Program-made: the position numbers and the translations under genes
The notes under the pieces: model-generated
What the model saw: only the letters and a program-made list of their open reading frames with translations
What the model was told of the DNA's origin: nothing
Databases searched by the model: none
Part shown: positions 1 through 64,000 of the stretch, piece after piece
Position numbering within the stretch: position 1 is the stretch's first letter
How the letters are laid out: each line of letters starts with the position of its first letter
Source: Methylococcaceae bacterium
GTDB lineage: Bacteria; Pseudomonadota; Gammaproteobacteria; Methylococcales; Methylomonadaceae
Length of the DNA stretch: 64,000 nucleotides
Reading direction: 5' to 3'
Assembly: GCA_030693065.1 (NCBI GenBank)
Contig: JAUYBL010000013.1
Location: 62,001-126,000 of the forward strand

Positions 1-717
<717 letters not shown>

Positions 718-718
<1 letters not shown>

Positions 719-1293
719 TGGCAAAAATCAATTTACTACCGTGGCGTGAAGAACGGCGGGCGTTGCAAAAACGCGAGTTTTTAAATGCGATGGCGGCAGG
801 TGTTTTAGTGACCCTGCTGATTTTTGTTGTTGTGCATTTGTATATTGCTGGATTACAGGAATATCAACAACAACGAAATAAATTTCTACAAGATGAAATA
901 GCCTTGGTGGATACAAAAATCGTTGAAATAAAAAGTATTGAAGAAAAAAAATCTAAATTGCTCGCCAAAATCGAGTTGATTCAGAAGCTGCAAGAAAGTC
1001 GACCGGAAATAGTGCATTTATTTGACGAGCTGCCCAGGGTTACCCCAGACGGTGTGTTTCTTAGTAAATTTAGCCAAGTTGCTGCGGATATTACCTTTGA
1101 AGGCAAATCACAATCGAATGCCCGCGTTTCCGCATTTATGCGTTCCATTGAAGCATCTCAATGGCTGCAAGCTCCGTCTCTTAGTGTGATTCAGACACCT
1201 GATAAAGCTAACCTAGAACAACTCAGTGATTTTACCCTGCATGCTAAGCAAGGTAATAAAAACACAAATGTTGCTAATGGAGGTAGCAAATGA
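718..1293 (+). CDS. pilN: Type IV pilus inner-membrane alignment protein PilN
   Basis: PilN is a bitopic inner-membrane protein that pairs with PilO and docks PilM from the cytoplasm. The short cytoplasmic tail carries the conserved INLLPWR motif (residues 4-10), which is the PilM-binding signature. One membrane segment follows at about 22-44, then a coiled-coil and a small periplasmic ferredoxin-like domain. The start is the ATG at 718: it opens with MAKINLLPWR and overlaps the pilM stop as TAATG. The frame could run 10 codons further upstream, but that would lie inside pilM and precede the conserved N-terminus. 191 residues, normal for the family. Confidence 0.96.
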
Positions 1294-1940
1294 ATTTGTC
1301 AGAAATTAATTGGGACTTAAATCAAGCCGGGTCCTGGCCTTTACCCATCAAAGCGGCGGCGATCGTAATTGTCTCTGTGCTGACAGCCGGAGGTGTTGTC
1401 TACTATGACACCTTGGACCAGTTGGATGCTTTGGCAGCTATTGAAAAGCAAGAGCAAGATCTTAAACAATCATTTGAAACCAAACAAAAGAAAGCCGTCA
1501 ATTTGCAGGATTATAAAGATCAGCTTACACAAATTGAGGCTGAACTGGATGAAATGATAAGGCAAATGCCTACTGAGGAAGAAGTTGCCAGCTTGCTGGT
1601 CGATATTTCACAAACAGGGTTGGCCAGTGGTTTGGAGTTTAAATTGTTCAAGCCCGGCGCGCCGGTGCGCAAAGATTTTTATTCAGAATTACCCATCAAT
1701 ATACAAGTAATCGGCAAATATGAAGAGTTGGGGTTATTTGTCAGTGGGTTGGCATCGCTACCCAGAATTGTCACCGTGCATGATGTCAATATTGTGCCAC
1801 AAGCAAAAGACAGCAAAGATATTAAAGCTGGTGAGATGGTGATGAATGCTACGGTCAAAACCTATAACGAAGGTGGCGATCCTACAGCTTCAGATGCAGG
1901 GTCTAAGAGAAAAAGAGGGAAAGCTAATGGCTCAAAATAA
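1290..1940 (+). CDS. pilO: Type IV pilus inner-membrane alignment protein PilO
   Basis: PilO heterodimerises with PilN in the periplasm and contacts PilP. The protein has 216 residues: a short cytoplasmic tail, one membrane helix at about 22-40, a coiled-coil at about 45-90 and a C-terminal ferredoxin-like domain, the standard PilO plan. The ATG overlaps the pilN stop by four bases (ATGA at 1290-1293), so translation is probably coupled. Its own 3' end overlaps pilP by 14 bases. The C-terminus is basic (KRKRGK) and unremarkable. Confidence 0.96.
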   Translation: MNLSEINWDLNQAGSWPLPIKAAAIVIVSVLTAGGVVYYDTLDQLDALAAIEKQEQDLKQSFETKQKKAVNLQDYKDQLTQIEAELDEMIRQMPTEEEVASLLVDISQTGLASGLEFKLFKPGAPVRKDFYSELPINIQVIGKYEELGLFVSGLASLPRIVTVHDVNIVPQAKDSKDIKAGEMVMNATVKTYNEGGDPTASDAGSKRKRGKANGSK

Positions 1941-2481
1941 AACCCCTTTGAATCGCCTGTTGGTTTATCAATTAATTTGCATCGTGCTGTTTGCTTTATT
2001 GGCTGGCTGTACTAACGATGACATTACTGATTTGAAACAATTCGTCGCAGATGTTAAATCCAGGCCCAAATCCCCTATTAAGCCGTTGCCAGAGATTAAA
2101 GTCATCGAACCGTTCGTATTCAAAGCCGAAGATCTGCGTGACCCGTTTCGGCCTTTGGCGCAACCAGAACAAACAGAACAGGCTGCAGCTGCCACTGGTA
2201 GCGGTATAAAGCCTGATACCACCAGGCGTAAGGAAGAGCTGGAGTCTTTTCCGTTGGAAGTTTTGAAAATGGTTGGCTCCGTGGTAATGGATAAGGACTT
2301 GTGGGGCTTAGTAAAAGCGGATGACAAGACAATTTACCGAGTAAAGCTAGGCAACTATATTGGTAAAAACTACGGCAAAATTATCCGTATCAGTGCCGAT
2401 AAAATTGAATTGATGGAAATTGTGCCAGATAAGCCGGGCACTTGGCGCGAACAGCAAGCATCATTAGTGCTGACCGAATGA
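1927..2481 (+). CDS. pilP: Type IV pilus lipoprotein PilP
   Basis: PilP is an inner-membrane lipoprotein that bridges PilNO to the N-domains of the PilQ secretin. The start at 1927 (MAQNKTPLNR) is chosen because it follows a purine-rich ribosome site inside the end of pilO and puts the lipobox LLAGC at residues 24-28 (lipidated Cys28). The longer upstream frame begins well inside pilO. The DPFRPL motif near residue 75 and the C-terminal beta domain (KVGSVV-like strand, GNYIGKNYGKI) are typical PilP features. 184 residues. Confidence 0.95.
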   Translation: MAQNKTPLNRLLVYQLICIVLFALLAGCTNDDITDLKQFVADVKSRPKSPIKPLPEIKVIEPFVFKAEDLRDPFRPLAQPEQTEQAAAATGSGIKPDTTRRKEELESFPLEVLKMVGSVVMDKDLWGLVKADDKTIYRVKLGNYIGKNYGKIIRISADKIELMEIVPDKPGTWREQQASLVLTE

Positions 2482-2516
2482 TTAGTGCCCCGCGCGGGGA
2501 TTTTGAGGAATAACAC

Positions 2517-4862
2517 ATGACAAACAAGCAAATCGACATTAGGGTGAACAACATGGGGCATTATTTATGGAGGCGCATCGGCTTAGGGGTGGTGGTTTGG
2601 CTGTTGCACTCGTCTTTGGTCAATGCCGGTGACTTGGCATTGTCAGGCATAGATTTTGCCAGTCAGGCAGGCGACAAACTTCAGGTGCAATTAGAAATGA
2701 CCGGTCCGGCTACTGCGCCAAAAATATTCAAAACGGACAATCCGGCACGAATAGCACTGGATTTTCAAGACACCAAAAGTGCCTTACCGAAAAAAATGTA
2801 TTCAGTTAACCAAGGCGCGGTAAACAGTATTTACGTAGTAGAAGCCGCAGGAAGAGTGCGTGTCGTTGTTAATTTGCTGGAAACAACGCCGTTTGAAACT
2901 CAGGTAGATGGCAACAAAGTGCTATTGACACTAACACGTGCCAAGGCTGTGGTTCCTGGCGTTACTAATGCCGCAATAAAGCCATTGCCTCCGGTAGCTA
3001 AGCCTGCACCTGTGGCTCAAATCTCGTCGACTAGTGCTAAATCTGCTAACAATGTCGCTGCTGCATTATTACCGTCACAGGCTATTAGCGGCTTTGATTT
3101 TAAGCGGGGTGAAAAAGGTGAGGGGCGCATATTAGTCAACCTTGCTAACCCCAATACCATTATTAATTCTAAGGAAGAAGGCGGCAAGGTAATTATCAAT
3201 TTCTTAAATACCCAGCTGTCAGCCAATATGTCCAGAAGGCTGGATGTGTCAGAGTTTGCAACACCTGTTAAATTTATCGATACGGTTTCCAGCAACAAGG
3301 AAACTACTATGACGGTTGCTATGCAAAACAACCTATATGACTATTCGGTATTTCAGTCTGATGGACTGCTAACCGTGGAATTTAGGCCCTTAAGCAATGA
3401 AGAAAAAGACGCATTAGACAGATCACGGGTTAAATACACGGGTAACCGCTTGTCATTGAATTTTCAGGAGATTGAAATACGCAGCGTGATAGCAATTCTT
3501 GCTGAATTTACCGGTCAAAACGTGGTGGCCGGCGATGATGTGTCCGGTACCATTACTTTAAAATTAGATGACGTGCCTTGGGATGAAGCGCTGGATTTCA
3601 TCATGATGACTAAGGAGTTAGGTAAATTTGAAAGCGGCAATGTTACTTTGATTTCACCGTTGGATAAGATTAAAGAATACAAAAAGAAACAAGAAGAAAC
3701 CGAAAAAGTGGTTGAACAGTTAGACCCGTTAGTTACTGAATACGTAAAAATTAATTACGCTAAAGCCGAGAGTTTCAGGAACTTATTGAATGGCCGTGAT
3801 ACCGGTGCGTTTGGAAGCTGTAGTTCGACTGGGGGCAGTTCCGGTTCGTCTTCAAGTTCATCAATGAGCGGAGGCTCCTCAAGTTCCAATGCTGGTTCAT
3901 TAGGTGGCGGGCAATCCGGACAAGGCCAAAACTCTGGAGCAGGCAATTCTGGTGGCGGAAACGATCAGATTAGAATGTTGTCGCCAAGAGGCTCGGCAAT
4001 TGTCGATGCCAGAACCAATACTTTAATCGTGCGTGAAACAGCTAAACGTTTAGAAGAAATTAAAAAACTTATTCGCAAGTTAGATGTGCCTGTTCGACAG
4101 GTAATGATCGAGTCAAGAATTGTCATTGCGAGTAGTTCGTTTCTAAAAGAGTTAGGGACTAGATTCGGCGTGGCAGGTAAGAGTGTTAATTTCGGTAACT
4201 CGCCATCAGGATTGGGATCGGTAGGGACGCCAGGAACGGTAGGTAGTGTTAATGGCACCGCGGTATTAAATGATGCTTTAGTTGATTTGGCGGCTTCTAA
4301 TCCATACGGAGCCCTAGGTATGACTCTCGCCAGGGGCGCCGATTATGTGCTTAATCTTGAGTTGTCTGCGTTGCAAGATGAAGGTAAAGGGGAGATAGTT
4401 TCTAACCCAAGGGTAATGACTTCGGATCGCTGTCTGGCGAGCATCAAGCAAGGTTTTGATGTTCCTTACCAAGCTAATAGCGCGAATTCAGGACCAAATA
4501 TTCAATTTAAAGAGGCGTTATTAGAGTTAGAAGTAACACCCCAAATAACGCCTAGTGGAAGTGTTGTGATGGCGTTAAAGATTAATAAAGATGAGCCGGA
4601 TTTTGCTAAAGCTGTTAATGGTACTCCGCCCTTAGTAAAGCGGGAGATTCAAACCAATGTTCATATTATGGATGGTGAGACGGTAGTATTGGGCGGGGTG
4701 TTTGAAGGGACCAAGTCTGAGCTCAATAATAAAGTGCCTTTTTTGGCGGATTTGCCTGGGATAGGTTTCTTATTTACGAAAAAGCATAATGTAGATGAGA
4801 AAACAGAACTACTCATCTTTATTACGCCTAAGATTGTCACCGACAACGCCGCCAGTAATTGA
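2517..4862 (+). CDS. pilQ: Type IV pilus secretin PilQ
   Basis: PilQ forms the outer-membrane pore through which the pilus passes. The start follows GAGG with good spacing; a second ATG lies 12 codons later, directly before the signal peptide (LGVVVWLLHSSLVNA). The order is: two AMIN domains (about 35-130 and 190-290), a secretin N-domain (STN-like, about 315-370), an N1 domain, then the secretin core (about 490-780) ending in the signature VPFLADLPGIGFLF. A Ser/Gly/Asn-rich linker of about 50 residues (432-481) interrupts the N-domain, longer than in many relatives. 781 residues; last gene of the pil operon, followed by a terminator. Confidence 0.96.
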   Translation: MTNKQIDIRVNNMGHYLWRRIGLGVVVWLLHSSLVNAGDLALSGIDFASQAGDKLQVQLEMTGPATAPKIFKTDNPARIALDFQDTKSALPKKMYSVNQGAVNSIYVVEAAGRVRVVVNLLETTPFETQVDGNKVLLTLTRAKAVVPGVTNAAIKPLPPVAKPAPVAQISSTSAKSANNVAAALLPSQAISGFDFKRGEKGEGRILVNLANPNTIINSKEEGGKVIINFLNTQLSANMSRRLDVSEFATPVKFIDTVSSNKETTMTVAMQNNLYDYSVFQSDGLLTVEFRPLSNEEKDALDRSRVKYTGNRLSLNFQEIEIRSVIAILAEFTGQNVVAGDDVSGTITLKLDDVPWDEALDFIMMTKELGKFESGNVTLISPLDKIKEYKKKQEETEKVVEQLDPLVTEYVKINYAKAESFRNLLNGRDTGAFGSCSSTGGSSGSSSSSSMSGGSSSSNAGSLGGGQSGQGQNSGAGNSGGGNDQIRMLSPRGSAIVDARTNTLIVRETAKRLEEIKKLIRKLDVPVRQVMIESRIVIASSSFLKELGTRFGVAGKSVNFGNSPSGLGSVGTPGTVGSVNGTAVLNDALVDLAASNPYGALGMTLARGADYVLNLELSALQDEGKGEIVSNPRVMTSDRCLASIKQGFDVPYQANSANSGPNIQFKEALLELEVTPQITPSGSVVMALKINKDEPDFAKAVNGTPPLVKREIQTNVHIMDGETVVLGGVFEGTKSELNNKVPFLADLPGIGFLFTKKHNVDEKTELLIFITPKIVTDNAASN

Positions 4863-4880
4863 CGGCTTCTACTTAAAGGC

Positions 4881-4908
4881 AAAAGGGGGCATAATGCCCC
4901 CTTTTTTA
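4881..4908 (+). terminator. Intrinsic terminator after pilQ
   Basis: GC-rich stem (GGGGGC / GCCCCC) with loop ATAAT, flanked by A and T runs, 18 bases after the pilQ stop. It separates the pilus operon from aroKB, although aroK starts only about 30 bases later. Confidence 0.85.
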
Positions 4909-4938
4909 TTGTTTTTAACCTCAAAAACAGAGTAGCTC

Positions 4939-5463
4939 ATGGCGCAAACAGAGAACATTTATTTAATTGGCCTCATGGGTGCCGGAAAGACCACCATAGG
5001 CCGGCAGTTGGCAAAAGCGTTAACGGTGCCCTTTTATGACAGCGATAAGGCGATTGAAGAACGCACCGGTGTTGACATTCCAACCATTTTTGAATTTGAA
5101 GGCGAGCAAGGCTTTAGAGATAGAGAGCAGAAAATGCTTGAGCAATTAACGCAAATGGATGGCATCGTCTTGGCAACAGGCGGTGGTGCCGTGCTCCGGG
5201 AAGACAATCGCAAAGCGCTCAAAAGCAATGGCTTCGTGGTTTATTTACAATGCGCGATAGATAGAATTCTGGAGCGCACCCGGCGCGATACGCAAAGACC
5301 GTTGCTACAAACAGATAACCCCAGATCGCGCTTGGAAGCGTTGTTTGCCGAACGCGAACCGCTGTATTTATCTTGCGCAGACTTTAAGGTTGATACTGGT
5401 ACGCTGCCGAGTAAGGAAGTGGTAAATCGCATTTTAGAAGCATACAGATCTGATTATCGGTAG
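4939..5463 (+). CDS. aroK: Shikimate kinase
   Basis: Phosphorylates shikimate at the 3-hydroxyl using ATP, the fifth step of chorismate synthesis. Walker A is GLMGAGKTT at residues 11-19. The shikimate-binding DSD-type motif (YDSDKAIEERTG) follows at about 33-45, the GGGA loop at about 80, and the lid arginines (RRDTQRPLL) at about 114-122. 174 residues, the usual size. Gene order pilQ-aroK-aroB-damX is common in gammaproteobacteria. The gap to aroB is 3 bases. Confidence 0.97.
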   Translation: MAQTENIYLIGLMGAGKTTIGRQLAKALTVPFYDSDKAIEERTGVDIPTIFEFEGEQGFRDREQKMLEQLTQMDGIVLATGGGAVLREDNRKALKSNGFVVYLQCAIDRILERTRRDTQRPLLQTDNPRSRLEALFAEREPLYLSCADFKVDTGTLPSKEVVNRILEAYRSDYR

Positions 5464-5466
5464 CAA

Positions 5467-6549
5467 ATGAAAACATTACAGGTACAGCTGGGTGAGCGTA
5501 GCTACCCTATTTACATTGGCTCCGGTTTACTGGATCAAGCCGGTTTACTAGCTCAGCATATCAAATCCAAGCAGGTTCTGGTCGTTACTAATGAGACCAT
5601 TGCACCGTTATATTTGGACAAGATTTTAAAAAATCTAGCGGGGTACAGTGTTGAAACTGTCATATTGCCTGATGGCGAACAATTTAAAACCCTGGATTTT
5701 GTAAATAAGATTTTTGACAAGTTACTAAGTAGCAAATTTAGCCGCAACGCGACCTTGATTGCCTTGGGCGGCGGGGTGATTGGTGACATGGGCGGTTTTG
5801 CTGCGGCCTGTTACCAGCGTGGCATTGCTTTTGTACAAATCCCAACGACTTTATTGGCCCAGGTGGATTCTTCCGTTGGCGGCAAAACCGGCGTAAATCA
5901 TCCTTTAGGCAAGAATATGATCGGTGCTTTTTACCAGCCACAAGCGGTGCTTGCCGATGCCGATGTGTTGGATACTTTAGATGACCGCCAACTGTCAGCG
6001 GGTTTGGCAGAAGTGATTAAATATGGCCTGATCAGTGATGTCGAATTTTTTGAGTGGTTGGAATTAAATATCGACGCATTGCTGACCAGGGATAAACAAG
6101 CGCTGGCGTTTGCAATTGAGCGGTCCTGTATAAACAAAGCGCAAGTAGTGGCTGAGGACGAAACTGAAACAGGTGTCAGGGCGACGTTAAATTTAGGTCA
6201 TACCTTTGGCCATGCCATTGAAACCGGCATGGGCTACGGAGCATATCTGCATGGTGAAGCCGTGGCTATTGGTACGTGTCAGGCAGCGGATTTGTCCAGA
6301 CGTAAAGGCTGGCTGAATGATAATGATGTAGACAGAATTATTACGCTGTTTAAAAAAGCCCGGTTACCGGTCTTACCTCCAGAAGAGCTAGACGCAGACC
6401 GCTTTATCGAGCTGATGGCGGTGGACAAAAAAAATGTCGATGGGCAAATCAGATTAATTCTTTTAAAGCATATTGGCGAGGCTACGCTACCTGTTTCTGT
6501 GCCTCGTGAACTATTGGAGTTGACGCTTAAGCACTATGCTAGAGAATGA
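5467..6549 (+). CDS. aroB: 3-dehydroquinate synthase
   Basis: Converts DAHP to 3-dehydroquinate, step two of the shikimate pathway, using NAD and a divalent metal. The NAD-binding segment [13 protein letters not shown] lies around residues 100-112, the substrate-site stretch [16 protein letters not shown] around 136-152, and the metal-binding HTFGHAIE around 243-250 with a further His near 260 (YLHGEA). 360 residues, full length. It overlaps the following SPOR-domain gene by 14 bases. Confidence 0.97.
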
Positions 6550-7900
6550 TTCTTTCACTATCAGTGTGAAAAAAAAGCCGGTTAACCAAAATACGGCGGC
6601 ACTGACGCTGATTTCACAAGAGCGTACCCAGAAACTGGAATTATTGATTCATTTATTGACCAATTTACCCCAGCCATTGGTCGTATGTGGTCCCGAAGGT
6701 ATTGGTAAAACTACGCTGCTTAAGATATTACAGGAACGTGAAAATCAGTCTTGGCTATATTGTCATTTGCAAGGTAACGCCGGATTAAGTTTTGAAGTTA
6801 TTCAAGAGCAGCTGGCGCAGATCGGGCTGAACGGTTTGCAAGCGTCAACCAACAAAAAGTGTGTATTGATTATTGATGATGCCGGCACGTTAGTACCGGG
6901 GTTGATCACAACTATTGTTCAATTTGCAGCAGCACATCCTGTATTGCGAGTGGTTTTTGTACTCACTCATGACGAGTTGCATGTGCAGAGCAAGTCCGAT
7001 AGGGTGTTGGACGATTGTCATGTTATTGAGATTCCACCTCTTTCTGAAAAACAATGTGGCGAGTTTTTACTGGCCCTTTCTAGCCAACCTTGGACGCCAG
7101 TGTCCTTTGATGCGGTTAACGAACATTTAATAGCAACGGTTTATCGAGAAACGCATGGTATTCCCGGTAAAATTATTGAGCAAATACCTGTTTTGTCTAA
7201 TGTTCAACAGAATACCCAGGGTAAATGGTGGATGGTTGTTGCTGTTGCCGCTCTGGTTTCGACAGTGTTGGCTGTGCAGTATTTTAATCCCGTTAATACC
7301 GAAAATAAATCTCTCCCTGTGCCAGTTGTCGAGCAACCTGTTGCTGCAATATCGCCAGTTTTACAGCCAATAACGCCTCAGCCCGAATTACCATCACTAA
7401 CAACAAAAATAGAAGTGCCTGTGCTCGAAGAGCTTATTGAGCCCTCAGAACCTTTAGTTACGGTGGACATTGAATCGCAAAACAGCCAGCAAATTGTTGA
7501 AAATAAAACTGAGCCACTGTTAACCCCTCCCGTGGCAGATGCTACAAAAAACAATATTGAATCGGCCAAGCCGATTCCTAAAGAAACCGTATCTGTAGTC
7601 AAAAAAGCGACGGAAGTGTCAGAGCATCTGGATAAAAAACCGGAAGTCGAAAAAGTTATAGCTGGCGAATACACATTGCAATTGATGGTGTTATCAAAAC
7701 AATCATCCATAGATGATATTCAGAATAAATATCCGGCTTTACGTCCAGGTTTTCGAGTAACTAAATCAATAGTTGGCGGACAAGAAAAATTTGTTTTGTT
7801 CTACGGTTCATTTGATAGCGCCGCTACGGCTAACAAGGCTCGTCAGACATTACCGCCGGAATTTCGTAATGCTCTAGCAAGAAAATCCGGATCCCGGTAA
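6536..7900 (+). CDS. DamX-like AAA/SPOR-domain cell-division protein
   Basis: The protein combines an N-terminal P-loop ATPase-like domain (Walker [10 protein letters not shown] near residues 52-60, Walker B VLIIDDAG near 107-114), one membrane helix at about 227-247, a long Pro/Glu/Val-rich linker, and a C-terminal SPOR domain (about 377-450) that should bind denuded septal glycan strands. This matches the DamX plan, and E. coli damX also follows aroB. The ATG lies inside aroB, out of frame, so translation may be coupled. The linker length and exact role at the septum cannot be judged from sequence. Confidence 0.88.
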
Positions 7901-7978
7901 CAACATACTGAAACAACGAGTTCTTACTCGACCTTTGATTTTTATATACGATTCGCAACACTTAAGGCGATCCAATCC

Positions 7979-9046
7979 ATGTCCTCACTTAAAAACGATA
8001 TTTTCATTAAAACTTTACTAAAACAGCCTGTTGATCGCACGCCTGTATGGATGATGCGTCAGGCGGGCCGGTATTTGCCTGAGTACCGTAAAGTCAGAGA
8101 ACAAGCGGGTAGTTTTCTGGATTTGTGTACAAATCCGGAGTTGGCTTGCGAAGTGACCTTGCAACCATTAAGACGCTATGGCTTTGATGCCGCGATTTTA
8201 TTTTCAGATATTTTGACCGTGCCTGATGCGATGGGCTTGGGCTTATATTTTTCTGAGAATGAAGGGCCAAAATTTACCAATCCGGTCAGAACTGCAGCGG
8301 ATGTTGATAAGCTCCCTATCCCGGATCCGGAAAATGAACTTCGCTACGTCATGGATGCCGTTAGGTTGATCAGAAAGAATCTGCAAGGCAGTGTGCCGCT
8401 AATCGGTTTTTCCGGCAGCCCTTGGACGCTTGCAACGTATATGGTCGAAGGTGGCAGCAGCAAGAGTTTTCAAAAAGTAAAAGCCATGATGTATAACGAG
8501 CCTAAGCTGATGCATGTCATGCTGGATAAGCTTGCGCAGTCGGTGGCGTCATATTTAAATGCACAAATCGCGGCTGGCGCTCAGGCCGTTATGTTGTTTG
8601 ATACCTGGGGCGGCATGTTGAGCACTGAAGATTACAGTGAGTTTTCTCTTTATTACGCTAAACAAGTGAGAGCATTGCTCAACACGCAGGTGGATGGGCA
8701 ACAAATCCCCACTATTTTGTTCACTAAAGGCGGTGGCTTGTGGCTGGAACTTATGGCTGATGCCGGTTACGATGCCTTGGGGCTAGATTGGCAAACCGAT
8801 ATTCACCAAGCACGCGTTCGTGTTGGTAACAAGGTTGCACTACAAGGCAATATGGATCCGGTCGCTTTATATGCCAATCCTGAAGTGATTACAGAAAAAG
8901 TAAAAACTGTTTTAGCTAAATACGGGCAGGGTTCTGGCCATGTGTTCAACCTTGGGCATGGCATTTTGCCCGACATTAACCCAGAGCATGTTAAAGCTAT
9001 GGTTGATGCAGTACGGCAATATAGTCCAGCCTATCACCTTTCTTAA
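7979..9046 (+). CDS. hemE: Uroporphyrinogen decarboxylase
   Basis: Removes four carboxyl groups from uroporphyrinogen III to give coproporphyrinogen III in heme synthesis. The first family signature [16 protein letters not shown] sits at residues 21-36, the conserved catalytic-pocket stretch FSDIL near 83-87, and the second signature [13 protein letters not shown] near 142-154. 355 residues, normal. The next gene (DUF411) starts 25 bases after the stop on the same strand. Confidence 0.97.
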
Positions 9047-9071
9047 AAATCGGTTTGCAAAGGTAATGACG

Positions 9072-9530
9072 ATGAATATAACGAAAAATTTATTAGTGCT
9101 GAGCTTGTTACTGACGGGTCATGGGGAAGTGAACGCCGAGGATGCCAATGCCAAAGAGATTACGGTTTATCGTAGCCCTACCTGTGGTTGTTGCGGCAAA
9201 TGGTTAGATCATTTGCAAAAAGAAGGCTTCAAAGTTAAGGACATTGTCACTAATGATGTTCAAGCTCTTAAAGACAAGTACCGCATTAGTGCTGAGCTGG
9301 CTTCTTGTCATACTGCGATTATTAATGGATACGTGATAGAAGGTCATGTGCCGGCCAGTGATATTGCAACGCTATTAAAACTAAAACCCAAGGTGACTGG
9401 AATCACAGTGCCTGGAATGGTGAATGGCAGCCCCGGCATGGAAATGGACTCTGTAGCTGAAGCCTATAACGTGGTCAGTTTCGATAATAAACACAATCAG
9501 CAAGTTTTCAAAAGTTATCCAGCAAAGTGA
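9072..9530 (+). CDS. DUF411 family exported cysteine protein, probably copper-related
   Basis: A secreted DUF411 protein: signal peptide of about 22 residues, then a thioredoxin-like domain with the CGCC cluster (Cys38, Cys40, Cys41) and a second ASCHT motif (Cys79-His80), both hallmarks of the family. Members are often annotated as metal- or copper-binding and are found near copper genes, but the molecular role is not settled. The start at 9072 is preferred over the ATG at 9066 because AAAGGT (9059-9064) is 7 bases from it. The frame stays open into hemE upstream, but that extension has no support. Probably cotranscribed with hemE. Confidence 0.85.
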   Translation: MNITKNLLVLSLLLTGHGEVNAEDANAKEITVYRSPTCGCCGKWLDHLQKEGFKVKDIVTNDVQALKDKYRISAELASCHTAIINGYVIEGHVPASDIATLLKLKPKVTGITVPGMVNGSPGMEMDSVAEAYNVVSFDNKHNQQVFKSYPAK

Positions 9531-9737
9531 TATTTTTTTGTAACAACTAAAAATCGTCACGCGCCTTTCAATTGGGTTGGCAGAAAAACTGCGAACTGTT
9601 TTCTCAATAACCAGTGAAGTTTTAAATATTGCACTGGCTATATCAGTGTTTTTCCAAAAGATCTATCAGGCTATGACATAGCCATTGAATTTTCAGATAA
9701 TGCCTTGAATTGGCAAACAACAGGAGCCAGCCTGATC

Positions 9738-11807
9738 ATGCATACTTTACTAACAAAAATAATCTGGATACTTATCACTTTCTTGGGTGTTGCTGCTGTT
9801 TCAGGGATTGCCCTGAATCGCGGTGAGCACATCAATGCCTTGTGGTTTGTGGCGGCGGCATTGTCTGTTTATAGCATTGCCTATCGATTTTATGCATCCT
9901 GGATTGCCGCACAAGTGCTAACGGTCGATGACACTCGAGCAACGCCTGCAGAGCGCTTAGATAACGGCAAAGATTTTGTCCCAACCAATCGCTGGATTGT
10001 ATTCGGGCATCATTTTGCAGCGATTGCAGGCCCCGGGCCATTAGTTGGGCCAACATTGGCAGCACAATTTGGTTATTTACCCGGCACTTTGTGGATCTTA
10101 TTCGGCGCGGTATTGGGCGGTTGCGTTCAAGATATGGTGACGCTGTTTTTGTCTACCCGGCGTGATGCCAAAAGCTTGGGACAAATGGCGCGCGACGAAT
10201 TAGGTCCCCTAGGCGGCACGGCCGCATTAGTCGGTACCTTCAGCATCATGATTATTCTGATAGCGGTACTGGGCTTGGTGGTCGTTAATGCCATGAAACA
10301 TAGCCCATGGGCCACGGCAACAGTCGCTGCGACCATTCCTATTGCGATGATCGTTGGGTTTTACATGCGCTATTTTCGTCCAGGGCAGGTACTAGAAGCA
10401 TCAGCGTTGGGCGTGGCTTTATTATTATTATCGGTAGTCGCAGGTGGCTGGATTGATAATAATCCTGTCATGCGAGTGATCTTTGATCATGAAGGATTAA
10501 CATTAGCCTGGTGCGTGATGACTTACGGCTTTGCGGCAGCGATTTTACCAGTTTGGTTATTGCTGGCGCCGCGCGATTACTTATCGACCTATATCAAAGT
10601 TGGCACCATTACTCTGTTAGCGGTAGCCATTATCATTTTGCAACCGGAAGTAAAAATGCCTGCGATGACGCAATTTATTGACGGTACTGGGCCTATTTTT
10701 GGCGGCAAGCTCTTTCCATTTGTATTTATCACTATAGCTTGCGGGGCTATTTCCGGGTTTCATTCGCTGATCGCTTCCGGTACCACGCCTAAGCTATTAA
10801 TCAATGAGCGTGATATTCGCATGATTGGCTATGGTGCTATGCTGCTTGAGTCCTTTGTTGCATTGATGGCTATGATTGCAGCAACCGTCCTCGATCCAGG
10901 CGTATTTTTTGCGATTAACAGCCCAGCTGGTGTGGTGGGATTGGCTGAAGCTGATGCGGTAGCAAAAATCTCTTCCTGGGGCTTTCCGGTAACAGTAGAG
11001 CAGATGCAGTTGTTGGCAAACCAAATGGGGGAGTCGACATTGTTTGCCCGTACCGGCGGCGCGCCATCGTTGGCGGTCGGTATGGCCAGTATTTTTGGCA
11101 GTGCCTTTGGTGAGAAGTTGTTGGCGTTGTGGTATCACTTTGCCATTATGTTTGAAGCGATCTTTATCCTTACCACGCTGGATGCCGGGACGCGTGTTGG
11201 CCGATTTATGTTGCAAGACATGTTAGGTAATTTCTGGCCGAAAATGGGCGAAACCTCCTGGACGCCGTCGGTTGTGTTTACCAGTGCATTAGTGGTCGGT
11301 GGCTGGGGCTACTTCCTTTATATCGGAGTGATTGATCCCAATGGCGGCGTTAATATTTTGTGGCCATTATTTGGTATTGCCAACCAATTGTTGGCAGCGA
11401 TTGCATTGTGTGTAGCAACAGGGATTCTGGTTAAATCGGATAAGTTTAAATATGTCTGGGTAACGGGTGTGCCTTTACTTTGGTTGGTTGTTATTACCAG
11501 TAGCGCAGCGTGGGAAAAAATTGCCAGTGATGATGTGCGGATCGGTTTTTTTGCCGGAGCTGAAGATCTTGCCACTAAATTGGCGACAGGCAGTTTTAGC
11601 CCTGAAAAAGCCAAAATCGCTCCTCAATTAATATTTAACTTGCAACTGGACGCATGGCTAACCTTGTTTTTTGTCACGTTGTTATGGTTAATCGTGTTTG
11701 ATATGTTGCGAGTGAGTTATCGTTATTTAGCTGGAAAATCGGTGCCGCCTTTGGCTGAAGTCCCGTACAGTTCAAGTAGACTCATTGAAGAGTGGGTGCG
11801 TGATTGA
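9738..11807 (+). CDS. cstA: CstA-family carbon starvation / pyruvate-type transporter
   Basis: A large membrane protein (689 residues, many hydrophobic helices) of the CstA family, which take up pyruvate or small peptides during carbon limitation. Conserved landmarks include FGHHFAAIAGPGPLVGP (about 90-106), the CVQDM segment after it, and GAISGFHSLIASGTTPK (about 337-353). The start ATG is preceded by AGGAG at 9722-9726; an earlier in-frame TTG at 9705 lacks such a site. It overlaps by one base a small YbdD-type partner, as is usual for this family. Substrate cannot be told from sequence. Confidence 0.93.
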   Translation: MHTLLTKIIWILITFLGVAAVSGIALNRGEHINALWFVAAALSVYSIAYRFYASWIAAQVLTVDDTRATPAERLDNGKDFVPTNRWIVFGHHFAAIAGPGPLVGPTLAAQFGYLPGTLWILFGAVLGGCVQDMVTLFLSTRRDAKSLGQMARDELGPLGGTAALVGTFSIMIILIAVLGLVVVNAMKHSPWATATVAATIPIAMIVGFYMRYFRPGQVLEASALGVALLLLSVVAGGWIDNNPVMRVIFDHEGLTLAWCVMTYGFAAAILPVWLLLAPRDYLSTYIKVGTITLLAVAIIILQPEVKMPAMTQFIDGTGPIFGGKLFPFVFITIACGAISGFHSLIASGTTPKLLINERDIRMIGYGAMLLESFVALMAMIAATVLDPGVFFAINSPAGVVGLAEADAVAKISSWGFPVTVEQMQLLANQMGESTLFARTGGAPSLAVGMASIFGSAFGEKLLALWYHFAIMFEAIFILTTLDAGTRVGRFMLQDMLGNFWPKMGETSWTPSVVFTSALVVGGWGYFLYIGVIDPNGGVNILWPLFGIANQLLAAIALCVATGILVKSDKFKYVWVTGVPLLWLVVITSSAAWEKIASDDVRIGFFAGAEDLATKLATGSFSPEKAKIAPQLIFNLQLDAWLTLFFVTLLWLIVFDMLRVSYRYLAGKSVPPLAEVPYSSSRLIEEWVRD

Positions 11808-12004
11808 TGCTAAGTAAGATTAAAGCGGCGTGGCGACTACTGAGGCGGCTTTCTGGTGATGATGCGTATGAGCGATATTTAGAGCATTATGCACACCATC
11901 ATAATGTCGATTGCCTGCATGCTTGTGATAGGCCATTAAGTAAAAAAGATTTTTTTAAACAATGGCAAGATGAAAAATGGCATGGCGTAAAAAGATGCTG
12001 TTAA
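11807..12004 (+). CDS. YbdD/YjiX family small protein (DUF466), CstA partner
   Basis: A 65-residue basic protein with the family pattern: aromatic and basic N-terminus (WRLLRRLSGDDAYERYLEHY), a central H-x-H region, and a C-terminus rich in Lys/Trp ending in CC. YbdD-type proteins are encoded directly after CstA or BtsT transporters and are needed for full transport. ATG 11807 overlaps the cstA stop codon (TGATG), which supports cotranslation. Confidence 0.9.
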   Translation: MLSKIKAAWRLLRRLSGDDAYERYLEHYAHHHNVDCLHACDRPLSKKDFFKQWQDEKWHGVKRCC

Positions 12005-12021
12005 TCATATGCAGGGGATCT

Positions 12022-12126
12022 CTAAAAATTATCCGCTCATGCTTCGACAAGCTCAGCACGAACGGATAAGTTACTGATTTACTTAAGCCACCGTTCGCAC
12101 TGAGCTTGTCGGAGTGCAATTTTTAG
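12022..12126. repeat. Palindromic intergenic repeat (REP/MITE-like)
   Basis: Two inverted arms, 12022-12065 and 12091-12126, share outer CTAAAAATT and inner CGACAAGCTCAG..CGAACGG around a 25-base centre. It could fold into a long hairpin. The core CTGAGCTTGTCG-type palindrome is a common dispersed repeat in many proteobacterial genomes. It lies between ybdD and the terminator, with no coding content. Confidence 0.75.
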
Positions 12127-12157
12127 AAGTTACCTAAATTGATTTTTTTCAGGCAAT

Positions 12158-12198
12158 AAAAAACCCGGTTGGAAATATATTTTCCAACCGGGTTTTTA
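12158..12198. terminator. Bidirectional intrinsic terminator
   Basis: A perfect stem AACCCGGTTGGAAA / TTTCCAACCGGGTT with A and T runs on both sides. It can serve ybdD on the plus strand and the convergent VPxPA-CTERM gene, whose stop is at 12225, on the minus strand. Confidence 0.92.
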
Positions 12199-12224
12199 GT
12201 TTTAGAGCTAAAACGATTTGTTGC

Positions 12225-12818
12225 CTAGATTACTTGTTTACGTTTTGCGCTCCATAGCAAACCGAACAAGCCAGAACCGAACAGCCATATTGCAGCGGGA
12301 ACTGGGACTGGTGAAGGTTCCAGCGTTACTTGTAATGCGTAGGCGCTGGTTCTTTGGTTATTAGCAGCATCAATAAATGATTCAGCAGCAAAGTTGGTCC
12401 ATGAATTAGTACCAGTATTCCAATTGTTATCAAATTGAGTTAAGGCAATGGTGTAGTTGCCCGGTGCCAACGTTAATGTAATTAAGTCATCCCAGCTGAA
12501 TTCTGATGATGCACTTTCGCGATCTTCTACGGCATCGCCGTCGTCGCTTATGACCAGGGTTTCAAACGTTGAGCCAAACAACGTTAGTGTTGGATCAAAG
12601 CCGCCGTCAGCAACAGTTGCTCCATTTGCCAAAGTGCCGCCGGCATAGCCGAAGGTTTCAAATGTAGCGAGAGTGTCTTCAGTTATTGTAAAAGCGTATG
12701 TAAAGACATCGTTACCGGTAGTAAAATTGCCTGTAAATTGATGAGTCGTTACTGCAGCATTAGCTGCTCCCGTCGACAGTGCCGCAAAAAATAGAATGGA
12801 GCCCAATAGTTTTTTCAT
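12225..12818 (-). CDS. VPxPA-CTERM sorting-domain protein (DVUA0089-like)
   Basis: An exported surface or matrix protein of 197 residues. It has a signal peptide (about 1-21), a beta-rich domain with the pattern FTGNFTTGNDVFTYAFT, GGFDPTLTLF and LAPGNYTIALTQFDNN typical of the DVUA0089 family, and a C-terminal tripartite sorting signal: PVPVPAAIWLFGSGLFGLL followed by a basic tail (SAKRKQ). Such tails are recognised by an exosortase/archaeosortase-type transpeptidase coupled to exopolysaccharide export; no exosortase is in this window. A sigma-54-type promoter lies about 100 bases upstream. Function of the mature domain is unknown. Confidence 0.88.
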   Translation of the reverse strand: MKKLLGSILFFAALSTGAANAAVTTHQFTGNFTTGNDVFTYAFTITEDTLATFETFGYAGGTLANGATVADGGFDPTLTLFGSTFETLVISDDGDAVEDRESASSEFSWDDLITLTLAPGNYTIALTQFDNNWNTGTNSWTNFAAESFIDAANNQRTSAYALQVTLEPSPVPVPAAIWLFGSGLFGLLWSAKRKQVI

Positions 12819-12914
12819 AAATATTTACCTTGTTGAAGTTTAAGTGAAGTTTTTTGTGATTAGCTTGTGGCGGACTGCAGGTCAGTTAAATCTGAAAATT
12901 AGTCTTAAATAACT

Positions 12915-12930
12915 AGCAAAATTAACACCA
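12915..12930 (-). promoter_or_regulatory. Sigma-54 (RpoN) promoter of the VPxPA-CTERM gene
   Basis: Read on the minus strand this is TGGTGTTAATTTTGCT: GG and GC separated by exactly 10 bases, close to the TGGCAC-N5-TTGC consensus of -24/-12 promoters. The predicted start of transcription is near 12905, giving a leader of about 85 bases before the ATG at 12818. The family knowledge that PEP-CTERM genes are often RpoN-dependent (PrsK/PrsR system) fits. Confidence 0.7.
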
Positions 12931-13000
12931 ATTTAATTTTTGCTATTAATTCATTATAAATCAATAAGATATTTTTTTGCTGAATTGCTTGATTCTAAAT

Positions 13001-13021
13001 GTGTAAAAAAACATGACACTT
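13001..13021. promoter_or_regulatory. Palindromic enhancer-like box 1
   Basis: A 21-bp site with half-sites GTGTAA and TGACAC around an A-rich centre. It is repeated almost exactly (19 of 21 bases) 174 bp further on. It lies about 85 bp upstream of the sigma-54 promoter for the minus-strand VPxPA-CTERM gene, as an activator binding site would. Confidence 0.55.
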
Positions 13022-13174
13022 TTGGCGCTTTTATTGATATTTTTTGGGTATATGGTTTTTTGATATTGAGATTTTGAGTAGAGCTAATAAAGGTCCGAAT
13101 GAGCATTTATAAGAGCTGTAGCGGTATTTTTTACAAAATGGTGGGCAAGTACTAGATATTATTTGAAGGATGAA

Positions 13175-13195
13175 GTGTAAAAAAAGCTGACACTT
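13175..13195. promoter_or_regulatory. Palindromic enhancer-like box 2
   Basis: The second copy of the 21-bp dyad at 13001. It differs only in two adjacent bases of the spacer (GC for CA). It is about 260 bp from the sigma-54 promoter and 164 bp from the glgP start, so it could act on either gene. Confidence 0.5.
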
Positions 13196-13201
13196 ACATA
13201 G

Positions 13202-13338
13202 ATGACAATTTTGTCAGTACATTCTGTCAGGCATAGAAATTCACCTTTGATCTGCTATGCATGTGCAGAATGTTTTGTCTAACCATGTAAAAATAGTTAC
13301 CATCCAAGCTTAAGTTATTTGTTGGGAATATTTAGAAC
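13202..13338 (+). promoter_or_regulatory. glgP upstream region with inverted repeats
   Basis: Holds a small perfect dyad TGACAA-TT-TTGTCA (13203-13216) and a longer imperfect hairpin with arms 13221-13236 and 13254-13271 (ATTCTG..GCATAG / CTATGC..CAGAAT). No T-run follows, so it is not a terminator. It could be an operator or a structured leader of glgP. No clear -35/-10 pair was recognised. Confidence 0.4.
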
Positions 13339-15840
13339 ATGCCAAATAGAAAGTTCAAAACCAGTCAGCCAAAATCCACTATTACCTCATTGCCCAATTT
13401 GGGCATGGATAAGAAGAACGTAGTAACCGATTTTAAACGTTATTACGGACATCGCTTAGGTCGTGACGAAAATTGTCGATCTCCGCATTACGCTTATGAA
13501 GCTTTATCTCTCGCGGTCAGTGATCGGTTGATAGAGCGCTGGAAAAAAACCTATAACTCTTATAAGGAAACGGACTGCAGGAAAGCCTACTATTTGTCGA
13601 TGGAATTTCTAATGGGCCGCAGTTTGAGTAACGCGATGCTTAATTTAGGCATTGACGATGTGGCTTCTAAAGCTATGTATGATTTGGGTCTTGAGCTTGA
13701 GGAATTGGTTGATTGTGAGCCTGATGCGGGCTTAGGTAATGGCGGTTTAGGTCGATTAGCGGCTTGCTTTATTGATAGTTGCGCAACCTTGCAACTGCCG
13801 GTCACAGGCTATGGATTGCGTTATGAGTACGGGATGTTTTCCCAGGTGATTGTCAACGGTGAGCAAGTGGAAAAACCCGATCATTGGCTACGTAATGGCA
13901 ATGTCTGGGAAATTGAACGTTCCGAGTATGCACATCGGATTAAATTTGGCGGTCGCACTGAAACTCATATTGATGAACGAGGCAAGGAGCGTGTGTCCTG
14001 GGTCGATACCCATGATGTGTTAGCGGTGCCTTTTGATACCCCGGTGCCTGGATACCAGAATGGTACCGTCAATACCCTGCGGTTGTGGAAGGCGACAGCT
14101 ACTGAAGAATTCGATTTACAAGAATTTAATGCGGGTGATTATGCAGAAGCTGTGGCAGCAAAAAACACTGCTGAAAATATCTCAATGGTTCTTTACCCCA
14201 ACGATGCTAACGAAAACGGCAAAGCACTGCGGCTTAAGCAGCAGTATTTGCTCGCGTCAGCAAGTTTACAGGATGTGATCGCCAGTTGGGTGGGACGTCA
14301 TGGCGATGATTTTTCTGAGTTTGCCGCGAAGAATTGTTTTCAATTAAATGACACGCATCCAAGTATCGCCGTTGCCGAATTGATGCGTTTGTTGATAGAT
14401 GTACACGGGCTTGCTTGGCATGACGCCTGGAATATCACCCGCAGCACGATGGCCTATACCAATCACACGCTATTGCCTGAGGCGTTGGAGCGTTGGTCTG
14501 TTAGTTTGTTCAAACAACTGTTACCTAGATTGATAGAGATTATTTTTGCTATCAATGCCCATTTTCTGGCAGAGGTTTCTGCTCATTGGCCTGGAGATAA
14601 AGACAGATTGGCGCGCATGTCGCTGATTGAAGAAGGGCATGAGCAGCAGGTACGTATGGCCTATTTAGCTATTGTAGGTAGTTATTCTGTTAATGGCGTG
14701 GCGGCATTACACTCTAAATTATTGCAACAAGGGTTGTTTCGAGATTTTTACGAATTTTGGCCAGGCAAATTTAATAATAAAACCAATGGCGTTACGCCGC
14801 GTCGTTGGTTAGCTGCTTGTAATCCCGATTTGGCGGCGTTAATTACAAAAACTATCGGAGACGAGTGGGTAACTGATTTGTCACAGTTGAAAAAATTAGA
14901 GCCTTTCGCTGATGATCCGGCGTTTCGCAAACGCTGGAACGATATTAAACAAAGTGCCAAGCAGAAATTGGTGGACTTCAAAAAGCAAGAACATGATATG
15001 GACTTGAATGTGAATGCTTTGTTTGATGTTCAGGTTAAACGTATTCATGAATATAAACGGCAACTGTTGAACGTTCTGCATGTTATTCACCTTTATGATC
15101 GCATTAAGCGTGGTGATACGGCAAATTGGACCGAGCGCTGTGTATTGATTGGTGGCAAAGCTGCACCAGGCTATTTCATGGCAAAACGAATTATCAAGTT
15201 AATCAATAATGTTGCTTCGGTCATTGATAATGATCCTGACGTTGGCTCTAAGCTGAAATTGATTTTCTTGCCAAATTATCGTGTGTCGGCAATGGAAAAA
15301 ATTTGTCCAGGCGCTGATTTATCTGAGCAGATTTCTACTGCGGGTAAAGAAGCCTCAGGCACCGGCAATATGAAATTCATGATGAATGGCGCGTTAACGA
15401 TAGGTACGCTTGACGGTGCTAATATCGAGATACGTGAAGAAGTGGGTGACGATAACTTCTTTTTGTTCGGTTTGACTGAAGAGCAGGTTGAAGATTTACG
15501 TCATCATTACAATCCTCTTTCGTTCATTGAACAAGATGAAGATTTGCAGAGAGTCCTTAAGTTACTGGAGTGTGGGCATTTTAATCAGTTCGAACCAGGT
15601 ATTTTTGATTGCATTGTGGAATCAATAAAAAGCCCCCATGATCCTTGGATGACTATTGCTGATTTTCGTGGTTTTGTTGATGCTCAAAGACGTGTTGAAG
15701 CGGCATATAAAGATAAAGAATTGTGGACCAGAATGAGTATTCTGAATTGCGCCAACAGCGGCAAGTTTTCAACCGATAGAACGATTACTGAATACAGCAA
15801 TGATATTTGGAAGTTGACACCGGTTAATCCTGGCAACTAG
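13339..15840 (+). CDS. glgP: Glycogen phosphorylase
   Basis: Cleaves alpha-1,4-glucan by phosphorolysis to glucose 1-phosphate, using pyridoxal phosphate. 833 residues, typical of bacterial glycogen/maltodextrin phosphorylases. The PLP attachment site EASGTGNMKFMMNG carries the Schiff-base lysine at about residue 679. Other landmarks are YLSMEFLMGRSL near 85-96 and GLGNGGLGRLAACFIDS near 131-147. The start follows a long non-coding region shared with the divergent CTERM gene. Glycogen storage is common in type I methanotrophs. Confidence 0.96.
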   Translation: MPNRKFKTSQPKSTITSLPNLGMDKKNVVTDFKRYYGHRLGRDENCRSPHYAYEALSLAVSDRLIERWKKTYNSYKETDCRKAYYLSMEFLMGRSLSNAMLNLGIDDVASKAMYDLGLELEELVDCEPDAGLGNGGLGRLAACFIDSCATLQLPVTGYGLRYEYGMFSQVIVNGEQVEKPDHWLRNGNVWEIERSEYAHRIKFGGRTETHIDERGKERVSWVDTHDVLAVPFDTPVPGYQNGTVNTLRLWKATATEEFDLQEFNAGDYAEAVAAKNTAENISMVLYPNDANENGKALRLKQQYLLASASLQDVIASWVGRHGDDFSEFAAKNCFQLNDTHPSIAVAELMRLLIDVHGLAWHDAWNITRSTMAYTNHTLLPEALERWSVSLFKQLLPRLIEIIFAINAHFLAEVSAHWPGDKDRLARMSLIEEGHEQQVRMAYLAIVGSYSVNGVAALHSKLLQQGLFRDFYEFWPGKFNNKTNGVTPRRWLAACNPDLAALITKTIGDEWVTDLSQLKKLEPFADDPAFRKRWNDIKQSAKQKLVDFKKQEHDMDLNVNALFDVQVKRIHEYKRQLLNVLHVIHLYDRIKRGDTANWTERCVLIGGKAAPGYFMAKRIIKLINNVASVIDNDPDVGSKLKLIFLPNYRVSAMEKICPGADLSEQISTAGKEASGTGNMKFMMNGALTIGTLDGANIEIREEVGDDNFFLFGLTEEQVEDLRHHYNPLSFIEQDEDLQRVLKLLECGHFNQFEPGIFDCIVESIKSPHDPWMTIADFRGFVDAQRRVEAAYKDKELWTRMSILNCANSGKFSTDRTITEYSNDIWKLTPVNPGN

Positions 15841-15848
15841 CTTTGTCG

Positions 15849-16319
15849 ATGTTTCATATAGTCCTCTTTGAGCCGGAAATTCCAGCTAATACCGGTAATA
15901 TAATTCGCTTGTGCGCTAATGCAGGGATGCAACTGCACTTAATAAAGCCGCTCGGATTTGATTTGGATGATAAGAAATTACGCCGCGCCGGATTAGATTA
16001 CCATGAGTGGGTATCGGTAATAGAGCATGAAACACTGGCTGATTTTGTTAATCAAGTGCAGCCAAAACGTCTATTTGCGCTAACCACAAAAGGTAAGCGG
16101 ATTTACAGTGATGTTAAATTTGAATCCGGTGATGCTTTTTTATTCGGGCCAGAAACTCGCGGTCTTCCTGCTATTCTGCTTGCTGAGCTTGGCGCTGAAA
16201 GATGTTTATATCTACCAATGAAAGTTGATAGCCGCAGTTTGAATCTGTCTAATACGGTTGCCATTATTTTGTACGAAGCATGGCGACAATTTGCTTTTGC
16301 AGGCGCAGCGCTTAAGTAG
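15849..16319 (+). CDS. trmL: tRNA (cytidine/uridine(34)-2'-O)-methyltransferase TrmL
   Basis: A SPOUT-fold methyltransferase that modifies the wobble base of tRNA-Leu. The three knot motifs are present: PANTGNIIRLCANAG (about 12-26), LFGPETRGLP (about 100-109) and SLNLSNTVAIILYEAWRQ (about 129-146). The ATG at 15849 starts the conserved MFHIVLFEPEIP; an in-frame TTG two codons earlier is less likely. 156 residues. Only 8 bases separate it from glgP, so the two may share a transcript. Confidence 0.94.
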   Translation: MFHIVLFEPEIPANTGNIIRLCANAGMQLHLIKPLGFDLDDKKLRRAGLDYHEWVSVIEHETLADFVNQVQPKRLFALTTKGKRIYSDVKFESGDAFLFGPETRGLPAILLAELGAERCLYLPMKVDSRSLNLSNTVAIILYEAWRQFAFAGAALK

Positions 16320-16397
16320 CTGAAGGTGTTGAAAGTTAAGTGGTGTTTAACAAACGCCGCTTAAGTTTTTTTAGGTTTATTGAATAGCAAGGAGATT

Positions 16398-16489
16398 ATA
16401 CCAATCCCAACAAGTTTATATTTAAAACCCTCATCCTAACCTTCTCCCGTTGGAGAAGGAATAGCATGTGAACTAATTGGGATTGGTAT
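16398..16489. repeat. Palindrome-ended intergenic repeat with internal hairpin
   Basis: Perfect 13-base inverted ends ATACCAATCCCAA (16398-16410) and TTGGGATTGGTAT (16477-16489) enclose a second hairpin-forming repeat, CCTTCTCCC..GGAGAAGG (about 16439-16460). The inner piece resembles the widely dispersed CCCTCACCCTAACCCTCTCCC-type repeat. It lies between the convergent trmL and gpsA genes and looks like a nested mobile repeat (MITE/REP-like). Confidence 0.65.
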
Positions 16490-16526
16490 TGGGTTGTTGA
16501 TTGTCTTCCCGGACAATTAACCTATT

Positions 16527-17525
16527 TTAGGATTCAGATTTCTGGTCGCGGGCCAACAGATTTTCAACCGCCGTCAAGGGGGGAAGGCCCTCATACAAAA
16601 CTTTATAAGTCTGTTCTGTAATTGGCATGTCAATGCCATGCTTTTGTGCCAATAGAAAGGTTTCTTTCGCCGCGGAGACACCTTCAATTTCCTGCCCGAT
16701 TTCTTGTGAAGCGGTGATTCTATCTTTACCTTGACCTAACGCCAGCCCAAAACGACGGTTCCGGGACTGATTGTCAGTGCATGTCAAAAGTAGATCGCCT
16801 AAGCCAGCCAACCCCATGAACGTTTCTTGTTTGCCGCCCAGCTCAATCCCTAACCGAATAATTTCATTCAGGCCACGGGTGATCAATGCTGCGCGAGTGT
16901 TAGCGCCAAAACCCAAGCCGTCAGCAATACCGGCTGCAATAGCCATGACGTTTTTTACTGCTCCGCCTACTTCTACGCCTATTAAGTCCGAATTGGTGTA
17001 AGCCCGGAACCGACCGCTATGGAGGATTTCTGCTAACTGGCTGGCAAATTGCGGTTGTGCGGACGCGATGGTTATTGCAGTAGGTAAATCGGCAGCCACT
17101 TCACGAGCAAAACTGGGACCTGAGAGAAAGGCGGCTGGAGTCTGAGTAGAAAAAACTTCATTTACCACTTCATGCAATAAACTTCCATTTTCCGGATTGA
17201 ATCCTTTGGTTGCCCAGGCAATCTGTACATTACTGTTGGTTAGTGGCTTGAGCTTGACTAAGGTATCTTTAAAGGCTCTGCTGGGAACTGAAACCAGGAC
17301 TAAGTCACTAAAAGATGCGGCTTCAGCCAAATCAGAAGTAACCGACAGGTTTTCAGAAAAAGCTAAGCCGGGTAAATATTGTTTGTTCTCGCGGTCAGTC
17401 TTTAGCGCGGCTATATGCTCGGGTTTATGTCCCCATAACATAGTCTGACAGCCATTTCTGGCTGCCAGCATTGCTAAAGCTGTCCCCCAGGAGCCAGCGC
17501 CCAGTACGGATATTTTTTGGCTCAT
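16527..17525 (-). CDS. gpsA: Glycerol-3-phosphate dehydrogenase [NAD(P)+]
   Basis: Reduces dihydroxyacetone phosphate to sn-glycerol 3-phosphate for phospholipid synthesis. The N-terminal Rossmann motif is GAGSWGTALA (8-17). The catalytic Lys lies in the segment GGAVKNVMAIAAGIADGLGFG (shown in part, about 187-207), and GLGDLLLTCT follows near 248. 332 residues. It is the last gene of a minus-strand group (regulator, rhodanese, secB, gpsA), 8 bases after secB. Confidence 0.97.
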   Translation of the reverse strand: MSQKISVLGAGSWGTALAMLAARNGCQTMLWGHKPEHIAALKTDRENKQYLPGLAFSENLSVTSDLAEAASFSDLVLVSVPSRAFKDTLVKLKPLTNSNVQIAWATKGFNPENGSLLHEVVNEVFSTQTPAAFLSGPSFAREVAADLPTAITIASAQPQFASQLAEILHSGRFRAYTNSDLIGVEVGGAVKNVMAIAAGIADGLGFGANTRAALITRGLNEIIRLGIELGGKQETFMGLAGLGDLLLTCTDNQSRNRRFGLALGQGKDRITASQEIGQEIEGVSAAKETFLLAQKHGIDMPITEQTYKVLYEGLPPLTAVENLLARDQKSES

Positions 17526-17533
17526 TATGCTAT

Positions 17534-18001
17534 TTAGTTGATGGTTTCTGAGCTGCCTGCTTGCTGTCCTTGTTGCAGGTGTTGGGCATAAAGCGCATCA
17601 AAATTGACAGGGGCTAACAGCATTTGTGGAAATCCACCTCTGGCAACGATGTCAGAAACAGTTTCTCTGGCGTAAGGGAAAAGTATATTAGGGCAAAAGC
17701 TACCTAACATGGGGCCTAGCTCCTGTTCAGTAAATCCACCTAAAGAGAAAATGCCGGCTTGTTTGACTTCAACTAAATAAGCTGTTGTATCTGCACTTTT
17801 AACGGTGATTGTGACGGTCAAAATGACTTCATATAAGGAATTTTCTAATGTTTCAACATGCGTGCCTAAGTTGAAATCGACAGCCGGTTCCCATTTTAAA
17901 GTAAAGGTTTTTGGGGAGTTTGGTGTTTCAAACGATAGGTCTTTGGTGTAGATTTTTTGAATGGAGAATTGTTTTTCTACTGGAGTGTTTTCTTCGGCCA
18001 T
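17534..18001 (-). CDS. secB: Protein-export chaperone SecB
   Basis: A tetrameric cytosolic chaperone that holds preproteins unfolded and hands them to SecA. The sequence shows the family core: FSIQKIYTKDLSFETPNSP near 12-30, GIFSLGGFTEQEL near 83-95, and CPNILFPYARETVSDIVARGGFPQMLLAPVNF (partly quoted) near 103-134. 155 residues, normal. The placement yibN-secB-gpsA is the classical gammaproteobacterial order, here without grxC. Confidence 0.97.
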   Translation of the reverse strand: MAEENTPVEKQFSIQKIYTKDLSFETPNSPKTFTLKWEPAVDFNLGTHVETLENSLYEVILTVTITVKSADTTAYLVEVKQAGIFSLGGFTEQELGPMLGSFCPNILFPYARETVSDIVARGGFPQMLLAPVNFDALYAQHLQQGQQAGSSETIN

Positions 18002-18026
18002 GATGTTTTTTGCTCGGATTTAAGGT

Positions 18027-18476
18027 TTATAAAGAAGGTTTGTTTTTGCTGCTTACTTTTATTGGCAATTTGTAGTCATTTTCCCAGGCTTGCATGCCAC
18101 CGGTAATGACAAAAATTTGCTCAAATCCTGCCTTGGCTAGAATTTTTGCTGCAGCTGCAGAACGAGTGCCTGATTGGCAAGCGATTAAAATAGCATCTTT
18201 TTTATGAGATTCCAGCTTTCCAAGGTGATCGGCAAGTTTGCTCAATGGGGTATTGATAGCTTGTTCAATGTGGTTGTGAATAAACTCGTGCGGTTCGCGT
18301 ACGTCTATCACCACAGTTTCACTATCGTTCATCTTGGCTACGGCTAGTAATGGTGAAATACCAGTAAATTTTTTGAAAGTAGTATCAAAAAATTCTTGGA
18401 TTAAAAGAAAAGTAACAACCGCGAAGGCAATTGATAGCCAGTAATGGTTTAAGATAAATTCCAGGTAACGGTCCAT
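18027..18476 (-). CDS. Membrane-anchored rhodanese-like sulfurtransferase (YibN type)
   Basis: 149 residues: one N-terminal membrane helix (about 12-27) followed by a single rhodanese domain with the active-site loop CQSGTRS (Cys100) and the N-terminal DVREPHEF motif (58-65). The cysteine would carry persulfide sulfur. It is encoded between a persulfide-type ArsR regulator and secB. That context favours a role in sulfane-sulfur handling at the membrane, but a specific acceptor cannot be named. Confidence 0.9.
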   Translation of the reverse strand: MDRYLEFILNHYWLSIAFAVVTFLLIQEFFDTTFKKFTGISPLLAVAKMNDSETVVIDVREPHEFIHNHIEQAINTPLSKLADHLGKLESHKKDAILIACQSGTRSAAAAKILAKAGFEQIFVITGGMQAWENDYKLPIKVSSKNKPSL

Positions 18477-18506
18477 GAGTCGATTGTATTGTGATTAATA
18501 ATAAGG

Positions 18507-18821
18507 TTAATGTTGTGTGCAAAATACTTCTTGCATCATTTTGATCAGCTGAATAACACGAGCGTCGTCGATAAAGTAGTAGACACGGTTGGCATCTTTT
18601 TTAGAACCAATAATGTTTTTTTCCCTGAGTATTGATAGATGCTGAGAGATATTGCTTTGGCTAGTGCCTACCAACTCCACTATATCTTGTACACAGATGG
18701 ACTCATTTCCCAGTACGCACAATATTTTCAATCGTAAAGGGTGAGACATGGCTTTTAGGCGTTGAGCGGCTTTGATGATGTCGCTATCGGCATACAAAGT
18801 ATGTTCGTGCTTACTTTCCAT
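18507..18821 (-). CDS. ArsR-family repressor resembling persulfide sensors BigR/SqrR/YgaV
   Basis: A 104-residue winged-helix regulator. Motifs: LKAMSHPLRLKILCVL (23-37), the recognition helix SQSNISQHLSILRE (about 54-67) and the wing KKDANRVYYFI (74-84). It lacks the CxC metal-binding motif of ArsR/SmtB. Cys35 (in LKILC) and Cys101 (in VFCTQ) sit exactly where BigR, SqrR and YgaV keep the cysteine pair that forms a tetrasulfide link in the presence of sulfide. Cys43 is additional. It opens the yibN-secB-gpsA group and probably represses it or a divergent target; the 247 bases upstream hold the control region. Confidence 0.85.
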   Translation of the reverse strand: MESKHEHTLYADSDIIKAAQRLKAMSHPLRLKILCVLGNESICVQDIVELVGTSQSNISQHLSILREKNIIGSKKDANRVYYFIDDARVIQLIKMMQEVFCTQH

Positions 18822-19068
18822 AGAGTGCTTGATGACTTGATTTACAAGGCCGGGAAGTTAATGATGGAGTGCGGACAATTATTTATACACAACTATGTTA
18901 AACGTGTTTAATATAACTGTTGCTTGAGTGTCGGTGCAAAAATACGTAAAAAAAACTCTAAAACTAAATAAATGATACATTATTTTGAATCATTTGGGTG
19001 TGAGAATATGTCGGCCGTTTGGTCACGATCATCTAGATTATGATAAATTTAAACTTGGAGAATAATAA

Positions 19069-20625
19069 ATGCTGTTGAATCGGCCTAAGCCTTTAGTGCT
19101 ATTGATACTTGATGGATTCGGCTATTCATCTGATCCTGATTACAACGCGATTGCTTTAGCTAAAACACCTTGCTGGGATAAATTCCAAAAAGAGTACCCC
19201 ATGACTTTTTTAGATTGTTCTGGGCATGTTGTTGGCTTGCCAGCAAATCAAATGGGTAACTCTGAAGTTGGGCATATACACATTGGTACAGGCAGGTATG
19301 TTCCTCAGGATTTTTCAAAAGTTAATGACGCTATTAGAGACGGTAGTTTTTTTGCCAACCCAGTACTTTGCCGCGCTATAGACAGAGCCAAAATAAACAA
19401 AAAGGCTCTACATATCTTAGGTTTGTTATCGCCAGGTGGTGTTCATAGTCATGAAGACCAAATAATCGCATTGATTGAGTTAGCGGCCAAAAAAGGCCTA
19501 GAAAAAATTTATCTGCATGCTTTTCTTGATGGTAGAGATGTGCCGCCCAAGAGTGCGGCAACGTCCATTGCTCTGCTAGAGGCGAAATTTGCAGCTCTCG
19601 GCGTCGGGCGATTTGCGTCTCTTGTTGGACGATTTTATGCGATGGACAGAGACAATCGTTGGGATCGTGTTAAGCGAGGCTATGATTTGATCGCACAAGG
19701 CAAGGCAGATTTTTATGCTGAATCTGCAACACAGGCCTTAGAAGATGCCTATAGCCGGGGCGAAACAGATGAATTCGTTCTGCCGACAGCCATTTTGACT
19801 GATGAAGGTCATGCGTTAGCGTTGGATCAGGACGATTCTGTGGTATTTATGAATTTTCGCGCAGATCGCGCTCGTGAAATCTCCCAAGCCATTACTGCTA
19901 CAGATTTTGATTCATTTGATAGAGGTTGGGCGGCGCACACTGGCTACTTTTGCACCCTCACTGAATATCATCATGAATTTGATTACGATGTTGCCTTTCC
20001 ATCAATTGATATAAAAAACGGTCTTGGTGAGTATCTTTCATCGTTGGGAATGACTCAATTAAGATTGGCCGAAACTGAAAAATATGCCCATGTAACATTC
20101 TTTCTTAATGGCGGTATAGACGCTCCATTTCCCGGAGAAGACAGGATTCTGGTGCCTTCGCCAAAAGTCAGAACTTATGACCTGCAACCGGAAATGAGTT
20201 CCGTCGAAGTCACCGATCATTTAGTCGAAGCTATTATCGGCGGCAAGTACGACGTCATCATTTGCAACTATGCCAACTGTGATATGGTCGGTCATACCGG
20301 TGTCCTGGATGCAGCTATTTTAGCAGTCGAAGCGGTTGATGCTGCCTTACAACGTATTGTTGATGCACTTAACAAGGTTGGTGGCAGAATGTTATTAACG
20401 GCTGATCATGGCAATATCGAGCAAATGCGTGACAAGATTACCGGTGAGCCACACACCGCCCATACCACCAATCCAGTGCCTCTAGTCTATGTATGCGGAG
20501 ATGGTCAATTGCAGGATAAAGGTAGTTTGTCGGATATTGCACCAACCATGTTGGCAATACTGGGGCTCAAACAACCGCCTGAAATGACGGGTAGATCACT
20601 TATCACAGCGCAAAACCGTGAATGA
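19069..20625 (+). CDS. gpmI: 2,3-bisphosphoglycerate-independent phosphoglycerate mutase
   Basis: Interconverts 3- and 2-phosphoglycerate in glycolysis using two Mn ions. The metal site DGFGYSSDPDYNAI is at 15-28, the catalytic serine in NQMGNSEVGH near 61-70, and the second metal motif TADHGNIEQM near 444-453. 518 residues, normal. The start has GGAG 8 bases upstream (TTGGAGAATAATAAATG). The stop overlaps the next gene by four bases (ATGA). Confidence 0.97.
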   Translation: MLLNRPKPLVLLILDGFGYSSDPDYNAIALAKTPCWDKFQKEYPMTFLDCSGHVVGLPANQMGNSEVGHIHIGTGRYVPQDFSKVNDAIRDGSFFANPVLCRAIDRAKINKKALHILGLLSPGGVHSHEDQIIALIELAAKKGLEKIYLHAFLDGRDVPPKSAATSIALLEAKFAALGVGRFASLVGRFYAMDRDNRWDRVKRGYDLIAQGKADFYAESATQALEDAYSRGETDEFVLPTAILTDEGHALALDQDDSVVFMNFRADRAREISQAITATDFDSFDRGWAAHTGYFCTLTEYHHEFDYDVAFPSIDIKNGLGEYLSSLGMTQLRLAETEKYAHVTFFLNGGIDAPFPGEDRILVPSPKVRTYDLQPEMSSVEVTDHLVEAIIGGKYDVIICNYANCDMVGHTGVLDAAILAVEAVDAALQRIVDALNKVGGRMLLTADHGNIEQMRDKITGEPHTAHTTNPVPLVYVCGDGQLQDKGSLSDIAPTMLAILGLKQPPEMTGRSLITAQNRE

Positions 20626-21758
20626 TCAAAAAGATAATTTATTGCTTTTTACTAAGTTTTTATTTGACGCCTGGCAGCGCCAATGTGACCGATCATTCCA
20701 GTGTTAATGAACAATTGGCAGAAATTGAAAAACTTTATGGACGAACTGCAGCGCTATTACGAACGTTAGAAAAACAAGTCGAACTGAAGCAAAATAACTT
20801 AAGTAAGATTCGTAAAGAAATGACGCTGCTGCAAAATGAAGTCGCTAAACAAAGCAAAGAGCTGGCCGGACAAATTAAAGCCGCCCATGCCATGGGGCAG
20901 CAAGAAAAATTGAAATTGTTGTTAAATCAAAAAGATCCGGCGTTATCAAGCCGAATGTTGGTCTATTATGATTACCTCAATGCCGCGAGAGTATCAAAGC
21001 TAAGTCATGCTAACGATTCAATGACACAATTAGCTAGCCTGGAACAGCGGCAGCAGGAAGAAACGTCGCTGCTAGAAAAGGATTTGGAACAACAAAGAGC
21101 AGAACGCATTAACGCAGATAATGCTAGAGAAAATCGAGCAAGATTGTTGAATCAATTAGGCGATGATTATTTTGCCAATGAACAACAACTAAATCGTTTG
21201 AAAGAAAGCGAAAGTAAACTTAAAAATCTCATTGCTTCTTTGCAACTAAGCACCGGTGACGCTGAGGTTGCCGTTGAACGTGTAGAAGAACAACTCAACC
21301 ATCAGACAGTAATTAGTGCAAGCGTCAAAGGCTCTGACTCTGAGGCGAGTTTCCCCGTAATCAAAGGTTATTTTTCCGAGCTAAAAGGAACGTTACCTTG
21401 GCCAGTGACAGGCCAATTGCGCAACAAATTTGGCAATGCCGATGGGGGGGCATGGGCAGATGGCGTGTTAATTGACGCTAAAGAAGGAGCCGATATACGC
21501 GCAGTCACGAATGGTGCGGTGGTGTATGCTGATTGGCTAAAAGGCTATGGGTGGCTAATGATTGTGAACCATGGCGAAGGCTATATGACGCTTTACGCAT
21601 TTAATCAGAGTCTTTATAAACATAAAGGCGAGAAGGTTGATGCCGGTGAAGTGATTGCCGCTGCTGGACAAAGTGGTGGCAATGGCAAATCGGGATTGTA
21701 TTTTGGGATACGTAAAAAAGGTAAGCCGGTTGATCCTATTGCATGGTGTCGACAATAA
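20622..21758 (+). CDS. envC: EnvC-type murein hydrolase activator
   Basis: A periplasmic protein of 378 residues: signal peptide (about 1-20), a long coiled coil (about 25-215), then a LytM/peptidase M23 fold (about 260-376). The zinc ligands are lost: the H-x-G-x-D position reads ADGVLIDA, the TLYAHL position reads TLYAFN, and the LHFEIR position reads LYFGIR. It should therefore activate amidases during septal splitting rather than cleave wall itself, as E. coli EnvC does. gpmI-envC-ctpA is a conserved order; the ATG overlaps gpmI. Confidence 0.92.
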   Translation: MIKKIIYCFLLSFYLTPGSANVTDHSSVNEQLAEIEKLYGRTAALLRTLEKQVELKQNNLSKIRKEMTLLQNEVAKQSKELAGQIKAAHAMGQQEKLKLLLNQKDPALSSRMLVYYDYLNAARVSKLSHANDSMTQLASLEQRQQEETSLLEKDLEQQRAERINADNARENRARLLNQLGDDYFANEQQLNRLKESESKLKNLIASLQLSTGDAEVAVERVEEQLNHQTVISASVKGSDSEASFPVIKGYFSELKGTLPWPVTGQLRNKFGNADGGAWADGVLIDAKEGADIRAVTNGAVVYADWLKGYGWLMIVNHGEGYMTLYAFNQSLYKHKGEKVDAGEVIAAAGQSGGNGKSGLYFGIRKKGKPVDPIAWCRQ

Positions 21759-21829
21759 AGGACCGGGTGCAATAGAAATGAAGTGCGTTAGTTACTTTTA
21801 AAAATTGATTGTTTGGAGTTTTAAATTAC

Positions 21830-23155
21830 ATGTTGAAAAAGAAAAATATATTTATTTTGTCCTTAGGGATAACCTTTGGAGTCATCATCGGCCTCTGCGG
21901 GAGCGTCTTTGCAGAAAAAAATAATGGTGCTGCCGTAACTGACACGGAAGTGCTCCCTTATGAAGACCTTCGCACTTTTACCGAAATTTTTGGTCGTATC
22001 AAGCAAGATTATGTCGAGCCTGTGTCTGACAAAAAACTTTTGGAAGACGCAATTCGAGGCATGCTAAGTGGCTTGGATCCACATTCTGCTTATTTAGCGG
22101 CTGACGAATATCAGGAATTAAAAGAAGGAACTACCGGTCAATTTGGCGGCTTAGGCATAGAAGTTACCATGGAAAACGGCTTTATCAAGGTTGTTTCTCC
22201 TATCGACGACACCCCAGCGCAACGAGCAGGACTTAAAACTGGCGATTTAATTGTCAAGCTTGATGAGCAACCGGTAAAAGGCATGAGCTTAACCGATGCT
22301 GTCAAACTGATGCGTGGTGAGCCTGGGAGCAAAATTGTCTTAACTATCGTTCGCGAAGGTGCAGAAGCCCCGCTTAAAATCACTTTAGTTCGCGACATAA
22401 TAAAAGTTAAAAGCGTAAAAAATCGCTTGTTGGAAAAAGGCTACGGTTACCTACGCATCAGCAGTTTTCAATCTGGTACCGGCGAAGGTCTTAAAGAATC
22501 CCTTGCTGCTCTCAAGAAAGAAAATGGTGGCGACTTAAAAGGTCTAGTGCTGGATTTAAGAAACAACCCCGGTGGTGTTCTGAATGCAGCCGTTGAAGTC
22601 AGCGACGCATTTATTAAAAGCGGCCTGATTGTTTACACCGAAGGCCGTATTGCCAACTCAGAAATGCGCTTCAATGCGGCTCCTGATGATTTATTAAATG
22701 GTGCCCCGATTGTCGTACTTATTAATGCTGGTTCTGCCTCTGCATCGGAAATTGTTGCAGGTGCGTTACAAGACCAAAAACGTGCCGTCATTATGGGTGA
22801 GAAATCGTTTGGTAAAGGTTCAGTGCAAACCATCCTTCCAACAAGCAACGGCGCGGCAGTTAAATTGACGACCGCTCGCTACTTCACGCCTTCAGGACGA
22901 TCTATTCAAGCCCAAGGTATTGAGCCGGATGTAACAGTAGCTCGCGTTAAATTGGAATCCCTTGATAAGGGCAGTGAATTTACACCTATCAAAGAAGCCG
23001 ATTTATCCCGTCATTTACAAAACGGCAATAAAGCTGAAGATGCCAAGAAAAATTCACAAGATGACAAGGATAAAAAAGACGAGCCACTTGAGTTGAAAGA
23101 CTACGCTCTATACGAAGCACTTAATTTGCTAAAAGGTATTAGTATTATCAAGTAG
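21830..23155 (+). CDS. ctpA: Carboxy-terminal processing protease (S41 family)
   Basis: A periplasmic serine/lysine protease with PDZ regulation. 441 residues from ATG 21830, which has GGAG at 21815-21818. An upstream in-frame TTG (21809) is less likely. Order: signal/anchor helix (about 6-27), PDZ domain with GLGIEV and the carboxylate loop (about 100-185), then the protease core with the SASASEIVAGAL serine region (about 302-313) and the catalytic lysine in EKSFGKGSVQT (Lys329). The C-terminus is Lys/Asp-rich and low in complexity before a final helix. It ends the gpmI-envC-ctpA group. Confidence 0.94.
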   Translation: MLKKKNIFILSLGITFGVIIGLCGSVFAEKNNGAAVTDTEVLPYEDLRTFTEIFGRIKQDYVEPVSDKKLLEDAIRGMLSGLDPHSAYLAADEYQELKEGTTGQFGGLGIEVTMENGFIKVVSPIDDTPAQRAGLKTGDLIVKLDEQPVKGMSLTDAVKLMRGEPGSKIVLTIVREGAEAPLKITLVRDIIKVKSVKNRLLEKGYGYLRISSFQSGTGEGLKESLAALKKENGGDLKGLVLDLRNNPGGVLNAAVEVSDAFIKSGLIVYTEGRIANSEMRFNAAPDDLLNGAPIVVLINAGSASASEIVAGALQDQKRAVIMGEKSFGKGSVQTILPTSNGAAVKLTTARYFTPSGRSIQAQGIEPDVTVARVKLESLDKGSEFTPIKEADLSRHLQNGNKAEDAKKNSQDDKDKKDEPLELKDYALYEALNLLKGISIIK

Positions 23156-23165
23156 TTTTCAGATT

Positions 23166-23206
23166 AAAAACCGGAAGTCGGCGCTTGTCGGCTTCCGGTT
23201 TTTTTT
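23166..23206 (+). terminator. Intrinsic terminator after ctpA
   Basis: Stem AAACCGGAAG / CTTCCGGTTT with an inner GTCGGCG..GTCGGC region, followed by eight T residues. It closes the gpmI-envC-ctpA transcript 10 bases after the stop. Confidence 0.9.
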
Positions 23207-23372
23207 GCCTAATGATTAGCAATTGTCATTCGATAATATTTCGACAGTGCTAACGGCTGCTAATAAAGCAGCCTGATAGGTGCGACGGGCACTTGTTGAA
23301 CTATGATCGTAATGGGTTTTCGAGGTATCTTAAGTGTAAGTTCTTATTTACCAGTTGTTGTGCTTACATCCG

Positions 23373-23444
23373 GCTGGACAATAAAAAACCCGCGAAGCCA
23401 AATAACTTGCGGGTTTTTAATGTTCTTTGCACCTCGCTGGATGC
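23373..23444. repeat. Left attachment-type direct repeat
   Basis: A 72-bp copy of the sequence that follows tRNA-Ser at the right end. It contains the same hairpin (AACCCGC..GCGGGTT). The tRNA itself is not repeated here, so the crossover is probably within the post-tRNA terminator region, not within the T-arm. Confidence 0.8.
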
Positions 23445-23512
23445 GAGAAAGACAATAGAACAAATGGCTACACGCCTTTAATATAAAGCGATTAAGTAAT
23501 TTACTTTTCATT

Positions 23513-23534
23513 GTTACCGTCAAAGTTACCGTCA
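23513..23534 (+). repeat. Two tandem GTTACCGTCA sites near the left end
   Basis: GTTACCGTCA occurs at 23513-23522 and 23525-23534, 12 bp apart. The same pair with the same spacing occurs at 27907-27928 beside the integrase start (21 of 22 bases equal). Probable integrase arm-type binding sites. Confidence 0.6.
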
Positions 23535-23535
23535 T

Positions 23536-24306
23536 AACAAACCCACTGCCCCTGTATTTATTAAAAATGCCGTTCTGCCCAGCCTGTTAATAATCATCTC
23601 TTAATTAAATATTTCTTCTGTATTTATTCTGAAATGATCACATAAAACAGGCCGGTAACATCCAGGCTATTAAACACTATTTAATTGCAACCTTGTTGTT
23701 CAGGTTCGACAGATTCCGACACTTTATTCATGGCGTGATTATTTCTTCACTAAATCTCACTACTTTAGTGATTTTGTTCATAAGCGGATTGTTTCAGCAT
23801 TATTCAACACTTTGTTAAAAATTGCCGCCACCCTAGTATTAACCATGGGTGTTACATCGCTATTTTTACCCATTGAAGCCTAGTTGATAGATGGTTGTTA
23901 TTGCGCGAACACCCTTGCCCTGACCTCACCGTTAAATCGCCCTTAAATAAGCCCGTCACGCCACGATAATACTTTTCTTGTGTGTTGGTATGGGTTTGAG
24001 TTTGTAAGCGTAACAATCTGATTTTATTGGCTGATAACGCGCTGCTTTATTACCTACCTTTACCTACTTTAGATTGATTAAAAGCGCCATTGGTGGCGTA
24101 TTTGAAGTGGTTAAAGGCTAACTCGGAGTTATGTTTTGAAGTGCTCACGGCTGGCCTGTATCTCTCGCTAGTGCTGGTTTTGCTTGCTCACAATGATTAT
24201 TCAAATCGAAACTCGGAGTTGCGATTTGGTAACGCTCAATGATTATTCAAAACGGTATTCTTCCTTCCGTTTTACCGCTCATAATCCTAACCTCAAATTG
24301 AGGATG
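23536..24306 (-). other. Non-annotated stretch with chains of tiny minus-strand frames
   Basis: No protein above about 55 residues fits here. On the minus strand there are very short frames joined by four-base ATGA overlaps: 23778-23846 (22 aa), 23728-23781 (17 aa) and 23681-23731 (16 aa) in succession. Another, 23532-23597 (21 aa), runs by ATGA into a frame starting at 23535 that crosses the left repeat. Further short frames are 24247-24282 (11 aa), 24050-24148 (GTG start, 32 aa) and 23852-24016 (TTG start, 54 aa). Direct repeats AACTCGGAGTT (24119-24129, 24209-24219) and CAATGATTATTCAAA (24191, 24237) also occur. It may be a microprotein array, or decayed coding DNA. Confidence 0.35.
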
Positions 24307-24423
24307 TTAATCTTCGTCACCTATGCCAAGGTTCACGCAAGCCGAATGTAAGGACTGGCAAGAATCACTTAGCAGTTCCAGCGCCTTCAATTCTCTAATG
24401 AAATAGGGCGTTCGTATCATCAT
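24307..24423 (-). CDS. Possible small protein of the integrative element, 38 aa
   Basis: Starts with two ATG codons (24423, 24420) and reads MMIRTPYFIRELKALELLSD and on to a C-terminus GIGDED. Amphipathic helix-like composition. It overlaps the preceding small frame by 29 bases in another frame. No family recognised; existence rests only on position and plausible composition. Confidence 0.25.
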   Translation of the reverse strand: MMIRTPYFIRELKALELLSDSCQSLHSACVNLGIGDED

Positions 24424-24517
24424 TGCTTAAGTTATCAATAGCATTCTTGATAAGTATCAGCGCCGGGCTGTCGGTCTCGTTTACGATCTTTTGAAACTCA
24501 ATTATTTTATTGTTCAT
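24395..24517 (-). CDS. Possible small protein of the integrative element, 40 aa
   Basis: Reads MNNKIIEFQKIVNETD, then a helix-like stretch SPALILIKNAIDNLSND. Its ATG overlaps the stop of the frame before it as ATGA (24514-24517), a typical sign of translational coupling. No homologue recognised. Low confidence because of length. Confidence 0.35.
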   Translation of the reverse strand: MNNKIIEFQKIVNETDSPALILIKNAIDNLSNDDTNALFH

Positions 24518-24630
24518 TTTGTCTTCGCTTTAATTTGTTTCTGAAAAAATGCCGCCGTGCTTTGGGCATCTTGTTTGTTGTCTAAATCATGCTTTATAAA
24601 ACCATAGTGGATGGTAAATAATAGGTACAT
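24514..24630 (-). CDS. Possible small protein of the integrative element, 38 aa
   Basis: Reads MYLLFTIHYGFIKHDLDNKQ, followed by a Gln/Lys/Ala-rich tail ending in KAKTK. It is the first small frame after the winged-helix gene, and its start codon lies within the inverted copy of the GTTCAG repeat. Its stop overlaps the next frame by four bases. No family recognised. Confidence 0.3.
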   Translation of the reverse strand: MYLLFTIHYGFIKHDLDNKQDAQSTAAFFQKQIKAKTK

Positions 24631-24771
24631 GCCACATACTGAACACCAAAGGCCAAAATCACGAAAGCTAAGTTATTGATTTATGGTAAATCCTGTTCAT
24701 ATTATGAACACCTGTTCAGTATGCGGCATAAGTCGTTCAGCATACGGCATGAGTCGTTCATATTATGAACA
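24628..24771. repeat. Iteron-like GTTCA repeat cluster with two perfect palindromes
   Basis: Two copies of TGTTCATATTATGAACA-type palindromes (24694-24710; 24755-24771 with one base changed at the end) flank two tandem 21-bp units beginning GTTCAGTATGCGGCATAAG (24714) and GTTCAGCATACGGCATGAG (24735). The GTTCA steps are 19, 21 and 21 bp, about two helix turns. An inverted third copy lies at 24628-24644. It sits immediately downstream of the winged-helix gene and upstream of the small frames: a candidate replication origin or operator. Confidence 0.6.
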
Positions 24772-24777
24772 AGCAAA

Positions 24778-25131
24778 TCAATTTTCAGGTTTCCAGTTTT
24801 GCCAGTCGTTAGTTGCTTTTTGGTCGTTAAATTCACGATACGTAATACGCCACTTTCGGGCCATTTGCTTATAGAAGTGACCTTCGAGCATTAACTTGAT
24901 AAAGCCGTGAGACTCTAATTCTCTTAATGCTTCGTGAGCCTTGCCCCTGCTGCAACCTATACGCTTCTGAGCTTCTGTAACGCCATAGGCGATAGGTTCA
25001 TACATGCGCCAATGTGTTTGCATCAATACGAGCAATTTAACGGCATTGCCGCTTAGGTCAGAATAAGCGGCTGATCTAATCATTTCTACATCCTGGGCTA
25101 TAAACTGCTTTCTCTTGATTGATTTAGCCAT
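24778..25131 (-). CDS. Winged-helix protein of the integrative element
   Basis: 117 residues, basic. The segment GNAVKLLVLMQTHW, then GVTEAQKRIGCSRGKAHEAL and RELESHGFIKL followed by a hairpin (GHFYKQMARKWRITY) reads as a helix-turn-helix with wing, as in replication-control or phage regulatory proteins. No precise family is named. Its start overlaps the Rha-like gene stop by one base. Just beyond its 3' end lies the GTTCA repeat cluster, which it may bind; that link is inference. Confidence 0.7.
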   Translation of the reverse strand: MAKSIKRKQFIAQDVEMIRSAAYSDLSGNAVKLLVLMQTHWRMYEPIAYGVTEAQKRIGCSRGKAHEALRELESHGFIKLMLEGHFYKQMARKWRITYREFNDQKATNDWQNWKPEN

Positions 25132-25853
25132 TAGCCACCTACCAACGTAACCGGGCGCGGATGTTTGGCCTTGTACTTAGCAACAAAATTATCTAACAGC
25201 GTTCTACGGTCTTTTTGAACCGGGTATAAACCAATCAATAACGAATTGTGCGTGCGTATGGCTCCCAATAGCCGCAAGTCATAGCTATCAAGCTCTGATT
25301 CAATTATCGACTCCCAGCGCCCCGTTAAGGCTCGATTACAGAATAGGTGTTCATTACTATAATCTTTTTGATTGCTGGCCTTGCCTTGCAGCTCACGAAT
25401 GAATTTAACAGCGTCAGCCATTTCTCTACCGGTATCGCGTTTGTGTTGCAGCTCAACATTGCGCCCAGGTTCATTAAGAATATGCTTTATTCGCTTAAAC
25501 TCCTGAACCAGTGCTTTTTTAAACTTGCTAACGATCACACTGCTTCGCATGTGGGTAAGTAATAACGTTGCGGCATAGTAATCAATCAGCGCTATTTCCA
25601 TCTCCTGAACACCTCCTTTTGTCTCAAAGGGTCGGATTTCAAATCTAACCCTTCCAACATCTTTCATGTCATTTTGGAACCTACGAGTAAGCTTAATAAC
25701 GGCAGCATGGCTAACACCGCAACTCTCGGCAATAGTCATGCTGGTAGTAGTTAAACTTTGGCCATGAACCTCGACAAGCTTTGGTTCTGTGACTTTTGCA
25801 GGTATCGCGCTTTTTGGCTTTACCGATTGCGAAGGTATCGTTTGAGTATTCAT
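25131..25853 (-). CDS. Rha-family phage-type regulatory protein
   Basis: 240 residues. The N-terminal half shows the Rha pattern: LVEVHGQSLTTTSMTIAES, then HAAVIKLTRRF, a strand FEIRPFETKGG, and the DYYAATLLLTHMRSSVIVSKF helix region. Rha proteins are prophage regulators of lysogenic growth and interfere with infection when IHF is absent. The C-terminal part (about 130-240) is unlike the common ORF6N/KilA tails and is not assigned. It opens the rha-wHTH pair. Confidence 0.75.
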   Translation of the reverse strand: MNTQTIPSQSVKPKSAIPAKVTEPKLVEVHGQSLTTTSMTIAESCGVSHAAVIKLTRRFQNDMKDVGRVRFEIRPFETKGGVQEMEIALIDYYAATLLLTHMRSSVIVSKFKKALVQEFKRIKHILNEPGRNVELQHKRDTGREMADAVKFIRELQGKASNQKDYSNEHLFCNRALTGRWESIIESELDSYDLRLLGAIRTHNSLLIGLYPVQKDRRTLLDNFVAKYKAKHPRPVTLVGG

Positions 25854-25888
25854 TTCTTTATTCCCCTATGGCCGGGGATGTAATCCGC

Positions 25889-25960
25889 TATAATAGCCAT
25901 GACGATTAGGCAAACGGATTGCATGACCGGCACAATCAATTGAGTTGTGTCGGTTTTTTT
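25889..25960 (+). ncRNA. Possible short plus-strand RNA between rha and alpA
   Basis: A perfect TATAAT lies at 25889-25894, and a strong intrinsic terminator at 25926-25960: a 10-bp stem ACCGGCACAA / TTGTGTCGGT, 9-base loop, seven T. No annotated plus-strand gene needs it. A transcript of about 60 bases from near 25901 would be antisense to the alpA-rha intergenic leader. No good -35 was seen, so promoter strength is uncertain. Confidence 0.4.
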
Positions 25961-26177
25961 ATGCGCTTAGTTTTTCAACAAGGGCACGAATATCTGACAC
26001 TCGCCACGCCACCGATCTTTCAGACAATTTAATTGCCGCCGGGTATTCACCTGACTTAATTTTATTCAGGAACGTTGAGCGGCTAACGGGGATGACTTCC
26101 AGGACTTGCGGCAACTTAATAAAGCCGATCTCTGGCAATTGATAGGGTTGTTTTAAAACAGTTTTTTCTTGTGACAT
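25959..26177 (-). CDS. AlpA-family excisionase/regulator
   Basis: A 72-residue MerR-like helix-turn-helix protein. The pattern IGFIKLPQVLEVIPVSRSTF, then LNKIKSGEYPAAIKL and VAWRVSDIRALVEK is the standard AlpA fold (regulators and excisionases of P4-type elements). The start MSQEKTVLKQ at 26177 is preferred; an in-frame ATG ten codons upstream has weaker support. AlpA proteins typically activate the integrase or act in excision. Confidence 0.85.
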   Translation of the reverse strand: MSQEKTVLKQPYQLPEIGFIKLPQVLEVIPVSRSTFLNKIKSGEYPAAIKLSERSVAWRVSDIRALVEKLSA

Positions 26178-26663
26178 GGTGTTGTCTCGATTAAGAGCAC
26201 TCAACACGCTTTATTTATTCCGATAAGTTCAGTAAAATTCAATACAGTTTACTTTTGTAAACAAAAGCATTGCTTTAGTAATAAATTACCGATACATTAG
26301 CAACTGCTTTACGATAACTAACTGTTATGGCTTAGCAGTAATAAAAAAAGCATGTCAAATGCTGACCTAGGAAAAAATATATAAATCACCTGCAACCGTC
26401 GTCGAAAACATTACAGGTGATTTTTTGTGCCCGCTATTTAGTGGGTAATACAATGTAACATACTATATCTAGGCTTTTTTCATCGGTGGCATCTTGTCAT
26501 TTTTGATAAGCTCACAACAAAATGCGAATATCCTGCATTAGAAGAAAAAAAAACAAGCAAATTCAAGGCGTTACCTGTTTTGTATTTGTTTTGTGTTTTT
26601 CAGCATCAAATTAAAAATAATTCAACTTTCCTCGATTTGACCGGCAACAATTGCCGATACTGA
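26178..26663. other. Non-coding region between alpA and the integrase
   Basis: 486 bases, A+T-rich, no credible gene on either strand. It holds a dyad GTTTAC-TTTT-GTAAAC near 26245-26260, a plus-oriented hairpin ATCACCTG..CAGGTGAT with six T (26385-26426), and a small hairpin CGGCAA-CAA-TTGCCG (about 26642-26656) that may end the integrase transcript. It probably contains the alpA promoter. Confidence 0.5.
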
Positions 26664-27878
26664 TCAACCTTGCTTCCTAAACGCTATCACCTGAGCGCCA
26701 GCCTTTAGCCCGTCCAAGTAATCAGCCCAGGCTTGTAGCATCTTTACGCGCTCTGGCAGGTGTTGCGCTCGATTGTAGGCGGCTTTTACTCTATTGCGTT
26801 CACCGTGCGAAAGCTGGCGCTCGATCATATCCGAATGAAAACCTTGTTCGTGCAACATCGTTGAGGCGGTAGTTCTAAATCCGTGCGCGGTGTGCTGTCC
26901 TTGGTAGCCCATGCGCCGAATAGCCGCCCCGATAGACTCACGGCTAATATGCGGCTCATTGCCTGCCTTGCCTTGGTTGCTGGCGAATACATAGCGGCTT
27001 GAGCCTGTTAGCGGGTAAATATCCCTAAGCAATGCTATTGCCTGTTTACTAAGCGGGACTATGTGCACTTCCTTCATTTTCATTTTATCGGCGGCGATAC
27101 GCCATTCAGCGGCGTCAAGGTCGAATTCTGACCACTCAGCCGCCGCAAGGTTGGCAGGTCTAGCGAATATTAAGGGTTGAAGCTGTAACGCGGTTCTAAC
27201 AACAAAATTACCGGTATAGGCATCAATATCACGTAGCAGCTGTGCTAGTGGCTTGGCTTCTGTTATGGCGGGAAAGTGGCCTTTATTTGGTGAAGGTAAA
27301 GCACCACGCAAATCGGCGGTAACATCTCGTTCAGCGCGTCCAGTGGCGATACCGTAGCGGATAGCCTGCCCTATAAATTGCTTAGTTCTGGCGGCGGTTT
27401 CCAGTGACCCACGGTCAACAATGCGGCGCAAGGTAATCAACACTTCAACGGCGGATAAGTCTTTAAGTGGTCTGTTACCAATCCAGGGAAAAACATCACG
27501 TTCAAAACATTGTTGAACATGTGCGGCATGGCTGGCGCTCCATTTGTTACGCTTGGCTTCGATAAATTCCAAAGACACGGCGGCAAGGGTGTTTTCTATA
27601 CTGCCTGCTTTCTCGATCTTGCGAGTTAAGCCAGGGTCTATGCCGTCTGCAATTTGCTTTCGTGCAGCGTCCCTTTTTTCTCTGGCCTGCTTTAAGGTGG
27701 TATCGGGATAAGTGCCCATCGATAATGTTTTACGGTTACCGTCAAATCGATAGTCAAATCGCCACCACTTACCGCCATTGACGGTAACAAGTAGATATAA
27801 GCCTTTTTCATCTGATAGCTTGTAAGACTTACCATCTCTAGGTTTAGCGTTCTTTATTGCGGTATCTGATAGGGGCAT
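26664..27878 (-). CDS. P4-type tyrosine integrase (DUF4102 N-terminus)
   Basis: 404 residues. The N-terminus MPLSDTAIKNAKPRDGKSYK is the arm-binding DUF4102 domain, with GLYLLVTVNGGKWWRFDYRF and TLSMGTYPD following. The catalytic domain shows the Arg in LIFARPANLAAAEW, HTAHGFRTTAST with the H-x-x-R pair, the His in LSHGERNR, and the tyrosine in VKAAYNRAQH. All catalytic residues are therefore present. The start at 27878 fits the family; the frame runs 17 codons further upstream through repeated TGACGGTAAC sites and codes for a repetitive MTVTLTVT stretch that is unlikely to be protein. It is adjacent to tRNA-Ser. Confidence 0.93.
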   Translation of the reverse strand: MPLSDTAIKNAKPRDGKSYKLSDEKGLYLLVTVNGGKWWRFDYRFDGNRKTLSMGTYPDTTLKQAREKRDAARKQIADGIDPGLTRKIEKAGSIENTLAAVSLEFIEAKRNKWSASHAAHVQQCFERDVFPWIGNRPLKDLSAVEVLITLRRIVDRGSLETAARTKQFIGQAIRYGIATGRAERDVTADLRGALPSPNKGHFPAITEAKPLAQLLRDIDAYTGNFVVRTALQLQPLIFARPANLAAAEWSEFDLDAAEWRIAADKMKMKEVHIVPLSKQAIALLRDIYPLTGSSRYVFASNQGKAGNEPHISRESIGAAIRRMGYQGQHTAHGFRTTASTMLHEQGFHSDMIERQLSHGERNRVKAAYNRAQHLPERVKMLQAWADYLDGLKAGAQVIAFRKQG

Positions 27879-27928
27879 GACGGTAACACCTCGTGACGGT
27901 AGCTCTGTTACTGTCAAAGTTACCGTCA
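27735..27928. repeat. Cluster of GTTACCGTCA / TGACGGTAAC sites at the integrase end
   Basis: Six copies: 27735-27744 and 27779-27788 inside int, 27878-27887 over its start codon, 27894-27903 (one mismatch), 27907-27916 (one mismatch) and 27919-27928. Together with the pair at 23513-23534 this gives eight copies at the two ends. The arrangement suggests integrase arm-type sites, and autoregulation of int. Confidence 0.6.
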
Positions 27929-27964
27929 ATCATAGCGGTATGTCAATGAATCTTATTGCACTAT

Positions 27965-28036
27965 GCTGGACAATAAAAAACCCGCTAAGCTAGATAACTT
28001 GCGGGTTTTAGATGTTCTTTGCACCTCGCTGGATGC
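27965..28036 (-). repeat. Right attachment-type repeat carrying the tRNA-Ser terminator
   Basis: The 72-bp partner of the left repeat. Read on the minus strand, it starts 6 bases after the tRNA-Ser CCA end and contains a hairpin AAAACCCGC..GCGGGTTTT followed by T residues (27974-28010), a probable terminator for the tRNA. Confidence 0.8.
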
Positions 28037-28041
28037 TTAAT

Positions 28042-28129
28042 TGGCGGAGAGAAAGGGATTCGAACCCTTGATACGTTGCCGTATACACACTTTCCAGGCG
28101 TGCGCCTTCAGCCGCTCGGCCACCTCTCC
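28042..28129 (-). tRNA. tRNA-Ser(GGA)
   Basis: Class II tRNA of 88 bases including an encoded CCA. The acceptor stem is GGAGAGG / TCTCTCC with discriminator G. The anticodon loop CTGGAAA gives anticodon GGA (codons UCC/UCU). The long variable arm is present (GTATACGGCAACGTATC) and the T-loop is GGTTCGAATCC. It is the landmark for the integrated element beside it. Confidence 0.97.
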
Positions 28130-28201
28130 GTAATCCTCTCAATACCTTGAGAGGGCGCGTAGGATAATCGATTTCGGCTTTGGTTGCAAACCGGCGGCCT
28201 G

Positions 28202-29212
28202 TCACGCGGTCGGCAACGGTAGGCGTTCCATTAGGTAACACAAACAATCTTGGCGGATTATGCGTTCCTCCAAGGTCAGCATTGCCGGGATTACATTGCA
28301 GCGTGTCAGCAGTTGGCCGTTGCGTACTTCAAAAAAGCGTTCAGCGACACAGTCACCAGCTTCGTCAAGCACTTGTAGCGGCACAGTGGTTTGCTTAGTT
28401 GTGCCTAAGTTCGTGCCGGTTGAAATTTCTGTGAAATTAAGATGGTCAATGGCGGGTTCCAGAATAAGGTCGACATCGCCAGCACCGAATTGAAAGCTGA
28501 TATGTTCGGGGATTTTGACCAGTCCGATGGTGTGGAATAAATCAAGATCGTGCGCGGCTAGTGGCTGAATGGGAAAGTTGGTCAAGTGTAGGCAGGCATC
28601 CACTAGATCGACGGCGTGTGCGATACCTTCTGAGTTACCAGGCTTGCTGCATTCAATTGCAATAGCGGGGCATAGTTTGGCGAATGCTGCGGATTGCGTA
28701 CCTTTGGGCCGAATGAAGTACACCGCGATGCGCGAAAACAAGGTCGCTAGATGCAGAAAGCGCTGGTCGAGCGTGTTGACGCAAGCGTAATTCGGATTAA
28801 GGCCGGTGTTGTTATGAATGTCGATGCTGGCAAATACGCCGCGCTGCTGCATTTCGTTGATTACCGCATTGGCCATGGCCTGTTGTTCCGGCGCATCGTG
28901 TTCGGTGCCGGGCCAGATGCGGTTGAAATCAGCTTGGCCGTCCAATCTGCGCAAGCCTTCGCGAGCCGCGGTGACGTTGCCGACAAAAATGGATAAGGCG
29001 CGCGGCAGTTCCCTTTTGGCATATTTTTTTAGTACTTGCTGAATGGCTTTCAGGCCGGTGTCTTCATTGCCATGCAACAAGATGGCTACAAACAGAGCGG
29101 GCTGCTGTCGTCCGGCTAAGTGCATCAGTGTGGGTTGCGGCAAGAGGCTGTGCAGATGCCGGGCGTCAATATCCAAAAAGCCGTCAGGGAAATGATCGAT
29201 TACTTTCAGCAT
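28202..29212 (-). CDS. AstE/AspA-type zinc carboxypeptidase-fold hydrolase (M14-like)
   Basis: 336 residues. Zinc ligands fit the succinylglutamate desuccinylase/aspartoacylase branch: HGNE at 47-50 (His47, Glu50), substrate arginine in FNRIW (Arg98) and DIHNN with His133. The enzyme should cleave an amide bond next to a free carboxylate of a small molecule or peptide. The start at 29212 has GGA 8 bases before it; the longer frame upstream runs into the neighbour. It follows the GCS2-like gene by 13 bases and probably forms a two-gene unit. Substrate is unknown. Confidence 0.8.
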   Translation of the reverse strand: MLKVIDHFPDGFLDIDARHLHSLLPQPTLMHLAGRQQPALFVAILLHGNEDTGLKAIQQVLKKYAKRELPRALSIFVGNVTAAREGLRRLDGQADFNRIWPGTEHDAPEQQAMANAVINEMQQRGVFASIDIHNNTGLNPNYACVNTLDQRFLHLATLFSRIAVYFIRPKGTQSAAFAKLCPAIAIECSKPGNSEGIAHAVDLVDACLHLTNFPIQPLAAHDLDLFHTIGLVKIPEHISFQFGAGDVDLILEPAIDHLNFTEISTGTNLGTTKQTTVPLQVLDEAGDCVAERFFEVRNGQLLTRCNVIPAMLTLEERIIRQDCLCYLMERLPLPTA

Positions 29213-29225
29213 AGTGTTTCCAATT

Positions 29226-30650
29226 TTAAATAGCCCATTCGTGTACCGGCATGCCGCTATATTGATGTTCCAGATAGGCGGCAGTGAGACGAAAAAAATC
29301 GCGGCCATGGGCATCAATATAAGTCCGTTGCCAGGCAGCCCCGTTTTGGCCGGTGCGTGCTCGTGAACGTAAGACGCCAAGATAGCGATGACTGTCTTTC
29401 TGTGCAATTCCTAACATTTTCAAGCCTTCCGCTGCCATGGGCAGCAGTTCGTCCAGTAATAAATCGCGGACGTTATATTGCTTTCCATCCAACCACTGTA
29501 GCTGAGCATCCAGCTCATGCTGCGCAGCCAGATAAAAATTATCCCGTGCGGCTTCGAAAGATAAATCTGCTTCCGGTGGCGCTGTTAAGTTGGCCAGAAA
29601 ACAAGTAGCCCCCAGATACAAAGCCGCATTGGCAATCATATCGATAATACTGGGACCCGCAGGCATGACGCGGTGCTCGACACGTAAATGCGCTGCACCG
29701 CTGGCATCAAAACCAATCAACGGGCGGTTCCAACGCCAAATAGTCCCGTTGTGAAAGCGCAGATGCTGCAGTGCGTTGGCTTCACTTTGGAAGTTAATCG
29801 GCAACAGCACGGGATAGCTCGCCAGGTTTTCATGAAAGCATTCTTCGGGGCTGGTTGAGATGTATCCCGAACCAAAGCTCACTCGTTGCGCACCTGATTG
29901 GGCAGCATCGCCAGTGTTCGCGACTTGTTCGAACACCGGAATACGCGTTTCATCCCACAATGATTTTTCGAACAAAAACGGCGAATTGGCAGCAATCGCA
30001 ACCAGCGGCGCGGACATCAGTAATGAGGCATTGAAGTATCGTGAAAATTGTTTGGCCGGGGCTTGCAGATGGACTTGAAACGAGGTGGTTGCCGCTTCCA
30101 ACATAACATCATCGTGAAGCACTATTAGGCGCTCGCGGCCGTGAATATCCAGCTTGATTGGTCGGCCATCGCGGGCCTTGAGGACTTGTTCATTCAATGC
30201 CACATAGCGCTTGAACGGTGAAATATTGGCCAGACATAAATCGGCATTGCGCAAGGTAGGCAGTGTGCCGATCATTATCAGCGTGGCTTCCAGCTCATGT
30301 GCTACGTGTAGGCAACGCCGCCAGGTATTGCTCAGCTCTGTTTCCAAACGACTTAAAGCACAGCGCTGTAACGTCTGCGGGGTGCCGTTGAGTTCGATGT
30401 TAAATCGCGACAATTCCGGCACCACCAGCGGGTTGTTAATACGCTCAAGGAAAGTCGTGTTGATAGGTGCGGGAAAATGGTTGTGATCTAGTAGCCAAGC
30501 TTCGAGTTCAAATCCAGTGACATGAGCTTGATCATCGAAATTGCCGGCATTAAGCATTTTGCCGAGTAACGCTGTTTCCTGCCGCAAATGAGCCTGGAAA
30601 ACTGCATAGTCTTCCGCTGAGAATTCAATGGTGCTGATTTCGTGGCCCAT
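29226..30650 (-). CDS. GCS2-like carboxylate-amine ligase (glutamate-cysteine ligase family 2)
   Basis: 474 residues. The GCS2/YbdK-type core is suggested by VTGFELEAWLLD (about 45-56) as the first metal-binding strand, NISPFKRYVALNE, the ATTSFQVHLQ segment and LRVEHRVMPAGPSIIDMIAN near 325-345. Enzymes of this fold join an amine to a glutamate-type carboxylate using ATP. The ATG at 30650 is preferred to one two codons earlier because GAGG lies 8 bases upstream. It is cotranscribed with the M14-like hydrolase. Such ligase/hydrolase pairs suggest a small peptide metabolite or tag, but the product cannot be named. Confidence 0.75.
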   Translation of the reverse strand: MGHEISTIEFSAEDYAVFQAHLRQETALLGKMLNAGNFDDQAHVTGFELEAWLLDHNHFPAPINTTFLERINNPLVVPELSRFNIELNGTPQTLQRCALSRLETELSNTWRRCLHVAHELEATLIMIGTLPTLRNADLCLANISPFKRYVALNEQVLKARDGRPIKLDIHGRERLIVLHDDVMLEAATTSFQVHLQAPAKQFSRYFNASLLMSAPLVAIAANSPFLFEKSLWDETRIPVFEQVANTGDAAQSGAQRVSFGSGYISTSPEECFHENLASYPVLLPINFQSEANALQHLRFHNGTIWRWNRPLIGFDASGAAHLRVEHRVMPAGPSIIDMIANAALYLGATCFLANLTAPPEADLSFEAARDNFYLAAQHELDAQLQWLDGKQYNVRDLLLDELLPMAAEGLKMLGIAQKDSHRYLGVLRSRARTGQNGAAWQRTYIDAHGRDFFRLTAAYLEHQYSGMPVHEWAI

Positions 30651-30763
30651 GTGCATTTCCTCAACTCAACAAGGTAGAAGTTGACCGTGATCGCGATAGC
30701 TTACAACGTTTTAAGATTATCCTTAATCGTTCACAAGCAAGGCCAGCTCCTACAATTTAACGA

Positions 30764-32665
30764 TTAGCTTTTCTGCGCTTCCAGCTCGTCCCAACGCTTA
30801 AAGGTTTGCTCCAACTTTTCTTCCGTTTGTTTTAATTCGTCCAAGGTTTTTGCTATTACCGCTTGATCCTGTTTGTAGAAATTAGCGTTACCGATTTGCT
30901 GGGTTAACTCGGCTTGCTTGGTTTCCAGTTGGTCAATCAATGCAGGTAATTTCTCCAGTTCTTGTTGTTCTTTAAAGCTGAGTTTTTTCTTAGGCGTGGC
31001 AGGCGCTACAAACGTGGTCGGTTTAACCGACTTTTCTACTACCGGTTTTTTTGCAGCTTCGGTTTTTTTGACAGCTTCACTGTAGGCCATCCAATCGGTA
31101 TAGCCGCCGATAAATTCTTGTACTTCGCCATTGCCTTCAAGCACAAATACGCTGGTGACGACGTTATCCAAAAAGGCGCGGTCATGGCTGACTAATAACA
31201 AGGTGCCATCGTAGTTGACCAATTTTTCTTCCAGCAATTCGAGGGTTTCTAAATCAAGGTCATTGGTGGGCTCATCCATCACGATTAGGTTGGCAGGTTT
31301 AGTAAATAATCGCGCCAGCAGCAAACGGTTTTTTTCACCACCCGATAAACTTTTTACCGGTGACCGCGCTCTGGCCGGGGCGAACAAGAAGTCGCCCAGA
31401 TAAGACATAACATGACGTCGGTTACCGGCGATGTCGACAAAGTCGTTACCATCAGCCACGGTGTCGGCCACAGAAATTTCCGGGTCGAGTTGATCGCGCA
31501 ATTGGTCGAAATAGGCAATTTCCAGCTTGGTGCCTTGATCGACGGTACCGCTATCGGGTTCCAATTGTTTAAGCAGCAGTTTTAATAACGTCGATTTGCC
31601 CGCGCCGTTAGGGCCGATCAAACCGATTTTGTCGCCGCGTTGAATGAGCGTAGAAAATTTCTTGATGATTTGTCGGTCTTGATAAGCAAAGCTGATGTCG
31701 GTGACTTCAATAACTTTTTTGCCGGAAGCATCACCGCGTCCCAAGGTCAGTTTACTGGTGCCTTGCTGATTACGGCGCTGGGCGCGTTCGTCGCGCAGTT
31801 TTTCCAAAGCTCTAACGCGGCCTTCGTTGCGAGTGCGGCGGGCTTTAACGCCTTGGCGAATCCAGACTTCTTCCTCTGCCAATTTTTTATCAAATTCGGC
31901 ATTTTGATTAGCTTCGTCTTCAAGTGCGGCGGCTTTACGGCGCAAATAATCATCATAGGTGCCTTGCCAGGACACTAAATTACCGCGATCGAGATCGATA
32001 ATTCGTGTTGCCAGTTTTTGTAAAAAGGCTCGATCATGCGTCACGTATAACACCGCGCCCTGAAAATTAAGCATTTGCTCTTCCAGCCAGGCGATGCTTT
32101 CAAAGTCCAGATGGTTGGTCGGCTCGTCGAGCAATAAGACTTCTGGCTCGATTACCAAGGCTCGGGCCAATGCGACTCGACGCTTCCAACCGCCGGACAA
32201 ACCGCTGATTTTAAGTTCGCCGGGTAAATCCAGCTTGGTTAGGGTGGTTTCAACCCGTTGCTGAAAATGCCAGCCGTTGTGGGTTTCCAATTTGTGTTGC
32301 AGGTCGCCAAGCTCTTGCAAGGCTTTGTCATCATCGTAAGACATGGTCATGGACAGCGCATGATAGCGAGTAATCCAGCTGCCCAAATCGCCTAAACCAC
32401 CGGCGACTGCATCGTAAATGGTGGCATCATCAGGTAAGTCCGGGGCTTGTTCCAACCAAGCCAATCTTAATTCGGGCTGTCGCCAAATATCACCATGATC
32501 GGGAAGAATATCTCCGGCGATAATTTTCATTAAGGTCGATTTGCCTTCACCGTTGCGGCCCAATAATCCTACTCTCTCGCCAGGATCAAGCTGAAATTCA
32601 GCATCCTTTAGTAAAGCATGAGTACCGAAAGCGATGGAGACATTGGTTAAGCGTAATAAAGGCAT
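30764..32665 (-). CDS. uup: ABC-F ATPase Uup
   Basis: 633 residues with two ABC domains and no membrane part. Walker A motifs are GRNGEGKST (about 36-44) and GPNGAGKST (about 350-358). The signature sequences are LSGGWKRR and LSGGEKNR, the Walker B segments LLLDEPTNHLD and IVMDEPTNDLD. The C-terminal coiled coil after a Lys/Pro-rich linker (about 545-630) is the mark of Uup and binds DNA in E. coli. ABC-F proteins act at the ribosome; Uup also influences transposon excision. One base separates it from the cinA-like gene. Confidence 0.94.
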   Translation of the reverse strand: MPLLRLTNVSIAFGTHALLKDAEFQLDPGERVGLLGRNGEGKSTLMKIIAGDILPDHGDIWRQPELRLAWLEQAPDLPDDATIYDAVAGGLGDLGSWITRYHALSMTMSYDDDKALQELGDLQHKLETHNGWHFQQRVETTLTKLDLPGELKISGLSGGWKRRVALARALVIEPEVLLLDEPTNHLDFESIAWLEEQMLNFQGAVLYVTHDRAFLQKLATRIIDLDRGNLVSWQGTYDDYLRRKAAALEDEANQNAEFDKKLAEEEVWIRQGVKARRTRNEGRVRALEKLRDERAQRRNQQGTSKLTLGRGDASGKKVIEVTDISFAYQDRQIIKKFSTLIQRGDKIGLIGPNGAGKSTLLKLLLKQLEPDSGTVDQGTKLEIAYFDQLRDQLDPEISVADTVADGNDFVDIAGNRRHVMSYLGDFLFAPARARSPVKSLSGGEKNRLLLARLFTKPANLIVMDEPTNDLDLETLELLEEKLVNYDGTLLLVSHDRAFLDNVVTSVFVLEGNGEVQEFIGGYTDWMAYSEAVKKTEAAKKPVVEKSVKPTTFVAPATPKKKLSFKEQQELEKLPALIDQLETKQAELTQQIGNANFYKQDQAVIAKTLDELKQTEEKLEQTFKRWDELEAQKS

Positions 32666-32666
32666 A

Positions 32667-33866
32667 TCAGAGATCTTTGTGTTGTAAAAAGCGTCTTAAT
32701 AAATCCAGGGCCAGTAAGGCGGCCTGGTGTTGTTTGCGTTTGCCGGGACCGGCCACGGTATGTGTGGTTTGATGAAACTGGTGTCCAGTAAGTAGGACAT
32801 TATATAGAACGATGGCGCTATCCTTGTCTTGAATTGCGCTTAAATCGGCATCATGCAATTGCACCAACACAAAATCGGCGCCACTTTGCGCTTGTGTAGC
32901 GATAGCGATGTTTTTTGCAGCCGCTATAAAATCATTGTTATTGATGGTTGAGGTTTGTTGATAGCGGGCTTCCAGCAGCCAAGGCAGTGCGGTGCAGTAA
33001 CTGGCGATCATGCCTTGACTGACGGTTTCGACCACCGCCAGGGTGTGCTTGCCGCCTATCATTAATTGATCCAGCAAACTAATTAAGTCGCCGTTAGCCG
33101 CGCCCAAGCCATTAATCGCAAACACTGCATCGCCTATTTGCCCGACCATGGCATTTACTAAATCGTTAATAGCTGCTGACGGGTAATCATGCGGAAACAA
33201 CAATTTTGTTTGCACTTCGGCCAAGCTGGCGCGAAAGCCAAGTTGGACATTATCAGGAATGGCTATCGGTTTAATGCGCTGCTGCAGGTCTGACTCGCCG
33301 ATACCGATGGTTTTTATGGTGATCAAGGTTTGCGGCTGCAATACAAAGCGTTCCGTCAATGTAGACACTACCTTTTCCAAATACATATTGCGCATTTCCG
33401 AAGGTACGCCGGGCATGAACACAAACCAACAGCGACCGGCTTGCAAGGCAAACCCCGGCGCAGTGCCCCATTGGTTATCCAGCCGTATTGAGCCTTGCGG
33501 CAACATGGCTTGTTTGCGATTGGACTCGGGCATGTGTCGATTACGACGATCGAAAAAATGTTTAACCTGCGCAAACGCGGTTTCGTCAAATTCCAGCGGC
33601 AAGCCGAATGCTTGGGAGACGGCTTCGGCGGTTAAATCATCAGTGGTCGGCCCCAGACCACCGGTACACAGGCAGCAGTCGGCACGTCCGGAAATTTCTC
33701 GCAGCAACGCGACCAAATCATCCAGTTTATCGCCTACCGAGGTATGCCGGGTTACTGTAAAGCCTATCTGCACAGCCTCTTGCGCCAACCACGCTGCATT
33801 GCTGTCGACGACTTGTCCGGTAACGACTTCTTCGCCTTGGGAGAAAATTTCCAGTGTCGGATTCAT
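32667..33866 (-). CDS. CinA-like protein with degenerate PncC domain
   Basis: The N-terminal half is a MoCF-like CinA domain (IFSQGEEVVTGQVVDSN at the start, CTGGLGPTTDDLT near 67-79, VFMPGVPSEM near 150-159). In CinA this part hydrolyses pyridine-dinucleotide or ADP-ribose-type compounds. The C-terminal half (about 255-399) keeps the outline of the PncC nicotinamide-nucleotide deamidase, but the usual ESCTGG loop reads ETVSQG, so the catalytic Ser-Cys pair is missing. Probably only the first domain is active. It overlaps the AEC transporter by four bases. Confidence 0.82.
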   Translation of the reverse strand: MNPTLEIFSQGEEVVTGQVVDSNAAWLAQEAVQIGFTVTRHTSVGDKLDDLVALLREISGRADCCLCTGGLGPTTDDLTAEAVSQAFGLPLEFDETAFAQVKHFFDRRNRHMPESNRKQAMLPQGSIRLDNQWGTAPGFALQAGRCWFVFMPGVPSEMRNMYLEKVVSTLTERFVLQPQTLITIKTIGIGESDLQQRIKPIAIPDNVQLGFRASLAEVQTKLLFPHDYPSAAINDLVNAMVGQIGDAVFAINGLGAANGDLISLLDQLMIGGKHTLAVVETVSQGMIASYCTALPWLLEARYQQTSTINNNDFIAAAKNIAIATQAQSGADFVLVQLHDADLSAIQDKDSAIVLYNVLLTGHQFHQTTHTVAGPGKRKQHQAALLALDLLRRFLQHKDL

Positions 33867-34792
33867 GTAAAACTCTTCATCAATAGGCTATGCCACAAGG
33901 GCAGAGTGATTAAACTAAGTGCGGTCGTCACGGTAACGGCCATTGCATAAAGTGAGCTGTCCAGATAATAACGATCACAAAACACTATTCCAAGCACCAT
34001 GCTGGGCATGGCAATATCCAGCACTGCGGCCGCCCGGTAATCGCCGGTGATGCTGAGTTGACTCATCAGCAGCATGGCAAATAAAGGCATCAACAACATT
34101 TTTATCACGATGACCGGCATAACGTAGGGAATATTACGGACTCTGACTGCCGTCCAACTCAAGGCTAAACCTAGCGAGAACAGCATCAAAGGCACCACTG
34201 CCCCTGCCAGTTTTTGCAATGCACCGATCAGCCAATCCGGTGCAACCACGTGATTAATATTTAATAGTACCGCCAGACCCGCCGCCCAAAACGGAGGTGC
34301 ATTCAAAAAAGCGATAACTGATTTTGGATTTTCGGATGTGTCTTCGCCGTAATGCCGCACCAGCAAAATCCCCACCGTGAACAGAAACGGCGCGGTCGCA
34401 AACAGGTCGATTTGTATCGCCACCGATCGTGCCCAACTGCCGAAAGTCTGCTCCAAAACCGGCAAGCCTAAATAAGTCACGTTAGGGAATGCTGCAGCTA
34501 AAACCATGGCGCCCAGGCGCCGATGTTCAAATTTGAATAACGCGCCCACCAGCCAGATGCAAACAATCGCAAAACTAATACTGGCAATACCCAGCAAGGT
34601 GTATTGCAACGAATGAACGCCAATATCCGCCGTCCAAAGCACTTCCAATACCATGGCAGGCAGTAATAAATAATACACAACCGTGGTTAACACCAAGCGA
34701 GTTTGCTCAGCTTTCAGCCCGCCCGGCTTGAGGATGCGCCAACCGGCACCGCAGGCCATCAGCAGGGTCATTTGAATCAGGGTTGAGTTCAT
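33863..34792 (-). CDS. AEC-family (auxin efflux carrier type) transporter
   Basis: 309 residues, about ten hydrophobic segments arranged as two five-helix halves. The central feature is FPNVTYLGLPVLEQTFG near 101-117, the unwound, Asn/Pro-containing region of the first half, and DIAMPSMVLGIVFCDRY near 263-279 is its counterpart. Bacterial members export or import organic acids such as malonate or malate. The substrate is not evident from its neighbours. Confidence 0.85.
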   Translation of the reverse strand: MNSTLIQMTLLMACGAGWRILKPGGLKAEQTRLVLTTVVYYLLLPAMVLEVLWTADIGVHSLQYTLLGIASISFAIVCIWLVGALFKFEHRRLGAMVLAAAFPNVTYLGLPVLEQTFGSWARSVAIQIDLFATAPFLFTVGILLVRHYGEDTSENPKSVIAFLNAPPFWAAGLAVLLNINHVVAPDWLIGALQKLAGAVVPLMLFSLGLALSWTAVRVRNIPYVMPVIVIKMLLMPLFAMLLMSQLSITGDYRAAAVLDIAMPSMVLGIVFCDRYYLDSSLYAMAVTVTTALSLITLPLWHSLLMKSFT

Positions 34793-34891
34793 AAATAGAT
34801 GTAATGTGTCGGGCGGCGAATTTTAACATTCACCGAGTAATCAAGTTCCGGTAATATAGCCGTTGTTTTTAGCCTTCATTTTGTCAGCCAT

Positions 34892-35617
34892 ATGCCACAA
34901 TCCATTCGCTCTACCAAAGCTATCCCTGTCCGTGAACGCCTGATTATGGCTTTGGACGTTCCCAGCATCGCTGAAGCACAGGCGTTAGTTGAAGAACTGG
35001 GTGATTCGGTAATTTTTTACAAAGTCGGCATGGAGTTATTCATGTGCGGCGATTATTTCGGTTTTATCGAATGGCTTAAGCAGCGTGGCAAAAAAGTGTT
35101 TGTGGATTTAAAGTTTTTTGACGTGCCCGCCACTGTCGGCCGTGCCATCCGGGCATTAAGTAGTAAAGGTGTCGACCTTGCCACTATTCATGGTAACGAT
35201 TCCATCATGGAAGCTGCCGCCAAAGAGAAAGGCAATCTCAAAGTATTGGCAGTCACGGCGTTAACTAGTTTGGATCGCGGCGATCTGGATGATTTGGGCT
35301 TCAGCTGTGATGTGCGGGAGCTGGTGTTATCGCGCGCCAAACGGGCTTTGGAAATCGGCTGTGATGGCGTGGTGTCATCCGGCCTTGAAGCGCCCATGCT
35401 GCGTGAACATCTGGATCATCGTTTATTGGTAATCACTCCCGGCATTCGACCGGTCGATAATCGCGAAGACGACGACCAAAAACGCGTGGTTAGCGTAGAC
35501 AAGGCTTTTCAGAGCGGCGCCGATTACATTGTGGTTGGCCGCCCAATCCGCGATGCCGATGATCGCAAAGGCATGGCAGAAAAAATTCAGGCGCAGATTT
35601 TGGCTGAGTTTCAATAA
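34892..35617 (+). CDS. pyrF: Orotidine 5'-phosphate decarboxylase
   Basis: The last step of UMP synthesis. The catalytic Asp-Lys-Asp array is in VFVDLKFFDVPATV (about 70-83). The substrate phosphate site is VVSSGLEAP, and GIRP near 182-185 and the C-terminal VVGRPIRDADD follow. 241 residues. The first residues (MPQSIRSTKAIPVRER) are longer than in some relatives, and no good ribosome site is seen, so a slightly later start is possible. Transcribed alone, divergent from the AEC gene. Confidence 0.95.
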   Translation: MPQSIRSTKAIPVRERLIMALDVPSIAEAQALVEELGDSVIFYKVGMELFMCGDYFGFIEWLKQRGKKVFVDLKFFDVPATVGRAIRALSSKGVDLATIHGNDSIMEAAAKEKGNLKVLAVTALTSLDRGDLDDLGFSCDVRELVLSRAKRALEIGCDGVVSSGLEAPMLREHLDHRLLVITPGIRPVDNREDDDQKRVVSVDKAFQSGADYIVVGRPIRDADDRKGMAEKIQAQILAEFQ

Positions 35618-35720
35618 TAACCGGGCAAATCGGCAACTTAAATTGCCATTGTTATGGTTTTTTAAGCCAAATTTAACAATACATTGTCAATAGGTCGCGC
35701 ATTGCAGGATAATTAAACTG

Positions 35721-35754
35721 TGTTATATGACCTAATCAAATGCGCCATATAACA
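35721..35754. promoter_or_regulatory. Perfect inverted repeat upstream of the COG2836 gene
   Basis: TGTTATATG and CATATAACA, 9-base perfect arms with a 16-base spacer, 65 bases before the next start codon. The length and spacing suggest an operator for a dimeric regulator. No T-run, so it is not a terminator. Confidence 0.45.
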
Positions 35755-35818
35755 TAGTCCTTTCATCAAGCCTGGATTACATTTGCTTTTCTTCAACCCT
35801 GCGATAACTTTAGCCACT

Positions 35819-36550
35819 ATGGAATTTGACCACGCCTTTAACTCATCTTACTTGGTCGCATTCACCATGGGCCTGCTAAGTAGCATGCATTGTGTGGGCA
35901 TGTGTGGTTCGATTATCGGTACCTTAACGCTGAGTTTAAGCGCTGAAGTACGCAACGACAAAAAACGCCTGTTGCCCTTTGTCTTTAATTACAACGCAGG
36001 TAGAGTCACCAGCTACACTTTGGCGGGCCTGTTACTGGGGTTTGTTCAAGCCGCGCTGGTAATGAGCATGGACGAAACTACTGGCTATCGGGTATTACAG
36101 ATACTATCGGCGATCGTCATGGCCAGTGCCGGTTTATACCTTGCCGGTTGGTTTCCTAGATTTGCCTATATCGAAAAGATTGGCTTACATTTTTGGCGTT
36201 TAATTGAACCTTTTGGGCGGCGGCTTATTCCGGTAAAAACCTATTCCCAGGCCTATTTATTTGGCATGGTGTGGGGCTGGTTGCCATGCAGCTTAGTCTA
36301 TACAGCTCTTGCCTTGGCCTCGACTGCAGGAGGCGTTGGACAAAGCGCTTTAACCATGTTGTTTTTCGGTCTCGGCACCATTCCGGCAGTGATGGGCATT
36401 GGCTTTATGACCGGTATACTGACAAAACTTTCTGGCTTACAACGATTTAGACAGGTCATTGGTCTGTTAATGATTGCACTGGCTTTGTTAGCGGTAATTC
36501 CGGATCTTAACCCGATGCGTTGGCAACATACTCAGGAGGTAGCGAAGTAA
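35819..36550 (+). CDS. Sulfite exporter TauE/SafE-like membrane protein (COG2836)
   Basis: 243 residues with about six membrane helices in two halves. The first helix carries LLSSMHCVGMCGSIIG, a Cys-x3-Cys pair typical of the COG2836 group that is often encoded near cytochrome oxidase maturation or copper genes. The second half has the matching GWLPCSLVYTALALA. This suggests metal or thiol chemistry rather than sulfite export, but the substrate is open. Start ATG 35819 is preferred to the TTG at 35783. It is one base from the sigma-54 activator gene. Confidence 0.82.
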   Translation: MEFDHAFNSSYLVAFTMGLLSSMHCVGMCGSIIGTLTLSLSAEVRNDKKRLLPFVFNYNAGRVTSYTLAGLLLGFVQAALVMSMDETTGYRVLQILSAIVMASAGLYLAGWFPRFAYIEKIGLHFWRLIEPFGRRLIPVKTYSQAYLFGMVWGWLPCSLVYTALALASTAGGVGQSALTMLFFGLGTIPAVMGIGFMTGILTKLSGLQRFRQVIGLLMIALALLAVIPDLNPMRWQHTQEVAK

Positions 36551-36551
36551 T

Positions 36552-37517
36552 ATGGCTTATTTTAGATCGATTATTGGTCAGTCTCCCGCGCTGGATTCAC
36601 TAATTCGTAGTGCCCGAATTGTCGCCACAACCGACGTCACTGTTTTACTGAAAGGTGAAACGGGCACCGGCAAAGAGGTATTTGCCAAAGCCATTCAAAA
36701 ATCCAGTGCGCGTTCTGACAAGCCTTTTATTACTGTTAATTGCGCCGCTCTCCCTGAGGGCTTAATTGAGTCTGAGTTATTTGGTCACAAAAAAGGCGCT
36801 TTTACCGGCGCTAGTTCCAGCACCCAAGGATTACTGCAGGCGGCGGACGGCGGCACTTTATTTCTCGATGAAATCAACTCATTACCGCTAGGGGTACAAG
36901 CGAAATTCTTGCGCTTTCTGGATTCTGGAGAGTGCCTTGTAGTTGGCGAAACCAAGCCAATCAAGGTAAATGTTCGCGTGATTGCCGCAACCAACTCCGA
37001 TTTGACCAAGCAAATTGGCCAGGGAGATTTTAGACAAGATTTATATTTCAGATTAAATGTCGTCCCTTTAGAACTGCCACCACTGTCCCAGCGCACTGAA
37101 GATATTGAGCCGTTGGCGGTACATTTTTTAAATTTATTTGCTAAAGCGCATTCGATTGATGTCCCTAAGCTAAGTAAAGCCACGCTCAAAGTTTTAAAGC
37201 AGTATAAATGGCCGGGCAACATTCGAGAATTGCGCAATTTATGCGAAAGATTAAGTGTGTTATTGGCGGGTAAAGTGATTGAACCGGAAAATCTCCCTGC
37301 AGAATTTAGTGTGACTGTCACTGGTCAATTACCGGAGGGTGGCGATTTTATTTTGCCGGCCGAAGGTGTGCAATTGGATTCCTTGGAAGCCGATTTAATT
37401 AGTCAGGCTTTGCAACGCACTAATGGCAATCGCGCAAAAACTGCAAAATTGTTAGGCATATCAAGAGATACGTTGCTGTATCGAATGCAAAAACATGGTT
37501 TTTCCATATCGCATTAG
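36552..37517 (+). CDS. Sigma-54-dependent transcriptional activator without receiver domain
   Basis: 321 residues. The AAA+ core starts at once: GETGTGKE Walker A (about 36-43), GAFTGA sigma-54 contact loop (about 80-85), Walker B GGTLFLDEI (about 97-105), and the arginine finger region FRQDLYFRLNV. A Fis-type helix-turn-helix closes the protein (NRAKTAKLLGISRDTLLYRM, about 296-315). There is no receiver, PAS, GAF or V4R domain, so its signal must come from a partner or from expression level. It is cotranscribed with the COG2836 membrane protein. Confidence 0.92.
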   Translation: MAYFRSIIGQSPALDSLIRSARIVATTDVTVLLKGETGTGKEVFAKAIQKSSARSDKPFITVNCAALPEGLIESELFGHKKGAFTGASSSTQGLLQAADGGTLFLDEINSLPLGVQAKFLRFLDSGECLVVGETKPIKVNVRVIAATNSDLTKQIGQGDFRQDLYFRLNVVPLELPPLSQRTEDIEPLAVHFLNLFAKAHSIDVPKLSKATLKVLKQYKWPGNIRELRNLCERLSVLLAGKVIEPENLPAEFSVTVTGQLPEGGDFILPAEGVQLDSLEADLISQALQRTNGNRAKTAKLLGISRDTLLYRMQKHGFSISH

Positions 37518-37526
37518 CATTCAGCG

Positions 37527-38261
37527 TTAAAGACAACGTAACCATTGCACGGTGACGTTGTCGCTCCTACCAAGCGCACGCAATACCGTTAATTGAGCAA
37601 TTTTACCCAATGCGATTTTGCCACTGGCGGGTTGGGCTAACTGTAATAATTCGGTTTGTTTTACATTCTCCCAGAACCCATCCGTACATAACAAAAAAGT
37701 CTCACCCTTTTGAATTGCCGGATATTCGCGTATTTCAGGTTGATGTTTTTTCAATATATTGATGCTGCGCGTTAGCTGATTTTGATCAGGATGCTGCCCC
37801 ATTTCCTCTTCGGATATTTTACCGGCGTTCAGCAATTGCTGTGGGATGGAATGATCTTGGCTACGCCACAAGATTTCCTTAGGATTCATCCGATAGATGC
37901 GCGAGTCGCCACAATGGGCAGTTAATACGCGCTGGCTATCGATAAATAGGCAAATGCAGGTAGTATGGGCTTTACCAGCCACTTTATCATCCTGAAACAG
38001 CAACTTCATTTCGTCAATCGCCGCATCTAACCAGGCAGCAAAAGTCGCAACTGGATTTTCCTGTATACGCTTGCTGTAGCTTTCTGCCGTGGCTAACAAG
38101 CCTTGGCAAAAAAAACGCGACGCCTTTTCACCGGCACTATAACCACCCAAGCCATCGGCTACCACGAGCAAGGCATAATCATCATTGATGATATGTGCCA
38201 TATAATCCTGGTTGCTTTCCCTGTCGCCCGCAGATGTGAGTTGATAAAACTCGAATGCCAT
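37527..38261 (-). CDS. PP2C-type serine/threonine protein phosphatase
   Basis: 244 residues. Metal-binding aspartates are in SAGDRESNQDYM (about 10-20), VVADGLGGYSAGEKAS (about 36-51), CGDSRIY (about 120-126) and LLCTDGFWE, SDNVTVQW at the end, the full set of the Stp1-like family. The start at 38261 (MAFEFYQLTS) is chosen because the family begins here; the frame extends 11 codons upstream into pdxJ. It follows pdxJ by 4 bases. No kinase partner is nearby in the window. Confidence 0.9.
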   Translation of the reverse strand: MAFEFYQLTSAGDRESNQDYMAHIINDDYALLVVADGLGGYSAGEKASRFFCQGLLATAESYSKRIQENPVATFAAWLDAAIDEMKLLFQDDKVAGKAHTTCICLFIDSQRVLTAHCGDSRIYRMNPKEILWRSQDHSIPQQLLNAGKISEEEMGQHPDQNQLTRSINILKKHQPEIREYPAIQKGETFLLCTDGFWENVKQTELLQLAQPASGKIALGKIAQLTVLRALGRSDNVTVQWLRCL

Positions 38262-38265
38262 TGTG

Positions 38266-39018
38266 CTAAATCTGCCTACTATGCAATCTGGCATTACGCA
38301 TAAGCTGCTTCAAATCACTGACCGTCTGCGCCAGACCTGTTAACACGGCCTGAGCAATAATGGCATGACCGATATTAAGCTCGACAATTTCCGGTATCGC
38401 ACAGATGGCTTCAACATTATGAAAATTAAGCCCGTGTCCAGCATTAACTTGTAGGCCCGCAGTGTGCGCGTAGTAAGCCGCTTGGCGAATGCGCTCCAGC
38501 TCTTCCGCTTGCTCAGCCGCATTTTCTGCATCGGCATAGCGACCCGTGTGTAATTCAATTACCGGCGCACCCGCTTGTACCGCCGCATCAATTTGTTCTT
38601 GCTCCGGATCAATAAATAATGACACCTCAATGCCGGAGCTTTTTAATCTTTCGCACGCGGATTGCATAATCGATAGCTGTCCAGCGACATTAAGCCCGCC
38701 TTCAGTGGTTAGCTCGGCACGCTTTTCTGGCACCAGGCAGCAGGCGAATGGCTTTACTTTCTGGGCGATTGCGATCATTTCTTCGGTTACTGCCATTTCC
38801 AGATTCAGCCGGGTATGCAGCATGTCTTGCAATAAATAAATGTCACGGTCTTGAATATGGCGGCGATCTTCCCGCAAATGCGCGGTAATCCCATCCGCCC
38901 CAGCTTGCTCGGCAATCAACGCCGCTTGAATGGGATCAGGATAGCGGGTACCTCTGGCTTGCCTTAAGGTGGCAATGTGATCAATATTGACGCCTAGCAG
39001 AATATTTTGTGTGCTCAT
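38266..39018 (-). CDS. pdxJ: Pyridoxine 5'-phosphate synthase
   Basis: Condenses 1-deoxyxylulose 5-phosphate with 3-amino-1-hydroxyacetone phosphate to PNP. 250 residues: [20 protein letters not shown] (9-28), [16 protein letters not shown] (42-57), [10 protein letters not shown] (about 72-81) and [20 protein letters not shown] near 206-217. It overlaps recO by four bases, in the conserved era-recO-pdxJ order. Confidence 0.97.
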
Positions 39019-39716
39019 GTTTCTGATCGCTTAATAAGTTTGTTGATAACGGCACGACTTTTCAGCTGCCTGCCTTGTAGATGGGTATCAATGACTTGCC
39101 TCATCAGCAGTTTGACTTCGCTTAACACTTGCGAATCGTTGAATTGTCTTAATTGGATCGCTTGCACAGTCTTCTCTGACAACAAGCCTTTGGTATCTGC
39201 CACCAGTCCGCGATCATTGTCGAACGAGTAACTTGCTGAGCGTATAGATGACTTGTTTGTCTCCGCATGTAAGCCATAGCCGATACTTTCCAGCAAATCC
39301 AATTCAAAGGTTCTTAAGGCAGGCTCTAGGGTTGCTTCTTGAGCTAGCCTGGTCAGGCAAGACTGGTAATGAACAAATACTTCAGGATGCGGATCGTGTT
39401 TATGCAAAAAACAACCGATCAACTCGTTGACATAAAAACCACAATACAGCGCAAGACCAGTCAATTTAGCAAAAGAATCAGCCATTTCAACTGTGGTGAG
39501 AGTTTTAAGTTCTGCCTTGCCAACATAGGAAATCAATATTGGCACAAAGGGCTGTAAAAGCCCGGCAGTTTTTGATTTTGCTTTTCGCACACCTTTTGCC
39601 AAGACCGAAAGCCTGCCAAAGTCACGCGTCAATACCTCAATAATTAGGCTGGTTTCGCGAAAATTGCGCTGCTGTAGAACAAAGGCAGGTTGTAAATAGA
39701 CTGCTGTTTCAGTCAT
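39015..39716 (-). CDS. recO: DNA repair protein RecO
   Basis: A 233-residue recombination mediator that loads RecA with RecR and anneals SSB-coated DNA. The N-terminal OB fold reads [20 protein letters not shown] (about 13-32) and [17 protein letters not shown]; the C-terminal helical part has [11 protein letters not shown]. It overlaps era by 8 bases and pdxJ by 4, so the three are translationally linked. No zinc cysteines, as in other gammaproteobacteria. Confidence 0.95.
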
Positions 39717-40590
39717 TAAATCCTAAGCTTTGTAACGCCCGTTCATTATCAGACCAACCTTTTTTCACTTTGACCCACAGCTGGATATAGACTTTCTTGT
39801 CCAGCAATTTTTCTATATCTAGTCTGGCGTCAGTACCAACTTTTTTTAGCATTTCGCCATTATCGCCAATCACAATAGTTTTTTGTCCAAGCCGCTCTAC
39901 CCAAATAATGGCGTAGATTTTGGTGATATGGGGCTTTTCTTCGTAGCGTTCTATTTCGACGGTTATCGCATAAGGCAACTCATCGCCTAATCGTCTGGTC
40001 AGTTTTTCCCGGACAATTTCCGCGCATAAAAATCGCTCTGGTCTGTCGGTAATTTGATCTTCCGGGTATATCAAATCACTTTCAGGCAGCATCTCCATAA
40101 TCAAGCCTTCGAGCTCTTCAAGATTGGTGCTCTTCAAGGCTGAAATGGGAATCATGTGAGCAAAAGGAAAGCGATGCTGAGCTTCGGAAAAAAAAGTCAA
40201 AATATCTTCTTTATCTTTAACTTTGTCGACTTTGTTGGCGGCCAAGATAACCGGCAATCCTGCCTGTTCGAGCTTTTTAAAAATAATCTCGTCGTATTCA
40301 TGCCAAGACAGGCCGTCAATCAACCAAACGATGACATCAACACCTAGTAAGGTAGTCTCTGCAGTTCTGTTTAGATAACGATTGAGAGCTTTCTGTTCAT
40401 TGCCATGCATACCAGGCGTATCCATATAAATGGCTTGCCCTGCTGCGGTGGTGTTAATACCCAAGATACGATGTCGAGTCGTTTGGGGTTTACGAGAGGT
40501 GATGCTGATTTTTTGTTTCAGCAAATGATTCATCAGTGTTGATTTGCCCACATTGGGGCGCCCTATCAGGGCTACGAAACCACAATTCAT
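39709..40590 (-). CDS. era: GTPase Era
   Basis: A ribosome-associated GTPase for 30S assembly. G1 is GRPNVGKST (10-18), G2 TTRHRILG, G3 DTPGMHG, G4 NKVD (about 120-123), and a C-terminal KH domain with IVEIERY-like and GKNGEMLKKVG-type elements (here GDNGEMLKKVG) near 238-248. 293 residues. It overlaps rnc by one base, a conserved pairing with RNase III in rRNA maturation. Confidence 0.97.
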   Translation of the reverse strand: MNCGFVALIGRPNVGKSTLMNHLLKQKISITSRKPQTTRHRILGINTTAAGQAIYMDTPGMHGNEQKALNRYLNRTAETTLLGVDVIVWLIDGLSWHEYDEIIFKKLEQAGLPVILAANKVDKVKDKEDILTFFSEAQHRFPFAHMIPISALKSTNLEELEGLIMEMLPESDLIYPEDQITDRPERFLCAEIVREKLTRRLGDELPYAITVEIERYEEKPHITKIYAIIWVERLGQKTIVIGDNGEMLKKVGTDARLDIEKLLDKKVYIQLWVKVKKGWSDNERALQSLGFND

Positions 40591-41267
40591 TACACGCCTT
40601 TTAATAATTCAAGCATTTGCTCTGCCGCTGCTTGTTCTGCTTTTTTTCTTGAAACTCCAGTGCCGATAAAAAATTGATCGCTCAAAGGCACGGTACATTT
40701 GACCTTGAAGGTTTGTTCATGGCCCAGTCCGGACATGCTTATCAAAGTATATTCAGGTAAATCATTTTTTTTAGACTGCATCAATTCTTGCAATTGAGTT
40801 TTAGGGTCTTTTTTCCAGTTATCAAGCGACAAGGCTTGCAGCTTTTCTTGAAATAATGACACCACCCACTGCTGACAGGCATCCATCCCTTGGTCGATAA
40901 ATAATGCGCCGATGATGGCTTCCAGCGCGTCCGATAAAATAGAATCGCGGCGAAATCCACCGCTTTTAAGTTCGCCAGAACCTAGCAGAAGATATTCTCC
41001 TAAATGATGTTTCCTGGCGAGTTCCGCAAGTGATGTTTGATTAACTAAACTGGCTCGCAAGCGACTTAATACCCCTTCCGGTGCGGAAGGAAAGGCATCA
41101 TATAATTGATGGGCGATCACAAATCCTAGAATAGAGTCACCTAAAAATTCTAAGCGCTCATTATTTTTAGACCCTACGCTACGATGCGTCAGTGCGCTGA
41201 TAAACAGTTGCGGATCATTAAAACGCAGGCCTAATCGTTTAGATAAGACGTCTGGATTTTTTGTCAC
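40590..41267 (-). CDS. rnc: Ribonuclease III
   Basis: A double-strand-specific RNase for rRNA and mRNA processing. The catalytic signature NERLEFLGDSIL is at about 37-48, with the second acidic site DALEAIIGALF near 113-123. A dsRBD follows (DPKTQLQELMQ through KKAEQAAAEQML). 225 residues. It overlaps the DUF4845 gene by four bases. Confidence 0.97.
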   Translation of the reverse strand: MTKNPDVLSKRLGLRFNDPQLFISALTHRSVGSKNNERLEFLGDSILGFVIAHQLYDAFPSAPEGVLSRLRASLVNQTSLAELARKHHLGEYLLLGSGELKSGGFRRDSILSDALEAIIGALFIDQGMDACQQWVVSLFQEKLQALSLDNWKKDPKTQLQELMQSKKNDLPEYTLISMSGLGHEQTFKVKCTVPLSDQFFIGTGVSRKKAEQAAAEQMLELLKGV

Positions 41268-41641
41268 TCCTGCCCAACCTCAAAGGAATCATTAAATTCA
41301 GCCAATACGCTCAAGTTACCGGCAATTTTTTGCACTGTTTCATATTCAATAGTCACTTTCAGGTAGTTACCGTGCTTAACGACTTTAATATCATCTTGAG
41401 TGACATCGTAGACATAATTCAAGTTAAAACGTTTGTTTAAGCTATCTCTAACCTCATGTTCACTTTTAGTCTCAATACCGGGGGTTTGCTCGACAGCTTT
41501 AAGTGCACTGACCACTTTTGCGTGATCCATATAAATCGGAACTACTTTAAGTGTGAGCAAGGTAAAAAAAGCGATCAGCCCCAAAATAAACAGAATGGAA
41601 ATCAAGGTTAAACCTTGTTGGCTTTTAACCGTTACGTTCAT
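41264..41641 (-). CDS. DUF4845 membrane protein
   Basis: 125 residues: a short N-terminal part, one membrane helix (about 11-31, ISILFILGLIAFFTLLTLKV) and a periplasmic domain (VPIYMDHAKVVSALK through VYDVTQDDIKVVKHG). This is the pilin-like DUF4845 protein found between lepB and rnc in many gammaproteobacteria. Function unknown; conserved placement suggests a link with signal peptidase or secretion. Confidence 0.88.
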   Translation of the reverse strand: MNVTVKSQQGLTLISILFILGLIAFFTLLTLKVVPIYMDHAKVVSALKAVEQTPGIETKSEHEVRDSLNKRFNLNYVYDVTQDDIKVVKHGNYLKVTIEYETVQKIAGNLSVLAEFNDSFEVGQE

Positions 41642-41680
41642 GATCGGCTCCAGAAATGATGAATAAACAACAAGTGTAGT

Positions 41681-42457
41681 TTATTTCAAAACCGTGCCAA
41701 TCCGATCAAAGCCCACACCCTTATGCTGCCAATCCCAACTCATCCAGATAAAAAAGGCCTTGCCGACCAGATTTTCCTCAGGAACGGGCCCCCAGTAGCG
41801 GCTATCATTGCTGTTGTCGCGGTTATCGCCCATCGCAAAGTAATTGCCTTGCGGAACGATATAATCAAATTCAACCGTGGGTGCGCCATTTCTGATTAAA
41901 ATGCTGTGCTCGATACCGGTTAAATTTTCCAACAAATTTTCAGCGCCAGTCATATCTTGACCTTGGCCGACACCTTCATAACGTCCCAACGATACTTGCT
42001 CAATAGCTGTGCCGTTGATGGTTAGTTTTTTATTGTGGTAAGAGATTTTGTCACCGGGCAGGCCAATCACACGCTTGATGTAGTCCACTGCGGGATCTTT
42101 AGGGTAACGAAACACCACAATGTCACCGCGCTGAGGTTCGTTCAGCTCAATAATTTTTTTATTGATCACTGGCAGACGGATGCCATAAGTGAATTTATTC
42201 ACCAATATAAAATCCCCAACCAACAAGGTGGGCATCATTGAACCGGAAGGAATTCGAAACGGCTCGGCTAAGAATGATCTTAGTAACAACACAATGAGTA
42301 CGATAGGGAAAAATGACCTGGCATATTCAACCAAAACAGGTTCATTTTTTTCGTCAAAGGTTTCACCTTTGGATTTCAGCAGTAGCAAGTATCCGCCCCA
42401 AATAATGCCGGTAACCACTGAGGCAACTAACAGAAAAAAAGAAAAATCAACGTCCAT
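41681..42457 (-). CDS. lepB: Signal peptidase I
   Basis: Cleaves signal peptides at the outer face of the inner membrane. Two N-terminal membrane helices (about 5-25 and 46-62), then the catalytic box PSGSMMPTL with nucleophile Ser73, and the general-base lysine in DYIKRVIGLPGD (Lys128). The GDNRDNSNDSRYWG box lies near 212-225. 258 residues. Downstream of lepA, with a hairpin in the gap. Confidence 0.97.
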   Translation of the reverse strand: MDVDFSFFLLVASVVTGIIWGGYLLLLKSKGETFDEKNEPVLVEYARSFFPIVLIVLLLRSFLAEPFRIPSGSMMPTLLVGDFILVNKFTYGIRLPVINKKIIELNEPQRGDIVVFRYPKDPAVDYIKRVIGLPGDKISYHNKKLTINGTAIEQVSLGRYEGVGQGQDMTGAENLLENLTGIEHSILIRNGAPTVEFDYIVPQGNYFAMGDNRDNSNDSRYWGPVPEENLVGKAFFIWMSWDWQHKGVGFDRIGTVLK

Positions 42458-42506
42458 AGAAATTGTATTTAAAAAAGAATGAGGAAGTATGGAATGTATT
42501 TGGCAG

Positions 42507-42529
42507 AAAGGGCGAATAAATCGCCCTTT
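42507..42529 (-). terminator. Hairpin between lepA and lepB
   Basis: A perfect 9-bp stem AAAGGGCGA / TCGCCCTTT with a 5-base loop, 4 bases after the lepA stop. The following minus-strand sequence has only a weak T tract, so it may be a partial terminator or an mRNA processing or stability element within the operon. Confidence 0.5.
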
Positions 42530-42532
42530 GTC

Positions 42533-44332
42533 TTATTCCTTGTTAATTTGTAAAACTGCCAAGAAGGCTTCTTGAGGTATCTCGATATTGCCAACCTGTT
42601 TCATGCGTTTTTTACCGGCTTTTTGTTTTTCAAGCAGTTTTTTCTTACGACTGATGTCACCACCATAACACTTGGCAATAACGTTTTTCCGCATAGCCTT
42701 AACAGTTGAGCGGGCAATCACTTTCGAGCCGATAGCTGCTTGTATTGCTACTTCATACATTTGTCGTGGTATCAGGTCTTTCATTTTCTCGACCAGATCA
42801 CGACCTCGGTTATGGCTTAAATCACGATGCACTATGATCGACAGCGCATCTACTTTTTCGGCATTAATGAGTACATCAAGCTTTACCAAGGCTGCAGGTT
42901 GAAAACGTAAAAATTCGTAATCAAACGAAGCAAAACCACGACTGACTGACTTTAAGCGATCAAAAAAGTCCAACACGACTTCACTGAGTGGCATCTCGTA
43001 ATGTAAAGACACTTGTCGACCGACATATTGCATGTCTTTTTGGACGCCGCGCTTTTCGATGCAAAGCGTGATAACACCACCCAAATAAGCTTCCGGCACC
43101 AGAATATTCGCTCGAATGATAGGTTCTCTGATTTCCTTAATAATTCCGGCATCCGGAAGTTTGGCGGGATTATCAACCATCAATACCTGATCATTTTGCG
43201 TGATTACTTCATAAACTACCGTGGGTGCGGTAGTAATCAGGTCAACATCGTATTCTCTTTCCAGACGTTCCTGGACGATCTCCATGTGTAACATGCCCAA
43301 GAATCCGCAACGAAAACCAAAGCCAAGCGCCTGTGAGGTTTCCGGTTCAAACTGCAAGGCTGCGTCATTGAGGTTTAATTTATTTAACGCCTCACGCAAA
43401 TCTTCATAATTATCGGAGCTGACCGGATAGAGTCCGGCAAACACTCTGGGTTGTACTCGTTGGAATCCGGTAAGTTGTTCGGTGGCAGGGTTATCTGTCC
43501 AAGTGATGGTATCGCCAACCGGTGCGCCAAAAATATCTTTTATACCAGCGACTACAAAGCCAACTTCGCCGGTATTTAAAATATCTCTCTCCAACCGTTT
43601 AGGTGTAAATACGCCCACTTTTTCGGCGATAAAGGACCGACCGGTAGACATAATGGTGATCTTTTGTTTTCTGCGGATACTGCCATGCATAATCCGGACT
43701 AAAGATACTACGCCCAAATAACTATCAAACCAGGAGTCAATTATCAGCGCCTGTAGCGGCCCATCAATATTGCCTTGTGGTGGCGGAACTTTAACAACCA
43801 GCTGTTCCAATACATCTTGTACACCTAAGCCGGTTTTAGCGCTGATCATCAACGCCTCATCAGCCGGAATACCAATAACTTCCTCTATCTCCGTCATCAC
43901 GCGCTCAGGTTCAGCCGAAGGTAGATCAATCTTGTTGAGTACCGGCACTACTTCTAAACCTTGTTCTATCGCGGTGTAACAATTAGCAACACTTTGCGCT
44001 TCAACACCTTGAGCAGCGTCCACAACCAATAGCGCACCTTCGCAGGCGGCTAATGATCGGGAGACTTCATAAGAAAAATCCACATGCCCAGGGGTATCGA
44101 TAAAATTGAGCTGATAGGTTTCGCCATCCTTGGCTTTAAAATCCAGCGTTACACTCTGGGCTTTAATGGTAATACCTCGCTCTTTTTCAATATCCATGGA
44201 ATCGAGCACTTGCGCCGACATCTCCCGGTTACTTAAACCTCCGCAAATTTGAATGAAGCGGTCTGCAAGTGTCGATTTGCCATGATCAATATGGGCAATA
44301 ATGGAGAAATTTCTTATATGTTTTAAATCCAC
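42533..44332 (-). CDS. lepA: Elongation factor 4 (LepA)
   Basis: A translational GTPase that helps 30S biogenesis and back-translocation. G1 is AHIDHGKST (13-21), G3 DTPGHVDF (about 78-85), G4 NKID (about 132-135). It has EF-G-like domains III and V and the LepA-specific C-terminal domain with basic [20 protein letters not shown] (near 549-568). 599 residues. Gene order degP-lepA-lepB is conserved; it follows degP by three bases. Confidence 0.98.
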
Positions 44333-44335
44333 GTG

Positions 44336-45748
44336 TTACTTATCTAATTTTAGGGCTAAAAAGATGGGGCTACCTTGCCGTTGAATTAACAAAGCAATTG
44401 ATTTACCCACAGGAAGTTCTTTTACTATCTTATCAAAATCAGCTACATCACGGACGACATTATTCTGAATTCGCAGCACTACATCACCACGCTGAATACC
44501 CGCTTCCTTAGCTGCACCCTTACCGACTTCCTGCACCAGGACACCAGTTTTAAGGCCTTGTAAAACTTCTCTTTGCTCATCCGTTAGGTTAGAAACAATC
44601 AGACCTAATCGATCGGTAGCTTTTTGCTGGGGAGCCGTTTTATTTTCTGCAATTTGGTTTACTTCTTCTGGTAATAAGCCAACTTTAAATGTCACTGTTT
44701 TGACTTCACCTTGTCGAATAACGGTCAATTTCGCGGTTTCATCAATCGGTGTTAAACCTACCAGTGGCGGCAAATCACTTGATTTATCTATGGCTTGGCC
44801 ATTAAATTCAGTAATAACGTCGCCAATCTGCAAATCAGATTTTTCAGCCGGACTACCTGGGATAATTTTAGCGACCAACGCACCTTGGGGTTTTTTCATG
44901 CCAAAAGATTCTGCCAGCTGCCTGGTAACATCTTGTATCTGCACACCTAGCCAGCCATGTGATGCCTTACCCTTGGTTTTAATTTGCTCAACAACATTCA
45001 TTACCACATCCACAGGGATGGAAAATGAAAGCCCCATAAAACCACCGCTGCGGCTATAGATTTGTGAGTTTATACCAACAACTTTGCCATCCATATTGAA
45101 CAATGGCCCACCTGAATTACCTGGATTAATGGCGACATCGGTCTGAATAAACGGCACATAATTGCCGCCAGGCAGGCTGCGGCCCTTGGCGCTAACTATG
45201 CCGGCTGTTACAGATTGTTCAAAGCCAAACGGCGAGCCGATTGCCAACACCCATTCGCCGACTTGTAATTTTTCTGGCGCCCCGATTACCACAACAGGTA
45301 AATCGCTGGCATCAACCTTCAATAAAGCAACATCCGTCCGCGCATCAGAACCTACGAGCTTGGCTACCAATTCACGACGATCAGTTAGCTTTACTACTAT
45401 TTCATCTGCATCCTTGACGACATGATGATTAGTCAAAATATAACCATCCTGCGAAATAATAAATCCGGAACCCAATGACTGAGTGTCGCGTGGCGCATCG
45501 CCACCTTGGCCTTGACCATTAAAGAAGCGCTTGAACAACTCTTCCATTTCCGGCGGTAAACCTTCGGGTATTTGCTGTTCTTCTGGTATAGCCGCCGTCG
45601 CTTCAGCTGAAGCTTTCTGGGTGGTGCTGATATTAACAACAGCTTTGCCATTTGCTTTTACCATTTCGGTAAAGTCTGGTAATTGCGCTAATACGTTTTG
45701 AGAAAACAGCAGCGTCAAAAACCAAAACCAAGCCAACTTTTTAAACAT
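44336..45748 (-). CDS. Do-like periplasmic serine protease (DegP/MucD)
   Basis: 470 residues with a signal peptide (about 1-21), a trypsin-like domain and two PDZ domains (about 262-350 and 370-465). The catalytic triad is His in LTNHHVV (about 108), Asp in TDVALLKV and Ser in NPGNSGGPLF (about 211). This position before lepA matches mucD of pseudomonads, where it works in envelope stress; the rpoE/muc genes are not upstream here. It is divergent from nadB. Confidence 0.94.
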   Translation of the reverse strand: MFKKLAWFWFLTLLFSQNVLAQLPDFTEMVKANGKAVVNISTTQKASAEATAAIPEEQQIPEGLPPEMEELFKRFFNGQGQGGDAPRDTQSLGSGFIISQDGYILTNHHVVKDADEIVVKLTDRRELVAKLVGSDARTDVALLKVDASDLPVVVIGAPEKLQVGEWVLAIGSPFGFEQSVTAGIVSAKGRSLPGGNYVPFIQTDVAINPGNSGGPLFNMDGKVVGINSQIYSRSGGFMGLSFSIPVDVVMNVVEQIKTKGKASHGWLGVQIQDVTRQLAESFGMKKPQGALVAKIIPGSPAEKSDLQIGDVITEFNGQAIDKSSDLPPLVGLTPIDETAKLTVIRQGEVKTVTFKVGLLPEEVNQIAENKTAPQQKATDRLGLIVSNLTDEQREVLQGLKTGVLVQEVGKGAAKEAGIQRGDVVLRIQNNVVRDVADFDKIVKELPVGKSIALLIQRQGSPIFLALKLDK

Positions 45749-45918
45749 AAATCACTCCATTAGTAAACATCGATAGCAATGCGGGGTAACCGCGCACGCG
45801 TCCAATAAAAAAATTGCCAACATACTAAAAAGCTTTATTATCCATAACGAATGGCATGTAAGTCATTTTCAGCAAGCTAACAATATCACCCTGTTTCCAA
45901 CTTAACCATCCCGATGTA

Positions 45919-47535
45919 ATGCCTTCTTCTCAATCTTATGATGTACTTATCATTGGCAGTGGCGGTGCCGGCCTGAGTTTAGCACTTAAACTTGCTGATC
46001 AAGCCATGCGCATTGCCGTATTGTCAAAGTTTGCACTCACTGCCGGCAGTACGTATTACGCGCAGGGAGGCATATCCGCCGTGTTCGATGCAGATGATTC
46101 TATCGAATCTCACATTGACGATACTTTAGACGCGGGTGCCGGGCTGTGTGATCCAGAAATTGTCAGGCTAACAGTCACGCATGGGAAAAAATCCATCGAT
46201 TGGTTACAGCAACAAGGGGTGGTTTTTACAGAGGAAAAATCACCTTCTGGAGAAATCAAGCTGCACTTGAACCGGGAGGGTGGGCATTCGCATCGCCGGG
46301 TTGTTCATAATGCCGATGCCACCGGCAAAGCAGTGTCGCTGTCGCTTATTGAGCGGGCGCAAGAACATCCTAATATTGATTTGTTAGAACATCACAATGT
46401 TGTCGAATTGATTACTCGATCTAACGACAATCAACAAGGCAAACGTGTTGTTGGCGCTTATGTTCTCGATTCAAAACAACAAATCGTCAAAACCATGCCC
46501 GCAGGCATCGTCGTACTCGCCACTGGTGGCGCCAGTAAGGTATATCTTTACAGCACCAACCCTCAAAGCTCAACCGGAGATGGCATCGCTTTAGCCTGGC
46601 GCGCCGGTTGCCGGGTCAGCAACATGGAGTTCATGCAATTTCACCCCACCTGTCTGTATCATCCCAGCGCCCAGTCATTCCTGATCAGCGAAGCAGTTAG
46701 AGGCGAGGGCGGCAAGTTAATTTTGCCGGATGGTAGTTCGTTCATGCAAAATTTTGATCCGCGTGGCGAACTGGCACCAAGAGACATCGTTGCTCGGGCT
46801 ATTGATCACGAAATAAAAAAGCGGGGCATCGATTGTGTTTACCTAGACATTAGCCACAAACCCGCCGAATTTATTCGCGAGCACTTTCCGACTATTTACC
46901 AGCAATGTCTTGATGTCGGTATCGATATAACTCAACAGCCCATTCCGGTAGTGCCGGCAGCCCATTACACCTGTGGCGGCGTCATCACCGACAGCTTTGC
47001 GAGAACAGACATTGCTCAACTTTACGCAGTTGGCGAAGTGGCTTGTACCGGGTTGCATGGCGCCAATCGGATGGCCAGTAACTCGTTACTTGAGTGTTTA
47101 GTTTTTGCTGAGCGGGCCAGTGAAGATATTTTGCAAACACTCAACACTATTCCGGCCATTCCGGCATTACCTGATTGGGATGAATCACAAGTCAGCGATT
47201 CGGACGAAGAGGTAGTGGTGGCCCATAATTGGCACGAATTGCGCCAATTTATGTGGGATTACGTGGGCATTGTCCGTACCGACAAGCGCCTGCACAGAGC
47301 AATGAATCGTGTGGAGTTACTGAAAAAAGAAATAACTGAATATTATCGTCATTTCCGGGTAACCAGTGATTTGCTGGAATTGCGTAATCTATTAATTGTC
47401 GCTGAGTTAATCATACGATGCGCGCAACATCGCAAAGAAAGTAGAGGGTTGCATTACACCTTGGATTACCCTGAATTAGATAACAGTAAACCACCACAAA
47501 ATACTATTTTGGTTCCAGACAATATTCGAGCTTAG
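45919..47535 (+). CDS. nadB: L-aspartate oxidase
   Basis: Oxidises L-aspartate to iminoaspartate for NAD synthesis. FAD-binding [11 protein letters not shown] is at about 13-23; the flavin-active segment [16 protein letters not shown] lies near 41-56, followed by [25 protein letters not shown], and the late [21 protein letters not shown] (partly quoted). 538 residues, close to other NadB. Related to SdhA but with the NadB-specific segments. The 3' end overlaps the convergent lipoprotein gene by four bases. Confidence 0.96.
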
Positions 47536-47933
47536 TTTTTTTGATTAGTTGACGTTGAACCGGGCTCTATAAGCTCTCTAAGGTCTTTTGCTGCCCGTTC
47601 ACATTCGGCAGCTGTTTTTTCAACACGCCGCCGCAATAAAAATCCGCTACTTTGACCATCAACATCGCGGGCAACATATTCGTTTAATGCAGCGCACTGC
47701 CGCCGCATATGTTGCTCAGCTTGAAGTAACTGCTCAGGATTTTTAAATTCTTCAGTATCCTGCAGCATCATCACTTCACTGGTTAAGCTGTTTTGCAACC
47801 TAAAAACATTTTCCACATAACGTTCAAATTCTTCTCGGGATTGACCTTTGACGCCGTAACTACCCCATAGCCAACCACACCCCGGTAATAGCATCGCAAA
47901 TAAAACTACGATCAAACTTCGATGACTCACCAA
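47532..47933 (-). CDS. Small lipoprotein of unknown function
   Basis: 133 residues. The signal peptide ends in the lipobox LLPGC (Cys19), so the protein is lipid-anchored. The mature part is charged and helical ([20 protein letters not shown] and later [20 protein letters not shown]) with two more cysteines. No family recognised. It is convergent with nadB and transcribed from the region also holding the promoter of the dynamin-like gene. Confidence 0.75.
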
Positions 47934-48070
47934 CGTTCTAATCCTCTTTAATTTAAATCTAAGTGCCTGTTGTCAGACCAAGTAAATAACCATCAATATA
48001 CTATAACCTCAGCGTGCTTGAGCACAAAAACTGCCAACCAATAAATACTCAATGCTAAGTATGTCCAATA

Positions 48071-48098
48071 TTGACCGGTCTTAATCCGGGTGTATACT
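48071..48098 (+). promoter_or_regulatory. Sigma-70 promoter for the dynamin-like gene
   Basis: TTGACC (48071-48076), 16-base spacer, TATACT (48093-48098). Transcription would start near 48104, which excludes the upstream in-frame GTG at 48090 as start codon and favours ATG 48144. Confidence 0.7.
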
Positions 48099-48143
48099 CT
48101 CGAAAGTTCGCGTCCTGCCATTAACAATTACGGTGCCCCTCTA

Positions 48144-49502
48144 ATGACTGAAAAGACCACCAGCAAATACTTGCTTAACCTTGAAAAACAATTTGCCAGC
48201 GATAATCCAGTATTGCTTAAAGCGGCAAAGCTTTTTCATGAACTTGACCAAATTGAATACGATTTTGGCTTTTTGGATGCGGATGATACCACTGCCAGCA
48301 AGGGGTCATGGTGGCCGGTTATTAGTCTGGTCTCTGGTAATTCAGCCGCTAAGCCAAAGTTTTTAAACAATTATTTGGGTACTGAGCAATTGCTCTCTAG
48401 CATACAAGCATCGAACCAAAAATTTACGGTACTCTCGCATAGTCCACAAGCTAATACGGCAACCTTACCTGGCACAGCCTTGGATGTTGATCATCGTTAT
48501 CCGTTTTATAAAATCAGCCGCAAAATTGAACAGTTACAAAAAGGCGAAGGCAGCCGCATCAACGCTTATTTGGAATTAAAAACAATAAACAGCAGTCGAG
48601 TTAAAAACAAACTTATTGTTGATACGCCTAGCTTAAGTGGCGCACCTACCAGCCCCGTAACATCCATGCTAACTCAGCATGTGATTGCGCAGTCCGATTT
48701 GGTATTGGTTTTTACGGATATTTTTGATTCAGCATCGCCTGCACTTGATGAATTGGTGGCTTACATTGTTGCTAATCAAGATTCCAACAAGTTTATATAT
48801 TTAATTGATGACGCTACCGCGGCACTAACGGCGTCACGAAATAGCGAGATTTTGTCATCCTGGCAAAGAAAGCTTGCCGAACATGGCCTTTATACCGGAC
48901 AAATTATCATCTTGCCTAATCAAGCGACAGGTGTAAGCACGCAAAATCAAGGAGATTTTTCCGCTATTGACCGACGCGTTTCCAATGTCGAAAACGACCG
49001 TTCATACAGAGTGTTGGATACTATAGAAAAAAACATTCAAGAAATTGATACCGTGATTATGCCGGAGCTCAAAAAAGCAATTGAGCTTTGGAAAGAGCGC
49101 TCAGCATTCTCTAGCTTCATTATCTTGGGCTTTTTCGCAACGCTGGCTATTTTCGCGGAAATAGAAACCGGCATAATTTTGGGATCTTTGCTTGATCCTA
49201 TTATTGGACCTGCTGTGATACTTTTATTAATTGCGATTATGGTTCCGCTTCATCTGGCTATCAGCAAGCTTCAAGCCAAAGTCATCATCAATCAACTTCA
49301 CAACCAACAAAAGAAATTGAATTTGCTGGAAAACCTAGCCAATGCCTTTGAGCAAAATATTACCTTTTGGCGGACGTTGCTACCTGTCAGTGATCCCATC
49401 GGCTGGAATAAGAAAACCAAGGCAAGATTGACTCAGTTATCTGATAAAACCAAAGATTTGGTGCAAGAGTTAAATGATAATTTCAGTATCTACAACGAAT
49501 AG
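48144..49502 (+). CDS. Dynamin-like membrane protein with degenerate GTPase motifs
   Basis: 452 residues. The layout is that of bacterial dynamins: helical N-terminus, a P-loop-domain-like core, then a helical stalk with two membrane helices (about 323-342 and 354-373) and a C-terminal coiled coil (376-405). The P-loop position reads SGNSAAKPKF (64-73): Lys70 remains, but the glycine before it is Ala and the Ser/Thr after it is Pro. A G3-like DTPS is at 160-163. No clear G4 (N/TKxD) is seen. It is probably a pseudo-GTPase that binds membrane. The assignment rests on pattern, not a strong signature. Confidence 0.6.
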   Translation: MTEKTTSKYLLNLEKQFASDNPVLLKAAKLFHELDQIEYDFGFLDADDTTASKGSWWPVISLVSGNSAAKPKFLNNYLGTEQLLSSIQASNQKFTVLSHSPQANTATLPGTALDVDHRYPFYKISRKIEQLQKGEGSRINAYLELKTINSSRVKNKLIVDTPSLSGAPTSPVTSMLTQHVIAQSDLVLVFTDIFDSASPALDELVAYIVANQDSNKFIYLIDDATAALTASRNSEILSSWQRKLAEHGLYTGQIIILPNQATGVSTQNQGDFSAIDRRVSNVENDRSYRVLDTIEKNIQEIDTVIMPELKKAIELWKERSAFSSFIILGFFATLAIFAEIETGIILGSLLDPIIGPAVILLLIAIMVPLHLAISKLQAKVIINQLHNQQKKLNLLENLANAFEQNITFWRTLLPVSDPIGWNKKTKARLTQLSDKTKDLVQELNDNFSIYNE

Positions 49503-49556
49503 AGCTCTGATAATAGCGACAAGATAAGTAGCTTTTAAGCTTGCGTATCTAGCGCC

Positions 49557-50066
49557 ATGACAAGATTCATGGAAATATTAAAACAATATCTCCCATTATG
49601 TTGGTTAAAGGGCAACCCATTTGAGTTGCCCAGATCGGTCGATTTTTTAAAAGGAAATCTACTGTTTTATTTTATTGTCGAATATTTTATGCAGACTAAT
49701 ATGGTCGACAATCCAGTAGAAGCATTTTTTGAAATCAGCATAGAGACAATGCTCACGCTGATATTTATTGCGCTGATATTAGTGCTTAATAAATCTCTGT
49801 ACGCTTATATAGAAATATCTTCGGCATTATTGTTCTCAGAAAATGTCGCTTCTATATTTGGTGCGCCTGTATTTGCTTGGCTTACTGTGACTGATGACTT
49901 GCTGAGCTACTATGTATTTGGTGGGATAGTATTTTGGGAGTTTTTAATAATCGCTTATATCCTTAAGCAAACGCTAGCTATAAATACACCTGCCAGCCTA
50001 GTCATGTCGTTAATCTACTTTATAACAACTTATGTTGGCGCTTATTCGCTAGGGCAATTGATATAG
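49557..50066 (+). CDS. Multi-spanning membrane protein of unknown function
   Basis: 169 residues with about four hydrophobic helices (near 30-48, 62-80, 112-130 and 145-168) and a charged N-terminus (MTRFMEILKQYLPLCWLKGN). The layout is reminiscent of Yip1-like small membrane proteins, but I cannot assign a family. It starts 54 bases after the dynamin-like gene with no terminator between, so the two may be cotranscribed. A second ATG four codons later is a possible start. Confidence 0.65.
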   Translation: MTRFMEILKQYLPLCWLKGNPFELPRSVDFLKGNLLFYFIVEYFMQTNMVDNPVEAFFEISIETMLTLIFIALILVLNKSLYAYIEISSALLFSENVASIFGAPVFAWLTVTDDLLSYYVFGGIVFWEFLIIAYILKQTLAINTPASLVMSLIYFITTYVGAYSLGQLI

Positions 50067-50104
50067 GTGCGGCTGCAAATTCGTCGCACCTATATCCAGC
50101 AAAC

Positions 50105-51130
50105 CTACACTGTAATCGCCGAAATCCCGACCGCTTTACGCAATTCTTTAAGAAACGGGGCGCTTACTGCCCGGGCTTTCTGGGCGCCTTCCTGCAATTG
50201 TTCTTCTATATGTTCAGGTGCTTGCATCAACGCATCGTAACGCTCTCTGGCAGGCGTTATCTGTTGATTGATATGTTCAAACAATACCTGCTTCATTTCC
50301 CCCCAGGCAATACCTTCGGCATAATGACGGCGTATTTCCGCGACTTGCACTGGCGTTGCGAATGCCTGGTAAATACTAAATAAAGTACAGCCTTCAGTCT
50401 CTTTAGGTTCGCCAGGCTCAAGCGAATTAGTTTTGATTTTATTAATCAGCTTGCGCAGTTTCTTTTCGGGCTCAAACAACGGAATGGTGTTGTTATAACT
50501 TTTACTCATCTTGCGACCATCAAGTCCGGCTAACGTCGCACCGTTTTCGTCGACTACCGCTTCCGGCAGAGCAAAATGTTCGCCGTAAATGTGATTAAAA
50601 CGCCCTGCAATATCCCTGGCCATTTCTATGTGCTGGATCTGATCTTTACCAACCGGTACCTTATTGGCATTGAACATCAATATATCAGCGGCCATCAGTA
50701 TCGGATAACTGAATAATCCCATGTTAATGCCCTTATCTGGATCATTACCCGCTGTCGCATCGCCATTTTCTTCATTCTCGGCAACCGCCGCTTTGTAGGC
50801 ATGCGCCCTGTTCATTAAGCCTTTCGCGGTAACACACGTCAGCATCCAGGTTAATTCCATGATTTCCGGCACATCCGATTGCCGGTAAAACACGGCGTTA
50901 GATGTATCTAATCCCAAAGCCAGCCACGTCGCGGCAATCTCCAGGCTTGATTGCCTGACTCTTTCAGGTTCCTGGCATTTGATTAATGCATGGTAATCAG
51001 CCAAAAAGTAAAACGGCGATACGTTTGCATCCTTGCTAGCCGCAATAGCAGGTCTGATCGCGCCAACGTAATTGCCTAAATGGGGTGTGCCTGTGGTGGT
51101 AATGCCGGTCAAAACAATTGCTTTAGTCAT
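50105..51130 (-). CDS. trpS: Tryptophan--tRNA ligase
   Basis: A class I aminoacyl-tRNA synthetase. The HIGH-type motif is [10 protein letters not shown] (about 15-24), KMSKS is present as [10 protein letters not shown] (near 206-215), and the tryptophan pocket stretch [16 protein letters not shown] lies near 138-153. 341 residues, normal. Convergent with the preceding membrane protein gene; the 181 bases upstream hold its promoter and that of the PilZ gene. Confidence 0.96.
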
Positions 51131-51311
51131 TGGGTAACACTCGAAAGTTCTATTATTTGAAGTTTTTTTTAAGGCGTAACGGCCTGCACTTTCACATAAA
51201 TTCTACGTAATATCCAGCCTGAGAGAGCAAACGCCACTTCCGGTTTGAGTTTTTTATAGTACACTTCAAACGCTTTATTCACTTGCCAAAATAACCTAGA
51301 GAGGACGTAAC

Positions 51312-51611
51312 ATGTTGGATTACGATGAGAAGCGCAATTATATTCGCATGGAAATAGACTGCGAAGTCACCTATCGGCTGGCCAATTCAGATGAATCACA
51401 CCGGGGGCATTGCACTTCAATCAGTGGGGCCGGTGTATCCTTTACCGCCAACCAAGCGTTTGATGCCGGTAAGGCGATGGAAATAAATGTACTGACAAAA
51501 AACTCCATTACGCCACCTATGACCGCTTTTATAGAAGTTGTAAGAAGCTCTCAAAACGAGGATGGCAGTTACGAAATTGCAGCCTCTATCAAGAGCATCA
51601 AAGGCAATTAA
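51312..51611 (+). CDS. PilZ-domain protein, probable c-di-GMP receptor
   Basis: 99 residues, a single PilZ domain. The N-terminal Arg motif is EKRNYIRME (6-14) and the second motif is TSISGAGVSF (about 36-45), close to the (D/N)xSxxG consensus although the first position is Thr. Binding of c-di-GMP is therefore likely but not certain. A ribosome site GAGG precedes the ATG (GAGAGGACGTAACATG). It is monocistronic or leads queD. Confidence 0.88.
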   Translation: MLDYDEKRNYIRMEIDCEVTYRLANSDESHRGHCTSISGAGVSFTANQAFDAGKAMEINVLTKNSITPPMTAFIEVVRSSQNEDGSYEIAASIKSIKGN

Positions 51612-51649
51612 TCTTATATATCACCAAGTCTAATTTTCACATTCCCACC

Positions 51650-52054
51650 ATGTTCACAATTACCAAAGAAGTCTACTTTTGCTATGGTCACCGCCTGATG
51701 AATCATGCAGGCAAATGCCGCAATTTACATGGTCACAGCGTTAAAGCTTCAATCGCTATTCGGCACGAGCAGTTAAATGAGCAAGGGATGGTATGTGATT
51801 TTGCCGATATTCGAGACTGCGTTGAAAGCTATGTTGATCAACATCTTGATCATAACTTTCTGCTACATAAAGATGATCCGATCATTCCAATGCTCATTGA
51901 AAACAAGGAGCGCTTTTTAGCCCTTGACGAACATCCCACCGCGGAAGTTTTAAGCAAAATGTTATACCAACATCTAAAGAAATCTGGCTTTAATGTAGCT
52001 CAAGTAACCTTATGGGAAACAGCCAGCGCTTATGCCAGTTACAGCGAAAACTGA
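51650..52054 (+). CDS. 6-carboxy-5,6,7,8-tetrahydropterin synthase family protein (QueD-like)
   Basis: 134 residues of the PTPS/QueD family, which act in queuosine or pterin synthesis. Zinc ligands are His14 (YGHRL) and His27/His29 (LHGHS); the catalytic cysteine is Cys23 (KCRNLHGH). The acidic/histidine region VDQHLDHNFLL is near 62-72 and the final glutamate in LWETASAY (about 121-128). No other queuosine gene lies in the window. The next gene starts 8 bases after its stop. Confidence 0.88.
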   Translation: MFTITKEVYFCYGHRLMNHAGKCRNLHGHSVKASIAIRHEQLNEQGMVCDFADIRDCVESYVDQHLDHNFLLHKDDPIIPMLIENKERFLALDEHPTAEVLSKMLYQHLKKSGFNVAQVTLWETASAYASYSEN

Positions 52055-52062
52055 CTATAGAC

Positions 52063-52518
52063 ATGGCCTTAGTCAATCCGGTCAACAAATCAATCTGCCT
52101 AGAACAGGTTTGTGCATCTAATTATCTAAAGCTTTTTCGCTTAATCCCCGAATTAACTTCTGTCGTCGATAGCGCCATCGGGCTTGCACCTCATCACGCA
52201 GCACTTCACATTAGTATCATTGAGAAAACACCTTACACGATAACAGTTGAACTCAGCCATTGCTTCAGTGGCGATTTAAAAGCGCTGTTTGCGCCAGCCG
52301 TTAAAATTCGTATATATCAGGATGCACAATTGGCCGAAGTGCTAAGCGACCATATTCGAGGCGAAGTGGCTCATGTCTTTAAAGATGCCGGCCCCAGTCG
52401 CGAGATCATGAATTACAAATGGCGCTTAAACTATTTTTTGCAAAAGTGGCTGGATCACTGCCTCAACAAAGGATATCTGTTCAGCGTAAACGTCAGTCCT
52501 GTTCCTGGGCTAACATAA
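52063..52518 (+). CDS. DUF1249 (YqiB-like) protein
   Basis: 151 residues with the family pattern: YLKLFRLIPEL near 21-31, ELSHCFSGD near 58-66, VKIRIYQDAQLAEVL, and KWRLNYFLQKWLDHCLNKG towards the C-terminus. Function unknown; E. coli YqiB lies beside nudF and cpdA. Start ATG 52063 (MALVNPVNKS); the frame is open upstream into queD but that part has no family match. Confidence 0.8.
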   Translation: MALVNPVNKSICLEQVCASNYLKLFRLIPELTSVVDSAIGLAPHHAALHISIIEKTPYTITVELSHCFSGDLKALFAPAVKIRIYQDAQLAEVLSDHIRGEVAHVFKDAGPSREIMNYKWRLNYFLQKWLDHCLNKGYLFSVNVSPVPGLT

Positions 52519-52687
52519 ATTAATCAATTGCCCGCAAAATAAGCTTTTTACTTTCTTAAGGTTGCAATCTCATCTGAGCTTTTAGTTTTTATTGATCCAG
52601 CTCAATTTTATTATTTTTGATTTTGATTTAATGGCCGCGCTTTAACGCAAAGCAACAATTCAAACAAAAATAACGAGGAGATTTTTC

Positions 52688-52861
52688 ATGAGCGAAGTAC
52701 AAGAAAAAGACAATTTCTGGCTTTATATAGGCGGCATAATTTTGGCAGCAGTTGCCTTAGTCGTAACTATCAAAAGCAGTGAGCATGACAAGTATGAAAG
52801 CGCGTCAAAAGCGATCGCAGAAGATCCTAGCTACAAACAGCACGTTTCAGAAAATAAGTAA
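52688..52861 (+). CDS. Small single-pass membrane protein, 57 aa
   Basis: A strong ribosome site (GAGGAG, 8 bases before the ATG) precedes a 57-residue frame: charged N-terminus MSEVQEKDNFW, one membrane helix LYIGGIILAAVALVVTI (12-28), and a hydrophilic tail with DKYESASKAIAEDPSYKQH. No family recognised. It stands alone between DUF1249 and the convergent FNR-type gene. The coding quality and ribosome site make it a real gene in my view. Confidence 0.75.
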   Translation: MSEVQEKDNFWLYIGGIILAAVALVVTIKSSEHDKYESASKAIAEDPSYKQHVSENK

Positions 52862-52962
52862 CGTTGTTTTGCGGTAACCGTAAGTTGTTGTAAAGCTATT
52901 AAACTACAGATTGTTCTGTAGTCATTTCTAAACACCCTCCCAATACTGGGCTGATTTGTTCA

Positions 52963-53676
52963 TTATTCTGAATAAAGAGCAAGCAGCCCTTTTTTATTGA
53001 CTATTTTTAGCTGCCTGGATCGGACTTCGATCAAGCCCAGCGTCTGAAAGTGATGCATGATGCGGCTGACCGTTTCATGCGCAATGCATAAATAACTACC
53101 TATGTCCTCGCGCGACATACTCAAGCGAAACTCCAGCTCGGCATAGCCGCGCGCTTTAAGACGTTCTGACACTTGCACAATAAAACACGCGACACGTTCT
53201 TCAGCGGTTCGGCGCATAAGCATCATGCGTTGAATTTGAGCGTCAAACTGCTCTCCGGAGCGTTGCAATAAAATCTGACTTAAGCTGGGAATAGTACCCG
53301 CCAGTAACTCGATTTGTTGCGCGGGTAAGCGGCAATAATTGACGGTTTCCAAGGCAATGGCCGTGCATTGATGAAATTGCGTAGACAGACCGTCAAACCC
53401 GAGTAATTCACCCGGCAGCATAAAATCCACCACAATCTCATTGCCATTACGGTCAACACCCAATAATTTTGCGCTACCGGAACGTAATGCAATGATGCCC
53501 TTAAAAGCAGTACCTGCGTGATATAACGCCTCGCCTTTTTGGCGTATGGTATTGCGATTGACTATTTCGCCTAAGGATTCAACTTCGGTTTGACTTAAAC
53601 CCTTAGGAATACATAAATTGTCCAAACTACAGTTTTCACAGGTAACCGCTTTTTTAATTGCCGCCGTGCCAGCCAT
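52963..53676 (-). CDS. fnr: FNR/ANR-type oxygen-sensing transcription regulator
   Basis: 237 residues of the CRP/FNR superfamily. The 4Fe-4S ligands of FNR are all present with the same spacing: Cys13, Cys16, Cys22 and Cys115 (E. coli 20, 23, 29, 122). The DNA-reading helix HETVSRIMHHF keeps Glu, Ser and Arg of FNR, so the expected site is TTGAT-N4-ATCAA. A perfect match lies in this window at 58691. It is located after sdhA and could be cotranscribed with it. Confidence 0.92.
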   Translation of the reverse strand: MAGTAAIKKAVTCENCSLDNLCIPKGLSQTEVESLGEIVNRNTIRQKGEALYHAGTAFKGIIALRSGSAKLLGVDRNGNEIVVDFMLPGELLGFDGLSTQFHQCTAIALETVNYCRLPAQQIELLAGTIPSLSQILLQRSGEQFDAQIQRMMLMRRTAEERVACFIVQVSERLKARGYAELEFRLSMSREDIGSYLCIAHETVSRIMHHFQTLGLIEVRSRQLKIVNKKGLLALYSE

Positions 53677-53709
53677 TGCTTAATCCATTTATATGAAATG
53701 TAAAAGTGT

Positions 53710-55491
53710 CTAATAGACGCGTTCTTTGGGTGGAATAGCGTCAACTTCATCGGTTAAGGTGTACAAATGCACTGGCCGATAGTCGATATTAACTTTATCG
53801 TCAATCAACCACGTCAGCGTATGTTTTAACCACTCGTTATCATTCCTTGCTGGATAATCTTCCCGGGCATGACCACCTCGGCTTTCTTGACGATTACCTG
53901 CAGCAGTCATCGTCACCACCGCTTGAGCCAGCAGATTATCCAGCTCCAGGGTTTCTACCAGATCAGTATTCCAGATCAACGATTTATCCTTAACGCCCAC
54001 TTCAGCAAAAGACGCACGTACTTTTGCAATGGCTTCGATGCCTTCATCGAGCGTGGTTTGAGTTCTAAATACCGCGGCTTTCGCTTGCATGGTTTTTTGC
54101 ATAGCCAAACGAATATCGGCGGTACTAAGGTTGCCACCGGCATGACGAATGTCGTCAAAACGAGCCAGCGCCTGATTGCAAGCTGACTTTGCCAGTGGTT
54201 TGTGGGCAGTTCGGGGTTTAATCAATTCAGCACAGCGAATTGCCGCCGAGCGCCCAAATACCACTAAATCCAGCAATGAGTTTGAACCTAGCCGATTAGC
54301 GCCATGTACAGAAACACAAGCCGCTTCGCCGATAGCCATCAAGCCGGGTACGACAGTATCCGGATTATCACCTGCTAACGTGACCACTTCTGCTTTGTAA
54401 TTAGTTGGGATACCGCCCATGTTGTAATGCACAGTCGGCAACACCGGAATCGGTTCACGCGTTACGTCAACACCGGCAAAAATTTTCGAGGTTTCGGCAA
54501 TACCTGGTAAGCGTTCGTGAATGATAGCCGGATCCAAATGCTCAATATGTAAATGGATGTGATCTTTTAATTTGCCGACCCCACGACCTTCGTTAATCTC
54601 GATAGTCATCGCACGACTAACCACATCGCGAGATGCCAGATCTTTTGCTGACGGGGCATATCGTTCCATAAAGCGCTCGCCTTCGGAATTGGTTAAATAA
54701 CCGCCCTCACCACGAACCCCTTCGGTAATCAAACAACCTGCGCCGTAAATACCGGTGGGGTGAAACTGGACAAATTCCATATCCTGTAACGGCAAACCTG
54801 CGCGTAAAACCATCGCATTGCCATCGCCAGTGACCGTATGTGCAGAGGTACAAGAAAAGAAAGTTCGACCATAACCGCCGGTCGCCAACACGGTGACATG
54901 TGCCTTAAATAAATGCAGTGAACCATCATCCAAACACCACGCCAGCACTCCGCGACATTCACCATCCTGCATAATTAAATCCAGCACGATGTATTCGACA
55001 AAAAACTCGGCCTTATGCTTTAAGGCTTGCTGATACAAGGTATGCAAAATCGCATGACCGGTTTTATCCGCGGCCGCGCAAGTGCGTTGTGCAGTGCCTT
55101 TGCCATAATGCGTGGTCATGCCGCCAAAAGCGCGTTGATATATTTTTCCGTCCGCTGTTCTGGAAAACGGCACGCCATAATGTTCTAACTCGATAACAGC
55201 AGGGATGGCTTCGCGGCACATGTATTCAATGGCATCTTGATCGCCCAGCCAATCCGAACCTTTGACTGTGTCATACATGTGAAAACGCCAGTCGTCTTCG
55301 CCCATATTGGCTAACGCCGCACTGATACCGCCCTGCGCCGCGACTGTATGACTGCGAGTAGGAAATACTTTGCTAATACACGCGGTGCTCAAACCCCTTT
55401 CGGCCATTCCCAAAGTAGCCCGCAACCCCGCGCCACCGGCGCCCACCACGACCACATCGTATTCGTGTTCAATAATGTTATAAGCAGCCAT
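53710..55491 (-). CDS. sdhA: Succinate dehydrogenase flavoprotein subunit
   Basis: 593 residues. FAD-binding [13 protein letters not shown] near 17-29, the covalent flavin histidine in [10 protein letters not shown] (about 48), the substrate site [13 protein letters not shown] near 239-251, and [11 protein letters not shown] near 355-365 are all present. It follows sdhD by three bases. The iron-sulfur subunit gene sdhB, normally next, is not found: the next gene is the FNR-type regulator. Confidence 0.96.
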
Positions 55492-55494
55492 GCT

Positions 55495-55875
55495 TTACCC
55501 TAATAATGTAATGCGAAATATGCCAAGTAACGCTGTCACAGCCAGTAACAACATCGTTAAATTCACCAGCCAGATTGTGACAATTTTAACCCCGCTGGCA
55601 GCCACGTAATCTTCAATCACCACCTGTAACCCTAGTGCCGCGTGATAGCAGACCATCAGTATCCAGGTAATCATGGCAATGCTATTGATAGGGCTGGCCA
55701 GCCAGGCAACAGTTTGTGCGTAAGAGGCGGTAAACGTTAAGTTAAGAAACAACACCAACCAAAATGATAACGGTATCAACATCACTGCTGTTACGCGCTG
55801 CATCCACCAGTGATGCGTGCCTGATTTTGCGGAGCCTAAGCCCCGCGCCTTAGCTAAAGGTGCTCTGTAATCCAT
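55495..55875 (-). CDS. sdhD: Succinate dehydrogenase membrane anchor subunit SdhD
   Basis: 126 residues with three membrane helices. The quinone and heme side of complex II: the heme ligand is the His in MVCYHAALGLQVVIEDYV. SGTHHWWMQRVTAV near the N-terminus is the quinone-site segment. The ATG at 55875 has AGG upstream; a TTG six codons earlier would overlap sdhC. 10 bases separate it from sdhC. Confidence 0.92.
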   Translation of the reverse strand: MDYRAPLAKARGLGSAKSGTHHWWMQRVTAVMLIPLSFWLVLFLNLTFTASYAQTVAWLASPINSIAMITWILMVCYHAALGLQVVIEDYVAASGVKIVTIWLVNLTMLLLAVTALLGIFRITLLG

Positions 55876-55885
55876 AAGTTGCCTG

Positions 55886-56263
55886 CTAAACAAATATCAA
55901 CGTTATCAAGGTCAGCGCTAACGAAGCCGCCAATTCAATCAGCGCATAGCGATTCATACGCTCTTGATCAAAACCATAACCCGCGTCCCAAAACAGGTGG
56001 CGAATGCCATGACACAAATGAAAAAATAACGCGTAAACAAAACCCCAGTACACCACCAGCACCGGCCACCACTGCAAAATTGCCTGCAATCGCTCGTAAA
56101 TATCGCTACCGGCGGCGATTGCGGCAACTATGCCGACAAATAACACCAGCCCACCGGACAAAAACACGCCAGTCATGCGATGTGTAATGGAGATTATCCC
56201 GGTTAGCGGCAGCCGATAAACTTGCAGATGCGGGGAGGTGGGTCTGTTATTGCCTGTTGCCAT
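55886..56263 (-). CDS. sdhC: Succinate dehydrogenase cytochrome b556 subunit SdhC
   Basis: 125 residues, three membrane helices. The family signature RPTSPHLQVYRLPLTGIISITHRMTG (partly quoted) covers 7-32 with the quinone-binding Ser/His/Arg, and the heme ligand His lies in FHLCHGIRHLFWD (about 80-92). First gene of the sdhCDA group. The 86 bases before it separate it from pyrD on the same strand. Confidence 0.94.
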   Translation of the reverse strand: MATGNNRPTSPHLQVYRLPLTGIISITHRMTGVFLSGGLVLFVGIVAAIAAGSDIYERLQAILQWWPVLVVYWGFVYALFFHLCHGIRHLFWDAGYGFDQERMNRYALIELAASLALTLITLIFV

Positions 56264-56349
56264 AATATCTTTCCAATAATTTGAGCTTCACATGATCTGC
56301 CAAATCAAAAACCGATGCAATCTCGGGCCAACTGCTTAAATGTTGATAA

Positions 56350-57375
56350 TCAGTGGCCCTTACTTAGTTCGCGACCAATATCCGCGACTAATTGCGGCCC
56401 CTGATAAATTAAGCCGCTGTATATTTGCACCAGACTGGCACCGGCTTGAATTTTTTCTTGTGCATCAGCAGCGCTTAATATCCCGCCAGCAGCAATAATG
56501 GCACAACGGCCATTCAACTCCGCCGCCAATCCCCGAACAACAGCGGTTGCGGCCTCTTTAACCGGCGCACCGCTTAAACCTCCGGCTTCTTGGGCAAGTG
56601 GATGATCTGCGATTTTATCTCGGGCAATCGTCGTGTTGGTGGCAATCACGCCGTCAATTTCAAATTCCAACAACAGCGTGGAGATATGGCTAATTTCATC
56701 GCCGGTTAAATCCGGGGCGATTTTTAACACCAGCGGCACGTATTTATTGTGTTGTTGCTGTAGTTTTACTTGCTCATCTTTTAATAGCGACAGCAGCGTT
56801 TTAATCTCGTCGCCTTGTTGCAGTTGGCGCAAGTTTTTAGTGTTAGGCGAGGAAATATTGATAGTAATGTAACTGGCAAAAGGATAAGCCTTACGCAAAC
56901 CGATTAAATAATCCTCGCTTGCTTGCTCAATTGGCGTATCAAAATTTTTGCCGATATTGATCCCCAAAATGCCGGAGTAATGACTTTGCTTTACCTGCGT
57001 TAACAAGTGCTCCACACCCAGATTATTAAACCCCATACGATTGATGATGGCCTGATATTCCGGCAAACGAAATAATCGCGGCTTAGGGTTGCCCGGCTGT
57101 GGGCGCGGCGTAACGGTGCCAATTTCAATAAAACCAAATCCCAGCGCGGCCAACGCATCAATATAATCGCCGTTTTTATCTAAACCTGCCGCTAAGCCCA
57201 CCTGATTTTTGAACTCCAGCCCCATCACCTTAATGGGTTGTTCAGCAACTTCCGGGTAAACGAGCTTGCTCAAGCCGATCTTTTCCACCGCATTTAGCGC
57301 GCTGAGCGTGACGTGGTGAGCGGTTTCAGGATCAAGCGAAAACAGTAAAGGTCGAAGTAAAGGGTAGAGATTCAT
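56350..57375 (-). CDS. pyrD: Dihydroorotate dehydrogenase (quinone), class 2
   Basis: A membrane-associated flavoenzyme oxidising dihydroorotate to orotate with ubiquinone. 341 residues. Key parts: [16 protein letters not shown] (60-75), the first signature [22 protein letters not shown] (partly quoted, 79-100), catalytic Ser in [13 protein letters not shown] (about 173-185), and [10 protein letters not shown] near 265-274. The N-terminal [12 protein letters not shown] is the quinone tunnel helix. Confidence 0.97.
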
Positions 57376-57418
57376 AGATGTTTTCTTGGTTTGTGTAAAT
57401 CTAATGTCGAGTCCATGA

Positions 57419-58513
57419 CTAATGCTGACTGGTTAATTGATACGGCCCAGGCGCAATCACTGTCCGGCGATTCAATACCAAATCAACCAGTAATTGTGCG
57501 GACGCGGGCCCCATCGCCAAGCCATTTCTAAAATGTCCGGCATTGATACTTACGTTACTTATATCAGGATGCTTGGATATATAAGGTATGCCTTGTTCCG
57601 TGCCGGGCCTTAATCCAGCCCAATGCCGGATAATTGGGAAGTTCTTTAAGGTCGGCAGCAGTTCAATAGCAAAGTGGCTTAGCTTATCGCGCGATTTGGG
57701 CGTGATGGTTTTATTAAAATCATCGGTTTCAACCGTGCTGCCAGCCAAAATTTTACCGTCGCGGCGCGGAATTAAATATTGATCGCCATCCAGCACCATG
57801 TAGGGCAAGGTGTCGGGTAAGGCTTCAAACAACAGCATTTGTCCTTTGACTGGTGCAATGTTGGGGGCTTTAACGGTGGTCGCCGGGAAAAACTGCTGAA
57901 ATAATTGTCCTGTCCATGCGCCGGCCGTAATCACTAACTCGTTGACTGCAATGTGCCCGGCGCTGGTGTTCAGTGCAGTTACTCGGTTTTGCTCAATCGT
58001 AATGTCCGATAAAGAGCAATGCTCCTGCAAAGTGACGCCTTTAGCGAGTAAATCTAATCTTAAAGACTTAACTAACCTGGGATTGCGGATTTGCGCGATA
58101 TTCGGTAGCCACAACGGGTGTTCCGGGCTGGTTTGCAGCGCATTAGCTCCATCAGGCATCGATGGGAAAAATGTAACGTGATTGTTGCAGCACCAATCAA
58201 TTGCGGCCATCACATCCGGATTTTTAGTTATCAACAAACCGCATGCTGTCCATTCCGGATCTTCGCCGGTCTCGTTCAGTAGTTGTGCGGCTAGTTCCGG
58301 ATACAGCTTTAGACTTTGCATTACCAGGCGGGTAATAGCTTGAGGTTGCCGCCATGGATACAGCGGCAACAAAATGCCGCCACCGGCCCAGGACGACTCT
58401 TGACCAAGTTGATTTTTTTCAATAACGGTAACCGTGGCACCCGCTTTAACAAATTCTCGCGCTGTTAATAGGCCGATAACGCCGCCGCCGATGATAGTAA
58501 TGTCAGAAATCAT
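57419..58513 (-). CDS. thiO: Glycine oxidase ThiO
   Basis: 364 residues, FAD-dependent amine oxidase fold. ADP-binding [13 protein letters not shown] (8-20), the [16 protein letters not shown] stretch (39-54) typical of Thi[25 protein letters not shown] (partly quoted, about 242-257) and the C-terminal [16 protein letters not shown] with WAGLRPGT. It supplies dehydroglycine for the thiazole of thiamine. No other thi gene is near, so it may be transcribed alone. Confidence 0.92.
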
Positions 58514-58833
58514 GAATAATTAAAGTGAAAACCAATTAAAAACAAAGAAATGAACGGCACCGGCAATAACTTACCACGAAAGCCCCTTTTTGAGGCGAAT
58601 TGTGCTCTGTGGTTAAAATAAAAACCCTATAAAAAGCTGTTGTTTATTTGATACAAACTAAAAAATAAATCACATTCGCATCTTAAGCTATTGATATGAA
58701 TCAATTTATTAGTGATAAAAAATTAATCTAAAATCTTGTTGGAATCGGTTTTTGCTGCTACCATTAGCCCCGTAAAATCGCTTTGTTGTGTAAAAGCAAA
58801 AATTTGTAAAATAACAACCTCAATGGAGGCACT
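58514..58833 (+). promoter_or_regulatory. Control region of the outer-membrane protein gene with a perfect FNR box
   Basis: 320 A+T-rich bases without a gene. At 58691-58704 lies TTGATATGAATCAA, an exact TTGAT-N4-ATCAA FNR/ANR site. A -10-like TAATCT sits at 58724-58729. The box centre (58697.5) would be about 40 bases before a start near 58738, which is class II activator geometry. A strong GGAGG ribosome site precedes ATG 58834. Confidence 0.75.
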
Positions 58834-59697
58834 ATGAAAAAAACTAATATGCAATGGGGCGTTATCGCTACCGCAACTGTAGCAATGGTAGGTGCATTAG
58901 CATCTCCACAAGCAATGGCTAAATCCAAAGCTAAAGCGCCAGCTTCTGAAGCCTACGCCGCACCATCAACCAACAGCCGTGTTGATGCTTTAGAAGCGCA
59001 ATTGCAAGCTATGCAAGCTGAATTAAGCAGCTTAAGAGCCTCACAAAATCGTCCTTCTGCTGAAGCAGCTAAAGTTCAAGAATTGGATGAGTGGGCACAA
59101 TCAGTTAAAGCTAAACCTGCTGAAGCAGCAAAAGATCATTTGTTCGCTGTTCGTGGCGGCTGGATGCATTTTAATGACAATCGTGATAGTACTACTTCGA
59201 CTTTAGGTGCTGTAAATCCAACCTTTAGTACCGATCAAGATGCCCATTATTATGGCGGCGCAATCGATTTCAATGTAAACAATGACCTGTTCGGCTTGAT
59301 GAAAAATACCTCTTTCGCTCTTGAACTCGGCGTTGAATATGCTCAAATAGGTCAAAGCAAGCCTAATGGCTTGGGTGCCAATGCCAATGGCACATCTCAA
59401 CTAGCAGACGTCAATCAATTAAGAATTAGTGCATCTCCGAAAGTTAGATTTTTGCACGGCAGCAAATTTAGACCATGGTTGATTCCAGCTGGTTTAGACA
59501 TCAACATTATCAGCCCGCCATCTTCAGCAATTACAGTACTGAACACTGGCATGCAGTTCGGCGCGGGTGCAGATTATGAATTATTTAAAGGAATCGTAAT
59601 CGGTGCAGACGGTCGTTATCATCACTCTTTTGATGATATTGACGGCGCTGACACCGACGGCTTCACATTGGGCGGTTCTGTAGGTTTCAAGTTCTAA
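58834..59697 (+). CDS. Outer-membrane beta-barrel protein with N-terminal coiled coil
   Basis: 287 residues. The signal peptide (1-29) ends at AMA. A Lys/Ala-rich stretch is followed by a coiled coil (RVDALEAQLQAMQAELSSLR, about 49-68). The C-terminal 180 residues show alternating strands (LFAVRGGWMHF, YYGGAIDFNV, FALELGVEY, FGAGADYELFKGIVIGADGRY) and a terminal aromatic residue (GGSVGFKF), as needed for barrel assembly. An abundant major surface protein is likely given the ribosome site and control region. No exact family is assigned. Confidence 0.8.
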   Translation: MKKTNMQWGVIATATVAMVGALASPQAMAKSKAKAPASEAYAAPSTNSRVDALEAQLQAMQAELSSLRASQNRPSAEAAKVQELDEWAQSVKAKPAEAAKDHLFAVRGGWMHFNDNRDSTTSTLGAVNPTFSTDQDAHYYGGAIDFNVNNDLFGLMKNTSFALELGVEYAQIGQSKPNGLGANANGTSQLADVNQLRISASPKVRFLHGSKFRPWLIPAGLDINIISPPSSAITVLNTGMQFGAGADYELFKGIVIGADGRYHHSFDDIDGADTDGFTLGGSVGFKF

Positions 59698-59721
59698 GTT
59701 TAAATACTTAACTAAACCAAC

Positions 59722-59754
59722 AAAAAGGAGGGCGTTAAACCCCTCCTTTTTTTG
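59722..59754 (+). terminator. Intrinsic terminator after the outer-membrane protein gene
   Basis: Stem AAAGGAGGG / CCCTCCTTT with loop CGTTAAAC and seven T, 25 bases after the stop. Confidence 0.88.
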
Positions 59755-59785
59755 TGCCTGAAAAAAAAGGTAAATCCTTAGCCCG

Positions 59786-59875
59786 TGTAGGCTGGGTAGA
59801 GCACCGCGAAACCCAACATGGAGCTCCAAATACCTTAAGTGCTGGGTTTCGGCTACCGCCTCTACCCAGCCTACA
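59786..59875. repeat. 90-bp palindromic repeat, copy 1
   Basis: Inverted ends TGTAGGCTGGGTAGA / TCTACCCAGCCTACA with an inner arm pair CGCGAAACCCA..TGGGTTTCGG. The same element lies at 60846-60935 (83 of 90 bases equal, same orientation). REP/MITE-like. Confidence 0.8.
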
Positions 59876-59922
59876 CTGCCAAAACACTCCAATTTGAATG
59901 GCAACTCTTTTTACCGTAGACT

Positions 59923-59940
59923 TGTACCGCTTAAAGTACA
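59923..59940. promoter_or_regulatory. Operator-like TGTAC-N8-GTACA upstream of yefM
   Basis: Perfect 5-base arms, 13 bases before the yefM start. YefM/YoeB operators in E. coli carry TGTACA-type cores, so this is a likely autoregulation site. Confidence 0.5.
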
Positions 59941-59953
59941 TAAGAGGTGTGTG

Positions 59954-60208
59954 ATGCGTATAATTTCTTTTACCCAAGCAAGAAACAGTTTGAAATCAGT
60001 GTTGGATAGTGTGGTGAATGATGCCGATTGCACTGTCATTACTCGTCGCGATGCTGACAATGCGGTGGTTATGTCCATGGACTATTACAACAGCCTAATG
60101 GAAACTGTACATTTACTAAAATCCCCAGCTAATGCGGCCCACCTGGCCCAATCTATAGAACAATATAAAACCGGCAACAGTAAAGAACGAGAAACCATTG
60201 ATGACTAG
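59954..60208 (+). CDS. yefM: YefM-type antitoxin
   Basis: 84 residues of the Phd/YefM fold. N-terminal DNA-binding half MRIISFTQARNSLKSVLDSV, then CTVITRRDADNAVVMSMDYY (the typical R-x-D-A-x-V-V strand), and a C-terminal toxin-binding tail rich in Ala/Glu (PANAAHLAQSIEQYKTG). The start ATG 59954 follows GAGG by 6 bases; the open frame upstream is not used. Overlaps yoeB by 8 bases. Confidence 0.94.
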   Translation: MRIISFTQARNSLKSVLDSVVNDADCTVITRRDADNAVVMSMDYYNSLMETVHLLKSPANAAHLAQSIEQYKTGNSKERETIDD

Positions 60209-60467
60209 ACAGTTAGCCTGGACGGATGCTGCATGGTCAGACTATTTATACTGGCAAGGTCAGGATAAAAAAACATTAAAACGCATCAATGCCCTTATTG
60301 CTGACACCAAAAGAGTACCCTTTGAAGGCATAGGCAAACCGGAAGCACTAAGAGAAAACTTATCGGGCTTTTGGTCTCGACGAATTGACGAATCCAATCG
60401 GCTAGTTTATGCGGTAAATGATCAGCACTTAACCATCATTGCCTGCCGTTATCACTATGAAACCTGA
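60201..60467 (+). CDS. yoeB: YoeB-type mRNA interferase toxin
   Basis: 88 residues. RelE-superfamily toxin cleaving mRNA in the ribosomal A site. The YoeB catalytic set is visible: Glu in PEALRENLSGFWS, Arg in RRIDESNRLVYAV, and His-Tyr in CRYHYE at the C-terminus. The ATG lies inside the yefM end (GATGACTAG), as usual. All expected residues are intact, so the pair should be functional. Confidence 0.95.
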   Translation: MTRQLAWTDAAWSDYLYWQGQDKKTLKRINALIADTKRVPFEGIGKPEALRENLSGFWSRRIDESNRLVYAVNDQHLTIIACRYHYET

Positions 60468-60489
60468 AAGGCGTAATGGTGGACGTCAA

Positions 60490-60513
60490 TCCCCTCCTTT
60501 TTTGTGCCGGAAA
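60490..60513 (+). repeat. Degenerate duplicate of the terminator arm
   Basis: CCCCTCCTTTTTTGTGCC plus GGAAA repeats the segment 59740-59763 that ends the outer-membrane gene terminator. Weaker similarity continues about 15 bases upstream. The two copies flank the repeat copy 1 and the yefM-yoeB module. Confidence 0.5.
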
Positions 60514-60582
60514 GTAACTTCATTGACGACAAAAACCCTCAAGTTCATACTTCGAAAATAAAACATTAAGACGGAAGTAACT

Positions 60583-60839
60583 ATGAAAGCAACTGCAAAA
60601 GATTTGAGAATGCATTCAAAAGAACTACTTGACGTAGTTAGTCGCGGAGAAGACGTTGTTATTACCTTCCGCGGCAAACCTTGTGCAAACCTTGTGCAAA
60701 GCTTGTTCCCTATGAAGAATCGGCCCAACCGCTGGTACCGGATAAAAAAGATAGCTTGTTCGGCATTTGGGCAGACCGTGACGATATCGACTCTGTCGAA
60801 GATTACCTACAAAACCTAAGAAAGAGCCGATTTTCTTAA
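60583..60839 (+). pseudogene. Frameshifted Phd/YefM-type antitoxin (VapB-like role)
   Basis: The first 31 codons read MKATAKDLRMHSKELLDVVS and then RGEDVVITFRGKPCA, a normal Phd-type antitoxin. An 11-bp tandem duplication AAACCTTGTGC (60676-60686, 60687-60697) then shifts the frame. In the shifted frame, codons from 60699 restore the family tail: KLVPYEESAQPLVPDKKDSL, then FGIWADRDD, SVEDYLQNLRKSRFS and TAA at 60837-60839. Without the duplication it would be a full antitoxin of about 80 residues. No toxin follows. Confidence 0.88.
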
Positions 60840-60845
60840 TGTTGA

Positions 60846-60935
60846 TGTAGGTTGGGTAGAGCACCGCGAAACCCAACATGGAGCATCAGATACCTTAAGC
60901 GCTGGGTTTCGGCTAGCGCCTCTACCCAGCCTACG
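60846..60935. repeat. 90-bp palindromic repeat, copy 2
   Basis: Same element as 59786-59875. It begins 6 bases after the antitoxin pseudogene stop, just where a partner toxin (ATGTTGAT.. as in vapC starts) would begin. Confidence 0.8.
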
Positions 60936-61005
60936 CAACGCCAATACAAAACACTATCGGATTATTAAAGATATTTCCTTAATCGAATTTAAACCAATTT
61001 AGCCC

Positions 61006-61959
61006 GTGAAAACCCTCTACCCTGAAATCCTTCCCTTCCACACCTTTATGCTGGAAACCGGCAGCCAACATTTGGTTTATGTTGAGCAAAGCGGTAATCC
61101 TGATGGCATTCCGGTCATTTTTTTGCATGGCGGACCGTGCTCCGGCACCAAGCCCGATCATCGGCGATTTTTTAATCCCGAGCACTATCACATTATTTTG
61201 TTTGATCAACGCGGCTGCGGTAAGTCGCTGCCTTTTGGTGAGCTGGAACATAACACCACTCAGGATTTAATTGATGATATGGAGCGCATTCGCGAACAGC
61301 TAGCCATCAAACAATGGCTGTTATTTGGCGGCTCCTGGGGCGCAGCGCTGGCGCTGCTGTACGCCCAGAAACATCAAGACAAAGTGTTGGCTATGATTCT
61401 GCGCGGCACCTTTTTGGCGCGGCAACAGGATATGAACTGGTTTCTGGGTAATGGCGCCGGGCTGATTTATCCTGAGCTTTGGCAGCAATTGGTTGAAAGC
61501 ATCCCGGTACACTGGCGTGATAACTTATTGGCGGGATTATTTTCTACCGTTTGGCATGATGACATTGCGTTGCAACAGCGTGCAGCTAATGCTTGGATGG
61601 CCTGGGGCGCACAAGTGGCCTTGGGTAATCTTTACCTGCCTGCTTCCACCGATACGTTGATCACTGAAGACATGATCAAACAAGTGCGCATGGAATTGCA
61701 TTTTGCCAAGCATGGGTACTTTATCGCCGAAAACCAAATTCTGGATAACAGCAAACAGCTATCCAACCTGCCTGCCATTATTATTCACGGTCGACAAGAT
61801 TTGGTCTGTCCTATGGAAGCTGGCTTTAGTCTGCATAAAACTTTGCCGAATGCAGAATTTGTTGTTTTGGCAACTGCAGGGCATATTGCTCAAGGTGACG
61901 AGATGATTGATGCCTTGGTGAATGCCACGGATACGATGGTTAATAGACTTTCTGTTTAA
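61006..61959 (+). CDS. pip: Prolyl iminopeptidase (alpha/beta hydrolase, S33)
   Basis: 317 residues. Releases N-terminal proline from peptides. Motifs: HGGPCSGTKPDHRRFFNP with the oxyanion HGGP (about 41-58), FDQRGCGKS (66-74), nucleophile GGSWGAALALLYA (Ser near 107), the Asp in GRQDLVCP and the His in ATAGHIAQGDE. The start is GTG at 61006 with weak ribosome site. ubiX begins 6 bases after its stop. Confidence 0.92.
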   Translation: MKTLYPEILPFHTFMLETGSQHLVYVEQSGNPDGIPVIFLHGGPCSGTKPDHRRFFNPEHYHIILFDQRGCGKSLPFGELEHNTTQDLIDDMERIREQLAIKQWLLFGGSWGAALALLYAQKHQDKVLAMILRGTFLARQQDMNWFLGNGAGLIYPELWQQLVESIPVHWRDNLLAGLFSTVWHDDIALQQRAANAWMAWGAQVALGNLYLPASTDTLITEDMIKQVRMELHFAKHGYFIAENQILDNSKQLSNLPAIIIHGRQDLVCPMEAGFSLHKTLPNAEFVVLATAGHIAQGDEMIDALVNATDTMVNRLSV

Positions 61960-61965
61960 AAAATA

Positions 61966-62559
61966 ATGAACAATTCCTCTGAAGGGCTTAAGAAAAAACG
62001 GCTGATTATTGGTGTAACCGGCGCGACCGGCGCGGTTTACGCAGTAAGAATGCTGCAAGTTTTACAGGCTCAGCCGGAATGGGAAACGCATTTGGTGATT
62101 TCTTCTGCTGGCGTCGTTAACTTGAAACACGAAATGGACATGAAGCGCTCCGATTTGGCGGCGCTGGCAGATGTGACCCATGGCGTTAATGATATTGCCG
62201 CGAGCATTTCCAGCGGCGGCTTTAAAACTGAGGGCATGATTATCGCGCCTTGTTCGATGAAAACGCTATCAGCGGTCGCGCATGGCTTTGGGGACAATTT
62301 AATTTCGCGTTCTGCCGATGTGGTCTTGAAAGAACGTCGTCGTTTGGTCGTTATGCCGCGGGAAACACCTTTAAACTTGGTACATATTAAAAATATGCTC
62401 AGCGTAACCGAAATGGGTGGCATTATGTTTCCGCCGATGCCAGCGTTTTACAGTAAATCCGATTCTATGATGGGCATGGTCAATGAGACCGTTGGCAGGG
62501 TGTTGGATATGTTTGGCGTTAATGTGGACGGTTTGTATACGCCATGGGAAGGGTTGTAA
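61966..62559 (+). CDS. ubiX: Flavin prenyltransferase UbiX
   Basis: 197 residues. Makes prenylated FMN, the cofactor of UbiD-type decarboxylases in ubiquinone synthesis. GVTGATGAVYAVRML (about 16-30) binds FMN. The conserved IIAPCSMKTLSAVAHGFGDNLISRSADVVLKERRRLVVMPRETPLN region (quoted only in outline, 85-130) and the final MFPPMPAFYSKSDSM are present. The prenyl-phosphate arginine and glutamate are included in these motifs. Confidence 0.96.
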   Translation: MNNSSEGLKKKRLIIGVTGATGAVYAVRMLQVLQAQPEWETHLVISSAGVVNLKHEMDMKRSDLAALADVTHGVNDIAASISSGGFKTEGMIIAPCSMKTLSAVAHGFGDNLISRSADVVLKERRRLVVMPRETPLNLVHIKNMLSVTEMGGIMFPPMPAFYSKSDSMMGMVNETVGRVLDMFGVNVDGLYTPWEGL

Positions 62560-62569
62560 AAAAAGGTGG

Positions 62570-62595
62570 TGGGAGCGACGCCTACGTCGCTCCCA
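62570..62595. repeat. Short GC-rich palindrome
   Basis: GGGAGCGACG-CCTA-CGTCGCTCCC, a 10-base perfect stem after ubiX. The same type of GGGAGCGACG hairpin is a common dispersed repeat in proteobacteria. No T-run follows directly. Confidence 0.6.
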
Positions 62596-62613
62596 ATAAG
62601 AATTGTGCCCATA

Positions 62614-62652
62614 AAAAAGCCCCGGTTGTTTTTCAACAATCGGGGCTTTTTG
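62614..62652. terminator. Bidirectional terminator between ubiX and groL
   Basis: Stem AAAAAAGCCCCGGTTG / CAATCGGGGCTTTTT (with a GT pair), T and A runs on both sides. It serves ubiX and the convergent groL. Confidence 0.9.
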
Positions 62653-62683
62653 CTTAAAGCAACTTGGCTTTAAGGCTGCATGA

Positions 62684-64000
62684 TTACATCATGCCGCCCA
62701 TTCCACCCATGCCTCCCATGCCGCCGTGTGGATCAGAGAAGCCAGCGCCTTTTTCATCGCTTGGTGCATCAGCAATCATCACTTCAGTAGTCAGCAATAA
62801 ACCAGCAACTGATGCAGCGTTTTGCAATGCTGTGCGAGTTACTTTGGCAGGATCAAGAATACCGAATTCGATCATGTCGCCGTAAACACCAGTTGCTGCG
62901 TTGTAACCGTAGTTACCAGTGCCTTTAACCACTTCGTTGAATACTACTGAAGGCTCATCGCCTGCATTAGCAACGATTTGACGCAGAGGCTCTTCGATTG
63001 CACGACGCAAGATGTTGATACCGACATTTTGGTCGTGATTGATACCTTCCAATCCTACCAAGGCAGACAATGCGCGAACCAAAGCAGTACCACCGCCAGC
63101 AACTACGCCTTCTTCAACAGCAGCGCGAGTTGAATGCAGCGCATCTTCTACGCGTGCTTTCTTTTCTTTCATTTCAATTTCAGTCGCCGCGCCGACTTTG
63201 ATTACGGCAACACCGCCAGCCAATTTGGCCAGACGTTCTTGCAGTTTTTCTTTGTCGTAGTCAGAAGTTGCTTCATCAGCTTGTGCGCGAATTTGCGCAA
63301 CGCGGCTTTTGATTTGCTCTTCAGAACCTGCACCGTCAATAAGAGTGGTGTTTTCTTTAGTGATTTGAACGCGTTTTGCAGTACCTAATTGCGCCAACTC
63401 AGCTTTTTCTAAGCTCAAGCCAACTTCTTCGGCAATAACGGTGCTGCCAGTTAATACAGCGATGTCTTCCAGGATCGCTTTACGACGATCACCAAAACCA
63501 GGTGCCTTAACAGCTGCAACTTTAACGATGCCGCGGATAGTATTAACAACCAAAGTTGCTAAGGCTTCGCCTTCAACATCTTCAGCAATAATCAGTAATG
63601 GACGACCAGACTTAGCAACGGCTTCCAGAACTGGTAATAATTCACGAATGTTGGAGATTTTCTTGTCGTAAATCAGGATCAACGGATTGTCGAGTTCGAC
63701 GCTCATGTTGTCTTGTTTGTTGATGAAGTACGGTGACAAGTAGCCACGGTCAAATTGCATACCTTCAACAACATCCAGTTGGTTATCAAGGCCTGAACCT
63801 TCTTCAACTGTGATAACGCCTTCTTTGCCAACTTTTTCCATCGCTTCTGCGATGATTTTGCCGACTGATACATCTGAGTTTGCAGAGATAGTACCAACTT
63901 GAGCGATAGCTTTGTTGTCTGTGCAAGGCGTTGCAGAAGCCACAATCGCTTCAACTACTTTAGTCACAGCCAAATCAATGCCGCGCTTTAAGTCCATTGG
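62684..64000 (-). CDS. groL: Chaperonin GroEL (5' end outside the window)
   Basis: The C-terminal 438 residues of the 60-kDa chaperonin; the frame continues beyond the right edge (the PMDLKRG segment corresponds to about residue 113 of E. coli GroEL). Hallmarks: [51 protein letters not shown], the [13 protein letters not shown]-site loop, and the C-terminal GGM repeats ([13 protein letters not shown]). The groES gene, if present, lies upstream outside the window. Confidence 0.97.

What the first reader, a model, noticed from the sequence alone, without database searches (positions are those of the whole stretch)
23373..28036. A minimal integrative element with duplicated post-tRNA terminator as attachment site
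Two 72-bp direct repeats (67 of 72 equal) bound a 4.6-kb segment carrying integrase, AlpA, Rha and a winged-helix protein but no packaging, mating or cargo gene. The repeat lies just outside tRNA-Ser(GGA) and contains the tRNA terminator hairpin, instead of the usual overlap with the tRNA 3' end. Such a small element with a complete integrase may be a satellite that depends on a helper.
Basis: partly seen in the sequence, partly recalled or inferred. Interest (0 to 1): 0.68.

Follow-up and report, generated by a model that had tools for sequence, protein, structure and literature searches.

The report
Small tRNA island with damaged end
A 4.6-kb mobile DNA element sits at a serine tRNA gene of a methane-oxidising bacterium; its odd end repeat turns out to be a worn version of an attachment site already known for this integrase family, so it is a compact new member of a known kind rather than something new.

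Summary
In detail: two 72-bp copies (67/72) bound a 4.6-kb segment with int, alpA, rha and a winged-helix gene beside tRNA-Ser(GGA). After a 12-bp gap the distal copy keeps exactly 7 bp of the tRNA (CTTTCTC, T/acceptor-stem junction), so the duplication does reach into the tRNA; in 12 of 19 relatives the repeat visibly starts inside it. Of 28 distal copies with an intact 7-bp core, 23 carry a deletion starting at the same base, the window's among them. Such damaged tRNA fragments are published for P4-type islands (Islander; CP4-57, CP4So). In four genomes of one genus the trailer and terminator on the tRNA side are the element's and the host's old ones lie at the far end, which argues against the terminator as crossover site. 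In this genome the terminator type follows six tRNA/tmRNA genes and none of 21 other unit ends examined. int-alpA-rha-WH recurs at tRNA-Leu(CAA) in a congener. Phased repeats directly after the winged-helix gene, conserved in eight elements, hint at a mini-replicon. Satellite status is unproven: no primase or packaging gene and no helper was found.

The parts
28042..28129 (-). tRNA-Ser(GGA), target gene; its 3' part is taken to be supplied by the element
   Evidence: ARAGORN; Rfam (28045-28129)
28049..28055 (-). tRNA-side copy of the 7-bp core (CTTTCTC on the minus strand), T/acceptor-stem junction
   Evidence: alignment; survey
28037..28048 (-). 12 bp (last 7 bp of the tRNA incl. CCA plus 5 bp) missing from the distal copy
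   Evidence: alignment
27965..28036 (-). tRNA-side 72-bp repeat: small hairpin plus intrinsic terminator, read as element-borne tRNA trailer
   Evidence: family comparison
27906..27928 (.). arm-type integrase sites, int side (TGTTACTGTCAAAGTTACCGTCA)
   Evidence: called arm sites by position and repetition, not tested
26664..27878 (-). int: P4-type tyrosine integrase (404 aa from the ATG at 27878)
   Evidence: Pfam PF13356, PF22022, PF00589; phrog_1
25959..26207 (-). alpA-like excisionase/regulator
   Evidence: PF05930; phrog_2790
25131..25853 (-). Rha-family regulator
   Evidence: PF09669; phrog_2657; distant phage homologues
24778..25131 (-). 117-aa winged-helix protein, possible replication initiator
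   Evidence: phrog_186 weak; HTH_IclR below its cut-off; fold
24640..24777 (-). iteron-like array: four TGAAC in direct repeat, 21/21/19 bp apart, plus an inverted GTTCA
   Evidence: 8 elements aligned
23452..24639 (.). mostly non-coding left part, similar in patches (69-80%) to the sister element of G002
23512..23534 (.). arm-type integrase sites, distal side (TGTTACCGTCAAAGTTACCGTCA)
23445..23451 (-). distal copy of the 7-bp core
23373..23444 (-). distal 72-bp repeat: read as the displaced former tRNA trailer and terminator

Best explanation
This is a small genomic island of the P4-integrase kind, inserted at the T-stem/acceptor-stem junction of tRNA-Ser(GGA). The integrase (with AlpA as likely excisionase) recombines a 7-bp core; the element supplies a fresh tRNA 3' end, trailer and terminator, and pushes the old trailer and terminator to the far end, which makes the 72-bp repeat. 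The displaced tRNA fragment has lost 12 bp starting directly beside the core, a known kind of damage, so exact excision would leave tRNA-Ser(GGA) without its end. The winged-helix gene and the repeats behind it may be the replication part. Shown: repeat, core, deletion, gene content, kinship. Inferred: crossover in the core, excision outcome, replication role.
For: Repeat and genes. 13 of 13 loci with int 63-90% alike whose tRNA is in view sit at tRNA-Ser(GGA). In 12 of 19 relatives with a reported repeat it begins 5-23 bp inside the tRNA. 28 distal copies with 7 of 7 core bases: 23 have a deletion beginning at the 7th base from the tRNA end (17 of 1 bp, 1 of 2, 3 of 4, 1 of 12 = window, 1 of 16), 4 none in the tRNA, 1 other. 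E. coli CP4-57 shows the same 1-bp lesion. [quoted passage not shown] the junction J of T and acceptor stems is a named crossover subsite. PMC10107115, passages: P4-integrase prophages at ssrA leave such deletions on excision. In genus g12, 7 of 9 genomes with a distal tRNA-Leu(CAA) copy read have there the trailer type of empty sites, and in 4 of these 7 the tRNA-side trailer differs. Sister element with Rha 51-52% and WH 93% alike at tRNA-Leu(CAA) in G002, 116-bp repeat at 95%.
Against: No strain with an empty site or circular form of this element was available. In 7 of 19 relatives, counting rows L152, L156, L162, L206, L210, L212 and L214, the reported repeat starts outside the tRNA as in the window. 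The window's gap also removes CCA and 5 bp beyond, more than in most; it may have grown later. Four of the 28 distal copies are intact, and in the integrase tree the four rows labelled intact do not form one clade. In two genomes (G122, G173) the distal trailer is of the element's own type, so the exchange cannot be placed there. PMC10107115 (passages) thinks the ssrA lesions were probably acquired independently after integration. The WH model is poor (pLDDT 68, 3 sequences), no PDB match reached E 0.001, and regulator folds score nearly as well.
Confidence: 0.8

Rival explanations
1. One reading: the crossover lies in the post-tRNA trailer/terminator, outside the tRNA, so that the 72-bp repeat itself is the attachment core and the 7 bp beyond the gap are chance or relic.
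For: In the window, L206 and L210 the uninterrupted repeat starts 6-10 bp after the tRNA; in L206 it is 93 of 93 identical. In G122 and G173 both sides share one trailer type.
Against: In four tRNA-Leu(CAA) elements of one genus the trailers on tRNA side and distal side differ, with the type of empty sites on the distal side, which puts the crossover left of the trailer there. The distal 7 bp match the element's own host tRNA in Ser, Cys, Leu and ssrA elements.
Confidence: 0.12
2. The segment is a phage satellite that is excised, replicated and packaged with the help of a phage (PICI- or PICMI-like).
For: Small size, int plus alpA, Rha-family regulator with distant phage homologues, initiator-like gene with phased repeats. 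PICMIs need int, alpA and a primase gene (PMC10803314, passages).
Against: No primase, terminase or capsid-remodelling gene among the four ORFs. No close relative in IMG/VR, none of WH in phage records. Larger cousins carry other cargo, one by eye a restriction-modification pair.
Confidence: 0.2
3. The segment is a decayed, immobile remnant of a larger island that has lost its cargo and its working end.
For: Damaged distal site, 1.2 kb of mostly non-coding DNA, and a 69-aa ORF of the sister element that reads as broken here (by eye).
Against: All four genes are open and int matches all three Pfam domains. Small relatives exist at other tRNA genes: the same order at 6.4 kb (G002), and int-alpA-another gene-WH at 4.7 kb (G109).
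Confidence: 0.35

Closest known systems
P4-integrase tRNA/tmRNA islands with a damaged displaced fragment (Islander junction class; CP4-57, CP4So, VPI)
   Same: Integrase type, int next to the tRNA/tmRNA gene, AlpA (in CP4-57), deletion beginning 3 bp upstream of the discriminator in the displaced copy
   Different: Targets tRNA-Ser(GGA); deletion is 12 bp; repeat continues through trailer and terminator; element only 4.6 kb
Sister element at tRNA-Leu(CAA) of G002 (L148)
   Same: int-alpA-rha-WH-phased repeats, trailer/terminator repeat
   Different: Different integrase (47-50% aa), 6.4 kb, 1-bp deletion, extra genes
PICMI satellites of Vibrionaceae (passages read)
   Same: Minimal gene set with int and alpA
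   Different: No primase here, site not next to fis, no helper known
tRNA-dependent lysogeny (PMC10865867, abstract read)
   Same: Host comes to depend on tRNA sequence brought by the element
   Different: There a whole phage tRNA gene replaces a disrupted one; here only the 3' end is supplied

Membership tests
P4-type tRNA island, junction (J) site | Tyrosine integrase with P4-type arm domain | tested here: met
   PF13356, PF22022, PF00589
P4-type tRNA island, junction (J) site | Intact tRNA gene on the int side, displaced 3' fragment at the far end in the same orientation | tested here: met
   7-bp core plus trailer in the distal copy; the fragment is damaged
P4-type tRNA island, junction (J) site | Crossover at the T/acceptor-stem junction | tested here: inconclusive
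   Core position in 28 copies fits; no excision experiment
P4-type tRNA island, junction (J) site | Excision and circular form | not testable with these tools
   needs DNA or reads
PICMI satellite | Primase gene (DUF3987/DUF5906 type) | tested here: not met
   none among the four ORFs
PICMI satellite | Site next to fis | tested here: not met
   site is tRNA-Ser(GGA)
PICI / P4 satellite | Packaging or capsid-redirecting genes | tested here: not met
   no such family among the four ORFs
PICI / P4 satellite | Mobilisation by a helper phage | not testable with these tools
   needs cultures
Iteron replicon | Initiator protein next to phased direct repeats | tested here: inconclusive
   phased repeats conserved; WH as initiator weak

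The most novel reading that the evidence does not exclude
Islands of this family turn a tRNA gene into a hostage: soon after insertion the displaced tRNA end is cut at the integrase's own cleavage point, so any later excision leaves a broken, often single-copy tRNA gene. This would be addiction without a toxin, and would extend the published ssrA switch to tRNA-Leu, -Ser and -Cys genes, with a mini-replicon chassis that moves between tRNA targets.
Probability: 0.2. Interest if true: 0.6.

Novelty: new member of a known kind. Interest (0 to 1): 0.34.

Why it matters
It explains an apparently odd attachment site as a worn copy of a known one, and gives a rule for finding such islands: look 7 bp into the tRNA beyond a small gap, and expect the terminator in the repeat. 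The survey also suggests that damage at the displaced end, counted for 148 of 3919 islands by Islander, is common in this bacterial family (23 of 28 copies with an intact core; the two counts were made by different rules), which makes a link between damage and island stability testable in methanotrophs that can be cultured.

Tried and rejected
Crossover in the trailer or terminator: set aside for four tRNA-Leu(CAA) elements because their trailers were exchanged; kept as a rival for the window. Deletion carried by attP with crossover to its right: considered, set aside because published excision of CP4-57 and CP4So leaves the lesion in the host gene. ARAGORN on joined host-left and distal-right sequences as a test of tRNA loss: it still called a tRNA or tmRNA in 38 of 38 cases, damaged ones included, so it does not discriminate. 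Rfam scan of 23100-28400: only the tRNA. Defence-gene scan of alpA, rha and WH: nothing. Integrase tree of 32 rows: intact and damaged copies do not separate into two clades. Clean empty site in congeners: none; G001 has other DNA after the tRNA, G002 a ctp-tRNA gap of about 0.7 kb without the repeat, G003 a short contig with other DNA. Viral contigs: no close relatives.
Full report
What was seen. The nearest integrase relatives in named records are Methylobacter, Methylovulum, Methylomonas, Methyloglobulus and other Methylococcales. The integrase probably starts at the ATG at 27878 (404 aa), not at the TTG of the mechanical ORF. Arm-type repeats TTAC(C/T)GTCA occur at 23514, 23526, 27736, 27908 and 27920, inverted copies at 27779 and 27878, and once more in 64 kb, at 3069. 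Both ends therefore seem to belong to one element.

The terminator part is a dispersed module. A search of the same genome with the tRNA-side repeat plus tRNA gave 11 matches: the two copies, a tRNA-Ser(GCT), and 8 matches at 7 places that hit the terminator part. These places lie behind tRNA-Leu(CAG), tRNA-Leu(GAG), tRNA-Leu(CAA), tRNA-Cys and ssrA, at a distal site 12.6 kb from tRNA-Leu(CAG), and at one place (C8) without a tRNA. With the window that makes six genes. In 21 other tRNA unit ends of this genome a pattern for the module matched none, and it matched 5 of the 5 other module genes; the window's copy was not put through that pattern. Three further tRNA genes (C4:26906, C26:79019, C32:2708) were not read. 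A whole P4-type int follows two of the six (Ser, Leu-CAG), a broken one Leu-GAG; for ssrA and Cys no int was found nearby, though ssrA has arm-like repeats by eye; Leu-CAA lies near a contig end.

Relatives show where the repeat begins. Of the 14 loci with the closest integrases that I fetched, 13 have the tRNA in view and 13 of 13 are at tRNA-Ser(GGA); L149 starts inside int. More distant integrases (40-56%) sit mostly at Leu, Cys, Arg, Pro, Phe, Ser and ssrA genes. Among 19 relatives with a tRNA and a reported repeat, it starts 5-23 bp inside the tRNA in 12 (L009, L148, L150, L157, L163, L202, L205, L207, L213, L215, L217, L219) and outside in 7 (L152, L156, L162, L206, L210, L212, L214); in L202 and L205 it stops before any terminator. 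In the window, aligned across the gap, the distal copy keeps CTTTCTC, lacks 12 bp, then has the 72 bp.

The deletion is regular. 87 loci were given to the survey; 79 have a tRNA/tmRNA gene followed by int, one of them the E. coli control. They gave 38 candidate distal copies at E <= 0.001. 28 keep all 7 bases of the core (positions 7-13 before the tRNA's last base). Of these, 23 have a deletion that begins at the next base: 17 of 1 bp, 1 of 2, 3 of 4, 1 of 12 (window), 1 of 16; 4 have none in the tRNA part (L202, L205, L340, one of two in L349); 1 (L162) is changed otherwise. The 10 rows without a full core (L152, L163, L172, L206, L321, L322, L324, two of L347, L354) were left out of the count; L354 also lacks one base there, L163 and L172 have gaps that start one base to the left, L206 a 14-bp gap in another alignment, and the rest are doubtful. 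A looser search added L212 and L344, both with a gap at that base, and L201 without one. In 7 of the 28 the match to the left ends after exactly 7 bp; shorter matches could not enter this set by construction. The 28 rows are not all independent events: 17 are at tRNA-Leu(CAA) or (GAG), and some lie in tandem.

Which side brought what. In genus g12, 30 tRNA-Leu(CAA) loci from 37 genomes were read. Six without int (L249-L251, L254, L256, L257) share one trailer type with small variants. Distal copies were read from nine genomes: seven (G181, G109, G167, G182, G168, G150, G095) have that type or a near variant, and in four of these (G181, G109, G167, G182) the trailer on the tRNA side is quite different; G122 and G173 have on both sides one type of their own; an inner copy in G181 has a third type. 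The four differing cases say that the tRNA-side trailer and terminator are the element's, the distal one is the old host's, and the exchange lies left of the trailer. Of four further loci without int, L242 resembles the common type and L268-L270 do not; I take the latter for relics. In tRNA-Ser(GGA) of the window's own genus no congener has the 72-bp sequence.

What is known. [quoted passage not shown] Table 1 of PMC10107115 (passages) lists ssrA islands whose excision leaves 1-, 4- or 5-base deletions at that point (6 of these 9 with P4 integrase) and four without; the paper reports that the 1-base form abolishes tmRNA function, and thinks the lesions were probably acquired independently after integration. 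PMC5148205 (passages) shows the excised product in Shewanella. In the K-12 sequence CP4-57 shows the same 1-bp gap, while the two tRNA ends at thrW beside CP4-6 are alike. Williams 2003 is not held. The window site therefore looks like a worn member of this class. For tRNA targets I found no paper that treats the consequence of excision as a rule; searches, seen as listings apart from the papers named.

What the element may do. The order int-alpA-rha-WH recurs in G002 at tRNA-Leu(CAA) (WH 93%, Rha 51%, int 47%, 6.4 kb); int-alpA-WH with another gene between alpA and WH recurs in elements from 4.7 kb up. WH is found in 28 of 151 family genomes, Rha in 14 of 151, int in 121 of 151, own genome included. 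Of nine elements with WH whose next stretch I read, eight have directly after the WH stop codon four TGAAC repeats 21, 21 and 19 bp apart and an inverted GTTCA; in the ninth, L152, matching sequence follows about 0.5 kb later. Apart from G002, alignments with the window end shortly after this array. Place and phasing suggest an origin, or an operator array, for WH. The predicted fold (pLDDT 68) has RepA-type plasmid initiators at the top of the PDB list, but none at E <= 0.001, and MarR- and CodY-type regulators follow closely. I give a replication role about even odds.

Verdict. A compact new member of a known kind. Exact excision of the present form would leave tRNA-Ser(GGA) without acceptor-end bases and CCA; a second GGA gene was not seen. 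Whether that makes the element locked, addictive or just old cannot be told from sequence.

Noticed in passing
L009 (G000:C34:142000-161000), about 145.0-157.7 kb of C34: A second island of the same class in this genome, 12.6 kb at tRNA-Leu(CAG), with int (48-50% aa), AlpA and a long ORF that by eye looks like a tail tape measure; 1-bp gap in its distal copy.
   Followed up: partly
L349, L217, L358: Apparent tandem islands at one tRNA-Leu gene with two distal copies; in L349 one copy has the 1-bp gap and the other, with nearly the same trailer, is intact.
   Followed up: partly
L229, L230, L234, L236, L221 (own genome): Short direct repeats resembling arm-type integrase sites directly behind tRNA-Thr(TGT), Val(GAC), Asn, Arg(CCG) and Lys(CTT), without the terminator module: perhaps relics of other islands.
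   Followed up: no
window 28021-28036 and trailers: A small hairpin of changing sequence (GCATC/GGTGC, CTACTC/GAGTAG, TTGATT/AATCAA) lies between the tRNA end and the terminator in many trailers; its role is unknown.
   Followed up: no
L158, L159, L164, L165: Close integrases (67-79%) at tRNA-Ser(GGA) whose trailer lacks the usual terminator hairpin although the distance to the int side is about the same.
   Followed up: no
L155 (G046): A larger relative at tRNA-Ser(GGA) carries two long ORFs that by eye look like a restriction-modification pair, split by transposase-like ORFs.
   Followed up: no
L047 and L055 (G001, G004): Other DNA, by eye type I restriction genes (hsdM-like), directly behind tRNA-Ser(GGA): the site may be a hot spot for defence genes.
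   Followed up: no
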